From Clostridiales bacterium (GTDB lineage Bacteria; Bacillota; Clostridia; Christensenellales; UBA1242), in assembly GCA_015055535.1 (NCBI GenBank), contig SVIA01000008.1, positions 1 through 53,756 of the forward strand: 53,756 bases of DNA, written 5' to 3'. Shown here piece after piece: positions 1 to 53,756 of this stretch. The notes under the pieces are model-generated. The model made no database searches and was not told the origin of the DNA. It worked only from the letters and a program-made list of their open reading frames with translations. Made by a program: the position numbers and the translations under genes. Every line of letters begins with the position of its first letter. The first letter of the stretch is position 1.

Positions 1-192
1 GCTGTTCCAAAGATTAAGGTTAGTAAAGCAAGGCGTAATTCCAGAAAAGCAAACTGGAAAGTTTCAACACCTTCTGTTGTAAAATGCCCACATTGTCACG
101 AATATACATTACCACATCAAGCTTGTTCTAAATGTGGTTACTATAAAGGTGAACAAATTATTGATACAACAAAAAAAGTTAAAGAAAATTAA
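1..192 (+). CDS. rpmF: 50S ribosomal protein L32, 5' truncated by window edge
   Basis: Open frame from base 1: AVPKIKVSKARRNSRKANWK...CPHCHEYTLPHQACSKCGYYKG; zinc-type L32 motifs; followed by plsX. Confidence 0.95.
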   Translation, partial: AVPKIKVSKARRNSRKANWKVSTPSVVKCPHCHEYTLPHQACSKCGYYKGEQIIDTTKKVKEN

Positions 193-310
193 TTTTTGAG
201 AAATATTAAAACTATGGCTAAAGCTGTAGTTTTTTTATTTATATATAAATTTATTTTTTTATGTTTGACAAATAACAAAAAAATTGTTTATAATTTATCG
301 AGGAGATTTT

Positions 311-1321
311 ATGATAAAAATTTTATTTGATACTCTAGGAAGTGATAAGGGTTATAAACAAGTTGTGTTAGCCGGGGTTAATTCGGTTAATGAATATAAA
401 GATTTAGAAATAACATTAGTTGGAAATGAACAAGATATTTTAGAAGAATTAAAAAATTATAAATATAATGCTGAACAAATTAAAGTTATTCATGCACCAA
501 CAGAAATTTCTTGTAATGATACTCCAACTAAAGCTATTAGAGAAAAAACTGATAGTAGTTTAGTTGTGGGGTTAAATACTTTAAAAGAAGGCTATGATGC
601 ATTAATTTCTGGCGGAAGTACAGGTGCAGTTTTAACAGGTGGATTTTTAAAGGTGGGAAGAATTAAGGGAATATCTCGTCCGGCACTTTGTCCTATGCTT
701 CCAACTTTAAATGGTGGAAGAGTAATGTTAATAGACTGTGGTGCAAACGTAGATTGTAAACCAATTAATTTATGCCATTTTGCTTTAATGGGTAAAATTT
801 ATATGGAAGAAGTTATGGGTATAAAAAACCCAAGAATAGCTTTATTAAATAATGGCGTAGAAGAACACAAGGGTAATGATCTAGCAAAAACTACATATCC
901 GCTTTTAAAAGAAATGCCTATTAATTTTGTTGGTAATTTTGAAGCAAGAGAATTTTTGAGCGGCGATGCTGATGTTTTTGTATGTGATGGTTTTGCTGGG
1001 AATGTTTTATTAAAAGGAACAGAAGGCGCAATTCAAGTTGTAATGAAAAAACTTAAACAAGGAGTTAAAAAATCTTTCTCAGCTAAAATTGGCGCGCTAT
1101 TTATGAGAAAAGTGTTTAAGAGCTTAAAGAAAGAATTTAATATTGAAGGTCAAGGTGGTTCAATTTTACTTGGCTTAAAACATATATTAATAAAAGTGCA
1201 TGGTTCTAGTTCACATCTATCTTTTGAATCTGCTGTAAAACAAGCAATGCAATTAATAGAAAATAAGGTAGTAGAAAAACTAGAAAATGAATTTTCTAAA
1301 TTAAATGTGGAAGAAGATTAA
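311..1321 (+). CDS. plsX: Phosphate acyltransferase PlsX
   Basis: MIKILFDTLGSDKG...ISGGSTGAVLTGG...; start moved to ATG 311 downstream of AGGAGA at 301 (the track ORF starts at an upstream TTG). Confidence 0.95.
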   Translation: MIKILFDTLGSDKGYKQVVLAGVNSVNEYKDLEITLVGNEQDILEELKNYKYNAEQIKVIHAPTEISCNDTPTKAIREKTDSSLVVGLNTLKEGYDALISGGSTGAVLTGGFLKVGRIKGISRPALCPMLPTLNGGRVMLIDCGANVDCKPINLCHFALMGKIYMEEVMGIKNPRIALLNNGVEEHKGNDLAKTTYPLLKEMPINFVGNFEAREFLSGDADVFVCDGFAGNVLLKGTEGAIQVVMKKLKQGVKKSFSAKIGALFMRKVFKSLKKEFNIEGQGGSILLGLKHILIKVHGSSSHLSFESAVKQAMQLIENKVVEKLENEFSKLNVEED

Positions 1322-1983
1322 TGAAAAATATAGAAGAAATTATAAATTATAAATTTAATAATATTGAGCTTTTAAATACAGCTACATACCATTCCTCATT
1401 TGCTCATAAATATTCTTTGAAAAATAATGAACGTTTAGAATTTTTAGGAGATAGTGTTTTAGGCTTAATTGTAACAGAATATTTAATTAATGAATATTCG
1501 TTAAAAGAAGGAGAATTAAGTAAACTAAGAGCTAAAATTGTTAGTTGTGAAAATTTAAGTAAAAATATAACCGAAAACAAACTTGATGAGTTTATAAAAG
1601 TTTCTCCCGAATCTTTAATAAAATCTGAAGCTATAAAAGGGGATTTTTTTGAAGCGCTTTTAGGAGCGTTATATCTAGACGGCGGAGTGAGTATTTGTAA
1701 GAGTTTTGTTTACAAGTTTTTAATTAAAAACAAAGATAATATTGATAATTTAATGAATGAAACTTTAGATTACAAAACAAAACTACAAGAATTGGTTCAA
1801 GCAAAAAAAGGAAAGGTAAACTATTATACTACTGATGAAATTGGACTTGATAATGATAAAACTTTTGAAGTAAAACTTTATATAAACGATAAGTTTGCAA
1901 CAAAAGCAAAAGGTAAAACAAAACAAAAAGCTGAAAATTTATGTGCTAAAATTGCGTGCGAAAATTTAAGTAAATTTATTTGA
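1321..1983 (+). CDS. rnc: Ribonuclease III
   Basis: NERLEFLGDSVLGLIV signature plus C-terminal dsRBD-like region. Confidence 0.95.
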   Translation: MKNIEEIINYKFNNIELLNTATYHSSFAHKYSLKNNERLEFLGDSVLGLIVTEYLINEYSLKEGELSKLRAKIVSCENLSKNITENKLDEFIKVSPESLIKSEAIKGDFFEALLGALYLDGGVSICKSFVYKFLIKNKDNIDNLMNETLDYKTKLQELVQAKKGKVNYYTTDEIGLDNDKTFEVKLYINDKFATKAKGKTKQKAENLCAKIACENLSKFI

Positions 1984-2008
1984 CATATAAATATATTATT
2001 AGTATAAT
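1980..2008 (+). promoter_or_regulatory. Sigma-A-like promoter for hpf (TTGACA-17-TATAAT), overlapping the rnc stop codon
   Basis: TTGACA 1980-1985, 17-nt spacer, TATAAT 2003-2008. Confidence 0.75.
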
Positions 2009-2040
2009 TATAATACAATTAAATATAAGGAGGTTCTATT

Positions 2041-2343
2041 ATGAGAGTAGAATTTACAAACGACATTAAGTCTGAAGCGCTAGAAGGTTTATGTGTTAAA
2101 AAACTAAACAAGCTAGAAAAATTTTTTAAAGGAGGAGAACCTACCGTATATGTTACATTTTCAATAGAAAATCGTGAACATAGTGTATCACTTTTAACAA
2201 ACTACAATTCTTTTGAATTAAAAGCAAAAGGCAAAAGTGATGATATGTATAAAAGTATAGATATTGCTGTTGAAAATTTAAAACAACAAATTACTAAAAA
2301 TAAATTTGATAAAAAAGAAAAAAGAGCAGTTAAAGAATTTTAA
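2041..2343 (+). CDS. hpf: Short HPF/RaiA-type ribosome hibernation factor
   Basis: 100 aa, RaiA/HPF-like fold pattern (KLNKLEKFF, VYVTFSIENREHSVSL, DDMYKSIDIAVENLKQQI); no C-terminal dimerisation domain. Confidence 0.8.
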   Translation: MRVEFTNDIKSEALEGLCVKKLNKLEKFFKGGEPTVYVTFSIENREHSVSLLTNYNSFELKAKGKSDDMYKSIDIAVENLKQQITKNKFDKKEKRAVKEF

Positions 2344-2348
2344 TAATT

Positions 2349-2376
2349 AAAAGCACAGCAATGTGCTTTTTTGTTT
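2349..2376 (+). terminator. Intrinsic terminator after hpf
   Basis: AAAAGCACA-gcaa-TGTGCTTTT followed by T-tract. Confidence 0.85.
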
Positions 2377-2447
2377 TTTAAATTTTTAAAATTAATGCTT
2401 GAAATATTATTGCGTTTATGTTATCATATAAACATAGGGGACTAAAT

Positions 2448-2990
2448 ATGAAAAACAAAAAATTTTATTTTGGTAAAGATGAACTTGCATATAATATTAA
2501 AAAAATAATGAAAAATAAAATTTTAAGCAATGAGAAGAAGTGCGATAAAATGATTGCTGAATATAACAAATATTTTGCTAAAGAATTTATTAATGACGTT
2601 AAATTTCAAAATGCTGAATTAAATTATGAACTTTATATGAAAAAAACAGGTAAAGATGAATATAGTTACAAAACATGTTTTAGATATGAATTTGAAAATA
2701 TGGTATTTTACAATTTGTTTGAAATGTGTTTAAGATTAAATAAGTTATTTGAAAAAGGTCTAGACGTGAATAAAGTAGCTGAAGCAAATAAACCTTTTGT
2801 AAATGATGTTATGGCTTTGTATAACGAACATTTTAGTGATAAGAATTTTGATGGTGGATATTTTTATATGGATAAAGATTTTAGAAATAATTTAAAATCA
2901 GATTTAAATGACATTGTATCAAAATATTATAAAGAAGCTTATAGTCATTATGAAGATAGAAGTACAGAACCATTCCCAGAATTTAATTAA
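2448..2990 (+). CDS. Hypothetical protein
   Basis: Internal ATG 2448 preceded by AGGGG; MKNKKFYFGKDELAYNIKKIMKN...; no family recognised. Confidence 0.65.
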   Translation: MKNKKFYFGKDELAYNIKKIMKNKILSNEKKCDKMIAEYNKYFAKEFINDVKFQNAELNYELYMKKTGKDEYSYKTCFRYEFENMVFYNLFEMCLRLNKLFEKGLDVNKVAEANKPFVNDVMALYNEHFSDKNFDGGYFYMDKDFRNNLKSDLNDIVSKYYKEAYSHYEDRSTEPFPEFN

Positions 2991-3039
2991 CCATTAATAA
3001 TGGAATACTTTAAAAGAGAATATTAAAATAAAATAATTG

Positions 3040-3082
3040 AGAACTTGTTTTAAAATTTTTGAAATAAGTTCTTATTTTTTTG
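3040..3082 (+). terminator. Probable intrinsic terminator
   Basis: AGAACTT ... AAGTTCT then T-rich run. Confidence 0.6.
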
Positions 3083-3152
3083 TTATAAAATTAGGTAAAA
3101 AATGGCATAAAAAATGGGATAAAAAAAATATAAAAATATTTTAAAAAAAGTG

Positions 3153-3181
3153 TTGACAATGTTTGCAAATTGTAGTAATAT
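3153..3181 (+). promoter_or_regulatory. S10-operon promoter
   Basis: TTGACA 3153-3158, 17-nt spacer, TAATAT 3176-3181. Confidence 0.85.
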
Positions 3182-3187
3182 ATCTAT

Positions 3188-3380
3188 GCTGTGTAATTTA
3201 GGGATGACAATTAAGGTTACTACGTGCCTAGCCTTTAGGTAGCGACGAGAGAACTTAATTCAACCTAGTTTAGAAAAGAAACTAAACGTTTAATTCAAGC
3301 ATTTTTTTAAGTTAAAACTTATGAAACACACGGCAATATGTTAATGCTTTGAATTAATTTAAAAAGGAGATAAAAAACAA
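3188..3380 (+). promoter_or_regulatory. About 190-nt structured 5' leader of the S10 operon
   Basis: Hairpin around 3223-3249, TAGTTT/AAACTA hairpin, and two copies of TTAATTCAA that can each pair with TTGAATTAA immediately upstream of the rpsJ SD. Confidence 0.55.
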
Positions 3381-3689
3381 ATGGCAACACAAAAAATTAG
3401 AATTAAATTAAAATCTTATGACCATAGCTTAATCGATCAAGTTGCATTAAGAATTGTAGATGTTGCAAACAAAAATGGTTGTAAAATCAGTGGACCTATT
3501 CCACTACCAACTGACAGAGAAGTGGTAACAGTTATTCGTTCACCACACAAACACAAAGATTCTCGTGAACAGTTTGAAACAAGAACACACAAAAGGGTTA
3601 TTGATATTTTAAGCCCATCAGCTAAAACAATCAACGCTTTCATGAAGTTAGATTTACCAGCTGGCGTAGATATCAATATTAAAGTATAG
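3381..3689 (+). CDS. rpsJ: 30S ribosomal protein S10
   Basis: [15 protein letters not shown]... canonical S10. Confidence 0.98.
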
Positions 3690-3706
3690 GAGAAAAGGAG
3701 AGTAAT

Positions 3707-4342
3707 ATGAAAAACGAAATTTTAGGTAAAAAACTTGGAATGACTCAAATTTTCGCAAGCAACGGTTTAGTTGTTCCTGTAACAGTTGTAGAAGCTGGCC
3801 CAGTTAGTATCCTACAAAAAAAGACAGAAGAAAACGATGGATACAAAGCATTAAAAGTAGCGTTTAAAGAAACTAGAGAAAGTTTACTAAACAAAGCTGA
3901 AATGGGTGAATTTAAAAAAGCTAATGTTTCTAGCAAAAAATATGTTAGAGAAATTGAAAGTAAAGATTACGACACATTAAATGTTGGTGATGTAATTAAT
4001 TGTGGAATTTTCGCTGAAGGTGAAAAAGTAGATGTTACTGGTTTCACACGTGGTAGAGGTTTTACAGGTGTTATCCAAAGATGGAATGCACATAGAAATA
4101 GAATGACACACGGTGTATCTCTTGTTCATAGATCAAGTGGTTCAATGGGTGCTAACAGTTTACCAAGCAGAGTTTTCAAAGGTAAAAAACTTGCTGGTCA
4201 ATACGGTAACGAAAAAGTAACAATTCAAAACTTAGAAGTTGTTAAAGTTGATACAGACAGAAACGTACTTTTAATTAAAGGTGCAGTTCCTGGTCCTAAA
4301 GGAGCTATTTTATCAATTAAAACAGCTGTTAAAGGTAAATAA
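3707..4342 (+). CDS. rplC: 50S ribosomal protein L3
   Basis: GKKLGMTQIF..., FTRGRGFTGVIQRW. Confidence 0.98.
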   Translation: MKNEILGKKLGMTQIFASNGLVVPVTVVEAGPVSILQKKTEENDGYKALKVAFKETRESLLNKAEMGEFKKANVSSKKYVREIESKDYDTLNVGDVINCGIFAEGEKVDVTGFTRGRGFTGVIQRWNAHRNRMTHGVSLVHRSSGSMGANSLPSRVFKGKKLAGQYGNEKVTIQNLEVVKVDTDRNVLLIKGAVPGPKGAILSIKTAVKGK

Positions 4343-4353
4343 AGGAGTCGATT

Positions 4354-4971
4354 ATGCAAGTTAAAGTTTATAATATAAATGCTGAAGAATGCGGTAAAGT
4401 AACTTTAAGTGATGAAGTATTTAAAACACCTTATAACGAAGCTTTAATACATGAAGTTATAGTTGCTTATCTAGCAAATCAACGCCAAGGTACAAAAAGT
4501 ACTTTAACTAGAACAGAAGTTAGAGGTCATGCTAAAAAACCTTGGGCACAAAAACATACAGGTCATGCAAGACAAGGTTCTACTAAAGGTCCACAATGGA
4601 CAGGCGGTGGAGTTGTGTTTGCACCAAAACCAAGAGATTTTTCTAAAAAAGTTAATGCAAAAGCTAAAAAAGTTGCTTTCAAAAGTGCATTAAGCAAAAA
4701 ATTAGAACAAAATGAAATTACAGTTTTAGATAATATTAGCATCGAAGCTAAAACTAAAGCTATGCAAAACGTTTTAAATAATTTTAAAATGGATAAAAGC
4801 ACTGTATTAGTAATAGATGGCGCTAATGAAAATGTTTTAAGAGCAGCAAATAACATTCCAACACTTTCTGTTGTTGAAGTTAGCTTATTAAACACATATG
4901 AAGTAGTTGCAAATAAAAATGTTATTATAACTGAAAGTGCTATTAAAAAATTAGAGGAGGCTTGTAAATAA
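4354..4971 (+). CDS. rplD: 50S ribosomal protein L4
   Basis: RQGTKSTLTRTEVRGHAKKPWAQKHTGHARQGS. Confidence 0.98.
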   Translation: MQVKVYNINAEECGKVTLSDEVFKTPYNEALIHEVIVAYLANQRQGTKSTLTRTEVRGHAKKPWAQKHTGHARQGSTKGPQWTGGGVVFAPKPRDFSKKVNAKAKKVAFKSALSKKLEQNEITVLDNISIEAKTKAMQNVLNNFKMDKSTVLVIDGANENVLRAANNIPTLSVVEVSLLNTYEVVANKNVIITESAIKKLEEACK

Positions 4972-5261
4972 TGAAACAATATGATGTTATTATTAAACCT
5001 CTATTAACAGAAAAAAGTTATAGTGATGTTGCAAACAAAAAATATGCTTTTATTGTTAAGAGAGATTCTAACAAAGCTGAAATCAAAAAAGCAGTAGAAG
5101 ATATTTTCGGTGTTAAAGTAGAAAAAGTTAACACTTTAAATTATGATGGAAAATTCAAAGTTCAAGGTAGAGCTCAAGGTTATACTTCAAAATTCAAAAA
5201 AGCTTATGTTACTTTATGTAAAGACAGTAAATCTATTGAGTTTTTTGATAGCTTGAGTTAA
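4971..5261 (+). CDS. rplW: 50S ribosomal protein L23
   Basis: IIKPLLTEKSYSDVANKKYAFIV. Confidence 0.97.
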   Translation: MKQYDVIIKPLLTEKSYSDVANKKYAFIVKRDSNKAEIKKAVEDIFGVKVEKVNTLNYDGKFKVQGRAQGYTSKFKKAYVTLCKDSKSIEFFDSLS

Positions 5262-5280
5262 TTAGGAGGATAAATAAATT

Positions 5281-6108
5281 ATGGCAATTAAAACATATAA
5301 TCCAGTAACTCCATCATTAAGAGCAATGACTACTTCTGACTATTCAGAACTTTCTAAAAAAGCTCCAGAAAAAAGCTTATTAGCTAAAAAGAAAAAAACT
5401 GGTGGTAGAAACTCTTATGGTAGAATAACAGTTCGTCACATTGGTGGTGGAAACAAAGTTAAATACAGAGTTATAGATTTCAAAAGAAATAAAGATGATA
5501 TTCCTGCAAAAGTTGCAAGTATTGAATATGATCCAAACCGTTCAGCATACATTGCTTTATTAAATTATGTAGACGGAGAAAAAAGATATATTTTAGCACC
5601 TAACGGTTTAAATGTTGGTGATGTTGTAACAAGTGGCCCAAATAGCGAAATAAAAGTTGGTAACTGTTTACCACTTGAAAATATTCCAGTAGGTATCGTT
5701 GTTCATAATATTGAACTACAACCTAAAAAAGGTGGCGCAATTGCTCGTTCTGCTGGTATTGAAGCTAGAATTATGGCTAAAGAAGGAAAATACGCTACAA
5801 TTAAAATGCCTAGTGGCGAAATGAGAAAAGTTCCTTTAGCTTGCCGTGCTACAATTGGTCAAGTTGGTAACTTAGATTATGAACTTGTTAATATTGGTAA
5901 AGCAGGTAAAACAAGACACTTAGGTGTTAAACCTACTGTTCGTGGTGCTGTTATGAACCCAGTTGACCATCCACATGGTGGTGGTGAAGGTAAAAACCCA
6001 GTTGGACATAGTAATCCTAGAACTCCATGGGGTAAACCAGCTATGGGTAACAAAACTAGAAAACATAAAAAATATTCTAACAAACTTATTATTAAGCGTG
6101 TTAATTAG
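5281..6108 (+). CDS. rplB: 50S ribosomal protein L2
   Basis: [13 protein letters not shown]..., [19 protein letters not shown]. Confidence 0.98.
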
Positions 6109-6120
6109 GAGTAAAAAAGT

Positions 6121-6414
6121 ATGAGTAGATCATTAAAGAAAAAACCTTTCGTAGAAGAAAGATTATTAAACAGAATTAAAAAAATGAACGAAGCAAATAC
6201 AAAACAAGTTGTTAAAACTTGGAGTAGAGCTTCTACTATTTACCCAGAATTTGTTGGTCATACTATTGCAGTTCATAATGGTAAAAAACATATTCCAGTA
6301 TATTGTACTGTAGATATGGTTGGTCACAAACTTGGTGAATTCGCTCCAACTAGAACTTTTAAAGGTCATGCGGGCGATAAGAAAACTGCAGCAGGAAAAG
6401 GCGCAAAAAAATAG
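6121..6414 (+). CDS. rpsS: 30S ribosomal protein S19
   Basis: [16 protein letters not shown]..., [16 protein letters not shown]. Confidence 0.98.
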
Positions 6415-6427
6415 GAGGATAATTTAA

Positions 6428-6778
6428 ATGGCAAATGTTAACAATATGGCTAGAGCTACAGCTAAATATGTTAGAATTAGTCCTAGCAAAGTAAATAGAA
6501 TATTAGCTACCATTCGTGGTAAAAAATATGTTGAAGCAGCCGCTATTTTAGAAGCTCTTCCTAATACTGCAAGTATCAGTATTTTAAAAGTTTTAAATAG
6601 CGCAGCTAGTAATGCTGAACATAATATGAATTTAAACAAAGACGATTTATTCGTTGAAACTGCTGTTGCAAACTGTGGCCCAATCATGAAAAGAATGATG
6701 CCAAGAGCAAAAGGCAGAGGAACAAGAATTTTAAAAAGAACAACTCATATAACTGTTATTTTAGGTACAGTTAATTAA
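6428..6778 (+). CDS. rplV: 50S ribosomal protein L22
   Basis: ATAKYVRISPSKVNRI..., MPRAKGRGTRILKRTTHITV. Confidence 0.97.
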   Translation: MANVNNMARATAKYVRISPSKVNRILATIRGKKYVEAAAILEALPNTASISILKVLNSAASNAEHNMNLNKDDLFVETAVANCGPIMKRMMPRAKGRGTRILKRTTHITVILGTVN

Positions 6779-6794
6779 TTAAAAGGAGAATTGT

Positions 6795-7460
6795 ATGGGA
6801 CAAAAAGTTAGTCCAATTGGATTAAGATTAAAAGTTAATAAAACTTGGGATTCTCAATGGTTTGGTAATAAAAAAGATATTGCTAAAAATATTTTAGAAG
6901 ATAGCAAAATTAGAGAAACCCTAATGAAAAATTATAATCAATGCAGTATTTCTAAAATTTTAATAGAACGTTCTCAAACAAGACTAACTGTTACTATTTT
7001 AACAGGTAGACCTGGTATGCTTATCGGGGTTAAAGGTGCTGGAGTTGAAGCTATTAAAAAAGAAATTGCTAAAATTAGCAGTTGTAACAATATTACAGTT
7101 AACATCAGAGAAGTTAAAAAAGTTGATACTGATGCTACTATTGTTGCAGATTCTATTGCAAAACAACTAGAAAAACGTGTTTCTTGGAGAAGATGTATGA
7201 AACAAGCTATCCAAAAAGCAATGAAAGCTGGTGCTGAAGGTATTAAAGTTATGGTTAGCGGTAGATTAGATGGCGCTGAAATTGCTAGAAGCGAATTCGA
7301 ACATGAAGGTAGCCTTCCATTACACACTATCAGAGCTGATATCGATTATGGAACTTGCGAAGCTCACACAACTTTTGGCGTTATTGGCGTTAAAGTTTGG
7401 ATTTTCAAAGGTGAAGTTTTAGGTAAAAGACCTTCTAACATAAATAAGGAGGAAAACTAA
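6795..7460 (+). CDS. rpsC: 30S ribosomal protein S3
   Basis: [12 protein letters not shown]..., KH-domain [15 protein letters not shown]. Confidence 0.98.
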
Positions 7461-7461
7461 T

Positions 7462-7905
7462 ATGTTGATGCCTAAAAGAGTTAAAAGAAGATTACAACAC
7501 AGAGGTAGAATGACTGGTAAAGCATTAAGAGGTAACACTATTTCTTATGGTGACTTTGCTTTAGTTGCTCAAGAACCTTGCTGGATTACTTCAAATCAAA
7601 TTGAAGCAGCCCGTGTTGCAATGACTAGATTTACAAAAAGAGGTGGAAAAGTTTGGATTAAAATTTTCCCTCACAAACCAGTTACTAAAAAACCTGCTGC
7701 AACAAGAATGGGTAGCGGTAAAGGTAGCGTAGAATACTGGGTAGCTGTTGTTAAACCAGGTAGAGTTTTATTTGAAATTGGTGGAATCGCTGAAGAAACT
7801 GCTAGAGAAGCTCTAAGACTTGCTTCACACAAACTTCCTTGTAAAGTTAAAATTATAAAGAAAGAAGAAGTAACAACAGACGCTAACAAAGGTGGTGAAG
7901 AATAA
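7462..7905 (+). CDS. rplP: 50S ribosomal protein L16
   Basis: [21 protein letters not shown]. Confidence 0.98.
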
Positions 7906-8117
7906 TGAAAACTAAAAATTTTAGAGAAATGACTACTGAAGAATTAAATTCTAAACTAAAAGATTTAAAAGTGGAATTATTTAATTTACGTTTTTCTCAC
8001 GCTACTGGTCAATTAGCTAATCCAATGAGTTTAAACACTATCAAAAAAGATATTGCTAAAGTAAAAACTATTATTAAAGAAAGAGAACTTAACAAATCTG
8101 TTAAGGGTTCTAATTAA
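7905..8117 (+). CDS. rpmC: 50S ribosomal protein L29
   Basis: REMTTEELNSKLKDLKVELFNLRF. Confidence 0.97.
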   Translation: MKTKNFREMTTEELNSKLKDLKVELFNLRFSHATGQLANPMSLNTIKKDIAKVKTIIKERELNKSVKGSN

Positions 8118-8127
8118 GGAGTGAGTT

Positions 8128-8391
8128 ATGGAAAATTTAGAAAGAAATGACCGTAGAAAAAGAATTGGTATTGTTGTTTCTAACAAAATGGATAAAACTA
8201 TTGTTGTTGAAGTACAAAGCCAAGTTAAACATCCACTATATAAAAAATTCGTAAAAAAGACTAAAAAATATAAAGCTCATGATGAACAAAATTCTTGTGG
8301 AATTGGTGATACAGTTGAAATTATGGAAACTAGACCACTAAGCAAAGATAAATACCACAGAGTAGTAAGAATCGTTGAAAGGGCTAAATAG
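8128..8391 (+). CDS. rpsQ: 30S ribosomal protein S17
   Basis: [33 protein letters not shown]. Confidence 0.97.
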
Positions 8392-8399
8392 GAGGAGTT

Positions 8400-8768
8400 A
8401 TGATACAACCACAAACAAGATTGAAAGTTGCCGATAATACTGGCGCAAAAGAAATTATGTGTATTCGTGTACTTGGCGGTTCTTTTAGAAGAAGTGGTAA
8501 CATTGGTGATGTTATCGTAGCTTCTGTTAAAACTGCTATTCCTGGTGGAGTAGTTAAAAAAGGTGATGTTGTTAAAGCTGTTATCGTAAGAAGTGCTAAA
8601 GGTTTAAGAAGACCAGATGGCTCTCATATTAAATTTGATGATAATGCTGCTGTTATTATTGATAATAACAAAGAACCTAAAGGAACACGTATATTTGGAC
8701 CTGTTGCAAGAGAATTAAGAGAAAAAAATTATATGAAAATAGTTTCACTTGCACCAGAGGTTTTATAG
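8400..8768 (+). CDS. rplN: 50S ribosomal protein L14
   Basis: [27 protein letters not shown]. Confidence 0.98.
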
Positions 8769-8780
8769 GAGGAAGTTAAA

Positions 8781-9212
8781 ATGAATAGTTTAAGCGTTAA
8801 AAAAGGCGATACAGTTGTTGTTTTAGCCGGAAAAGATAAAGGCAAAACTGGTAGCGTTTTAGCAGTTTCTCCTAAAACAAACAGAGTTATCGTTTCTAAT
8901 GTTAACATTGTTAAAAAACATAAAAAAGCAAGAAATACTCAACAAAAAAGTGAAATCGTTTCTATGGAAGCACCTATCAATGCATCTAATGTTATGGTAA
9001 TGTGTGCTGCTTGTAATGATGCAACTAGAATTGCTAAAAAAGAAGTTGATGGCAAAATGGTTAGAGTATGTAAAAAATGTGGAGCTATTTTAGAAGCTAA
9101 TAAAAAAGCAGCTAAAAAAGCAACTAAAGAATCGAAAAAAGAAGTAGCTAGTGAAAAAACAACTAAAACTAAAAAAACTACAACTAAAAAAGCTACTGCA
9201 GATAAAGAGTAA
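8781..9212 (+). CDS. rplX: 50S ribosomal protein L24 with Zn-ribbon-like Cys pairs and a Lys-rich C-terminal tail
   Basis: KKGDTVVVLAGKDKGKTGSVL; C-x2-C ... C-x2-C; about 40-aa KKAAKKATKESKKE... extension. Confidence 0.95.
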   Translation: MNSLSVKKGDTVVVLAGKDKGKTGSVLAVSPKTNRVIVSNVNIVKKHKKARNTQQKSEIVSMEAPINASNVMVMCAACNDATRIAKKEVDGKMVRVCKKCGAILEANKKAAKKATKESKKEVASEKTTKTKKTTTKKATADKE

Positions 9213-9226
9213 GGAGGAAATAAAAA

Positions 9227-9766
9227 ATGAATAGATTACAAGAACACTATAAAAATAATGTTATTCCTGCTCTAAAAGAAGAACTAGGTTATAAAAATAT
9301 TAATGAAGTTCCAAAAATTGAAAAAATTGTAATTAACACTTGTCTTGGCGATGTTAAAGATAATTCTAAAAGCTTTAACTTGGCTGTTGATGAAATTCAA
9401 GCTATTACTGGTCAAAAACCTGTAATTGTTAATGCAAAAAAATCAATTGCTAACTTCAAACTTCGTGAAGGAATGAAACTTGGTGCTAAAGTTACTTTAA
9501 GAGGCGAAAAAATGTATGAATTTTTAGATAAATTATTATCAATCGCTTTACCTAGAGTTAGAGATTTTAAAGGTATCAATGAAAAAGCTTTCGACGGAAG
9601 AGGTAATTATAGTTTAGGTATTAAAGAACAATTAATTTTCCCAGAAATTCAATATGATAAAATTGAGAAAGTTAGAGGTTTCGATATTGTAGTAGTTACT
9701 ACAGCAAAATCTAATGAAGAAGCTAAAGCATTATTAAAACATGTTGGCTTCCCATTTAGAGCGTAA
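9227..9766 (+). CDS. rplE: 50S ribosomal protein L5
   Basis: L5 pattern, IPRVRDFKG-like and [12 protein letters not shown] motifs. Confidence 0.98.
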
Positions 9767-9776
9767 GGAGTAAATT

Positions 9777-9962
9777 ATGGCAAAGAAAAGTTTAAAAGTT
9801 AAACAAGCTAGAAAACAAAAATTTTCAACACGTGAATACACTCGTTGCACAATCTGCGGTAGACCACATTCAGTACTAAAAAAATATGGTATTTGTAGGG
9901 TTTGCTTTAGAGAAATGGCAAATAGAGGAGAAATTCCAGGTGTTGTAAAATCAAGCTGGTAA
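9777..9962 (+). CDS. rpsZ: 30S ribosomal protein S14 type Z
   Basis: 61 aa, [23 protein letters not shown] zinc motif. Confidence 0.97.
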
Positions 9963-9975
9963 AAGGAGAGTATGT

Positions 9976-10371
9976 ATGAAATTTGATCCAATCGCAGATA
10001 TGCTTACAAGAATTCGTAATGCTATTACTGCAAAAAAAGAAGATGTTGTTATACCATCATCTAAATTAAAAATGTCTATTGCTAACATTTTACTAGCTGA
10101 AGGTTATATCAGCCAAGTTGAAGAAACTAGCGAAGGCGTTAAAAAGAATATTAAAGTTACTTTAAAATATGGCCCTAATGGCGAAAAAGTTATTCAAGGC
10201 ATAAAAAGAATTTCTAAACCAGGTTTAAGAATTTTCTCTAATGCTGAAGATTTACCTAAAGTTATAAATGGTTTAGGTATTGCTATTATTTCTACTAACA
10301 AAGGAGTTATGACAGATAAACAAGCTAGAAGCCAAAATCTTGGTGGCGAAGTACTTGCTTATGTGTGGTAA
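9976..10371 (+). CDS. rpsH: 30S ribosomal protein S8
   Basis: [13 protein letters not shown]..., S8 C-terminus GGEVLAYVW. Confidence 0.98.
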
Positions 10372-10385
10372 GAAAGGAGAAAGAT

Positions 10386-10931
10386 ATGTCAAGAATTGGA
10401 AAAATGCCTGTTAAGATTTTAGATGGCGTAAGTGTTAATATTGATAGTAACAATTTAGTTACTGTAAATGGCCCACTTGGTACTCTATCTCAAATCGTAG
10501 ATAAAAATATTAAAGTAACTGTAGAAAACAATGAAGTAATTTTAACTAGAAATAGTGAAGCAAAAGAAATTAAAGCAAAACACGGTCTTTATAGAGCTTT
10601 AATCTTTAATATGGTTAAAGGTGTTAAAGAAGGCTTTAAAAAAGTACTTGTTATTAATGGTGTTGGTTATAGAGCAACTAAACAAGGAAATAAATTAGTG
10701 TTAAATATTGGTTATTCTAAACCTGCTGAAGTTGTTGAAGTTGAAGGTATTAAATTAAATGCACTAGATGCTAACAGAGTTGAAGTAAGTGGAATAAACA
10801 AAGAATTAGTTGGCCAAGTGGCTTCTAAAATTAGAGATATAAAACCAGTAGAACCTTATCATGCTTACGGAATTAGATATGAAAACGAAGAAGTAATCCG
10901 TAAAGAAGGTAAAAAAGCTGGTAAAAAATAA
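10386..10931 (+). CDS. rplF: 50S ribosomal protein L6
   Basis: MSRIGKMPVKI; start moved to internal ATG 10386. Confidence 0.97.
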   Translation: MSRIGKMPVKILDGVSVNIDSNNLVTVNGPLGTLSQIVDKNIKVTVENNEVILTRNSEAKEIKAKHGLYRALIFNMVKGVKEGFKKVLVINGVGYRATKQGNKLVLNIGYSKPAEVVEVEGIKLNALDANRVEVSGINKELVGQVASKIRDIKPVEPYHAYGIRYENEEVIRKEGKKAGKK

Positions 10932-10943
10932 GGAGCATAAGTT

Positions 10944-11312
10944 ATGATTAAGAAAATTGATAAAAATAGCATAAGAGTTAATCGTCATAAAAAAATTAGA
11001 TTAAACTTAGCTGGTACAAGTGAACGTCCTAGACTATGCGTTTATAGAAGTAGCTCAAATATTTATGCTCAAATTATAGACGACACTAAAGGCATCACTT
11101 TAGTAAGTGCATCAAGCTTAGAAAAAGCATTAGCAGATAGCATTAAAGGAAAAACTAAAACTGAAGTTGCTACTGTTATTGGTGAAACTATTGCTAAAAG
11201 AGCATTAGACGCTAATATTAAAACTGTAGTATTTGACAGAGCTGGTTATCTTTACACTGGAAGAGTTAAAGCTATAGCAGATGCAGCTAGAAGTGCTGGC
11301 TTAGAGTTTTAG
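10944..11312 (+). CDS. rplR: 50S ribosomal protein L18
   Basis: [23 protein letters not shown]. Confidence 0.98.
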
Positions 11313-11323
11313 GAGGAAGTAAA

Positions 11324-11833
11324 ATGGCTAAAAGAGAAGAATTTAATAAAGTTAGAAAAGAAGATGAACTAGAAAGAAGACTAGTAAGTGTTCGTAGAGT
11401 TGTTAAAGTTGTTAAAGGCGGTAGAACTCTAAACTTTAGTGCTACAATGGTAGTAGGCGACAAAAAAGGTCGTGTTGGTATCGGAAGTGGTAAAGCTAGT
11501 CAAACTTCTGTTGCTGTTGAAAAAGCTTTTCAATCAGCAAAAAAGAATATGCAATATGTTAATATTGTAGGTTCAACTATTCCTCATGAAGTTGAAGGAA
11601 AATTTGCAACTTCTACTATTTTATTATTACCTGCTAAAGAAGGTACTGGTGTTATCGCCGGTGGTGCAGTTCGTGCTGTAATCGACCTTGCTGGTATTAA
11701 AGATATTGTTACAAAATCTTATGGTGGAAGAAATAAAATCAATACAGTTAAAGCAACTTTAAATGGTTTAACTAGTTTGAGAACAAGAGAACAAGTAGCT
11801 GCTCTTCGTGGTTTAAAACCAGAAGAAGTTTAA
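11324..11833 (+). CDS. rpsE: 30S ribosomal protein S5
   Basis: VRRVVKVVKGGRTLNFSATMVVGDKKGRVGIG. Confidence 0.98.
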   Translation: MAKREEFNKVRKEDELERRLVSVRRVVKVVKGGRTLNFSATMVVGDKKGRVGIGSGKASQTSVAVEKAFQSAKKNMQYVNIVGSTIPHEVEGKFATSTILLLPAKEGTGVIAGGAVRAVIDLAGIKDIVTKSYGGRNKINTVKATLNGLTSLRTREQVAALRGLKPEEV

Positions 11834-11845
11834 TAGGAGGGTAAC

Positions 11846-12028
11846 ATGGAAGGAAAATTAAAAGTAACTTACGTAAAAAGCTCAATTGGTTTTAATAAAA
11901 ATCAAGTAAAAGTTTTAGAAAGTTTAGGTTTAAGAAAATTAAATGATGAAAATGTTTTACCTGACAACCCTGCTGTTAATGGTATGATTTTCAAAGTTAA
12001 ACATTTAGTTAAAGTAGAGAAAATTTAA
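11846..12028 (+). CDS. rpmD: 50S ribosomal protein L30
   Basis: 60 aa, [25 protein letters not shown]. Confidence 0.96.
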
Positions 12029-12041
12029 GGAGAAGAAGAAT

Positions 12042-12485
12042 ATGAGAATTAACGAATTATCTCCTGCTGAAAATTCAAAAGTAGCATCTAAAAGATTAGG
12101 TCGCGGTATTGGTTCAGGACTTGGTAAAACAAGTGGTAAAGGACATAAAGGTCAAAACGCTAGAAGCGGTGGCGGAGTTCGTCCAGGCTTTGAAGGTGGC
12201 CAAATGCCTATTACTCGTAGACTTCCACAAAGAGGTTTTAACAATCAATTTAAAAAAGTATTTTCAGTAGTTAATGTTGAAGATTTAAATAGACTAGAAG
12301 ATAACACAGTAGTAACTGTTGAAGTTTTAAAACAAATGAATATCATTTCTAAAATTGAACCAGCTGGTTTAAAAGTTTTAGGATGTGGTAATTTATCAAA
12401 AGCTTTACAAGTTAAAGCTGCAAAATTTTCTAAGTCTGCTGTAGAAAAAATTGAAAAAGCAGGCGGAAGTGTTGAGGTGTTATAA
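12042..12485 (+). CDS. rplO: 50S ribosomal protein L15
   Basis: [22 protein letters not shown]. Confidence 0.98.
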
Positions 12486-13780
12486 TGTTTACAACATTAG
12501 TAAATGCATTCAAAGATAAAGGTATTCGTAAAAAAATCTTTATTACTTTGGGTTTATTGTTTATTTTTAGATTAGGATGTTGGTTACCTATTCCAGGTAT
12601 TACAACAGAAACTTTTAGGGCATCAATTAAGAGCCAAGACTTTTTAAGTTTACTTAATGGTATTGGTGGTGGTGCTCTTGCCAATGGAACATTTTTTGCG
12701 CTAGGTGTTACACCTTATATTAATGCATCAATTATTTTACAATTGTTAACTTTTGCTATACCAAAACTTCAAAGATTATCTCAAATGGGCGAAGAAGGTA
12801 GAAAGAAAATTGCAAAATATACAAAATATGCTGCATTATTTTTAGCAATTGCTCAAGCAGTTGGTATTTGTGTTGGATTTAGTAGTTCTATAGAATTAAG
12901 TTTATTTGGAACAACTCTTCCAACTTGGCTTGCTTGTACTTTTGTTGCAATTTGTTTAATTGCTGGAGCTATGCTTACTTATTGGTTAGGTGAAAAAATC
13001 ACTGAAATCGGTGTAGCTAATGGTTTATCTATTTTAATTTTTGTTGGTATTTTATCAACTGCTGGAACAGCAATATTAGCTAGTTTCAAAGATGTATTTG
13101 CAGGTAATATTGATGGACTATGGAATATTTTATTATTCTTTGGTGCTGCAATTGTTATATTTGGATTAATTGTATTTATGGACCTTGCCGAAAGAAAAGT
13201 TCAAGTACAATATGCAAAACAAATAAAAGGCAGAAAAATGTATGGTGGTCAAAGTAACTTTATTCCTATTCGTTTAATGGGAACTGGTGTACTTCCAATT
13301 ATTTTTGCAATGAGCTTTTTAAGCTTGCCACAATTAATTATGAGTATGTTTTGGCCAACAAGTAAAGCAGCAACTTGGTATGCAATGAACTTGGGAGCTG
13401 GAACATGGCCTTATACTTTAGTTATGGGCATATTAATTTTATTATTTGCTTTCTTTACATCTCAAATGATGTTTAATCCTGAAGATGTTGCAAAACAAAT
13501 TCAATCTAATGGTGGATTTATTTTAGGTATTCGTCCAGGTAAACCAACTGCAGATTATTTAAAAAGAATTAATAATAGAATTACTTTATTTGGTGCTATA
13601 TTCTTAGCATTTATAGCAATTGTTCCAACATTAATATTCACTTTTGTTGGTGGAAGTAGTTCACTAATAAATGCATTTAGTGCTACAGGTATGCTAATCG
13701 TAGTTTCAGTTGCGTTAGAATTTAATAAACAACTTGAGGCACAAATATTAACAACAAATTATAAAGGATTTCTTAAATAA
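12485..13780 (+). CDS. secY: Protein translocase subunit SecY
   Basis: Polytopic; LGVTPYINASIILQLL, ERKVQVQYAKQIKGRKMYGGQSNFIPIRL. Confidence 0.98.
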   Translation: MFTTLVNAFKDKGIRKKIFITLGLLFIFRLGCWLPIPGITTETFRASIKSQDFLSLLNGIGGGALANGTFFALGVTPYINASIILQLLTFAIPKLQRLSQMGEEGRKKIAKYTKYAALFLAIAQAVGICVGFSSSIELSLFGTTLPTWLACTFVAICLIAGAMLTYWLGEKITEIGVANGLSILIFVGILSTAGTAILASFKDVFAGNIDGLWNILLFFGAAIVIFGLIVFMDLAERKVQVQYAKQIKGRKMYGGQSNFIPIRLMGTGVLPIIFAMSFLSLPQLIMSMFWPTSKAATWYAMNLGAGTWPYTLVMGILILLFAFFTSQMMFNPEDVAKQIQSNGGFILGIRPGKPTADYLKRINNRITLFGAIFLAFIAIVPTLIFTFVGGSSSLINAFSATGMLIVVSVALEFNKQLEAQILTTNYKGFLK

Positions 13781-14395
13781 ATGAATTTTGTTTTAATAGG
13801 TGCTCCACTAAGTGGAAAGGGCACTTTGGGCAAATTATTATCAGAGCATTTCAAAATTCCTCATATTTCTATGGGGGATTTATTGCGAAATGTAGCAAAT
13901 GGAAAAACTAAATATTCAACTTATATTGCTACAATCATGAAAGAAGGTAAACTTATAAATGATGATTTAGCAAAAGTTATACTTGAAGACAGACTTAGTA
14001 AATCTGATTGCAAAAAGGGATTTATCTTAGATGGTTATCCAAGAAATATGGCTCAAGCAGAAATGTTAGATACAATAGTCACTATAGATAAGGTTGTTTA
14101 CTCAACTGTAAGTGAAGTAACTTTAATTGATAGATTAGCTCATAGGTTTATATGTCCAAAATGTGGATTAAACTATAATTCTAAAGAATATAGTAAAACT
14201 TATTGTGAAAAATGTAATACAGCATTAACAAAAAGAGTTGATGATAATGAAGAAACATTGTTAAAAAGAATAAAGGCCTTTAATGAGGCAACATTTCCAG
14301 TATTAAATAAATACATGGATGAAAACAAGTTGGTTACCATTTCAAACGAGGGTGATATTAATATTGTTTTTGCCGAGTTGTTGGAGAAGCTATAA
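13781..14395 (+). CDS. adk: Adenylate kinase (Zn-lid type)
   Basis: IGAPLSGKGTLGKLLSEHF, DGYPRN, CPKCGLNYN...CEKC. Confidence 0.96.
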   Translation: MNFVLIGAPLSGKGTLGKLLSEHFKIPHISMGDLLRNVANGKTKYSTYIATIMKEGKLINDDLAKVILEDRLSKSDCKKGFILDGYPRNMAQAEMLDTIVTIDKVVYSTVSEVTLIDRLAHRFICPKCGLNYNSKEYSKTYCEKCNTALTKRVDDNEETLLKRIKAFNEATFPVLNKYMDENKLVTISNEGDINIVFAELLEKL

Positions 14396-15141
14396 TGATA
14401 ACAATTAAAACAGAAGAACAAATTCAAAGAATGTATATTGCAAATCAAATTGTTAAACATACATTAGAAGAAATTGAAAAGTATATAAAACCAGGGATTT
14501 CAACTAAGAAATTAGACGAAATTGCCGAAGATTTTATAAGAAAAAATAATGCTATTCCTAATTTTAAAAATTATGGTGGTTTTCCAGCTAGTATTTGTGC
14601 TAGCGTAAACGATGTTGTTGTTCATGGAATACCAAGCAACAATATAATTTTAAAAGAGGGAGATATTATAAGCATTGATTGTGGAGCTTTAAAAGGGGGC
14701 TATCATGGAGATGCTGCAAGAACTTTTGCCGTTGGTAAAATTAGTAAAGAAAAACAAAGACTTATAGATATTACTAAAGAATGTTTTTTTAAAGGTATAG
14801 AAAACATTAAAATTGGTGATAGAATAGGGACAATTGGTGCTCAAATTCAAGAGTTTGCTGAAAAAAATGGTTTTTCTGTAGTTCGAGAAATGGTGGGACA
14901 TGGAATTGGTAAAAATTTACATGAAGATCCTGAAGTTCCAAATTATGGAATAAAAAACACAGGTGAAATAATTAAAGAAGGAATGACTTTAGCTATTGAA
15001 CCTATGATTAATATGGGACGTAAGGAAATTTATATAGATTATGATGGTTGGACTTGTAGAACACAAGACGGAAAACCAAGTGCTCACTATGAAAATACTG
15101 TGGCTTTTACTAGTGACGGTATAAAAATTTTAAGTTTATAG
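14395..15141 (+). CDS. map: Methionine aminopeptidase type I
   Basis: GDIISIDCGALKGGYHGDAARTF, GHGIGKNLHEDP. Confidence 0.98.
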   Translation: MITIKTEEQIQRMYIANQIVKHTLEEIEKYIKPGISTKKLDEIAEDFIRKNNAIPNFKNYGGFPASICASVNDVVVHGIPSNNIILKEGDIISIDCGALKGGYHGDAARTFAVGKISKEKQRLIDITKECFFKGIENIKIGDRIGTIGAQIQEFAEKNGFSVVREMVGHGIGKNLHEDPEVPNYGIKNTGEIIKEGMTLAIEPMINMGRKEIYIDYDGWTCRTQDGKPSAHYENTVAFTSDGIKILSL

Positions 15142-15149
15142 GGAAAATT

Positions 15150-15410
15150 ATGAACGAAATTATTGGTAGTCTCGCTCAGTCTTTAAAAGGAAGAGATAGC
15201 GGGAACGTGTATTTAATATATTCAGCGACCAATACACAAGTGTGGTTGGTTGATGGAGATGCACGAAAAATTAAAAATCCAAAAAAGAAAAATTTAAAAC
15301 ATATAAAATTGCTTAATGCAAAAAGTGAAAGTATTAAACAAAAAATAACTGAAAATTTAAAAGTTTTTGACTCAGAAATTTACAGTTTTATAAAAAATTT
15401 TAAAAAGTGA
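15150..15410 (+). CDS. KOW-domain RNA-binding protein (L14e-like)
   Basis: 86 aa, SLKGRDSGNVYLIYS...VDGDARKIKNPKKKNLKHI between map and infA, as in many clostridia. Confidence 0.75.
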   Translation: MNEIIGSLAQSLKGRDSGNVYLIYSATNTQVWLVDGDARKIKNPKKKNLKHIKLLNAKSESIKQKITENLKVFDSEIYSFIKNFKK

Positions 15411-15462
15411 TTGAAATTTTTAAAATAGTATGATATACTATATTGGTTAAGGGGGAATTTTA

Positions 15463-15681
15463 ATGCCAAAAGATGATGTAATCGAAATGGAAGGCGAAGT
15501 AATTGATACTTCAAGAGACAATATTCAAGTAAAACTTTCAAATGGACATGTAATTACTGCGTATCCATCTGGAAAATTAAGAATTAACTACATTAGAATA
15601 ATGATTGGCGATAAAGTTCGCTGTGAATTATCTCCGTATGATTTAACTAAAGGAAGAATTACATGGAGAGATAAAAAATAA
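15463..15681 (+). CDS. infA: Translation initiation factor IF-1
   Basis: [40 protein letters not shown]. Confidence 0.98.
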
Positions 15682-15714
15682 CAAACAAAAGACACTTTTA
15701 AAAGGAGAAAGATT

Positions 15715-15828
15715 ATGAAAGTTAGACCATCTGTTAAACCTATGTGTGATAAATGCAAAGTTATTAAAAGAGAAGGAAAAGTTTTAGTAATTTGCAAAGA
15801 TAAAAAACATAAACAAAGACAAGGTTAA
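15715..15828 (+). CDS. rpmJ: 50S ribosomal protein L36 (absent from supplied ORF track)
   Basis: 37 aa [37 protein letters not shown] with AGGAG upstream. Confidence 0.98.
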
Positions 15829-15870
15829 TTTTTGCTTGCCTTTTGTTTGTTTTATAAAATTGAAAACTAC

Positions 15871-15902
15871 CTGTTTGTATGCGGCTGAAATTTTACAAAC
15901 AG
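15871..15902 (+). promoter_or_regulatory. Perfect 9-bp hairpin upstream of rpsM
   Basis: CTGTTTGTA-14 nt-TACAAACAG, about 30 nt before the rpsM start. Confidence 0.55.
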
Positions 15903-15933
15903 TTTAAATAAATATTAATTTTTGGAGGAAAAT

Positions 15934-16305
15934 ATGGCTCGTATTGCTGGAATAGATTTGCCTAAAGATAAAAGAGTTGAAATCGGACTTACTTATATCT
16001 ATGGAATTGGCAGAAATCAAGCTACTAAAATTTGTAAGGAAACAGGAGTTAATCCTGATGTTAGAGTTAAAGATTTAACTGAAGACGACCAAGCAAAAAT
16101 TAGAAATTATATCGACAAAAACTTAGTTGTTGAAGGCGATTTAAGAAGAGATGTTGCTTTAAACATTAAAAGACTTACAGAAATTGGTTCTTACAGAGGC
16201 GTTCGTCACAGAAAAGGTATTACTTTAAGAGGACAAAGTACTCATAGTAATGCTAGAACTGCTAGAGGAATGAGTAAGAAAAATGCTGGAAAAAATAAAA
16301 AGTAA
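15934..16305 (+). CDS. rpsM: 30S ribosomal protein S13
   Basis: [27 protein letters not shown]; start moved to ATG 15934 after GGAGG. Confidence 0.98.
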
Positions 16306-16328
16306 TTTAAACTTTAAGGAGATAGAAA

Positions 16329-16727
16329 ATGGCAGGTGCTAATAAAAATGCTAAAACTAAAAAGAAAAAATTAACTAAAGGTATTACTAAAGGTTGTGCT
16401 CACATTCAATCTTCTAATAATAATACTATAGTTACTATTACCGATGAAAACGGTAATGCTATTAGCTGGGCTAGTGCTGGTGGACTTGGATTTAGAGGTT
16501 CAAGAAAAAATACTCCATTTGCAGCTGGTCAAGCAGCAGAAACTGCAGCTAAACAAGCAAAAGAATTAGGAATTGAAAGCGTTGAAGTATATGTTAAAGG
16601 TCCAGGTAATGGTAGAGAAAGCGCTATTAGAGCTTTACAAACAGCTGAACTTAACATTACATTAATTAAAGACGTTTCACCTATTGCTCACAATGGTTGT
16701 AGACCACCTAAAAAGAGAAGAATTTAA
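16329..16727 (+). CDS. rpsK: 30S ribosomal protein S11
   Basis: [39 protein letters not shown]. Confidence 0.98.
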
Positions 16728-16745
16728 TAAAGGAGTTATATAAAT

Positions 16746-17372
16746 ATGGCTAGATATACAGATGCCGATTGTCGTCTATGTAGAAGAGAAGGTTGTAAAC
16801 TTTTCTTAAAAGGCGATAGATGTGTTTCAAAAAAATGCGCTTTTGAAAGACGCCCAACAGTTCCTGGTGTTCACGGAAATGATAATATGAGAAAGAAAAT
16901 TTCTGAATATGGACAACAATTACGTGAAAAACAAAAAGTTAAAAGAGCTTATGGCGTACAAGAAAAACAATTTAGAAAATATTACGAAGAAGCTGAAAGA
17001 CAAAAAGGTAAAACTGGTGAAGTTATGTTATCATTACTAGAAAGAAGATTAGATAACGTTATTTACAGACTTGGTTTTGCTGCTTCTAGAGATCAAGCAA
17101 GACAAATGGTTTCTCACTCTTTATTTACTTTGAATGGTAAAAAAGCTAACATTCCTAGTATGCAAGTTAAAGTTGGTGACGTAATTTGTGTTAAAGAAAA
17201 TAAAAAAGAAAACGGTTTATTTAAAGAACTTAAAGACGTTAAACTTGTTACACCTAAATGGTTAGAAGCTGACTTAGATAAACTTACTGGTAAAGTAATA
17301 GCTAATCCAGAAAGAGATGATATTGATTTAACTATTAGAGAACACTTAATTATTGAGTTATATTCTAAGTAA
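16746..17372 (+). CDS. rpsD: 30S ribosomal protein S4 (Cys-containing form)
   Basis: [37 protein letters not shown]. Confidence 0.98.
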
Positions 17373-17398
17373 TTGTAATTTATAAGGAGTTATTTTAT

Positions 17399-18289
17399 AT
17401 GATGGAAATTGAAAAACCAAGAATTACTTGTGAAGAGTCTGATAATGGTACTTTTGCAAGATTTGTTGTTGAACCACTAGATAGAGGATTTGGTCTTACT
17501 ATTGGTAATGCTTTAAGAAGAACACTATTAGGTGGACTTCCAGGAGCTGCTCCAATAGCAATTAGAATTAATGGTGTTCAACACGAATTTTCAACAGTAG
17601 AAGGTGTTGTTGAAGATGTTATAGATATTGTTTTAAATATTAAATGCTTAGCTGTTAAAACAAATAATCTAGAAAAAGATTTCAAAACCATTTTAAGAAT
17701 TAATAAACGTGATGCTGGTGAAGTTACAGCAGCAGATATTGAACCTAATGACCAAGTTGAAATTTTAAATCCAGAACTTCATATTGCAACTTTAGATGAT
17801 GGTGCAAAATTTGAAATGGAAATTGTTATTGGTCGTGGTCGTGGTTATGTTTCTGCTGATTTAAACAAAGACGAAACAGAAGATATTGGTTATATTGCAG
17901 TTGATTCTATTTTCTCACCAGTTAAAAAAGTTAACTATAATGTTGAAAATGCTCGTATTGGTCAAAATATGAATTTTGATAAACTTACTTTAGAAGTTGA
18001 AACTAATGGTACTTTATCTGCTAGAGAAGTTGTAAGTTTAAGTGCTAAAATAATTCAAGATCATACAAATTTATTTGTTGAACTTGTTGATAGTATGAAA
18101 GATTTATCAATTTTACAAGCTAGAGAAGATGAAAAACAACATAAAGTTCTAGAAATGAGTATAGAAGATATGGATTTAAGCGTTAGAAGTTATAATTGCT
18201 TAAAGAGAGCTAATATCAACACTGTTAGTGATTTAACTAAAAAATCAAAAGATGATATGTTAAAAGTTAGAAATTTAGGTCTAAAATAA
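17399..18289 (+). CDS. rpoA: RNA polymerase alpha subunit, interrupted by tandem in-frame TAA before the last ~19 residues
   Basis: MMEIEKPRITCEE...RDEGFGLTIGNALRR-type motifs; ends VRNLGLK** with EEVIKKLEDLGLGLRNDEE** continuing in the same frame to 18355. Confidence 0.95.
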   Translation: MMEIEKPRITCEESDNGTFARFVVEPLDRGFGLTIGNALRRTLLGGLPGAAPIAIRINGVQHEFSTVEGVVEDVIDIVLNIKCLAVKTNNLEKDFKTILRINKRDAGEVTAADIEPNDQVEILNPELHIATLDDGAKFEMEIVIGRGRGYVSADLNKDETEDIGYIAVDSIFSPVKKVNYNVENARIGQNMNFDKLTLEVETNGTLSAREVVSLSAKIIQDHTNLFVELVDSMKDLSILQAREDEKQHKVLEMSIEDMDLSVRSYNCLKRANINTVSDLTKKSKDDMLKVRNLGLK

Positions 18290-18367
18290 TAAGAAGAAGT
18301 TATTAAAAAACTTGAAGATTTAGGCTTAGGTCTTCGTAACGATGAAGAATAATAAGGAGAAAGTAAG

Positions 18368-18883
18368 ATGGCACAAATTAAAAAATTAGGACTTCCTACA
18401 AAAGAAAGAAAAGCTTTACTTAGAAATCAAGCATCTTATCTATTATGGCATGGAAAACTAGAAACTACTTTAGTTAAAGCTAAAAGTGTTGCTAGCTATA
18501 CTGAAAAAGTTTTAACTCTTGCTATCAATAGTTATGAAGATACTGTTAAAACTACTAAAACAGTAGTAAATGCTAAAGGTGAAAAAGTTAGCAAAGAAGT
18601 TATCGTAGATGGCGCTAAAAAACTTGCAGCTAGAAGAAAAATTATGAGTCTAATTTACGATATTCCTGAAACTAAACAAGAAAAAGAAAGCAAAAGTGCT
18701 TTTGTAGCAAGAACAAAAGATGTTAAACATCCATTAGTTGAAAAAATATTCAACGTTTATGCTCCTAAATTTGATGCTAGAAGCAAAGAATTAGGACAAA
18801 AAGGTGGCTATACAAGAGTTATTAAACTAGGAAAAAGATTAGGTGATAACGCTGATATGGCTAGAGTTGAATTAGTTAAATAA
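18368..18883 (+). CDS. rplQ: 50S ribosomal protein L17
   Basis: LGLPTKERKALLRNQASYLLWHGKLETTLVKAK. Confidence 0.96.
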   Translation: MAQIKKLGLPTKERKALLRNQASYLLWHGKLETTLVKAKSVASYTEKVLTLAINSYEDTVKTTKTVVNAKGEKVSKEVIVDGAKKLAARRKIMSLIYDIPETKQEKESKSAFVARTKDVKHPLVEKIFNVYAPKFDARSKELGQKGGYTRVIKLGKRLGDNADMARVELVK

Positions 18884-18892
18884 TTAAAAAAT

Positions 18893-18914
18893 GCACCAAT
18901 TCGGTGCTTTTTTT
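18893..18914 (+). terminator. Terminator 1 after the ribosomal cluster
   Basis: GCACC-aattc-GGTGC TTTTTTT. Confidence 0.85.
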
Positions 18915-18917
18915 GTG

Positions 18918-18939
18918 GGTGCCTTAGGCACCTTTTTTT
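18918..18939 (+). terminator. Terminator 2 after the ribosomal cluster
   Basis: GGTGCC-tta-GGCACC TTTTTTT. Confidence 0.85.
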
Positions 18940-18940
18940 A

Positions 18941-18988
18941 TTATGTAATGAATTTTATATTTTATTATGTAATGAATTTTATATTTTA
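18941..18988 (+). repeat. Perfect 24-bp tandem duplication
   Basis: TTATGTAATGAATTTTATATTTTA x2. Confidence 0.95.
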
Positions 18989-19108
18989 TTAAAAAAATAA
19001 AACCAATTAAAAATAATTTTATACTAGGCACTTTAAAAAAATTAAAACATATACTTTAATTTTTATTTTGGTATTTATTTTATATAAATTATATGATATA
19101 ATTAAATT

Positions 19109-19624
19109 ATGAAAGATAAATTTTATATATTTTTAGATATAGATGGTGTTTTATATGATTGGGAATATATTTTAAAAAAGTCAATAAAAAAATCTGGTAC
19201 AATAAAAGATTTTAACCCACAAAGTGTTAACGCTTTAAATTTTTTAATAGAAAAATTATCTAATATTTATAATGTGGAAATTGTTATAACATCAGCTTGG
19301 CGAATTAATATGAAAAAAACTATTGAAATACTTTTAAACAATGGTTTAAATAAAACAATTAAAATAAACTGTACTGAAATATCAAACAATACGCAAAATC
19401 GAGGATTAGAAATTTTAAACTATTTAAAAAATAATTCTTGCAAAAATTTTGTTATTATTGATGACGAAATGTTTGATTTTAATGGGTATTTTAATAAAAA
19501 TAATATTATAAAAACAAATATTTTTAATTTATCTTTAAATAAAGAAATGGTAATAAAATACTTGCAAAGTTTAGATAATATAGATAATCATTTTTTTAGT
19601 TTGGTGGATGAAATGATAAAATAA
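19109..19624 (+). CDS. HAD-superfamily (HAD_SAK-like) protein
   Basis: YIFLDIDGVLYDWE (DxDG), VITSAWR, NFVIIDDEMFDF. Confidence 0.7.
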   Translation: MKDKFYIFLDIDGVLYDWEYILKKSIKKSGTIKDFNPQSVNALNFLIEKLSNIYNVEIVITSAWRINMKKTIEILLNNGLNKTIKINCTEISNNTQNRGLEILNYLKNNSCKNFVIIDDEMFDFNGYFNKNNIIKTNIFNLSLNKEMVIKYLQSLDNIDNHFFSLVDEMIK

Positions 19625-19652
19625 GTGTCAATATTATCACTTATTTTTTTTA
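19620..19652 (+). terminator. Intrinsic terminator
   Basis: AATAAGTG...CACTTATT TTTTTT. Confidence 0.75.
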
Positions 19653-19676
19653 TTATTATTTTATAAAACTTTACTA

Positions 19677-19705
19677 TTGACAAAATTTACAAATAATGTT
19701 ATATT
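19677..19705 (+). promoter_or_regulatory. Sigma-A-like promoter
   Basis: TTGACA-17-TATATT. Confidence 0.65.
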
Positions 19706-19723
19706 ATAAATATAGGAGATATT

Positions 19724-20323
19724 ATGAAATTATTAGCTTATAGTAGAGTATTAAATGGTGAAGAAAGATATGGTTTTATTAATGAAAATGGAAATATTGT
19801 TATAGAACCTAAATTTACTTATGCCGAAGATTTTAGCGAAAACTTAGCATTGGTTAAAACTTATGGAAGTAATAAATTAAGATTTATAAATGCTAAAGGT
19901 GAAAATGAAATTTTACTTGGTGGTTGTAGTAATGCAAAAAGTTTTAAAAATGGTTTAGCTTTATGTGAATATAATAAAAAGTGGGCATTAATTAATAAAA
20001 AAGGCGAAAATTTAACTGGTTTTGTGTTTGATAAACCAGAAGATGCAAAAGTTAATGATTTAATGGCAATGTCACATTTGATTAGAGAAAATGGAGTTAA
20101 AGCTTTAAATTGGGCATCTGATGAAATGCTTGAAGATGAGGGAAATTATAAAATTTTAAAACAATCTTTAAAATATCATTTGAAAGATTTAGTTAAAGTT
20201 ATTGATGAAAGTAAAGTTGAAAGTGAAGAACAATTTAGAGCTTTAGTTCAAAATGAATTGGATACTTTTAATAATATTAGGAAAGCTAAAGTTAAAAATA
20301 ATGATAAAGAAAAAGAATTTTAA
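19724..20323 (+). CDS. WG-repeat-containing protein
   Basis: YGFINENGNIVIEPKFTYAEDFSENLALV and KWALINKKGE repeats. Confidence 0.8.
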   Translation: MKLLAYSRVLNGEERYGFINENGNIVIEPKFTYAEDFSENLALVKTYGSNKLRFINAKGENEILLGGCSNAKSFKNGLALCEYNKKWALINKKGENLTGFVFDKPEDAKVNDLMAMSHLIRENGVKALNWASDEMLEDEGNYKILKQSLKYHLKDLVKVIDESKVESEEQFRALVQNELDTFNNIRKAKVKNNDKEKEF

Positions 20324-20326
20324 ATT

Positions 20327-20356
20327 AAAGTCTTAGAAAATTCTAAGACTTTTTTG
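20327..20356 (+). terminator. Intrinsic terminator
   Basis: AAAGTCTTAGAA-aa-TTCTAAGACTTT then T-tract. Confidence 0.9.
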
Positions 20357-20432
20357 TTAATATAAAAAATATTTATATTAAATTAATTTTAAATGTTTAA
20401 AATTTGTGATATAATAAAAAACAGGAGAAGTT

Positions 20433-21761
20433 ATGAAAAAACCTTTAGTTGCGGTAGTTGGTAGGCCAAATGTTGGCAAAAGTACATTTTTTAATAAAAT
20501 TGCCGGAAAAAGAATAAGTATAATTAAAGATGAACCAGGCGTTACTAGAGATAGAATTTATGCTGATTGTGTTTGGCTTGATAATAGTTTTACTTTAATA
20601 GATACCGGTGGAATAGATTTAAAAAATAATAGTGAAGTACAAAAAAACATTATGCTTCAAAGCGAAATCGCTATAAGTTTAGCTGATGTTATTTTGTTTT
20701 TTGTAGATGGGAAAGAAGGAATAACCACTCAAGATAGAGAAGTTGCAGATTATTTAAGAAAAACTAATAAACCTATAATTTTAGTTGTTAATAAATTAGA
20801 TAATAATGAAGTAGAAAATTCTTATGAATTTTATGAATTAAATTTGGGAACACCATTTCCTATTTCTAGCGAACAAAGTAAAGGACTTGGTGATTTATTA
20901 GATGAAGTTGTTAGCAATTTTAAAACTGCTTGTAAAGTTAATGAAAATGATGACGAGAAAATTAAAATTGCAATAGTTGGGAAACCAAATGCTGGAAAAA
21001 GTAGTTTAACAAATAAACTGCTTGGTGAAGATAGAGTAGTGGTTTCTAGCGTTGCTGGTACTACCAGGGATGCTATAGATACTCCATTTACTTACAATGG
21101 AAAAGATTATATTTTAATAGATACTGCTGGTATTAGAAGAAGACGTGGTATTGAACTTGATAGTGTTGAAGGGTATAGTGTAATTAGAAGTATGGAAGCT
21201 ATTAAAAGAGCGGACATTGTAATACTTGTTATTGATAGCAGTGAACCATTAAGCGAACAAGATGTTAGAATTGCGGGTATTATTCACGAAGAAAAAAAAC
21301 CTTCTGTAATTGTAATGAATAAGTGGGATTTGATTGAAAAAGATGACAAAACTATGAATGCTTTTAATAAAAAATTAGAAACAGACTTAAGTTTTATGAA
21401 TTATTTTGAAACACTTTATATATCTTGTAAAACTGGTCAAAGAGTAAATACAATTATGCCACTTATTAACGAAGTTTTAAGCCACAATAGTTTTAGAATT
21501 TCTACAAGTGTATTAAATGAAATTGTTCAAGATGCAGTTAGAATGACTCAACCACCAGTTTATAATGGTAAAAAATTAAAAATTTATTACGCAGTACAAA
21601 CTGGAACAAAACCACCAACATTTACCTTTAAAGTAAATGATAAAAAATATTTGCATTATTCTTATGAAAGATATTTAGAAAATGTTTTAAGAAAAAATAT
21701 AAATTTAAAAGGTACACCAATTGAATTTAAATTTAAAAATAAAAATGAAGAGGATCTATGA
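20433..21761 (+). CDS. der: GTPase Der (EngA)
   Basis: Two G domains: GRPNVGKSTFFN and GKPNAGKSSLTN; C-terminal KH-like domain. Confidence 0.98.
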   Translation: MKKPLVAVVGRPNVGKSTFFNKIAGKRISIIKDEPGVTRDRIYADCVWLDNSFTLIDTGGIDLKNNSEVQKNIMLQSEIAISLADVILFFVDGKEGITTQDREVADYLRKTNKPIILVVNKLDNNEVENSYEFYELNLGTPFPISSEQSKGLGDLLDEVVSNFKTACKVNENDDEKIKIAIVGKPNAGKSSLTNKLLGEDRVVVSSVAGTTRDAIDTPFTYNGKDYILIDTAGIRRRRGIELDSVEGYSVIRSMEAIKRADIVILVIDSSEPLSEQDVRIAGIIHEEKKPSVIVMNKWDLIEKDDKTMNAFNKKLETDLSFMNYFETLYISCKTGQRVNTIMPLINEVLSHNSFRISTSVLNEIVQDAVRMTQPPVYNGKKLKIYYAVQTGTKPPTFTFKVNDKKYLHYSYERYLENVLRKNINLKGTPIEFKFKNKNEEDL

Positions 21762-22420
21762 TAATTAAAATTTTAATATTTACGGGTTTAATAATAGGAG
21801 GATACTTGCTAGGCAATATAAGTTTTGCAAGGCTTTTATCTAAATTAAAACATAGCGATATAACAAAACTTGGAAGTGGGAATCCGGGGACAATGAATAT
21901 GACAAGAAACTTTGGGTTTAGACTGGGAATTTTAACTTTAGTTCTTGATATGTTAAAAGCCATTATACCGTGTTTAATAGCTTACTTTTTAGGGTTGTAT
22001 GTTACACCAGATATACCTGTTAAAATATTAATTTTTACAACTGGACTTTCAGTTATTTTGGGACATATGTATCCGGTATTTTATAAATTTCAAGGTGGAA
22101 AAGGTATAGCTTGTGCAATGGGTGTATTTGCTGTAGCTTATCCAATTAGTTTATTAATTTTTTTAGTATTTGGATTAATTGTTTTATTAATTTCAAGAAT
22201 TGGTTCTTTAGCTTCTTTAACAGTAGTAACCGGAGCAACTATAATTGGAATTATATATTTTACAAGTTTTGTAGAAATAATTTTAATTTCTATCATATAT
22301 ATTTTATTATTAATAGCTCATATTGAAAATATTATAAGATTATTCAAAGGAACTGAAAATAAATTAGTTTTTAAAAGGAAGAAACAAGAAAATAAAGATG
22401 ATAGCAGCGAAAACGTTTAA
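21758..22420 (+). CDS. plsY: Glycerol-3-phosphate acyltransferase PlsY
   Basis: GYLLGNISFARLL, GSGNPGTMNMTRNFG, FQGGKGIACAMG. Confidence 0.96.
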   Translation: MIIKILIFTGLIIGGYLLGNISFARLLSKLKHSDITKLGSGNPGTMNMTRNFGFRLGILTLVLDMLKAIIPCLIAYFLGLYVTPDIPVKILIFTTGLSVILGHMYPVFYKFQGGKGIACAMGVFAVAYPISLLIFLVFGLIVLLISRIGSLASLTVVTGATIIGIIYFTSFVEIILISIIYILLLIAHIENIIRLFKGTENKLVFKRKKQENKDDSSENV

Positions 22421-23177
22421 TTTATTTGGTTTAAATATTCCGTTTTATGGCTTACTTATGGCTGTGGCTTTTTTGTTAGCGTTTTTTATTGTAAGAACTT
22501 TATTCAAAAAAAAGGGTGAATTAAATCCAGATATTACATTCGATTTGCTTTTAATAATTTTTCCTCTTTCTATAATTGGCGCTAGACTTTATTATGTAAT
22601 TTTTAGTGGAAGAGCTTGGTCTTTTGTAGAAGTTTTATCTGTGTGGGATGGAGGCCTTGCTATTTATGGCGGAATTATTGGTGGACTTTTGGGTGTTGTT
22701 ATTTATGCATTAATTAAAAAAATAAATATCTTTAAATTAACTGATACAATTGCTCCAGCACTAATATTAGGTCAAGCAATAGGCAGAATAGGATGTTATT
22801 TTTCTGGTTGCTGCTATGGTTTAGAAGTGACGAATCCAGATTTAATGTGGTTTCCATTATCTACTAATATAGATGGCGTATGGCATTTATCAACATATTT
22901 TTACGAAAGTTTTTGGTCTATTTTAGGGTTTATTTTATTAATTATTGTCTATAATAAAAATAAACAAAACGGACTAACAACAGGATTATATTTAAGTTTT
23001 TATGGCCTTGGTAGATTTTTAATTGAAGGGTTAAGAGGAGACAGCTTATACATTGGAGCATTAAAAGTTTCTCAAGTACTAAGTTTAATATTAATTTTTG
23101 TAGGAATATTTATAGTTGTTTATAGTTTTGTTTTGAAAAAAAAGGCAAAATCTAATGAACAAAAACAAATTGGTTAA
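22398..23177 (+). CDS. lgt: Prolipoprotein diacylglyceryl transferase
   Basis: WDGGLAIYGGIIGG, GQAIGRIGCYFSGCCYG, GRFLIEGLRGDS. Confidence 0.96.
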   Translation: MIAAKTFNLFGLNIPFYGLLMAVAFLLAFFIVRTLFKKKGELNPDITFDLLLIIFPLSIIGARLYYVIFSGRAWSFVEVLSVWDGGLAIYGGIIGGLLGVVIYALIKKINIFKLTDTIAPALILGQAIGRIGCYFSGCCYGLEVTNPDLMWFPLSTNIDGVWHLSTYFYESFWSILGFILLIIVYNKNKQNGLTTGLYLSFYGLGRFLIEGLRGDSLYIGALKVSQVLSLILIFVGIFIVVYSFVLKKKAKSNEQKQIG

Positions 23178-23550
23178 TTTATTATTTATAATAATTACAA
23201 CAATAATTAACGTAGTTTTAATTTTAAATAATTTTATACATTTCACTAGCCTTGATTATATCTTGGCTATTTTTCTATTTTTAATAGCGGTATATTTATT
23301 AATTAAATTTATTGTTTATTATTCTGATTCTTCACTTTTTTTGGGTACATTTTGTTTGTTTGTTAGTTTTTCTGTTTTTTTATATTCTTTTTTTAATTTT
23401 AGTATTTTATTATTAATTAATTTAATTTTTTTTGATATTTTAATATCTTTTTTAATGTTATTTTTTTATTTTAATAGTAAAGTATCATTAAAAATCTTTT
23501 TATGCGGTCTTTTGATATTTTTCCCCATTTTATTTGTATTAATATTATAA
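23155..23550 (+). CDS. Small polytopic membrane protein, unknown
   Basis: 131 aa, F/L/I-rich, several predicted TM segments, overlaps the lgt 3' end. Confidence 0.55.
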   Translation: MNKNKLVNLLFIIITTIINVVLILNNFIHFTSLDYILAIFLFLIAVYLLIKFIVYYSDSSLFLGTFCLFVSFSVFLYSFFNFSILLLINLIFFDILISFLMLFFYFNSKVSLKIFLCGLLIFFPILFVLIL

Positions 23551-23619
23551 TAACTTCTTTGAATTTAAAAAAGCTTATGATATAATAAATGTTATATTTA
23601 AAACTTAAAAGGGAAAATA

Positions 23620-24450
23620 ATGAAAGAGTTTAGTTTAGAAAGAAAAGGATATTCTATTAAAGAGGTTGATGATTATTTAATTTTAGAGCAAATAGAACAT
23701 GATAGACATTTAAAAGAAAAGCAAGCTAGAATTAATGAATTAAGACAAGAGAATTTTGATTTAACAAGACAACTTAATATTTATAAACAAAAAGAAGAAA
23801 GCATTTCTTTAGCGCTAACTAATGCAAACGAAAAAGCTAAAGAAATTATTGCAAAAGCGAAACTTGAATATAGTTTAGAATTAAAAAATTTAGATGCTTT
23901 TTATGAAAAATGGAATAACTTTTTTAATGAATTAATTAAAAGATACCCTAAAATGCATGATTTTGATGATAAAAAAGTTTTAAGTAATATAAAAGAAGAT
24001 ATTAAAAATATTGTAAGTGGAACATATCAGATATCATATAAAGAAGATAATAAAAATAGTGTAAGTGTATTGTTAGATAAACTAAAAGAACATTCACAAA
24101 ATAAAGAAAGAAAAAAAGTATCTTTAAAAACTAATGAAAATGTTAATAAAGATATAATTATAAAAACTGAATGCGAACTGGAATATCAAGAACAAAACAA
24201 TAAAATTAATAATATAAAACCAATTACAAACTTAAAGCTTGATAATGAAGAAAAAGAAGAGTTTGAAAGTTTATTAGATAAATTTTTACATACTAATAAT
24301 AAAATATCAAAAGGTTATGAAAGTCGAATTTTAAATACAAACAAAAAATCTAAATATCCAAAAGCTAATAGTAGCGGTTTTGATTTTGAACAAGCTTTAA
24401 ATCCGACCGACGATTTAAGTAAAATAATGCAAGGTTTTAAACTTGATTAG
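23620..24450 (+). CDS. DivIVA-like coiled-coil protein
   Basis: EFSLERKGYSIKEVDDYL followed by coiled coil and low-complexity tail. Confidence 0.65.
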   Translation: MKEFSLERKGYSIKEVDDYLILEQIEHDRHLKEKQARINELRQENFDLTRQLNIYKQKEESISLALTNANEKAKEIIAKAKLEYSLELKNLDAFYEKWNNFFNELIKRYPKMHDFDDKKVLSNIKEDIKNIVSGTYQISYKEDNKNSVSVLLDKLKEHSQNKERKKVSLKTNENVNKDIIIKTECELEYQEQNNKINNIKPITNLKLDNEEKEEFESLLDKFLHTNNKISKGYESRILNTNKKSKYPKANSSGFDFEQALNPTDDLSKIMQGFKLD

Positions 24451-25582
24451 TAAATTTTTTTAAGGCATAAATTAGTTTATTTATGTCTCTTTTTTTATTA
24501 AAATAACTTAAACTAACTCTAATCATGCCAATATCTATAGTATTATAAAATTTGTGAACTAGTGGAGCGCAATGGAGTCCTGTTCTTACACAAATATTAA
24601 ATTTTTCGTTTAAGAAATTTCCAACGTCATTAGAAGAATAATTTTTAATATTAAAACTTATAACTCCACTATTAAAGTTGTTGTAAGGATATATTTTTAT
24701 TTCATCAATTTCTTTCAATTTTTCTACTAAATATTTTGTTAAGTTATAAATTTTATTGTTTATTTTTTCTTGATTTTTTTTTACAAATTTAACACCTGCA
24801 CCTAAACTTAATATACCTGTTGTATTACAAGTTCCACTTTCAAAGCCGTCGGGAAAATCTATAGGCTGAATTGGGCTATCAGATTTTGTGCCAGTTCCAC
24901 CAAATTTTATTGGCTTTAAATATTTTTTTCCAACATTACTAACAAGCAAGGCTCCAATTCCAGTTAAAGAATAAAAACCTTTATGTCCGGCAAGAGCTAA
25001 AAAATCAATATTTAAATTTTGCATATCAATTTTTTCATGGCCAGAACTTTGCGCACAGTCTACTAAAAATAATAAATTATGTTTTTTACATAATTTTCCT
25101 AATTTTTTAATTTTATTTGTGTATCCTGTAACATTTGAAGTAAATGTACAAGCTAGCATATAAGTATTAGTTTTTATACTGTTTTTTATTTTTTCAATTT
25201 CTATTTCACCATTTTTATTAGGATTAATTATTGATAATTTAATTTTGCCTTCATTTTTTAATTTAAATAGTGGTCTTAAAACAGAGTTATGTTCATAACT
25301 TGTTGTAATAACATGGCCACCATTTTGAAAACTTGATAGTATTGCCAAATTTAAACTTTCTGTACAACCACTAGTGAAAATACAATTTTCTAAATTTTCA
25401 CAATTAAAATAATCTACTAAATTTTGTCTAACAGTTAAAATTTTGTTTGCTAAATTGCTACTAATTTTATATCCGCTTCGATTTGGGTTTGCTGAATTTT
25501 TTTTTAGTGTTGATAAAAAAACCTCTTTTTTTACACAAAAAGGTTTTTTATTTGTTGTTGCTGCATTATCTAAATAAACCAT
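24437..25582 (-). CDS. Cysteine desulfurase (NifS-like)
   Basis: MVYLDNAATTNKKP, ALAGHKGFYSLTGIGALLV (PLP Lys), VRTGLHCAPLVHKFY. Confidence 0.9.
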   Translation of the reverse strand: MVYLDNAATTNKKPFCVKKEVFLSTLKKNSANPNRSGYKISSNLANKILTVRQNLVDYFNCENLENCIFTSGCTESLNLAILSSFQNGGHVITTSYEHNSVLRPLFKLKNEGKIKLSIINPNKNGEIEIEKIKNSIKTNTYMLACTFTSNVTGYTNKIKKLGKLCKKHNLLFLVDCAQSSGHEKIDMQNLNIDFLALAGHKGFYSLTGIGALLVSNVGKKYLKPIKFGGTGTKSDSPIQPIDFPDGFESGTCNTTGILSLGAGVKFVKKNQEKINNKIYNLTKYLVEKLKEIDEIKIYPYNNFNSGVISFNIKNYSSNDVGNFLNEKFNICVRTGLHCAPLVHKFYNTIDIGMIRVSLSYFNKKRDINKLIYALKKFTNQV

Positions 25583-25659
25583 AAAACTCCCTGTAACTTT
25601 ATATTAATATTATTAATAATATATTATGTAATCAAATTTTTTGTTACGAAGGAGGAAAT

Positions 25660-25913
25660 ATGAATTACATTTTAGCTGTGTTTAACAATCGAACTCAAAC
25701 TATGGCTTTTATAATAGACTAAAATCTAAAAAGATACCATGTTCAATAATAAATAATCCACGCGCGACTAATATTACTTGTGGAATATGTGTTAAATTTT
25801 ATCCAAAAAATTTAAATGATGCTAGGCAAATTTTAAATAATAATACAAACGGTTTTGCCGGTTTTTATAAATATAGTGAAAGCTTAGGAAGACCAATAGT
25901 TTCGCCATTGTAA
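25660..25913 (+). pseudogene. DUF3343 (putative Se/S carrier-like) gene with a 1-nt frameshift
   Basis: Frame 1: MNYILAVFNNRTQTMAF-IID*; inserting one T in the TTTT run (25707-25710) gives MNYILAVFNNRTQTMAFYNRLKSKKIPCSIINNPRATNITCGICVKFYPKNLNDARQILNNNTNGFAGFYKYSESLGRPIVSPL*. Confidence 0.8.
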
Positions 25914-25988
25914 ATTTTAGTTTATCATTTTATTATAGTTATTTTTTTATTTCTTGATTTTAATATTTTTTTATGTTACAATAAAATT

Positions 25989-27077
25989 ATGGGTAAAATT
26001 TATAAAAATGAAGAAATAAAAGAAAAAGCAATAATGGTTTTAGCTTGTTTTGATAATAAGGAAGATATTGACATGACCTTAAGTGAGCTTAAAAGTTTAA
26101 TTAAGGCTAATAATATTGAAGTTCTTGGTAGTGTTGTGCAAAAAATAAAACAACCCGACCTTTCTTATTTAATTGGTAAAGGAAAACTTGATGAATTAAA
26201 AGAGTTAATTGAAAGTACTGGAGCAAACTTAGTTGTTTTTCAAAACAGTTTAAGTGGAAGTAAAATTAGTCATTTAGAAGAATATTTAAATTGCAGGGTT
26301 ATAGATAGAACTATGCTTATTTTGGATATCTTTGCCCAAAGAGCAAAATCAAATGAGGGTAAAATTCAAGTAGAACTAGCACAATTAAAATATAATCTTC
26401 CAAGATTAAACGGTATAAGCGGTTCGGCAGGGCGTTTTGGTGGAGCAGGAGCTGGTATGAGAGGGCCAGGAGAAACTAAAATAGAACTTGATAGAAGAAA
26501 AATTGAAAATCAAATAGTTCAAAAACAAAAAGAATTAAATAAATTAAAGCTAGAGCGAGATATTCGAAGAAAGCAAAGAAATAATACTTATCAAAAAACG
26601 GTTGCTTTGGTGGGTTACACAAACTCTGGTAAAAGTACTCTTATGAATACAATCAGTAAAAGTGATGTTTTTATTAAAGATATGTTGTTTGCAACATTAG
26701 ATACTACAACAAGAAAAGTGTTTTTAGATTTAAACAATACAATACTTTTAACAGATACTGTTGGTTTTGTAAGTAATCTTCCACATGAACTTGTTGACGC
26801 CTTTTCAGCGACCTTAGAAGAAAGTTTATCAGCAGATTTATTAATTCATGTAGTTGATATTTCAGACCCTGAATGTGATAACAAAGAAGAAATAACTAAA
26901 GAAGTCTTAAAAGATTTAGGGGTAGATTTAAATAAAGTTATTACTATATATAACAAAATAGATAAAATTCATAAAGTAAATACAAAAGGTTATTTAGAAA
27001 TTTCTGCTAAAAATAATATTAATATAGATAAATTAAAAAATAAAATAATTGAATATTTTAACAAAACAAATAATTAA
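25989..27077 (+). CDS. hflX: GTPase HflX
   Basis: GRFGGAGAGMRGPGETKIELDRR, GYTNSGKSTLMN, DTVGFVSNLPHELVDAF. Confidence 0.97.
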   Translation: MGKIYKNEEIKEKAIMVLACFDNKEDIDMTLSELKSLIKANNIEVLGSVVQKIKQPDLSYLIGKGKLDELKELIESTGANLVVFQNSLSGSKISHLEEYLNCRVIDRTMLILDIFAQRAKSNEGKIQVELAQLKYNLPRLNGISGSAGRFGGAGAGMRGPGETKIELDRRKIENQIVQKQKELNKLKLERDIRRKQRNNTYQKTVALVGYTNSGKSTLMNTISKSDVFIKDMLFATLDTTTRKVFLDLNNTILLTDTVGFVSNLPHELVDAFSATLEESLSADLLIHVVDISDPECDNKEEITKEVLKDLGVDLNKVITIYNKIDKIHKVNTKGYLEISAKNNINIDKLKNKIIEYFNKTNN

Positions 27078-27095
27078 CTTAAAAAAATATGTACA

Positions 27096-27117
27096 AAATG
27101 GCATTTTGCCATTTTTT
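27096..27117 (+). terminator. Intrinsic terminator after hflX
   Basis: AAATGGC-atttt-GCCATTT TTT. Confidence 0.8.
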
Positions 27118-27249
27118 ATTTTGAATATATTTAAAATTTTCACACTTTTAAAAAAAATACATACTATGAAGTATAAACAGATGATAAAAACCGAAGTACA
27201 AAAGAAGAAAATACATAAGTAAAATTTTAAAAGGGGGAGGAGTACATAT

Positions 27250-27450
27250 ATGTTATTTAATGGTTTTGGCGGTGGCCACTGTAATGGTCACAACGATTGT
27301 GGCTGTGAAAATAGTAACTGCATGTGGATTTTCTTATTAATGTTATTAGGAAATTGCGGCTGTGGTATTAATGGTTGTGTAGATATTAGCACTTTAATAT
27401 TCTTATTATTAATATTAAGTATGTGTGATAACAACTGTGGCTGTAAATAG
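27250..27450 (+). CDS. Small Cys/Gly/Asn-rich protein (resembles clostridial 'chorion class high-cysteine' proteins)
   Basis: 66 aa, HCNGHNDCGCENSNCMWIFLLMLLGNCGCGINGCVDISTLIFLLLILSMCDNNCGCK; SD GGGGGAGG; own terminator. Confidence 0.75.
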   Translation: MLFNGFGGGHCNGHNDCGCENSNCMWIFLLMLLGNCGCGINGCVDISTLIFLLLILSMCDNNCGCK

Positions 27451-27455
27451 CAAAT

Positions 27456-27486
27456 AAAAATTCGCTTTGATAAAAGCGAATTTTTA
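27456..27486 (+). terminator. Intrinsic terminator
   Basis: AAAAATTCGCTTT-gata-AAAGCGAATTTTT. Confidence 0.9.
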
Positions 27487-27628
27487 TATTTTAAAACTAC
27501 ACTTTATTAAATAATATTTTTCATATTTATAAAATTTAAAAATTTTTAATTTTTTGGTATAATTTTCCAGTTTTGTTTTAAACTAACATAAATAAAATTC
27601 AAAAAGTTTAATTTATTCGTTTAATTTG

Positions 27629-27657
27629 TTGACAAAATTTTTAGATTAATATAAAAT
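27629..27657 (+). promoter_or_regulatory. Sigma-A-like promoter for the large surface protein
   Basis: TTGACA-17-TAAAAT. Confidence 0.65.
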
Positions 27658-27699
27658 ATCTTTGTTATTACTATAAATGAGTAAATATAAGGAGTAAAT

Positions 27700-30600
27700 A
27701 TGAAAAATTGCATTAATAAATTTACAAAAATTACATTAAAATGTTTAACCGTTTTTGCGATACTTGCAGTTGGCTTTTTAGGAATATTCTCAGCGCCACT
27801 TATGAATATTGCAAAACTTATGGCAGAAACTGACTATACTCAATTTGTTGCTGCTGGCTTAAAATTATTAAATATGCCAAAATCAGCAAAATTAAATCAA
27901 GTAGTTAAAGTTCCATTTGGTAAATCTGATAGTAGTTCAGACGTTATCAATACTAAAATTTTAAATCCAAAAGGGGAAGTTATTTTTGATAATTTTGCTC
28001 AAGATTTAACAATTTACACAAGTGTTGTTAAAAATGATACTACAAAAACTTACGATTTAACACCTAATAAAGTTGGTACTTATAAAGTACAATATTCTGT
28101 TGAAGGTGCTACTAATAGAAATTTAGCAGTTCAAGAATATAAAATTGTTGTAACAGGCGTTAAACCAGTTATTAGCTTTGAAGAAAATACTAAATATATT
28201 ATTCCTAGCGTAACTAATGGAAGTTATCAAATTGTTTTACCAAATCCACTAGCAGTAGATAGTCAAGGATATGAAGTAGCAGAAGATAAAGTTTTAGATA
28301 ATTTAGAAATTACAGTTAAAGATAGTTATACTAACACTTCTTATAATAGTGATTTAGCAATAGTAGACGATTATTTTATTAAAGTTGTAGATGGTCATTA
28401 TGCTTTCACTCCTAACGCAGAAGCAGATTGTACTTATACTGTAACTTACACTTATACAGATATTTCTACAGGATTAACTGTTTCAGAAGTATTTGAAATT
28501 AATTACGAAAAAGCTTTTGATGCAAATAGTATTGATCTTGGATTTAAATTCAATGGTTCTATGCCAGATTCTTTAGAATTAGGGGTAGAGAAAACTCTTC
28601 CAACAGTTTCTGTATATGATAATAATGATAGTGAATTAAAATTAGAAGCTTATACAGACGTTAATGTTGTGTTTGTACCAAATTCTACAAATGCTAGTAA
28701 ATATGAAAGTTTATTAGATGATGGTAAAGATTATATTACAGTTGCTACATCAAATGTAGTTACACCAATGTATCCAACAACAGATGGTACTTATAAAATC
28801 ACTTATAAAATATCTGATTTTTATAATTTATCTCAAAATAAAGTTAATAAAACTTTAGTTTATACAATTAATGATGTAAAAGATTCAACAGCTCCAAAAA
28901 CTTATGCTGTTAAAGATTATAAAGATGCAATAGTATTTGATACACAAGATACTACTAAAGTAGTAGGTGTTAAAGAAGATTATGAACCAGTAGAAGTAGA
29001 ATATATGATTCCTACTAAAGTTGCTACAGGTACAGAAGTTTATTTACCAGCAATTTTTGCAAAAGATAATTTTACAAAATATGAAAATATGCTTTCTTCT
29101 TTAAAACGTGTTATTGTTCCAGAAAGTGGAAGCAATACTACAGTAACTACTTGTTACAAAGAAGTAGAAGGCACAATGCAAAGAGTTACAGTTTCTCCTT
29201 ATGAAACAGCTTCTTATAAATTTGAAACTCCAGGAACTTATACAGTAAGATATGAAGCTAAAGATGAAGCTGGAAAATATAATTACACTGGCTTAAACTT
29301 TACAATTGTTGTAGAAGATGGTTTTGTAGATGAAGTTGCTCCTAAAATTACTATGACAGGTGTTCCTTCAACAAGTAAACCTGGTGAAGTTGTTAGCTTT
29401 AATAAACCAAAAGTTGTAGACTATATTGGTACAAGCTCAGTTGATACTGATGTTGTAGACAAAAAACTTGAAATTGGTTACTATTACTATACAGGTTCTA
29501 TGACTTTAGACACTTTAAAAGCTGAACTTAATAAAGTAAAAAATAACGAAACTTCAACATTAGTTGAAATTAAAGAAGATGAAAAAGATTCAAATAAATT
29601 ATCATTTATTGCTCCAGAAAGCAATGTAACAGTTGTAGCTGTTGCTTATGATGATTCTAACAATCAATCAATTGAACAAAGAAGTATTTCTATTGTAAAT
29701 ATTGTAGATACTACAGCACCTGTAATTTCTACAACTGATACAAGTTATGTAAATGGTCTTTTAAGTGAAAACTTAAAACAAGATGAAATTATTAATCTTC
29801 CAAGTTTAGTTGTAACAGATGGCGAAAATGCAGACTATTTAGAAGGTCATGTTACAGTAGTAGATAAAGATGGCAATAGCGTTAGTGTTATTGGTGCTAA
29901 ATATACTATAAGTAACAAAGCTCTTTCTATTAGCAATGCAAGATTTGTTGCTACAAAATCAGGAGAATATACAATTAATTATACAATTAACGATATTGGC
30001 GGTAATTATGTTGTAAAAAGTTATATTGTATCAGTTACTGATACTAAAGCTCCAACAATTGAAGTAGATAGCACAGTTACTACAGTTGAAGTTGGTGAAA
30101 CATTTACAATGCCAACTATTACTGTAAAAGATAATGGTGAAGTATTAACAAATGCTTATTCTGAAATTCGTTTCGTAGGCGATAATAACCCAAGTTATAG
30201 ATTTAATAATGGTACAAAAGAATTTACTGCTTTAGAAGCTGGTGTATTCACTTATGAATATTATGCTAAAGATGAAGCTGGTAATGAAACTATAAGTGGT
30301 CCTTATACATTTACTGCAAAAGATACTATAAATCCTACAATAGAACTTGATAGAGATTTAAATGCAGATAAACATTATCCACTTGAAAAAGAAGGAGATG
30401 TTATTAAAGCAATTTATCTTCCAGGCTTTACAGCAGAAGATGAATTAAATGGAATTAAAGAAACTAAAGTAGAAGTATTATCACCAAGTTCTAAATCATT
30501 GACAGTAAAAGCTGAAAATGATGGAACATATAGCTTTGTTCCAACTGTAGATGGTGTTTATACTATTGTTTATACAGCTATTGATAATGCAAACAATCAA

Positions 30601-31131
30601 ACAAAAGATGAGTATTTAATTAAAATTGGTGACAATACAGTTCCATCAATAGTAATTAATAATCAAGATGTTAACGCTCCTAGCGAATTAAAAATAAATA
30701 GCACTTTAGAATTAGATTTATCTGAAATATCAGTATCAGATGCTGGTACTACAAAAACAGCAGAAGATTTAACTAGTGAATATACAAACAATGGTGTTAA
30801 AATGTTTACTGTTAAAGTAACTGGTCCAGATGGTTCTACAATTTCTGTTAATGATGGTGCAGAATATGAATACACATTAAGTAAAACAGGTAAATATACA
30901 ATTACTTATACAGCAAGAGATAAAGCTGGTAATGAAGAAGTAATTAAAAAATATGTAGAAGTTTATGCTGATGATAGCAATTCAGTTATTTCATCTGAAA
31001 CTTGGGGTGTAGTTCTAATTGTTGTAAGTCTTGCAATTTTAGGTGGAGTAGTAATTTACTTTATTAAAACAAGAGATAAAAAACCAACAGCTAAAAAATT
31101 AACAGATAAAAAAGACAATAAAAACGATTAA
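27700..31131 (+). CDS. Large secreted surface protein with multiple Ig-like (HYR/DUF5011-type) repeats and C-terminal TM anchor
   Basis: N-terminal signal segment; repeated D-x-x-APxI...GxYTITYTAxDxAGN motifs; C-terminal TM VVLIVVSLAILGGVVIYFI plus Lys-rich tail. Confidence 0.85.
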   Translation: MKNCINKFTKITLKCLTVFAILAVGFLGIFSAPLMNIAKLMAETDYTQFVAAGLKLLNMPKSAKLNQVVKVPFGKSDSSSDVINTKILNPKGEVIFDNFAQDLTIYTSVVKNDTTKTYDLTPNKVGTYKVQYSVEGATNRNLAVQEYKIVVTGVKPVISFEENTKYIIPSVTNGSYQIVLPNPLAVDSQGYEVAEDKVLDNLEITVKDSYTNTSYNSDLAIVDDYFIKVVDGHYAFTPNAEADCTYTVTYTYTDISTGLTVSEVFEINYEKAFDANSIDLGFKFNGSMPDSLELGVEKTLPTVSVYDNNDSELKLEAYTDVNVVFVPNSTNASKYESLLDDGKDYITVATSNVVTPMYPTTDGTYKITYKISDFYNLSQNKVNKTLVYTINDVKDSTAPKTYAVKDYKDAIVFDTQDTTKVVGVKEDYEPVEVEYMIPTKVATGTEVYLPAIFAKDNFTKYENMLSSLKRVIVPESGSNTTVTTCYKEVEGTMQRVTVSPYETASYKFETPGTYTVRYEAKDEAGKYNYTGLNFTIVVEDGFVDEVAPKITMTGVPSTSKPGEVVSFNKPKVVDYIGTSSVDTDVVDKKLEIGYYYYTGSMTLDTLKAELNKVKNNETSTLVEIKEDEKDSNKLSFIAPESNVTVVAVAYDDSNNQSIEQRSISIVNIVDTTAPVISTTDTSYVNGLLSENLKQDEIINLPSLVVTDGENADYLEGHVTVVDKDGNSVSVIGAKYTISNKALSISNARFVATKSGEYTINYTINDIGGNYVVKSYIVSVTDTKAPTIEVDSTVTTVEVGETFTMPTITVKDNGEVLTNAYSEIRFVGDNNPSYRFNNGTKEFTALEAGVFTYEYYAKDEAGNETISGPYTFTAKDTINPTIELDRDLNADKHYPLEKEGDVIKAIYLPGFTAEDELNGIKETKVEVLSPSSKSLTVKAENDGTYSFVPTVDGVYTIVYTAIDNANNQTKDEYLIKIGDNTVPSIVINNQDVNAPSELKINSTLELDLSEISVSDAGTTKTAEDLTSEYTNNGVKMFTVKVTGPDGSTISVNDGAEYEYTLSKTGKYTITYTARDKAGNEEVIKKYVEVYADDSNSVISSETWGVVLIVVSLAILGGVVIYFIKTRDKKPTAKKLTDKKDNKND

Positions 31132-31140
31132 TTAAATTAA

Positions 31141-31171
31141 AATAAGGGATATAAATCCCTTATTTTTTTAT
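31141..31171 (+). terminator. Intrinsic terminator
   Basis: AATAAGGGAT-ataa-ATCCCTTATT TTTTT. Confidence 0.9.
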
Positions 31172-31261
31172 ATAATGTTTTTTTAGTTAATTTGGTTATA
31201 AATTAAAATTTGGTTTTTTCTATTATTTTTTACCAGATAAAGTTTAATTTTTTTTAAAATT

Positions 31262-31651
31262 TTATAAAATATTTTGAAAATTTGGGATTATCAAATGTTG
31301 ATAAGTTTTAGAAAAATATATTAATAAGTTTAATTCAACAATTAATTCTTCTTTTTTATTAAGTAGTGACAATGTTCTCATTTTACTAATTTGTTCACCA
31401 GCTTCTTCAATATTAATGGGATTAACTATATATGATAAAAATTCTTCAGACTTTTCCCAAAATTTATAAATTTCTTCAATGTTTGATTTTATTGGTTCAG
31501 TATTTACATTTTCTTCTTTTTCAATTAAAATAAGCAATTCTTCAGATTTGTTATATAAATTTGATAAGTTTTGTCTTAAATACATTTCTTCTAAAAAACA
31601 CAATCCAATTAATGCGCTAAAAATAAATATAATTATAAAGCCTCTTTTCAT
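31262..31651 (-). CDS. DUF4363-like membrane-anchored protein
   Basis: N-terminal TM, small helical protein directly downstream of a DUF421 gene. Confidence 0.6.
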   Translation of the reverse strand: MKRGFIIIFIFSALIGLCFLEEMYLRQNLSNLYNKSEELLILIEKEENVNTEPIKSNIEEIYKFWEKSEEFLSYIVNPINIEEAGEQISKMRTLSLLNKKEELIVELNLLIYFSKTYQHLIIPNFQNIL

Positions 31652-32367
31652 TAGTTATTACCGCCTTCAAGTGTTGTTTTTAAGATTTTATAAGGTTTGT
31701 TTTTTGCTTGAATATACATGTTTCCATCGTTGTCTAAAGTAAACACTAAAATATCTTTAATTTTATTTTCACCTGCTCGCTTGATTTGTTTTAATATAAA
31801 ATTTTCATCTATTTTTGCAAGAACCATATTTTCTTTCACAATTTTTCCATCTGAAACAATAATCATAAAAAGTCTATTTTCGCTACAATTAATATTTAAG
31901 TCTTCCTTAGTTGCGGGAGTAATTTTTGCTTTTGGAATAGCAGTTATTTTGCCATTTGTTTCAACTATAGCGTATTCTATATCATCAAAGTTGAAATAAT
32001 TTAAATTTCTTAGACTTTCTTGTATATCGTTAAGATTTAAGTTGAGCTTTTTTAGGTTTTCATAATCAATACCATTTGGGGATATAATTATAATTGGTTT
32101 TCCACTAACCAGTTTTCTAAACCAAATACTTTTTCGCATTAAAAAAGATATAACAAAGTGTATTAATAAAAGAGTTATTAAAGGAACTATACCATGAATT
32201 AATGGAATAGATGTATCTGCCATAGGTAAAGTGGCAAGGTCAGCTACAATTAAAGTTATTACAAATTCAAATGGTTGTAATTCTCCAAGTTGTCTTTTTC
32301 CCATTAATCTAAAAACTATTAATACTACGGTATAAATTATTATACATCTAGCAATTAAAGTAAACAT
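31651..32367 (-). CDS. DUF421 (YetF-like) membrane protein
   Basis: RLMGKRQLGELQPFEFVITLIVADLATLPM signature. Confidence 0.9.
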   Translation of the reverse strand: MFTLIARCIIIYTVVLIVFRLMGKRQLGELQPFEFVITLIVADLATLPMADTSIPLIHGIVPLITLLLIHFVISFLMRKSIWFRKLVSGKPIIIISPNGIDYENLKKLNLNLNDIQESLRNLNYFNFDDIEYAIVETNGKITAIPKAKITPATKEDLNINCSENRLFMIIVSDGKIVKENMVLAKIDENFILKQIKRAGENKIKDILVFTLDNDGNMYIQAKNKPYKILKTTLEGGNN

Positions 32368-32395
32368 AAAATAATTATTTCTTTTTTTTATATTT

Positions 32396-33931
32396 TTAAA
32401 CTGTCTTTTTTTTGTGTTTTTTTCTTAAAATTCTTATATTTTTAAAATTAATTAATAAGCCATTTATTGTAAATATTTTAAATATTAGACAAAACGAAAC
32501 AAAAAATATAACTCCTAAAATTGAACTAATTGCAATGGAGAAAAAGGGAGTAAATATGTTAATTAAACAATTAAAACTCCATCGATTTATTAATATGGAA
32601 GGTATTAAAAATAAACACATTTTTATTAATTCTTTAAAAAATAAGTTTTTTATATTAAGTTCTTTTTTTATCATTTTAACATTAAAATAACTAGATATTA
32701 TAAGTGATGCACCCAAACCAATTGCAAGAGAATAAATGCCAAAGAAACGTGGTAAAAAAATAACACTTAAAATTAAAGCAATGCTTCCATAAACATAATG
32801 AATAAAGCTTTTTACTTCTAGTCCCATAGAATTTAAAATACTACTTGTAATATTATTAATTCCCATAGGAAGCATAATTATAGCACAATATTCAAGCATT
32901 ATTCCGCTTGTTTCATTATTATATACAAATATTCCAATTTCTTTTCCTATGCCCATAAAACAAGGGATAAATATTAGTGAAATAAAAATAGAAAAAATTA
33001 AACTAGATTTAACTTTAGAATAAAACTCATTACTATTATTTTCAGCTTTTAATTTGGCTAAATCGGGTATTAATGCGGTAGATAACGAGCCAACGAGTGT
33101 ATTGGGTAAATATAATAACGGTAGAGTCATTCCAAGTGCTATACCAAATAAAGACATGGCTTGTTCATTAGTATAACCAATACTAACTAAACTTATTGGA
33201 ATTATAACAGACATTATCATTCCACCAAAACTAGAGACTATTCTAAGTAGTGTTATAGGGAAAGATTTTTTAATTAAAGGTTTAAATTCTCCTTTTGGAT
33301 TAGATAACTTGCCTTTATGTTTAAAATAAAATAACATACTAATTAAAGTGGAAATAATACATGCTATACTTAAACTAATTGCACAGTTAATTAAGCCCTG
33401 TTCGATTGAAGGAGAGATATTAACGAGAATAATAATTAGAATAACTTTTATAAGTTGTTCAATTAAATCTACAAAACAATTTTCAAAATGTTTTTCACGT
33501 CCCCATAATGCCCCTTTAAAGCCCACATTTAATGCTGTTCCGATTAAAGCGGGTAGTAAAGCAATTAATACTGAGGCTATTAGAGATTCTTTAGAAATAA
33601 GTGTTATAATTGGTCTAAAAACAATTGTTAATATGCAAATAACAACAGCAAGTACAAAAGAAACAATGGTTGCAGCAGTAACCATTTTATTTTCTTTATT
33701 AAATTCCTTTTTTGCACGATATTCAGCAGATAACCTTGACACTGTTAAAGGAATTCCGCTTGAAATTATTGTTAGAAAAACTGAAAAAACGCTTAAGCTA
33801 ATTTGATAAATACCAATCATTTCAGCACCCAGTTCTCGGCTCATAAAAATGCGAATAACAAAACCCATTATACGCGTTAAAACTGAAAAAAAAGTTATAA
33901 TAAATACTGCTTTAAAAAGATTTTTAAACAT
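32396..33931 (-). CDS. SpoVB/MurJ-like MOP-superfamily flippase
   Basis: Polytopic 511 aa, RIMGFVIRIFMSRELGAEMIGIYQISLSVFSVFLTIISSGIPLTVSRL. Confidence 0.85.
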   Translation of the reverse strand: MFKNLFKAVFIITFFSVLTRIMGFVIRIFMSRELGAEMIGIYQISLSVFSVFLTIISSGIPLTVSRLSAEYRAKKEFNKENKMVTAATIVSFVLAVVICILTIVFRPIITLISKESLIASVLIALLPALIGTALNVGFKGALWGREKHFENCFVDLIEQLIKVILIIILVNISPSIEQGLINCAISLSIACIISTLISMLFYFKHKGKLSNPKGEFKPLIKKSFPITLLRIVSSFGGMIMSVIIPISLVSIGYTNEQAMSLFGIALGMTLPLLYLPNTLVGSLSTALIPDLAKLKAENNSNEFYSKVKSSLIFSIFISLIFIPCFMGIGKEIGIFVYNNETSGIMLEYCAIIMLPMGINNITSSILNSMGLEVKSFIHYVYGSIALILSVIFLPRFFGIYSLAIGLGASLIISSYFNVKMIKKELNIKNLFFKELIKMCLFLIPSILINRWSFNCLINIFTPFFSIAISSILGVIFFVSFCLIFKIFTINGLLINFKNIRILRKKHKKKTV

Positions 33932-33982
33932 ATTTAATTATATTAATGAAATTTTAAAAATATAATATGATAAGGAGAAAAT

Positions 33983-34294
33983 ATGGAAATTGAAATTTTA
34001 GAAAATAAAGATTTTTTTTATAAAGTAAAAAAACAAGATACTTTAAATAGTGTTTCAAATATGTTTAAAATTAGTGAAGGACAAATAATTAAAGATAACA
34101 ATTTAAATTCAAAATTATTAGAGGAAGGTGATGTTTTATATATAAAAGAAGAAAATAATTTTTTATATTCAGTTAAGCCTTTAGATACATTACATAGCTT
34201 GTCTATAAAATTTGGTGTAAGCAAAGAATATATTATTAAAAAAAATGAGTTAACTTCAAACAATTTATTTATTGGGCAAATAATAGTTTTATAA
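33983..34294 (+). CDS. Small protein with two LysM domains
   Basis: YKVKKQDTLNSVSNMFKISEGQIIKDNN and YSVKPLDTLHSLSIKFGVSKEYIIKKN. Confidence 0.85.
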   Translation: MEIEILENKDFFYKVKKQDTLNSVSNMFKISEGQIIKDNNLNSKLLEEGDVLYIKEENNFLYSVKPLDTLHSLSIKFGVSKEYIIKKNELTSNNLFIGQIIVL

Positions 34295-34295
34295 A

Positions 34296-34325
34296 AAAGG
34301 CCTATTTTATAATAGGCCTTTTTTG
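34296..34325. terminator. Bidirectional terminator between convergent genes
   Basis: AAAAGGCCTATTttataATAGGCCTTTTTT. Confidence 0.85.
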
Positions 34326-34328
34326 TTA

Positions 34329-37300
34329 TTATTTTTTATTTTTAAACTTTTTCTTAGCTTTAGCTTCTTGTTTTTCAAGTTTTAATTGTTTTCTATATGC
34401 TTTATATTCTTGAACTAACAATCTTTCTTCTTCTAAAATCATTTCAATTTCTTTTTCAATTTCTAAATATTTATTAATTAATTCATTTCTTCTAGCAATA
34501 TAGCGTTCGTGTCTTAATTGCTTAATTTTAGCTTTAGCTTCAGCTTTTAATTTTCTTGTTTCATCAACAGCTGGTTTTACTGTAATATCTTTATATTTTT
34601 CTTTAACTTTTTCTTCAATTTTTCTATTTTCTACTTTAATTTCTTCTTTTAAAGTTTTAGTGTTTTTGTATTCTTCTTTAGTAGTATCTAGTTCTTTTTG
34701 AATTTCAAGTAATTTTTCTCTTAATGCTTTTAATTTTTCTTCTCTTAAAATTAGTTGTTGTCTTCTTTCATGTTCTTTTACAATTGTTTTTGCTCTATCA
34801 TAATCTCTAACTTTTGTTTTAACAGGCAAGTGAATATTTAAACTTCTAATTAAAGCTCCAACCATAGCAATTAATAATGCTAAAGCAATAATTAGTGTAG
34901 GAATTACTAAAAAGTCGAAGTTTGTAGCGCCTGTAGTTGTTGTTGATGAATTGTTAGAATCTTCTTCAGATGTATTAGTGTCACCAATAATTAAAGTTTT
35001 ATCATCATTTTCTGTTATACTATCTTTAGCTGCAGTAAATTCAGTTTGTTCAATAGAAGAAATGCTTAAATTATCAAAGAATACATAACCTCTTGTTAAA
35101 GCATTTTCATTACCCATACTTAAATTAAATGCAATGTCTGTATCGCTTGTTGCTGAAATAAAGAAAGTATATGTTTCATAGCTAGATCCTGTAACAATTC
35201 CAGTAAAGCTTTGATTAATTCCAGTTAATTCTATTTTAGCTCCAAATGGAATAACTTCATTATTTTCATCGTATTGAGTATTTAATTCTTCTTGATTAGC
35301 ATTTAAAGTTTTAACACTTACTGTAACTTTATAATATTTTCCGCTAGTTAATTTATAAGTTTGTGTTTTTAAAGTATAATAAGCGTCTGTAATATTATGA
35401 ATAGTTAAAACATAAGGACTATTAACATAACCAACATCTAAAGTTGGGTGAGTGCTTACATTTAAAATACCAGTTTCAGCAATTCCTGTTGAAGAATTTA
35501 AATTTCCAGTAAAGTTTAAAGCTTCATAATAATAATTAGTTGTATTATCTGATTTAATATTTAAATCTACTTTAGATAGATCTGTTTTATAAGTTAAGTT
35601 GTTTAAAGTTGCGTTTGTAAATTCTGTTTCTTCAATTGTTTCTAATTTTGCATTATCGATAAATACATAACCTTTATTAGCATTTGTTTCAGTACCAAAA
35701 TTAATTGTTAAATTAGCTGTTTTTTCGTTATTAAATGTTTTTACATAAAATACTACTTCTTTCCAAGTGCTATTAGTTTCAATATTTTTAACTTGACCTA
35801 AAACTTCATTTTCTGTTGAAAGAGTTACGCTAACATTATTATTTATAATGCTTTGAGTATTTATACTAACACTTACTTTATAAAAACTTGCAGTAGAAAG
35901 TGTAAATGTTGAAGTTTTTGCAATTTGATAATCGCTTACTTTGTTTGCTAAAACTAAAACATTGTTATAACTTAATTCTGCGTTTGAGTTATTAACAGAT
36001 ACTGGGTTAACAAAAGGATAGTTTTGTTTATCAAAGTTTGTTTTATTAACATTAATTATGCCATTAAAATTATTTTCATTGTTGTTTGTAATAGTAATAT
36101 CGCTAGCAGCATAAGGGTAAGCGTCTTCAGTATTATTAATAGTAACAAAGTTGAACGCGCCATTTGCAATTGTTGGAGATTCTGTTAAGTTAGAAAAATC
36201 AACTGAATTATTGTTTGTAGTGTTTGCATTTTTATATTCATTACTAGTGATTTCTTCTAAAGTAATATTATCAAACAATGCATAACCTTGAACTAAGTTG
36301 TTTTCGCTTCCTAGTGCTAAAGTTAATTTTGCATAAGAATCTTTAAATACATTCCCGCTAATAGTAAAAGTATAAGTAATCCAATCATTTGTTAAACTAT
36401 TAGATTGTGAACTTGTACTAACAGCAGTAAAGCTTGATGTAGCAGGAGTATAAGTATTATCATTAAATGGATTTTCTTGTGTTAAATATATATTTACACC
36501 ATTAGCAGTAAATGATGATGTTTTTACATCTAAAGAAAGTTTATAATTTTTGTGTTGTTCAATTAAAATGTTATTGCTTTCAAATGCTACAAAGTCTGCT
36601 GAGTTATTGTTGATTAATAAAGCATACTTATTATTTAATCTGTTGGCGTTGCCAGGATTTGTTTCTAATTTGCTATCTTCAGTGTTAAAATAATCTCCAA
36701 TACCAACTATTTTTGCTACGTTATTAACAGTGCTAGCACCAGTTGAACTAGGTAGTTTAGTAAAGTCTGATCCAGTTTCAAAATCACCATTAATAATTCC
36801 GTTTTTAATAGAAACATCTTTACGAGTTAAAGAAATTTCTTTATGTTCTACTTTTACATTGTTTAATTGATTGTAGTATTCACTTTCACTAACAGATTTT
36901 GCACTTAAATTATCAAAGAATACACTACCAGCACTTTTGAAATTGTCTTTAGTTCCAATATATAAACTCAAGTTAACGTTTTCGTCGTTAGAAGCAGTTT
37001 TTACATAGAATCTAAATTCCTTCCAAATACCTTTTGTAGAAATATTTTCAAGTTTGCTTGTTTCAAGTGCATTTAAAGTATCATTACCTAAATATAAACT
37101 TGCAGTGCTTGAAATATCGTTATATTGAGTATAAACATAAGCAGAAATTACGTAGTGACCATTTTTAGATAATGTAAAGTTTGATGAAACATAACCAAAG
37201 CTAGAATTTAAATTTTGGTTATTAATCATTAAAACATAGTTATCTTCAGCAATTTCTGGTTTAGAAGGGTTGAACGTAAGTTTATAATTTTCACTGTTAT

Positions 37301-37571
37301 TTTCGTGAAATTTAGTTGTACTAGTATCTATAACCCCAGAAATAGTATTACCTTTAGTTCCTTCTTCGCTAAATGAATTTGGATTACCAGGTTTTGAACT
37401 ATCAAAACTTGTAAAATTAGAGTTTGATATAGTAATTTCAGTTTCTTCTGCATATAAAGGTTTATTAAAGTTTAAAAAACTAAATGCCATAAAAAAAGTA
37501 GGCATAGTAAACATTAAAACTAAAAAAGCTATAAACATTAAATTTTTAATTGTAAATTTTCTTTGTAACAT
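34329..37571 (-). CDS. Large surface protein with about four CBM-like repeats, a TM segment and a long charged cytoplasmic coiled coil
   Basis: Signal segment; repeats ending GSVFFDNLSAKS / GYALFDNITLEE / GYVFIDNAKLET / GYVFFDNLSISS; TM FLVIPTLIIALALLIAMVGALI; K/E-rich tail. Confidence 0.85.
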   Translation of the reverse strand: MLQRKFTIKNLMFIAFLVLMFTMPTFFMAFSFLNFNKPLYAEETEITISNSNFTSFDSSKPGNPNSFSEEGTKGNTISGVIDTSTTKFHENNSENYKLTFNPSKPEIAEDNYVLMINNQNLNSSFGYVSSNFTLSKNGHYVISAYVYTQYNDISSTASLYLGNDTLNALETSKLENISTKGIWKEFRFYVKTASNDENVNLSLYIGTKDNFKSAGSVFFDNLSAKSVSESEYYNQLNNVKVEHKEISLTRKDVSIKNGIINGDFETGSDFTKLPSSTGASTVNNVAKIVGIGDYFNTEDSKLETNPGNANRLNNKYALLINNNSADFVAFESNNILIEQHKNYKLSLDVKTSSFTANGVNIYLTQENPFNDNTYTPATSSFTAVSTSSQSNSLTNDWITYTFTISGNVFKDSYAKLTLALGSENNLVQGYALFDNITLEEITSNEYKNANTTNNNSVDFSNLTESPTIANGAFNFVTINNTEDAYPYAASDITITNNNENNFNGIINVNKTNFDKQNYPFVNPVSVNNSNAELSYNNVLVLANKVSDYQIAKTSTFTLSTASFYKVSVSINTQSIINNNVSVTLSTENEVLGQVKNIETNSTWKEVVFYVKTFNNEKTANLTINFGTETNANKGYVFIDNAKLETIEETEFTNATLNNLTYKTDLSKVDLNIKSDNTTNYYYEALNFTGNLNSSTGIAETGILNVSTHPTLDVGYVNSPYVLTIHNITDAYYTLKTQTYKLTSGKYYKVTVSVKTLNANQEELNTQYDENNEVIPFGAKIELTGINQSFTGIVTGSSYETYTFFISATSDTDIAFNLSMGNENALTRGYVFFDNLSISSIEQTEFTAAKDSITENDDKTLIIGDTNTSEEDSNNSSTTTTGATNFDFLVIPTLIIALALLIAMVGALIRSLNIHLPVKTKVRDYDRAKTIVKEHERRQQLILREEKLKALREKLLEIQKELDTTKEEYKNTKTLKEEIKVENRKIEEKVKEKYKDITVKPAVDETRKLKAEAKAKIKQLRHERYIARRNELINKYLEIEKEIEMILEEERLLVQEYKAYRKQLKLEKQEAKAKKKFKNKK

Positions 37572-37692
37572 AATAACTTCCTTTTATTTCTATATTTATT
37601 AACTTATTAAGTATATTATAAATACAATTTTTTTGCAAACATTTTTTGCATAAAAAACTTATAAAATTTTATTTTTTGTTAAATATTTTTAT

Positions 37693-38067
37693 ATGCAAGC
37701 ATTTAAGTCTAAAAAGTTTAAAATAATTATAAGTTTACTTGGTGGTGTTTTTGTTGGTTTTTTAAATGGTTTTTTTGGTGGTGGAGGAGGAATGGTTGTT
37801 GTTCCGCTTTTAATATTTTTATTGGGTTTAAAAGAAAAACAAGCGCATGCAACAGCTATCTTTTGCATTTTACCATTAAGTATTACCAGTTCAATAATTT
37901 ATATAACACAAGCGAATTTGAATTTAAATAATTTACTTTTTGTATCAATAGGTGTTATTGTTGGGGGAATAATAGGTTCGCTTATTTTAAAAAAAATAAA
38001 CAACAAAGTTCTTAGAGTTATTTTTGCTTTAATAATGATTATTGCTGGCGTTAAACTAATGTTTTAG
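37693..38067 (+). CDS. TauE/SafE-family half-size membrane protein (N-half-like)
   Basis: GFLNGFFGGGGGMVVVPLLIFLLGLKEKQAHATAIFCILPLS. Confidence 0.85.
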   Translation: MQAFKSKKFKIIISLLGGVFVGFLNGFFGGGGGMVVVPLLIFLLGLKEKQAHATAIFCILPLSITSSIIYITQANLNLNNLLFVSIGVIVGGIIGSLILKKINNKVLRVIFALIMIIAGVKLMF

Positions 38068-38075
38068 GTATTGTT

Positions 38076-38456
38076 ATGGAAATTTTTTTATTAATTTTAT
38101 TCGGATTACTTGGGGGAATTCTTGGTGGAATGGGTATGGGCGGAGGAACGTTATTAATTCCACTTCTAACTATTTTTGCTAAAATTAGTCAAATAGAAAG
38201 TCAAGCAATTAATTTAATTGCTTTTATTCCTATGGCAATAATTGCGCTAATTATTCACACTAAAAATAAACTGGTAAATTTTAAAGTGTCAATTCCACTA
38301 GTTATAACAGGTGTAATATTTTCAGTTCTTGGGTCTATGCTTGCAAACTCACTAAACGCCTTAACTTTAAAAGTTTTATTTGGAATATTTTTGGTGGCTT
38401 TGGGTTTATTTCAAATAGGAAGTTTGTTTTTTTTCAAAAAAGATGAAAAGCAATAG
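38076..38456 (+). CDS. TauE/SafE-family half-size membrane protein (second half)
   Basis: LLGGILGGMGMGGGTLLIPLLTIFAKISQIESQAINLIAFIPMA. Confidence 0.85.
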   Translation: MEIFLLILFGLLGGILGGMGMGGGTLLIPLLTIFAKISQIESQAINLIAFIPMAIIALIIHTKNKLVNFKVSIPLVITGVIFSVLGSMLANSLNALTLKVLFGIFLVALGLFQIGSLFFFKKDEKQ

Positions 38457-39609
38457 ATTTTTTTATAAATATTTGCTAAAATATAATGTGATTAAATTTA
38501 AAAAGATAAAAAATGAAATTAAAGATTATAAAATAACGAAGTTTGAAAATCCAAAATCAATAAAAATTTCATCTTTAATAGTTGAAAATGAAAGGCCATT
38601 TGATATTTTGATAAAAAGTGGTGATTATGTAAAAATTAATCAACCAATTTTAGAAAATGAAGTTGGTCAAAAAATATTGTCTTCTATTAGCGGAAAAATT
38701 GTAAATGTTGGACTTGAAAATAATTTAAAAAATGAACTTACATATACAATTCAAATAGAAAATGATTTTAAAAATGAAAGTATAAAATTAAGTAAATTAA
38801 CAATTAAGAACAAATTAAATTTTATAAATATTTTAAAAGATTTTGGTTTAGTTAGTAAAGATTTTTTATTATATAAATTTTTTGAAAGCTTAACTCAAAC
38901 ATTGTATGTTAATGCATATGATGATTTTTTCATTTATAATAATTTTTCACTTCTTTTAAATTTTAAAAAAGAAATATTAATATCTTTGAATAAAATTAAA
39001 AAGTTGTTTAACATAACAAAAATTGTATTTTATACGAGTAAAAATAATGAAAAAATTGTTAAAGAAATAAAAAATAATGAAGATAAAATAAAACTAAAAA
39101 AACCTTCAAAAAACGCTATAAATTTAGAAGATTTATTAAATATTTATTATGCTTTAAAAGGTGAAAACAAACAATTTTCAATAGTTTCTGTAACAGGACA
39201 AGCATTAAATGAAAGCAAGGTTTTAATGATAAAAAGAGGAACAAACATAGAAGAAATAGTTGAATTTTTGGGTGGTTTTAAACAAAATATAGAAGAAATA
39301 GAAAACTATAAATATACTTGTATGCTTGCTTATAACGATGAATTGACACTTAAAGAAAAAATTAAAAAATGTAAGGATCAAAACGACAAAGAAAAACTTA
39401 TAAAACTATTTAGTGAAAAACAAAAAGAAGCCGAAATAAATTTATATTCTAAAAGGGAAGATTATTACAAAAAATATTTAAATTGCTTAGCTGCTTGTTT
39501 TATAAGTGAAAGCAAAATAAAATATACAATTAAAGATTTTAATAACCATATTTTGAATAATATTTATGGTATTCATATGTTAAATAATGAACAATTTAAA
39601 AAAAAATAA
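38443..39609 (+). CDS. RnfC-like protein lacking the expected 4Fe-4S motifs
   Basis: PFDILIKSGDYVKINQPIL...SSISGKIVNVG barrel-like motif; SVTGQALNESKVLMIKRGTNIEEIVEFLGGF; no CxxCxxCxxxCP. Confidence 0.6.
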   Translation: MKSNRFFYKYLLKYNVIKFKKIKNEIKDYKITKFENPKSIKISSLIVENERPFDILIKSGDYVKINQPILENEVGQKILSSISGKIVNVGLENNLKNELTYTIQIENDFKNESIKLSKLTIKNKLNFINILKDFGLVSKDFLLYKFFESLTQTLYVNAYDDFFIYNNFSLLLNFKKEILISLNKIKKLFNITKIVFYTSKNNEKIVKEIKNNEDKIKLKKPSKNAINLEDLLNIYYALKGENKQFSIVSVTGQALNESKVLMIKRGTNIEEIVEFLGGFKQNIEEIENYKYTCMLAYNDELTLKEKIKKCKDQNDKEKLIKLFSEKQKEAEINLYSKREDYYKKYLNCLAACFISESKIKYTIKDFNNHILNNIYGIHMLNNEQFKKK

Positions 39610-39657
39610 AAAAAAGATTGAATATTTTTTTATTTGTGATATAATATTAAAGATTTT

Positions 39658-39849
39658 ATGGAGAAAGGTGTTATGAAAGATAAAATTGAAGAAGTAAAAT
39701 GTTTGTTGGGTGGATTTAATTGTGGAGCTTGTGGCTATGATAATTGTAAAGAATTAGCAATAGCTATTGTAAATAAAAAAGCAAGTCCAGAAGAATGTTT
39801 ACCAATAGATGAAGAGAATATTGATACTATTAAAAATTTACTAAAATAA
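39658..39849 (+). CDS. Mini-protein consisting of an RnfB-type FeS (PF04060-like) domain
   Basis: LLGGFNCGACGYDNCKELAIAIVNKKASPEECLP: C-x2-C-x4-C-x17-C pattern, 63 aa (possible start at M6). Confidence 0.8.
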   Translation: MEKGVMKDKIEEVKCLLGGFNCGACGYDNCKELAIAIVNKKASPEECLPIDEENIDTIKNLLK

Positions 39850-39860
39850 AAGGAAAAATT

Positions 39861-41375
39861 ATGAAAAATATTGCAATTATAGAATTAGATGTTTTAAATA
39901 TTAAACTTACAATCGCAAGTGTGGTTAAACAAAATTCAGTTGTTGTTTTAGAACAAGTAAATGAAGCTATAAATTTTGTTTCAGATATTCAAGAAGATGA
40001 AATTATTAAAACTCAAAAAATTAACGAAACAATAGAAGTTTGCCAAAGCTTTAAAAGCTTGTGTGAAAGTTATGAGGTTAGTGAAATTACATGTTTAGCT
40101 AATCGTAGTTTTTATAATGTTAAAAACGAAGTTAGTTTGTTTGAACAAGTTTATGCTAAATGTGGTTTAAAATTTAGAGAAATGACAGAAGACGAAGAAA
40201 TAAATAGTTTTTATTATTCGGTAATAAATAGTATTGATGTTTCTCGTGGATTATTATTTGTTGTTAACACAAATGACACTGTAATTTTAAATTTTAGTAA
40301 ACGTAGTATTTTTGAAAAAACAATTGTTCCTTTTGGAACTTTAAATGTTTTAGAAAAGTTAGATTTAGAAAATAAAGCACCTAGTGAAATGCTTCCAAAA
40401 GTTACTGAGTTTTTTAAAGAAGAATTAAACAAAGTAGAATGGCTAAAAGCTGTTGAACCAGAAATTTCTGTTGTTGGTATGGAAAAATACTTTTTAAGTA
40501 TTTGTAAATTAACTAGAAAGCTAACAAAATATCCTTTAGAAATAGAAAATATGTATTCACTAAGTAAGGCAGATTTTGATACTACTTATAATTTTGTTGC
40601 TGGTTTAGATATAGATAAAACTAAAAAAATTAAAGGTATTTCTCAAGATAGGGCAGATTTATTTGCTTGTTCTTTTGCTATTTATAAAGCTATATTTGAA
40701 GTTTTAAATATTTCAAATATGTTTGCTAGTAAACCAGGTTTTAGCGAAGGACAATTAAACTTTTTAGCAAATCCAAGTATGACTGATAAACCTTATCCAG
40801 ATATTTTAGGAAATTCTTTAGATTTAATTAATGAATATTATACACAAAAACCAAATAACATTGAACATGTTTATTATTTAAGTGTAATTTTATATAAGCA
40901 ATTAAAAGTTTTACACAAATTACCTAGAACATATGTTAAAGCGTTAAGAATTGCCGCAAATTTATATAATTGCGGAGCAAGAATAAATTCTTATGAAAAT
41001 AACAAGTGTGCTTATAACATTATTTTAAATTCTTATATTATGGGTGCTAGTCATAAAGATATCGTTTTAGGTGCGTTTATTATGCTATGTACAAAATTAG
41101 ATGATTTTAATTTAACTGAATGGATTAAATATAAAAATTTACTTACTGAAGAAGATATAGATGCAGTTAAAAAACTAGCAGTTATTGTAAACTTGGCAGC
41201 AAGTTTAGATAGATTTAGCAAAAAGAAAATTACAGACATTACTTGTGATATTTTGGGAGATTCTATTATAATTAAAACACAAAGCGAAGTTCCATCACCA
41301 TTAGAAATAAGAGAGGGTATGAAAAACGAACTTGACTTTAGAAAAGTATTTAAAAAGAATTTAGAACTTTTATAA
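39861..41375 (+). CDS. Ppx/GppA-like phosphatase with C-terminal HD-like domain
   Basis: N-terminal ASKHA-like half, SQDRADLFACSFAIYKAIFEVL, helical HD-like C-terminus. Confidence 0.65.
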   Translation: MKNIAIIELDVLNIKLTIASVVKQNSVVVLEQVNEAINFVSDIQEDEIIKTQKINETIEVCQSFKSLCESYEVSEITCLANRSFYNVKNEVSLFEQVYAKCGLKFREMTEDEEINSFYYSVINSIDVSRGLLFVVNTNDTVILNFSKRSIFEKTIVPFGTLNVLEKLDLENKAPSEMLPKVTEFFKEELNKVEWLKAVEPEISVVGMEKYFLSICKLTRKLTKYPLEIENMYSLSKADFDTTYNFVAGLDIDKTKKIKGISQDRADLFACSFAIYKAIFEVLNISNMFASKPGFSEGQLNFLANPSMTDKPYPDILGNSLDLINEYYTQKPNNIEHVYYLSVILYKQLKVLHKLPRTYVKALRIAANLYNCGARINSYENNKCAYNIILNSYIMGASHKDIVLGAFIMLCTKLDDFNLTEWIKYKNLLTEEDIDAVKKLAVIVNLAASLDRFSKKKITDITCDILGDSIIIKTQSEVPSPLEIREGMKNELDFRKVFKKNLELL

Positions 41376-41381
41376 AAAATT

Positions 41382-41406
41382 AAGTGGGCATGAGCCCACT
41401 TTTTAT
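41382..41406 (+). terminator. Intrinsic terminator
   Basis: AAGTGGGC-atga-GCCCACTT TTTA. Confidence 0.9.
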
Positions 41407-41456
41407 TTTTAAGTTTTGTTTTATTTTTTTTTGCTAATTTATAATTAAATTTGGTA

Positions 41457-41485
41457 TTGACAAAGAAGCCATTGTTTGTTATAAT
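41457..41485 (+). promoter_or_regulatory. Consensus sigma-A promoter
   Basis: TTGACA-17-TATAAT. Confidence 0.85.
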
Positions 41486-41510
41486 GCTAACTATTAAGGA
41501 GATTTTTATT

Positions 41511-41987
41511 ATGATAGATATGAATGGTATTATTAAAGTAGAAGATGTTCAAGAATTTTTAGATGCTTTGGGATATAAATGGGATAAAACAGTTCGTTTT
41601 GGTAAAAAATGTAAACCTGCAACTAAATTTTCAGATTTAGGAACCTTTTTTATCGATTTAAATATTCAAAAAGACGGCGAAAAACTTAGTTTTATAATTA
41701 ATGATGTTAATTTTGTTGTGTTGCAAGGTAAAATTACAAAACAAACAAACTATAATAGTAAATGGAAAGAATTCTTGTTTAAAAAATATGGAAAAGCTTA
41801 TTCTGAAGCTGTTTTAAACAATTGGCAAGAAGAAACAGACAAGGTTGTTGATGAATTAATTGCTGAAATAAAAGTCTTAGAAGAAATGATTGAAAAAAAG
41901 AAAAATATTATTAAAAAAACATTTGATGGCAACAAAGAAATGATAGAAACTATGAAAAAATTAGAAAAAAATGATAAAACATTTTAG
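41511..41987 (+). CDS. Unknown protein, paralogue 1 of tandem pair
   Basis: IIKVEDVQEFLDALGYKWDKT...; start moved to ATG 41511 after AAGGAG. Confidence 0.75.
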   Translation: MIDMNGIIKVEDVQEFLDALGYKWDKTVRFGKKCKPATKFSDLGTFFIDLNIQKDGEKLSFIINDVNFVVLQGKITKQTNYNSKWKEFLFKKYGKAYSEAVLNNWQEETDKVVDELIAEIKVLEEMIEKKKNIIKKTFDGNKEMIETMKKLEKNDKTF

Positions 41988-41995
41988 GTGAAATT

Positions 41996-42526
41996 ATGAA
42001 AAAAATAGGTATGGATACTATAATTAAAGTTGAAGATGTACAAGATTTCTTGTCGCTATGTGGATATAAATGGGATAAAACTTTTGTTACTAAAAAAGGC
42101 GAAACAAAAACTGCTGAAAAGTATTCAGATGTATCAACATCATTTTCTATAAATTTAAATATTGGTAATAGTGTTACACAATCTTTTATGATTAGTGACA
42201 CCGAGTTTATAGCTATGAGTAAAGATATTAAGTCATCAAAAAATTTATCATCAAAATGGCAAAAATATTTATATAGAAAGCATGAAAAAACCTATACAAG
42301 TGCAGTTGTTGATTACTGGAATAATGCAACAGAACAATATGTAAGGGAAAAACTAGCTGAAATGGAAGAACATCCAGAAGATAAAATTTTAATAGAATTA
42401 AGAATTAAAGAAGCTTATAAAGCACAAAAAGAAATAATAGAAAGCATGAAAGAATTAGAAGAATCTGAAGATAAAAAAAATAAACCATACGTTGATGGTG
42501 ATTATAATTTTGATGTGGGAATGTAA
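41996..42526 (+). CDS. Unknown protein, paralogue 2 of tandem pair
   Basis: IIKVEDVQDFLSLCGYKWDKT...; clear alignment to paralogue 1. Confidence 0.75.
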   Translation: MKKIGMDTIIKVEDVQDFLSLCGYKWDKTFVTKKGETKTAEKYSDVSTSFSINLNIGNSVTQSFMISDTEFIAMSKDIKSSKNLSSKWQKYLYRKHEKTYTSAVVDYWNNATEQYVREKLAEMEEHPEDKILIELRIKEAYKAQKEIIESMKELEESEDKKNKPYVDGDYNFDVGM

Positions 42527-42540
42527 ACCCACATTTTTTA
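42513..42540 (+). terminator. Terminator overlapping the stop codon of paralogue 2
   Basis: ATGTGGG-aatgtaaa-CCCACAT TTTTT. Confidence 0.75.
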
Positions 42541-42638
42541 ATTATGTGATAATATGCTAAGGTTTTTTTAAAACTTTTTTAATTAATTTGCTTTATTTTA
42601 TTATTTATTATATACTTATTAGGTTAAAAGGAGATTTT

Positions 42639-44726
42639 ATGGAATTAGGAAGAGAATTTAAGACTACAATAGGAAATAGAGAAGTAGTTATTCAAACAGG
42701 AAAGTATTGTGCTCAAACTAACGGTAGTTGTATTGTAAAATGTGGCGATACAATGGTTATGGTAAATGTAAATATGAGCAAAAAACCAAGAGAAGGAATG
42801 GATTTTTTTCCACTTGGCGTTGATTTTGAAGAAAAAATGTATTCAGTAGGTAAAATACCTGGTGGATTTAAAAAGAGAGAAGGAAGAGCTAGTGATAAAG
42901 CAATTTTAACATCTCGTTTAATTGATAGACCAATTAGACCATTATTCCCTAAAGGTTTTTATAATGATGTAGAAGTTGTTGCAACTTGCTTAAGCGTAGA
43001 TGTAGATATTGCTCCAGAGGTTTTAGCCATGATTGGTTCATCTGTTGCATTATCAATTAGTGATATCCCATTTGCCGGACCAACGGGAAGCGTTGTAATT
43101 GGTTACATTGACGGCGAATATGTTATTAACCCAGACCAAGAACAAAGAGAAAGAAGTTTAATGCATTTAACAGTATCTGGTACTAAAGATGCAGTTTTAA
43201 TGGTTGAAGCTGGTGCTAAAGAAGTTAGCGAAGAAGTTATGCTTGGCGGTATTATGCTTGCTCATGCTGAAATTAAAAAGATTGTTGATTTTATAAACAC
43301 AATTGTAGCTGAAATTGGTAAACCAAAAGCTGAATTTGAATATTATCACGTTCCAGAAGAAGTTGATAAACTTGTTAGAGATTATGCTTATTCTAAAGTA
43401 GAAAAAGTTATGGAAAACTTTGATAGAGATGCTCGTGATGAAGCTGAAGAAGCAATGAATGCTGAAGTTTTGGCATATTTTGCTGAAAATTATGAAGAAA
43501 TTGATGAAAAAGACATTATTAACTCATTATATTATATTAAAAAAGAAATAATGAGAGCTAAAATTATTGATAACGGCGTTAGACCAGACGGAAGAAAAAC
43601 AACTGAAATTCGTCCAATTTGGTGTGAAGCTGGTGTTCTTCCAAGAGTTCACGGTAGCGGTGTATTTACACGTGGATTAACACAAGTTATGACTACATTA
43701 ACTTTAGGCTCTATTTCTGATATGCAAAAATTAGAAGGATTAGACGAAGAAGAACAAAAAAGATATATGCATCACTATAACATGCCAGGATATTCTACTG
43801 GCGAAGCTAAACCTTTAAAAAGTCCAGGAAGAAGAGAAATTGGCCATGGAGCTCTTGCTGAAAGAGCATTAGAACCAGTACTTCCTAGTGAAGATGAGTT
43901 CCCATATGCTATTAGAACAGTTAGTGAAGTATTATCTAGTAATGGTTCAACTAGCCAAGCAAGTGTTTGTGGTTCAACATTAGCGCTTATGGATGGTGGT
44001 GTACCTATTAAAGCTCCAGTTGCTGGTATTGCAATGGGTTTAATTAAAGATGAAGCTAAAAATAAAGTAGCAATATTAAGTGATATTCAAGGCTTAGAAG
44101 ATTTCCTTGGCGACATGGACTTTAAAGTAGCTGGTACTGAAAAAGGTATTACTGCAATTCAAATGGATATGAAAATTAAAGGAATAGATGAAGCTATTTT
44201 AACAAAAGCTTTAAATCAAGCTAAAGAAGGCAGAATGCATATTTTAGGTAAAATGCTAGAAGTAATTAAAGCTCCTAGAAACGATTTAAGTAAATTTGCT
44301 CCTAAAATTATATGTTTTGATATTAATCCAGATAAAATTAAAGACGTAATTGGCTCTGGCGGAAAAATGATTAATAAAATTATTGATGAAACTGGCGTTA
44401 AAATTGATATTACAGATGAAGGAAAAGTTATGATTTGCTCACAAGATACATTCATGAACGAAAGAGCAAAAGATATGATTTTAGATATTGCAACAGAACT
44501 AGAAATGGGTAAAACTTATGAAGGTAAAGTTGTTCGTATTATGCAATTTGGAGCATTTGTTGAATGCTTAAAAGGTAAAGAAGGAATGATACACATTTCT
44601 AAACTTTCAAAAGAAAGAGTTGAAAAAGTAGAAGACGTTGTAAAAATTGGCGATAGAGTTTTAGTAGAAGTAATAAAAGTAGACGAAAAAGGTAGAGTAG
44701 ACTTAAAACTTATAGAAAAACTATAA
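42639..44726 (+). CDS. pnp: Polyribonucleotide nucleotidyltransferase
   Basis: MELGREFKTTIGNREVVIQTGKYCAQTNGSC..., KH and S1 domains; start moved to ATG 42639 after AAAGGAG. Confidence 0.98.
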   Translation: MELGREFKTTIGNREVVIQTGKYCAQTNGSCIVKCGDTMVMVNVNMSKKPREGMDFFPLGVDFEEKMYSVGKIPGGFKKREGRASDKAILTSRLIDRPIRPLFPKGFYNDVEVVATCLSVDVDIAPEVLAMIGSSVALSISDIPFAGPTGSVVIGYIDGEYVINPDQEQRERSLMHLTVSGTKDAVLMVEAGAKEVSEEVMLGGIMLAHAEIKKIVDFINTIVAEIGKPKAEFEYYHVPEEVDKLVRDYAYSKVEKVMENFDRDARDEAEEAMNAEVLAYFAENYEEIDEKDIINSLYYIKKEIMRAKIIDNGVRPDGRKTTEIRPIWCEAGVLPRVHGSGVFTRGLTQVMTTLTLGSISDMQKLEGLDEEEQKRYMHHYNMPGYSTGEAKPLKSPGRREIGHGALAERALEPVLPSEDEFPYAIRTVSEVLSSNGSTSQASVCGSTLALMDGGVPIKAPVAGIAMGLIKDEAKNKVAILSDIQGLEDFLGDMDFKVAGTEKGITAIQMDMKIKGIDEAILTKALNQAKEGRMHILGKMLEVIKAPRNDLSKFAPKIICFDINPDKIKDVIGSGGKMINKIIDETGVKIDITDEGKVMICSQDTFMNERAKDMILDIATELEMGKTYEGKVVRIMQFGAFVECLKGKEGMIHISKLSKERVEKVEDVVKIGDRVLVEVIKVDEKGRVDLKLIEKL

Positions 44727-44779
44727 CAAAAATAAAAAAGTCCCGTTAGTCACTGCATTTTGAAACTAGTGTAATAATT

Positions 44780-44814
44780 AGAGAATTAGAATTAAACTTC
44801 TAGTTCTCTTTTTT
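44780..44814 (+). terminator. Intrinsic terminator downstream of pnp
   Basis: AGAGAATTAGAA-ttaaac-TTCTAGTTCTCT (one G.U) then TTTTTT. Confidence 0.8.
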
Positions 44815-44838
44815 AAAGGCTACTTTATGCCGTGAAAG

Positions 44839-44976
44839 GTACTTGACAAGAGAAGAAATGAAAACACAATTTCAAAAGGCAGAGAAACACAAAAGGCGAA
44901 GCCATAAGCACAATTATTGTTTCTCTGTCTTAACCAGCAAAAAAGAAAACTCATTTCAGAGCCTCTTGTCAAGTAC
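44839..44976. repeat. Nested long inverted repeat (candidate MITE or structured RNA)
   Basis: Outer GTACTTGACAAGAG/CTCTTGTCAAGTAC (14/14), next GAAATGA/TCATTTC, inner AGGCAGAGAAACA/TGTTTCTCTGTCT, core GGC-GAA-GCC. Confidence 0.8.
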
Positions 44977-45010
44977 ACCATGGAATAAATTAGGCATTAC
45001 ATATAACAGC

Positions 45011-45053
45011 AAAAAGCGAAAGTGTGTTACGTTCACCAACACTTTCGCTTTTT
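45011..45053. repeat. Perfect 15-bp hairpin, possible bidirectional terminator
   Basis: AAAAAGCGAAAGTGT-13 nt-ACACTTTCGCTTTTT. Confidence 0.9.
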
Positions 45054-45075
45054 GTCTGCTTTAATTTAGTTTATT

Positions 45076-45134
45076 GATGTGTGCTTGTCTGTTCGAGCGA
45101 AGCGAGAACACTTGTATCAAGACAAGCACACGTC
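45076..45134. repeat. Inverted repeat with an internal GCGAAGC mini-hairpin
   Basis: GATGTGTGCTTGTCT/AGACAAGCACACGTC enclosing GTTCGAGCGAAGCGAGAAC. Confidence 0.9.
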
Positions 45135-45225
45135 TAAATACCATTATCAAAAATTATTGCTAATTATACTTGCTATTTTTTTGAAATTAATTAATTATAA
45201 ATTATTATCTTCCAATTCTTAAATT

Positions 45226-45432
45226 TTAAAACTCGAATAATTCGTTTGGAGTAATATCTAAAAATTTGCAAATTTCATATAATTGTTGATAATTTAATTC
45301 GAAGACACCATTTTCAAAACGACTATATTGTTGTTGTGTCATGCGAAAAACCTTGGCGACTTGTTTTTGTGTAAGCCCTTTATCTTTTCTTGCTCTTTTT
45401 ATATTTTCTCCAACTATTTTAGAATAATTCAT
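45226..45432 (-). CDS. XRE-family HTH regulator
   Basis: 68 aa GENIKRARKDKGLTQKQVAKVFRMTQQQYSRFENGVFELNYQQLYEICKFLDITPNELFEF. Confidence 0.93.
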   Translation of the reverse strand: MNYSKIVGENIKRARKDKGLTQKQVAKVFRMTQQQYSRFENGVFELNYQQLYEICKFLDITPNELFEF

Positions 45433-45465
45433 ATGATATTATTACCACAAAGTGATGTAAAAAAC

Positions 45466-45494
45466 TTGACATACATCATTAAATGATGTAAGAT
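45466..45494 (+). promoter_or_regulatory. Promoter with palindromic operator TACATCAT-taa-ATGATGTA in the spacer
   Basis: TTGACA 45466-45471, spacer starts with the palindrome 45472-45490, TAAGAT -10 at 45489-45494; extra half-site TGATGTAA at 45453-45460. Confidence 0.8.
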
Positions 45495-45528
45495 TATGTT
45501 GTAAATCAAATGAAGAAGAGGTTTTAAA

Positions 45529-45882
45529 ATGTATTGGAAAAAAATAAAGTCATTTAAAAAGGATTTTTTGAATTCAACAGAAGCTTATTTCTTTTTTGAA
45601 GAATGGGCAAAAGACAAGGGAGAATTGGCTTGGGTAGAATATGATAAAATTAAAAAAAAATTACCCATATTTCCTAATTTAGATCATGCACAAATGTTTT
45701 TTAGTAAAACATTAAAAAAGAAATATCTTGTTTATCATCCTTATTTTCCAGCAGAAATAATGAAAGAAATATTAAATCAATGGAATTTTGATAACATATA
45801 TAATATTATAATTTATAATCAAAGTTGGTATAACGAAAATACAAGCATGGTTGTTGTTGAGTTTGATGAGGTGAAATTATGA
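45529..45882 (+). CDS. Unknown 117-aa protein of the XRE module
   Basis: Starts after an AGAAGAGG SD-like region; stop overlaps the next start (ATGA). Confidence 0.7.
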   Translation: MYWKKIKSFKKDFLNSTEAYFFFEEWAKDKGELAWVEYDKIKKKLPIFPNLDHAQMFFSKTLKKKYLVYHPYFPAEIMKEILNQWNFDNIYNIIIYNQSWYNENTSMVVVEFDEVKL

Positions 45883-46385
45883 GGAAAATATCACTAATAA
45901 TGTGTAGTTTTTTAATTATTTTTATTAATTTATTTGTTTTTTCTGGCTGTTCAATAAAAGAAAACGAAATTAATTACGTAAGATATACAACTTCTACTGG
46001 TCAAAAGAAAACTCTTTATTCTACTTATGGCTATGAGGTGAAAGAAGTAATTATGAGAAATATTTCAACTAAAGATATATTAGAAAGCAAAAGAGATTCA
46101 GAACTTCCAAAATTATTTTTAAGTGGTGAAATAGTTACATCTTATTCAACTAGCACAATAAGGAATGTATTTGCGTATCTTGACGTTTTTGACTTGAGTT
46201 CTGTTGAGGCAACTTGGATGTATTCAAAAAAATATTCTTGTGAAGTTACTTTAACATTTGAACTAAGAGTAATAGAAGCCAATCCTGTTACGATTAAAAA
46301 CTCTAATGGTTTATCCACAATATATCAAGATGGATATAAAATAATAACGCTTCCTTCTTCTAGCGTTGAAATATATTATTTTTAA
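45879..46385 (+). CDS. Putative lipoprotein, unknown function
   Basis: MRKISLIMCSFLIIFINLFVFSGC lipobox; translationally coupled to the upstream gene. Confidence 0.75.
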   Translation: MRKISLIMCSFLIIFINLFVFSGCSIKENEINYVRYTTSTGQKKTLYSTYGYEVKEVIMRNISTKDILESKRDSELPKLFLSGEIVTSYSTSTIRNVFAYLDVFDLSSVEATWMYSKKYSCEVTLTFELRVIEANPVTIKNSNGLSTIYQDGYKIITLPSSSVEIYYF

Positions 46386-46475
46386 CTCATTTATATTAAT
46401 TAAAAATTAATTTTATTTATAATCTAATCATTTTTATAATTTTGTATTTTGTTTCATACATTTCTTTGATAGTAC

Positions 46476-46511
46476 AAAAAAGCACAACATAATTTATATC
46501 GTGCTTTTTTA
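46476..46511 (+). terminator. Intrinsic terminator
   Basis: AAAAAAGCAC-...-GTGCTTTTTT. Confidence 0.75.
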
Positions 46512-46566
46512 TTATAATACTAGTTTCAAAAAGGACAATCCTTAAGGGGCTTTTTTAATACAAAAA

Positions 46567-46583
46567 ACAGCAGTTAAGCTGCT
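46567..46583 (-). terminator. Hairpin overlapping the stop codon of the 46574-47092 gene
   Basis: ACAGCAG-ttaag-CTGCTGT flanked by A-run on the + strand (U-run on the minus transcript). Confidence 0.6.
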
Positions 46584-47092
46584 GTTTGATTATTTTTACT
46601 GCTATTTATTTTTGTTTTATTTTGGGCCGTTTTTTTGGCTTTAACTTCAGTTTCTTTGTTTTTACTAGTACTATTTGTTTTTTTAGTAGTAGTTTTAACT
46701 TCTGGTTTTTTTTCGTTAACCTCAGGCTTTTTTTTAGCTGTTTCGGTACTTTTTATTTCTTTAACTTCTGGTTTTGTATTTTCGGTTTTATTAACTACAT
46801 TTGCGTTTTTGGTTTCTTTTTCTTTGCTTGGTTTAATAGTATTTTGAGAAGCTAAATTGTTATTTGCTTTTTTGTTAGATTCTTCTTCTATTTTTATATT
46901 ATTACTTTCTAAAAATTTTTTGGCGCTTTCTATTGTCCAGTTTTTTGTTGCCTTGTTATTATTTTGGGCATTTCTTGTGTGTAAATACCAAATTAAAGCA
47001 ATAATAAACCCGCAAAAGAATACAATAGATAAAATATAAAAAATTAGATCTGTTCTTATTAACATTAAACTTTTAAAACTATTAAGTAACAT
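46574..47092 (-). CDS. Single-TM protein with low-complexity Lys/Thr/Glu-rich tail
   Basis: FYILSIVFFCGFIIALIWYL then KKPEVNEKKPEVKTTTKK... Confidence 0.65.
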   Translation of the reverse strand: MLLNSFKSLMLIRTDLIFYILSIVFFCGFIIALIWYLHTRNAQNNNKATKNWTIESAKKFLESNNIKIEEESNKKANNNLASQNTIKPSKEKETKNANVVNKTENTKPEVKEIKSTETAKKKPEVNEKKPEVKTTTKKTNSTSKNKETEVKAKKTAQNKTKINSSKNNQTAA

Positions 47093-47193
47093 ATTATTCT
47101 CCTAAATAAAGTTAATTTTATATAATTATAGCAAAATAAAAGATAAATACAAAATAAAGTAATAATTTTTTTATAAAAATCATAATTTATTTT

Positions 47194-47916
47194 ATGAAAA
47201 ATAAGTCAAAAATAAAAAAAAGTTTAGAAACGCATGTTAGTAATTTAATTTTAATAATAATTGTTTGTGGAATGTTTTTTTTAGCATTTACCTCTAATAT
47301 AAAAACTGTATTTAATGCCGAAAAAATAGAAGCTATTTATAGAGGGAACATTAATAATAATAATAAAATTAGTCTTATGATTAATGTTTATTGGGGAACA
47401 GAATTTATTGAGCCAATTCTTGAAGTTTTAAAAGAAGAAAATATAAAGGTCACATTTTTTGTTGGTGGAACATGGGTAGCTCAAAATAATGAATTATTAG
47501 AAAAAATGCATAATGAAGGGCATGAGATAGGTAATCATGGGTATTATCATAAAGATCATAAACTACTTACAAGTGAACGTAACCAAGAAGAAATTTTTAT
47601 AACACATAAGTTAGTTAAAGAAATTATAGGGGTAGATATGAAATTATTTGCCCCACCTAGTGGAAGTTATAATCAAACGACTTTACAAATTGCAAATAAT
47701 TTGGGTTATAAAACAATTATGTGGAGTAAAGATACAATAGATTGGCGAGATAAAGATAGTGAATTATGTTATAGTCGAGCTACTAAAAATGCAAAATCTG
47801 GTGAACTTATTTTAATGCATCCAACAGAGCATACATTAAAAGCATTACCGAATATTATTAATTACTATAAAGAAAATAATTTTACAATAACTACTGTAAG
47901 TGACAATATTTCATAA
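47194..47916 (+). CDS. Polysaccharide deacetylase (NodB-type, PdaB-like)
   Basis: VTFFVGGTWVAQN, GHEIGNHGYYHKDH, FAPPSGSYN. Confidence 0.9.
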   Translation: MKNKSKIKKSLETHVSNLILIIIVCGMFFLAFTSNIKTVFNAEKIEAIYRGNINNNNKISLMINVYWGTEFIEPILEVLKEENIKVTFFVGGTWVAQNNELLEKMHNEGHEIGNHGYYHKDHKLLTSERNQEEIFITHKLVKEIIGVDMKLFAPPSGSYNQTTLQIANNLGYKTIMWSKDTIDWRDKDSELCYSRATKNAKSGELILMHPTEHTLKALPNIINYYKENNFTITTVSDNIS

Positions 47917-47969
47917 AAACATCTTGCTAAAAATTAAATAATTTGATATACTAAACATAGGAGAAAATT

Positions 47970-49265
47970 ATGATAAATGTTAAAGAATTAAAAAGTGGTA
48001 CAAGGCTTGCTGTTTGTAATATGCCTGGGTTTGAAGGCGTATCTTTTAAAATGTTTGTATTTTGTGGTAGCGGAAATGAAATTGATCCAAAAGATTATGG
48101 AATTAGTCATTTAATTGAACATATGTTCTTTAAAGGCACAAAAAAAAGAAACGCTTATCAAATTGTTCAAGAATTAGATAAATTGGGTATTCAATCTAAT
48201 GCTTATACATCAAGTAATACAACTTGTTATTATACATATGGAACAGGTGAAACATTGGAAAAAAGTGTTGAAATAATTAGTGATATGTTGTTTAATTCAA
48301 CCTTTGATGAAGATGAATTAGCAAGAGAAAAACTTGTTGTTTGTGAAGAAATTGATATGTATCAAGATAAACCAGACGCAGTTTGTGAAATGGCTCTATT
48401 AAATGAGTTTTTTAAAGGTACAACATTTGCTCATGATATAGCAGGAAGTAAAGAAAGTGTGTTAAATATAACAAGAGAGCAAATTTTAAAATATTACAAA
48501 AAACATTATTCACCTAAAAACATCATTTTAAGTTTTGCTGGAAATATTACAACTGAAAAAGCCGAAGAGCTTGTTAATAAATATTTTGAACCATATTTTA
48601 AAAAGCAAGAAAAATTTGAATATAAACCAATAAATGTAGATTTTTCTATTGATAAAAAACAAGTAATAACTAAAAAAACTATTAAACAAGCACAACTTAT
48701 GATTGCTTATAATGCAGCTAATCGTTATAACGATAAAGAAACTATTTTAAACGGATTAATTAGTAATATGCTTGGTGGGGGAATGAGTAGTAGACTATTT
48801 CAAGAAGTACGTGAAAAACTAGGGCTTGTTTATTCTATTTCATCATTTAACGATGTTGGAGATATTGCAAGCGTATTTTCAATTTCGCTTGGAACTAGTC
48901 CTAAAAAAGTGCCACTTGCATTAAAAACAATTAACTGCGTGATTAAAGAAGTTGTAAAAAATGGCTTTACAGAAGAAGAGTTAATGCAAGCTAAAAATAT
49001 GACAATTTCAGCATTAAAACTTCAAAGCGATAGCCCTAGTGGAATGGCAACAAGAATAGCAACAAGCCTTCAATATAAAAACAAAATTGTAACCAAAGAA
49101 GAGACTATAGAAAAAATAAATAAAGTAACTTTAAATGAAATTAATAAGCATGTTAAAAAATTATTTGATGACAAAAATTGCATACTTTCTATGGTTGCAA
49201 AAAACACAGATTTAAACCTTTTTGACTATTATAAATCTAGTGAAAATTGTGAACGTATAAAATAA
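47970..49265 (+). CDS. M16-family zinc peptidase
   Basis: GISHLIEHMFFKGTKKR (HxxEH). Confidence 0.93.
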   Translation: MINVKELKSGTRLAVCNMPGFEGVSFKMFVFCGSGNEIDPKDYGISHLIEHMFFKGTKKRNAYQIVQELDKLGIQSNAYTSSNTTCYYTYGTGETLEKSVEIISDMLFNSTFDEDELAREKLVVCEEIDMYQDKPDAVCEMALLNEFFKGTTFAHDIAGSKESVLNITREQILKYYKKHYSPKNIILSFAGNITTEKAEELVNKYFEPYFKKQEKFEYKPINVDFSIDKKQVITKKTIKQAQLMIAYNAANRYNDKETILNGLISNMLGGGMSSRLFQEVREKLGLVYSISSFNDVGDIASVFSISLGTSPKKVPLALKTINCVIKEVVKNGFTEEELMQAKNMTISALKLQSDSPSGMATRIATSLQYKNKIVTKEETIEKINKVTLNEINKHVKKLFDDKNCILSMVAKNTDLNLFDYYKSSENCERIK

Positions 49266-49292
49266 AAAAAGCACATTAAAATGTGCTTTTTA
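49266..49292 (+). terminator. Intrinsic terminator
   Basis: AAAAGCACATtaaaATGTGCTTTT. Confidence 0.85.
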
Positions 49293-49378
49293 TTTGTTTT
49301 AAATTGTTATTAAAACATAACAAATTTGCCAAAAATATTTTTAACTTTTTCTTATAATTTTTATTAAAAAATTAACTC

Positions 49379-49407
49379 TTGACAATTAATTAATTAATTG
49401 TTATAAT
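49379..49407 (+). promoter_or_regulatory. Consensus sigma-A promoter with ATTAATTAATTAATT spacer
   Basis: TTGACA-17-TATAAT. Confidence 0.85.
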
Positions 49408-49438
49408 ATTTTAAATATTTTATTTTGAGGTGAAAATA

Positions 49439-49732
49439 ATGGTTTGGTTATGGGTAACGGTAGCGGTTGTAGTTGTACTTGGTATTGGAATATCAACAAA
49501 TTTAATATTAAAACAAAGCATTAAAAAAAATGAGCAGTCAATTTTAGAAAATTCAACTAATGATCAATCTTGTGAGACGATTGCTGAACAAATTGATTCC
49601 AAATTAGATGAAAAATTTAATGATCAAAATAAAAAGCTAAAAGACGTTAAAATTAATATATATCCAAATGAAACAAAAAATAAAAAATTAAAATCTAATG
49701 CTATAGAAGATGAAAATATATTAGTTAAATAA
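49439..49732 (+). CDS. Small single-TM protein, unknown
   Basis: MVWLWVTVAVVVVLGIGISTNLIL...; ATG 49439 better placed than the track start relative to GAGG. Confidence 0.6.
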   Translation: MVWLWVTVAVVVVLGIGISTNLILKQSIKKNEQSILENSTNDQSCETIAEQIDSKLDEKFNDQNKKLKDVKINIYPNETKNKKLKSNAIEDENILVK

Positions 49733-49760
49733 AAAAATAGGCAAGGGCCTATTTTTTTGT
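49732..49760. terminator. Bidirectional terminator between convergent genes
   Basis: AAAAATAGGC-aagg-GCCTATTTTT. Confidence 0.85.
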
Positions 49761-51608
49761 TTTTAAATAAACTATTAAAACGTTAATATCGGCTGGGCTT
49801 ATTCCACTAATTCGGCTTGCTTGACCAATATTTAAAGGTTTAATTTCATTTAATTTTTGTATTGCTTCAAGCCTTAAACCTAAAATTTTAGAATAATCAA
49901 AATCTTTATCGAGTATCATATCTTCTTGCTTTTTAGCGCTTTCAATTTGTTCTTTTTGTTTTTTAATATATCCTTCATATTTTACTGTTGTGTTTACTTC
50001 TTCTATAATAGTAGGAGAGTAATTTTTAAACAAATTAAAGTATTCAGATATGTTTTGTAGTGTTACATTGTTTCTTTTAATCAAATTGTAAACACTAACA
50101 GAGCTTTCAACGTTATTTTCACCCAATTTTTCTAAAAATGGATTTAATTTGTCTGCTTTAATTAATGTGTTTAATTCCTTTGTTAAAGTTTCAATTTGTT
50201 GTTTTTTATTTGTAAAAATTTCATACCTTTCGTCTGTTACTAAACCAACATTTCTACCAATTTCAGTTAATCTTAAGTCTGCGTTATCTTGTCTTAAAAC
50301 TAGTCTATATTCAGCACGGCTTGTCATCATTCTGTATGGTTCATTTGTGCCTTTTGTAACCAAATCATCTATTAATACTCCAATATAAGCATCACTTCTA
50401 GAAAGAATTAAAGGTTCTTTATTTTTCATTTTTAAGTTTGCGTTAATTCCGGCAATCAAGCCTTGGCTAGCTGCTTCTTCATAGCCACTTGTTCCGTTAA
50501 CTTGACCAGCAAAATATAATCCTGAAACGTTTTTATACTCTAAAGTAGGAAGTAGTTGTAAACTGTTAATACAATCGTACTCAATAGCGTAAGCATCACG
50601 CATAATTTTAGCATTTTCAAAGCCTTTTAAGCTATGTAACATTTGTTCTTGTAAATAAACGGGAGCGCTGGTAGAAAAGCCCTGAATATATACTTCTTTA
50701 GTATTTAGTGATTCTGGTTCAATAAAAAGTTGGTGACGTTCCTTATCGCTAAAACGCATAATTTTAGTTTCAATAGAAGGGCAGTATCTTGGCCCAACGC
50801 CAACAATTTCACCAGAGTACATTGGGAATTTTTCTAAATTATTTCTAATTAATTCGTGTGTTGTTTCATTAGTATAAGCAAGGTAACAATCTTTTATATT
50901 ATTTGGCTTTTTACCTTCGTTTAAAAATGAAAATAATTGAATATTATCTTCGCCTTTTTGAATTTCTAAAACTGAATAATCAATACTATCAGAGTGAACA
51001 CGCATTGGAGTACCAGTTTTAAACCTGCGAATTTCTAAACCTAAATCTATTAAAGATTTTGTAAAATTATTGCTTGGTTTAAAGTTGTTTGGGCCAATAG
51101 CTTCGTTATAATCTCCAACAAAAATTCGGCTATTTAAATAAACTCCGCTGCAAACAATAATGCTTTTGCATTCAAATTCTTCACCTTGAGTTGTAATTAG
51201 ACCAACAACCTTATTATCTTTTGTTAAAATTTCCTTAGCTTCAGCTTGTTTTATATCTAAATTTTCAGTGTTCTCTAAAGTTTGTTTCATAAAAATATGA
51301 TATAAATTTTTATCAGCCTGAGCGCGTAAACTTTGAACAGCTATACCTTTGCCTCGGTTTAACATCCTTAGTTGAATTGTAGCTTTGTCGGCATTAACAC
51401 CCATTTCACCACCTAGTGCATCAATTTCACTAACAAGTTGACCCTTAGCAGTTCCACCAATAGAAGGATTGCATGCTAAAAAAGCGATGGCATCTAAACT
51501 TAATGTCAAAAGTAGTGTTTTATTATTTGTACGAGCTAAACTTAATGCGGCTTCAACACCAGCATGTCCAGCCCCTACAACTATTGCGTCATAATATTTT
51601 TTTTCCAT
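49749..51608 (-). CDS. mnmG: tRNA uridine 5-carboxymethylaminomethyl modification enzyme MnmG
   Basis: DAIVVGAGHAGVEAALSLAR, CNPSIGGTAKGQLVSEIDALGGEMG. Confidence 0.98.
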   Translation of the reverse strand: MEKKYYDAIVVGAGHAGVEAALSLARTNNKTLLLTLSLDAIAFLACNPSIGGTAKGQLVSEIDALGGEMGVNADKATIQLRMLNRGKGIAVQSLRAQADKNLYHIFMKQTLENTENLDIKQAEAKEILTKDNKVVGLITTQGEEFECKSIIVCSGVYLNSRIFVGDYNEAIGPNNFKPSNNFTKSLIDLGLEIRRFKTGTPMRVHSDSIDYSVLEIQKGEDNIQLFSFLNEGKKPNNIKDCYLAYTNETTHELIRNNLEKFPMYSGEIVGVGPRYCPSIETKIMRFSDKERHQLFIEPESLNTKEVYIQGFSTSAPVYLQEQMLHSLKGFENAKIMRDAYAIEYDCINSLQLLPTLEYKNVSGLYFAGQVNGTSGYEEAASQGLIAGINANLKMKNKEPLILSRSDAYIGVLIDDLVTKGTNEPYRMMTSRAEYRLVLRQDNADLRLTEIGRNVGLVTDERYEIFTNKKQQIETLTKELNTLIKADKLNPFLEKLGENNVESSVSVYNLIKRNNVTLQNISEYFNLFKNYSPTIIEEVNTTVKYEGYIKKQKEQIESAKKQEDMILDKDFDYSKILGLRLEAIQKLNEIKPLNIGQASRISGISPADINVLIVYLKTKK

Positions 51609-51609
51609 A

Positions 51610-52941
51610 CTATTTTCCTAAGCAGAATTTTGAAAATATTCTATCAATAATATTTTCTTTATTGCTATCTCCTGTAATTTCTCCTAAAAATAAAAATGCA
51701 TTTTGTAAGTCAATTGAAAACAACTCTAAATTTTCAGTATTTTCTAGGGTTTTTAAGCTGTCTTCTAAGCTTTTTTGTGCGTTTTCTAAAGCTATTTTAT
51801 GACGTGTATTTGTTATAATAGTAGAATTTCCAATAATGTTTTTGTTTATAATTTCATCATAAATTTTTTGCTTTAATTTTTCAATATTTAAATTTTTTAG
51901 AGTGCTAATTTCAATTTGATTTTCAAAAGTAAATTCATGTTTTTTTTCATCAATTTTATTTATTACAATAACAACTTTTTTGTTTTTAATTTTATCTAAA
52001 AGTTCTTTTTCATCATCATTTAATTGTCTTGTAGAGTCTATAACAAATAAAATTAAATCGGCTGTATCTAATTTTTCTTTGGCTAAGCTAATTCCAATTT
52101 GTTCAACTTCATTATCACTTTCTCTAATTCCGGCTGTATCTATTAAATTTACTTTAATTCCGTTATATACGTAGCTTTCGGTAATAGTATCTCTCGTTGT
52201 TCCAGCAATGTTTGTTACAATTGCTCTTTTATAGCCAAGTAGGGCATTCATTAAACTACTTTTTCCAACGTTAGGAGAGCCAAGTATTGCTACATTTATA
52301 CCATTTTTAATAAGCATACCAGTTTCACTTGTATTTATAAGGTTATTAATTTTTTCTTTTAAGTTTGTTACTTTTTCAACAAATTTTTGAGTAGTGGTGT
52401 ATTCAATATCGTGTTCAGGATAATCAATACTTACTTCAACTTCGGCTAAAATATCGGTTAAAACATCTTGCATACTTTTAATATCGGTAGAAAGATTTCC
52501 GTTCATTAAACTATACGCTGCTTTTGCTTGTTCTTCGCTTTCAGCGTTAATCATATCTATAACACCTTCGGCTTTATCTAAACTAAGTTTTCCGTTTAAA
52601 AATGCCCTTTTAGTAAATTCTCCGTTTTCAGCGATTGTAGCACCATTTTTAATTAATGCTTTTAAAATTTCGTTAGTAATATAAATTCCACCATGACATT
52701 GAATTTCAATAACATCTTCACCAGTGTATGAAAAAGGTGCTTTAAAATATGCAATAATTGCATTATCACAAAAACTTTTTGTTTTTATTTTTTTAAGCAA
52801 CATTTTTCTAGGTTCTAAGTTTTCTATTTTATTTTCTAAAATTGTATTAACAATGTTTATACTTTCTTTTCCACTAAGCCTAATTACACTTATTCCACCT
52901 ACACCAATTGGGGTACTAATTGCACAAATTGTTTTTTCCAT
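51610..52941 (-). CDS. mnmE: tRNA modification GTPase MnmE
   Basis: TICAISTPIGVGGISVIRLSG, GSPNVGKSSLMN, C-terminal FCLGK. Confidence 0.98.
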   Translation of the reverse strand: MEKTICAISTPIGVGGISVIRLSGKESINIVNTILENKIENLEPRKMLLKKIKTKSFCDNAIIAYFKAPFSYTGEDVIEIQCHGGIYITNEILKALIKNGATIAENGEFTKRAFLNGKLSLDKAEGVIDMINAESEEQAKAAYSLMNGNLSTDIKSMQDVLTDILAEVEVSIDYPEHDIEYTTTQKFVEKVTNLKEKINNLINTSETGMLIKNGINVAILGSPNVGKSSLMNALLGYKRAIVTNIAGTTRDTITESYVYNGIKVNLIDTAGIRESDNEVEQIGISLAKEKLDTADLILFVIDSTRQLNDDEKELLDKIKNKKVVIVINKIDEKKHEFTFENQIEISTLKNLNIEKLKQKIYDEIINKNIIGNSTIITNTRHKIALENAQKSLEDSLKTLENTENLELFSIDLQNAFLFLGEITGDSNKENIIDRIFSKFCLGK

Positions 52942-53150
52942 AAATTTAATTGTATAACAAATCGAACTATTTTGTCAACAAAACATAATTCTTAAATTTT
53001 ATATATTTATAATTTGTTAAATTTTGCTATTCAAAATAAAAAATTGAAAAATATAATTAATATTTTTCTTTTATTCATTTTGATTTTCTATACAAATTAT
53101 ATATAATAATTATATAAATTATAAAATTAGACAAAATAAGGATAAAGATT

Positions 53151-53756
53151 ATGAGAAAAATAGTAAATCCGTTTAAAAAATTTTTAAATAACATAGTTTT
53201 AGGCTTAATACTTTTATTAACTGTTTTTTGTGCTGTTCCAGTAGCACAAAATTTATTTAATAAAGAAGTTCACGCAGATAAAACTATTTACATAACACCA
53301 GTAGGTTATGCTTATGAAGGTTATATAAATAATAAATTAGAAATAAGATCTCTAAGTACAGGTGGAAAAGGGTCAAAAAGAAAACCATATTTTTATTATT
53401 ACATGGAAGACGATATTACCATGTATTTTGGTAATACCGACAATATAGCTAGACCTAATAAAACTTATACATTAAGTGGTTCTAGACAAGGTGGTTTTCA
53501 AAAAACTAAGAAAGGTGAGTATATTGTAGGTTATTTTACTAATTCAAGTTGTACTATAGATAGCCTTATAAATTTTGGTAGTACTTTATATGATTCTAAT
53601 AAAATTACAAACAACAGTACTGTTTATTGTTTAGTTGCTAATAATAGACACAAAGTAACAGTAAAAGCAACGCCACAACTAAGTATTGGTTCATACACTT
53701 GGCAATCTACATATGGTGGAGATTTTACAGTTAATAGTGCTAACAGTGTAGATTTA
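53151..53756 (+). CDS. Secreted or surface protein, 3' truncated by window edge
   Basis: ATG 53151, open through the window end (202 codons); signal segment LNNIVLGLILLLTVFCAVPVAQNLFNKEVHAD; not in ORF track. Confidence 0.8.
   Translation, partial: MRKIVNPFKKFLNNIVLGLILLLTVFCAVPVAQNLFNKEVHADKTIYITPVGYAYEGYINNKLEIRSLSTGGKGSKRKPYFYYYMEDDITMYFGNTDNIARPNKTYTLSGSRQGGFQKTKKGEYIVGYFTNSSCTIDSLINFGSTLYDSNKITNNSTVYCLVANNRHKVTVKATPQLSIGSYTWQSTYGGDFTVNSANSVDL

Follow-up and report, generated by a model that had tools for sequence, protein, structure and literature searches.

CIMEs carry att sites without integration genes (PMC5704250) and are described as decayed ICE or IME remnants that lie in tandem with other elements. 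Tn4451/Tn4453-type mobilizable transposons use a serine integrase of low specificity and a 2-bp core (PMC5704250). A clade of multi-targeting large serine recombinases includes Cp36; one integrase has 21 targets with a TT core and A/T-rich ends, DUF4368 occurs in 63% of the multi-targeting clade and the paper mentions neither terminators nor palindromes (PMC10083194). Inverted repeats are also targeted by IS1272, which deletes the target stem-loop (PMC5678879).

The element described here shares features with each of these systems. Like CIMEs and helper-dependent elements (PMC5704250), it has kept both junctions, has no integration genes and presumably relies on an enzyme supplied in trans. 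Unlike CIMEs, it belongs to a dispersed, cargo-swapping family that is present in several copies per genome and that retains a probable replication origin. The use of many unrelated targets recalls the multi-targeting serine recombinases, but in contrast to the description of the Cp36 clade, insertion here is into an intrinsic terminator whose loop holds the core, and DUF4368 was not found at E 0.01 in two recombinases associated with the family. Tn4451 and Tn4453 likewise have a shared core of 2 bp and insert at many sites; they encode their own recombinase, whereas the element reported here has neither recombinase nor relaxase. IS1272 also uses stem-loops, but it moves by a DDE transposase and removes the target repeat, whereas our family is associated with a serine recombinase and leaves both arms in place. 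Finally, Inoviridae prophages and their dependent elements have a Rep family (PF23343) and a hairpin, which we call H, in common with this family, although Rep, Zot and coat genes are all missing from the cassette itself. Serine recombinases with many targets are known, as are cis-mobilizable elements, but we did not find terminators reported as the target; a literature search that took in few subscription papers and preprints returned no terminator-targeting serine recombinase and no matching filamentous-phage satellite. The cassette probably represents a non-autonomous satellite of a terminator-seeking integrase.

The window, the whole stretch of DNA analysed, comprises 53,756 nucleotides of a Clostridiales genome. 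An initial annotation had drawn attention to a non-coding patch downstream of pnp (44777–45134) as a dense array of inverted repeats. The repeats were placed correctly, but those coordinates were incomplete, because the patch makes up just one end of a unit that spans 44746–46543: it forms the non-coding head of an integrated cassette of 1,796 bp (44748–46543), which interrupts the intrinsic terminator of pnp within its loop. We estimate a probability of roughly 0.8 that the patch heads a non-autonomous integrative cassette of 1.8 kb, a satellite or a cis-mobilizable element, that was inserted into this terminator by a serine recombinase acting in trans. The boundaries are inverted TTTTGAAACTAG half-sites lying 10 bp from a TT core, inside the pnp terminator loop. 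The features of the locus, with the evidence for each, are as follows.

44734–44745, plus strand: host target half, the A-tract and left stem arm of the pnp terminator (AAAAAAGTCCCG); sequence.
44746–44747, plus strand: left 2-bp crossover core (TT); cores matched in 27/27 elements at this offset.
44748–44769, plus strand: left attachment half-site, AGTCACTGCA-TTTTGAAACTAG; conserved in copies, motif enriched in relatives versus a reversed control.
44780–44814, plus strand: element-borne intrinsic terminator adjoining the left half-site; hairpin and T-run, covarying pairs in alignment A3.
44818–44996, plus strand: long-range stem with nested hairpin; repeats, fold and alignment.
45010–45054, no strand assigned: perfect 16-bp hairpin (CAAAAAGCGAAAGTGT / ACACTTTCGCTTTTTG); conserved in 18 copies.
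45079–45131, plus strand: hairpin H, GTGTGCTTGTC-stem-GAGCGAAGCGA-stem′-bulge CTTGTATCAA-GACAAGCACAC, proposed rolling-circle origin; pairing and Rep neighbours.
45226–45432, minus strand: cargo, XRE/HTH_3 regulator of 68 aa; PF01381, E 1.8e-14.
45529–45882, plus strand: cargo ORF of 117 aa.
45879–46385, plus strand: cargo ORF of 168 aa with a lipoprotein-like N-terminus (by eye).
46475–46510, no strand assigned: element-borne terminator-like hairpin adjoining the right half-site (AAAAAAGCACAACATAATTTATATCGTGCTTTTTT); sequence, by eye.
46520–46541, minus strand: right attachment half-site, GGATTGTCCT-TTTTGAAACTAG; conserved ends.
46542–46543, plus strand: right 2-bp crossover core (TT); junction comparison.
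46544–46556, plus strand: host target half, the loop end, right stem arm and T-tract (AAGGGGCTTTTTT); sequence and rejoining.

The cassette thus keeps both attL and attR; integration and transfer genes are absent, including any recombinase gene with resolvase, recombinase and zinc-ribbon domains.

Identical central dinucleotides flanked by inverted half-sites are the standard signature of large serine recombinases, and this is the pattern found at the junctions. In the element set, TTTTGAAACTAG marks the left boundary and its inverted partner lies 0.8–6.8 kb away. Among the 27 elements for which both ends were found, the 2 bp located exactly 10 bp outward from TTTTGAAACTAG are the same at both junctions in every case (TT in 23, AT in 4), whereas all other offsets from 0 to 25 give matching cores in just 0–3 of the 27, and mispaired elements agree at offset 10 in 38% of comparisons. 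Related lineages (e.g. L120/L146/L155 and L095/L133) enter the count separately, as they differ in insertion site. The rebuilt putative attP, CTAGTTTCAAAA-N10-TT-N10-TTTTGAAACTAG, has inverted half-sites around the core, as in the ~46–50-bp attP sites of large serine recombinases.

The host sequences outside the paired junctions are inverted copies of one another, with an A-tract and stem arm on the left and a stem arm and T-tract on the right, which places each element inside an intrinsic terminator. For 24 elements, the observed flank similarity was reached in 0 of 10,000 partner permutations. When the host halves of the 27 elements are rejoined, terminator-like hairpins result with the core in or beside the loop (mean MFE −10.7 versus −3.7 kcal/mol for mispaired halves), although the hairpins are weak at four sites (L120, L137, L146 and L172). 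In the window, joining 44734–44745 to 46544–46556 restores a terminator hairpin with an MFE of −15.4. The 27 insertions have different flanks, in line with the more than three unrelated target genes expected of the multi-targeting recombinase clade. Plain terminators are often found at the end of pnp in relatives, and in several of these the terminator directly precedes what appears to be the same deacetylase gene that lies farther downstream in the window; plain terminators likewise follow orthologues of other target genes. In the empty-site comparison proposed at the outset, relatives have plain pnp terminators, but a search with 2.6 kb of rejoined flanks against 197 genomes yielded no close allele differing solely by the insertion.

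Neither a recombinase nor a transposase is encoded by any of the complete cassettes listed. A search for the half-site motif in 14 genomes, in which a reversed control gave far fewer matches, led to a 6.8-kb element (L263; G025, 5068–11899) with the same half-sites and core (AA/TT) as the cassettes, inserted in the terminator of rpsO. This element encodes a large serine recombinase with PF00239, PF07508 and PF13408 domains, an HUH Rep (PF23343) and a separate ORF of 210 aa, carries H and has an AbrB/ABC-transporter cargo; comparison of its Rep with plasmids gave no match. Two close recombinases (95% and 81% identical) each have a TTTTGAAACTAG half-site adjoining the gene. As rpsO lies just upstream of pnp, L263 and the window cassette are two independent insertions at the same gene pair in different genomes.

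A single serine recombinase was found in the window genome. It is 45% identical to the L263 enzyme and lies beside a diverged Rep and H in a second Rep/serine-recombinase element (L173; G000 C8, 12106–18563), which has additional ORFs past H and whose ends were not located. Given this low identity and the missing ends, the window copy may be stranded in a genome that lacks a recombinase to match it. In the long-range stem (44818–44996), the outer arms match the 3′ flank of this recombinase gene (C8:11948–12101), and other head types match the DNA between the C8 Rep and recombinase. The simplest reading of these similarities is that the cassettes would be deletion derivatives in which the intervening genes have gone, while the ends and the intergenic hairpins remain. 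A tyrosine recombinase (C19:11508–12926) was also considered as the mobilizing enzyme. It is located in a filamentous prophage and adjoins a degenerate half-site, and was dropped because the serine recombinase shares the exact ends.

Taken as a mechanism, these comparisons suggest that a cassette would circularize and re-insert by the action of a large serine recombinase provided in trans by a larger relative. The rebuilt site would act as attP, paired with an attB formed by the dyad of an intrinsic terminator whose loop contains TT (or AT). The model predicts a circular junction of CTAGTTTCAAAAAGGACAATCC-TT-AGTCACTGCATTTTGAAACTAG and an empty pnp site of AAAAAAGTCCCG-TT-AAGGGGCTTTTTT. The hairpins of the head would be remnants of the intergenic regions of an autonomous element, left after loss of the rep and recombinase genes. 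The two terminator-like hairpins of the cassette (44780–44814 and 46475–46510) could replace the split host terminator; the host gene would keep its stop signal because the cassette brings terminators of its own.

The structure of the head is pronounced. The patch folds with an MFE of −114.3, compared with −65.1 ± 4.4 for dinucleotide shuffles (z = −11.2), and none of 100 shuffles folds as well, in agreement with the dense repeat array first described. The terminator hairpin noted there corresponds to the terminator-like hairpin at 44780–44814. The nested repeat has perfect outer arms of 14 bp as reported (44839–44852/44963–44976) and inner arms of 14 nt at 93% identity (44876–44889/44918–44931); the hairpin described as a perfect 15 bp is perfect but extends over 16 bp (45010–45025/45039–45054). 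Arms at 45069–45090/45120–45141 surround the GTTC-GAGCGAAGCGA-GAAC core. GCGAAGC does occur at the two positions noted, but only the copy at 45097–45103 lies in a near-invariant core, whereas that at 44896–44902 is not conserved among copies. The higher GC content (0.355–0.365) is clear relative to the sequence downstream (about 0.22) and only modest relative to the upstream coding DNA (about 0.30).

The inner stem of hairpin H varies freely with pairing maintained around the near-constant GAGCGAAGCGA: 293 of 329 pairs are Watson–Crick across 59 distinct interiors, with 5 G·T and 2 A·C. A one-sided bulge usually reads CTTGTAT(C)AA, in which CTTGTAT resembles the CTTG^ATA nick site of pC194 and phiX174. 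Another, longer Rep of about 345 aa (PF23343 at E about 1e-10) has H 104–228 bp downstream of it, in elements that also encode a Zot-like protein (phrog_197, E 1.2e-7) and other filamentous-phage-like genes. When Rep loci were collected by protein search rather than through H, H was nearby at 6/6 close Rep loci, compared with 0/29 pnp loci, and was often absent within reach of more distant Reps. These associations point to H being probably a rolling-circle origin recognized by the HUH Rep; the main alternative is a packaging signal. A filamentous-phage-like prophage is present in the window genome (L169; G000 C19, about 150–12926), with H, Rep, a Zot-like ATPase, structural-type proteins, a LexA-like repressor, an HTH excisionase-like ORF and a tyrosine integrase.

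The GTCTAAC that follows H resembles an RYYYAAC-type integron attC box, but the real junctions are elsewhere. An integron gene cassette would need a fixed integrase platform and crossover at an attC with GTTRRRY/RYYYAAC boxes; this reading was rejected because the crossovers of the family occur at TTTTGAAACTAG-type junctions in dispersed sites.

Several other explanations of the patch deserve consideration. That it consists of ordinary tandem terminators or immobile host intergenic repeats is scarcely credible: several of the hairpins are indeed intergenic and end in T-runs, but they belong to bounded units with shared ends whose cargo moves between unrelated sites, the pnp insertion is absent in relatives, and the junction analysis refutes this reading. 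The foreign, mobile origin initially proposed finds support in the plain pnp terminators of relatives and in copies elsewhere in the genome and in relatives. A MITE was among the options offered, and a transposase-mobilized element (a MITE or IS-like element preferring stem-loops, as IS1272 or a Y1/HUH single-strand transposon) would account for inverted TTTTGAAACTAG arms at both ends and for inverted-repeat targets of the kind reported for IS1272 (PMC5678879). We consider it very improbable. IS1272 replaces the stem-loop, whereas both target arms are retained here, which led us to reject an IS1272-like replacement; there is no target duplication beyond the 2-bp core, which matches in 27/27; the arms sit 10 bp inward of the crossover instead of occupying the tip; and no transposase is present in the complete elements listed, whereas the autonomous relative has a serine recombinase. 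The mechanism implied by MITE is thus the wrong one, and the ICE remnant or single-stranded-DNA-origin-like element proposed alongside it comes closest, in that the patch would be the subterminal head of an integrase-dependent cassette whose last hairpin is common to rolling-circle Rep elements.

A functional structured RNA read from the plus strand, e.g. in a regulatory or guide role, is unlikely, though the strong fold fits it, as do compensatory changes in 16/107 pairs of the wider head alignment and an excess of plus-strand G·T over A·C pairs (109 versus 32). This excess is consistent with a plus-strand structure and does not separate RNA from single-stranded DNA. The almost purely Watson–Crick inner stem of H, by comparison, gives no clear RNA strand, and the hairpins are mosaic and exchanged between element types. 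Rfam searches with E up to 1 gave no match above threshold (a sub-threshold mir-268 match was taken as chance), and no tRNA or tmRNA was found in the window. Absence of copies and of covariation had been named as evidence against a mobile or RNA element; covariation was detected, and a search with a 424-bp query found three full-length copies in the same genome.

The serine-recombinase cassette could also be a natural phagemid, with H replicated by a helper Rep, packaging in helper virions and integration by serine recombinase. This extension of our preferred reading is possible but doubtful. Prophages that encode a Zot-like protein (phrog_197) have the same H next to Rep, and one of them is in the window genome (C19); the cassettes retain an intergenic-like region with cargo in place of genes; however, L263 has neither Zot nor coat genes, H may be common to the prophages through the shared Rep only, and scanning IMG/VR with the H pattern gave 0 matches. 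More speculatively, gut Clostridia might widely harbour a natural 'phagemid' system in which small cargo cassettes replicate from a filamentous-phage origin hairpin, ride in helper particles and land in terminator loops. With a serine recombinase that reads terminator dyads, nearly any intrinsic terminator would be a harmless landing place, and the cassettes would resemble scattered integrons in circulating defence genes.

The integrated cassette, as we prefer to read it, would supply a concrete rule of site choice for a multi-targeting serine integrase, namely a TT (or AT) core placed where an intrinsic terminator forms its loop. This position would offer a natural safe harbour, and integrases directed to it could be useful tools. 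The family also suggests a little-described route by which small genomes may share restriction systems, transporters and regulators as swappable, integrase-free cassettes linked to the putative replication hairpin of filamentous prophages.

The distribution of the family was examined in sequences of species-representative genomes and MAGs. The three full-length copies of the query are on C4, C14 (89%) and C6 (84%), and the same genome holds partial copies of the query's two ends; matches occur in 21 of 59 related genomes and chiefly involve the left end or the last hairpin. A degenerate H pattern identifies at least 114 loci in uncultured Clostridia/Christensenella-type genomes. Elements were gathered largely via H, so those lacking it are under-sampled. 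Comparison of loci reveals identical cargo to the right of H with unrelated DNA to the left, and such elements must therefore have moved. Cargo is interchangeable between H and the right half-site and often consists of phage-defence genes. It includes (i) HaeIII-type and other type II restriction–modification systems, an AbiZ-like protein and Mrr and HNH nucleases; (ii) ABC transporters with AbrB regulators, APH plus GNAT and radical SAM proteins and (iii) FtsZ/tubulin-like proteins, metallo-hydrolases and others. The 117- and 168-aa ORFs of the window have no match at any other locus compared.

Single cargoes are joined at H to differing non-coding heads in L070/L092, L053/L061/L137 and L073/L141; heads and cargo are thus exchanged by recombination in or close to H. 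At L172 (G000:C6, 121–4135) the structured head adjoins a half-site of the opposite type; the orientation of the head relative to the core is therefore not fixed. Mini-elements of 72–103 bp (L085, 1411–1514; L105, 105–177; L126, 1045–1119) consist of two inverted TTTTGAAACTAG half-sites around a terminator hairpin alone and are possibly minimal derivatives. One recurrent cassette (L120, L146, L155 and L264) encodes a short FtsZ/tubulin-family GTPase together with a partner protein and a small HTH-like protein; L120, L146 and L155 have an AT core, and L264 has a TT core.
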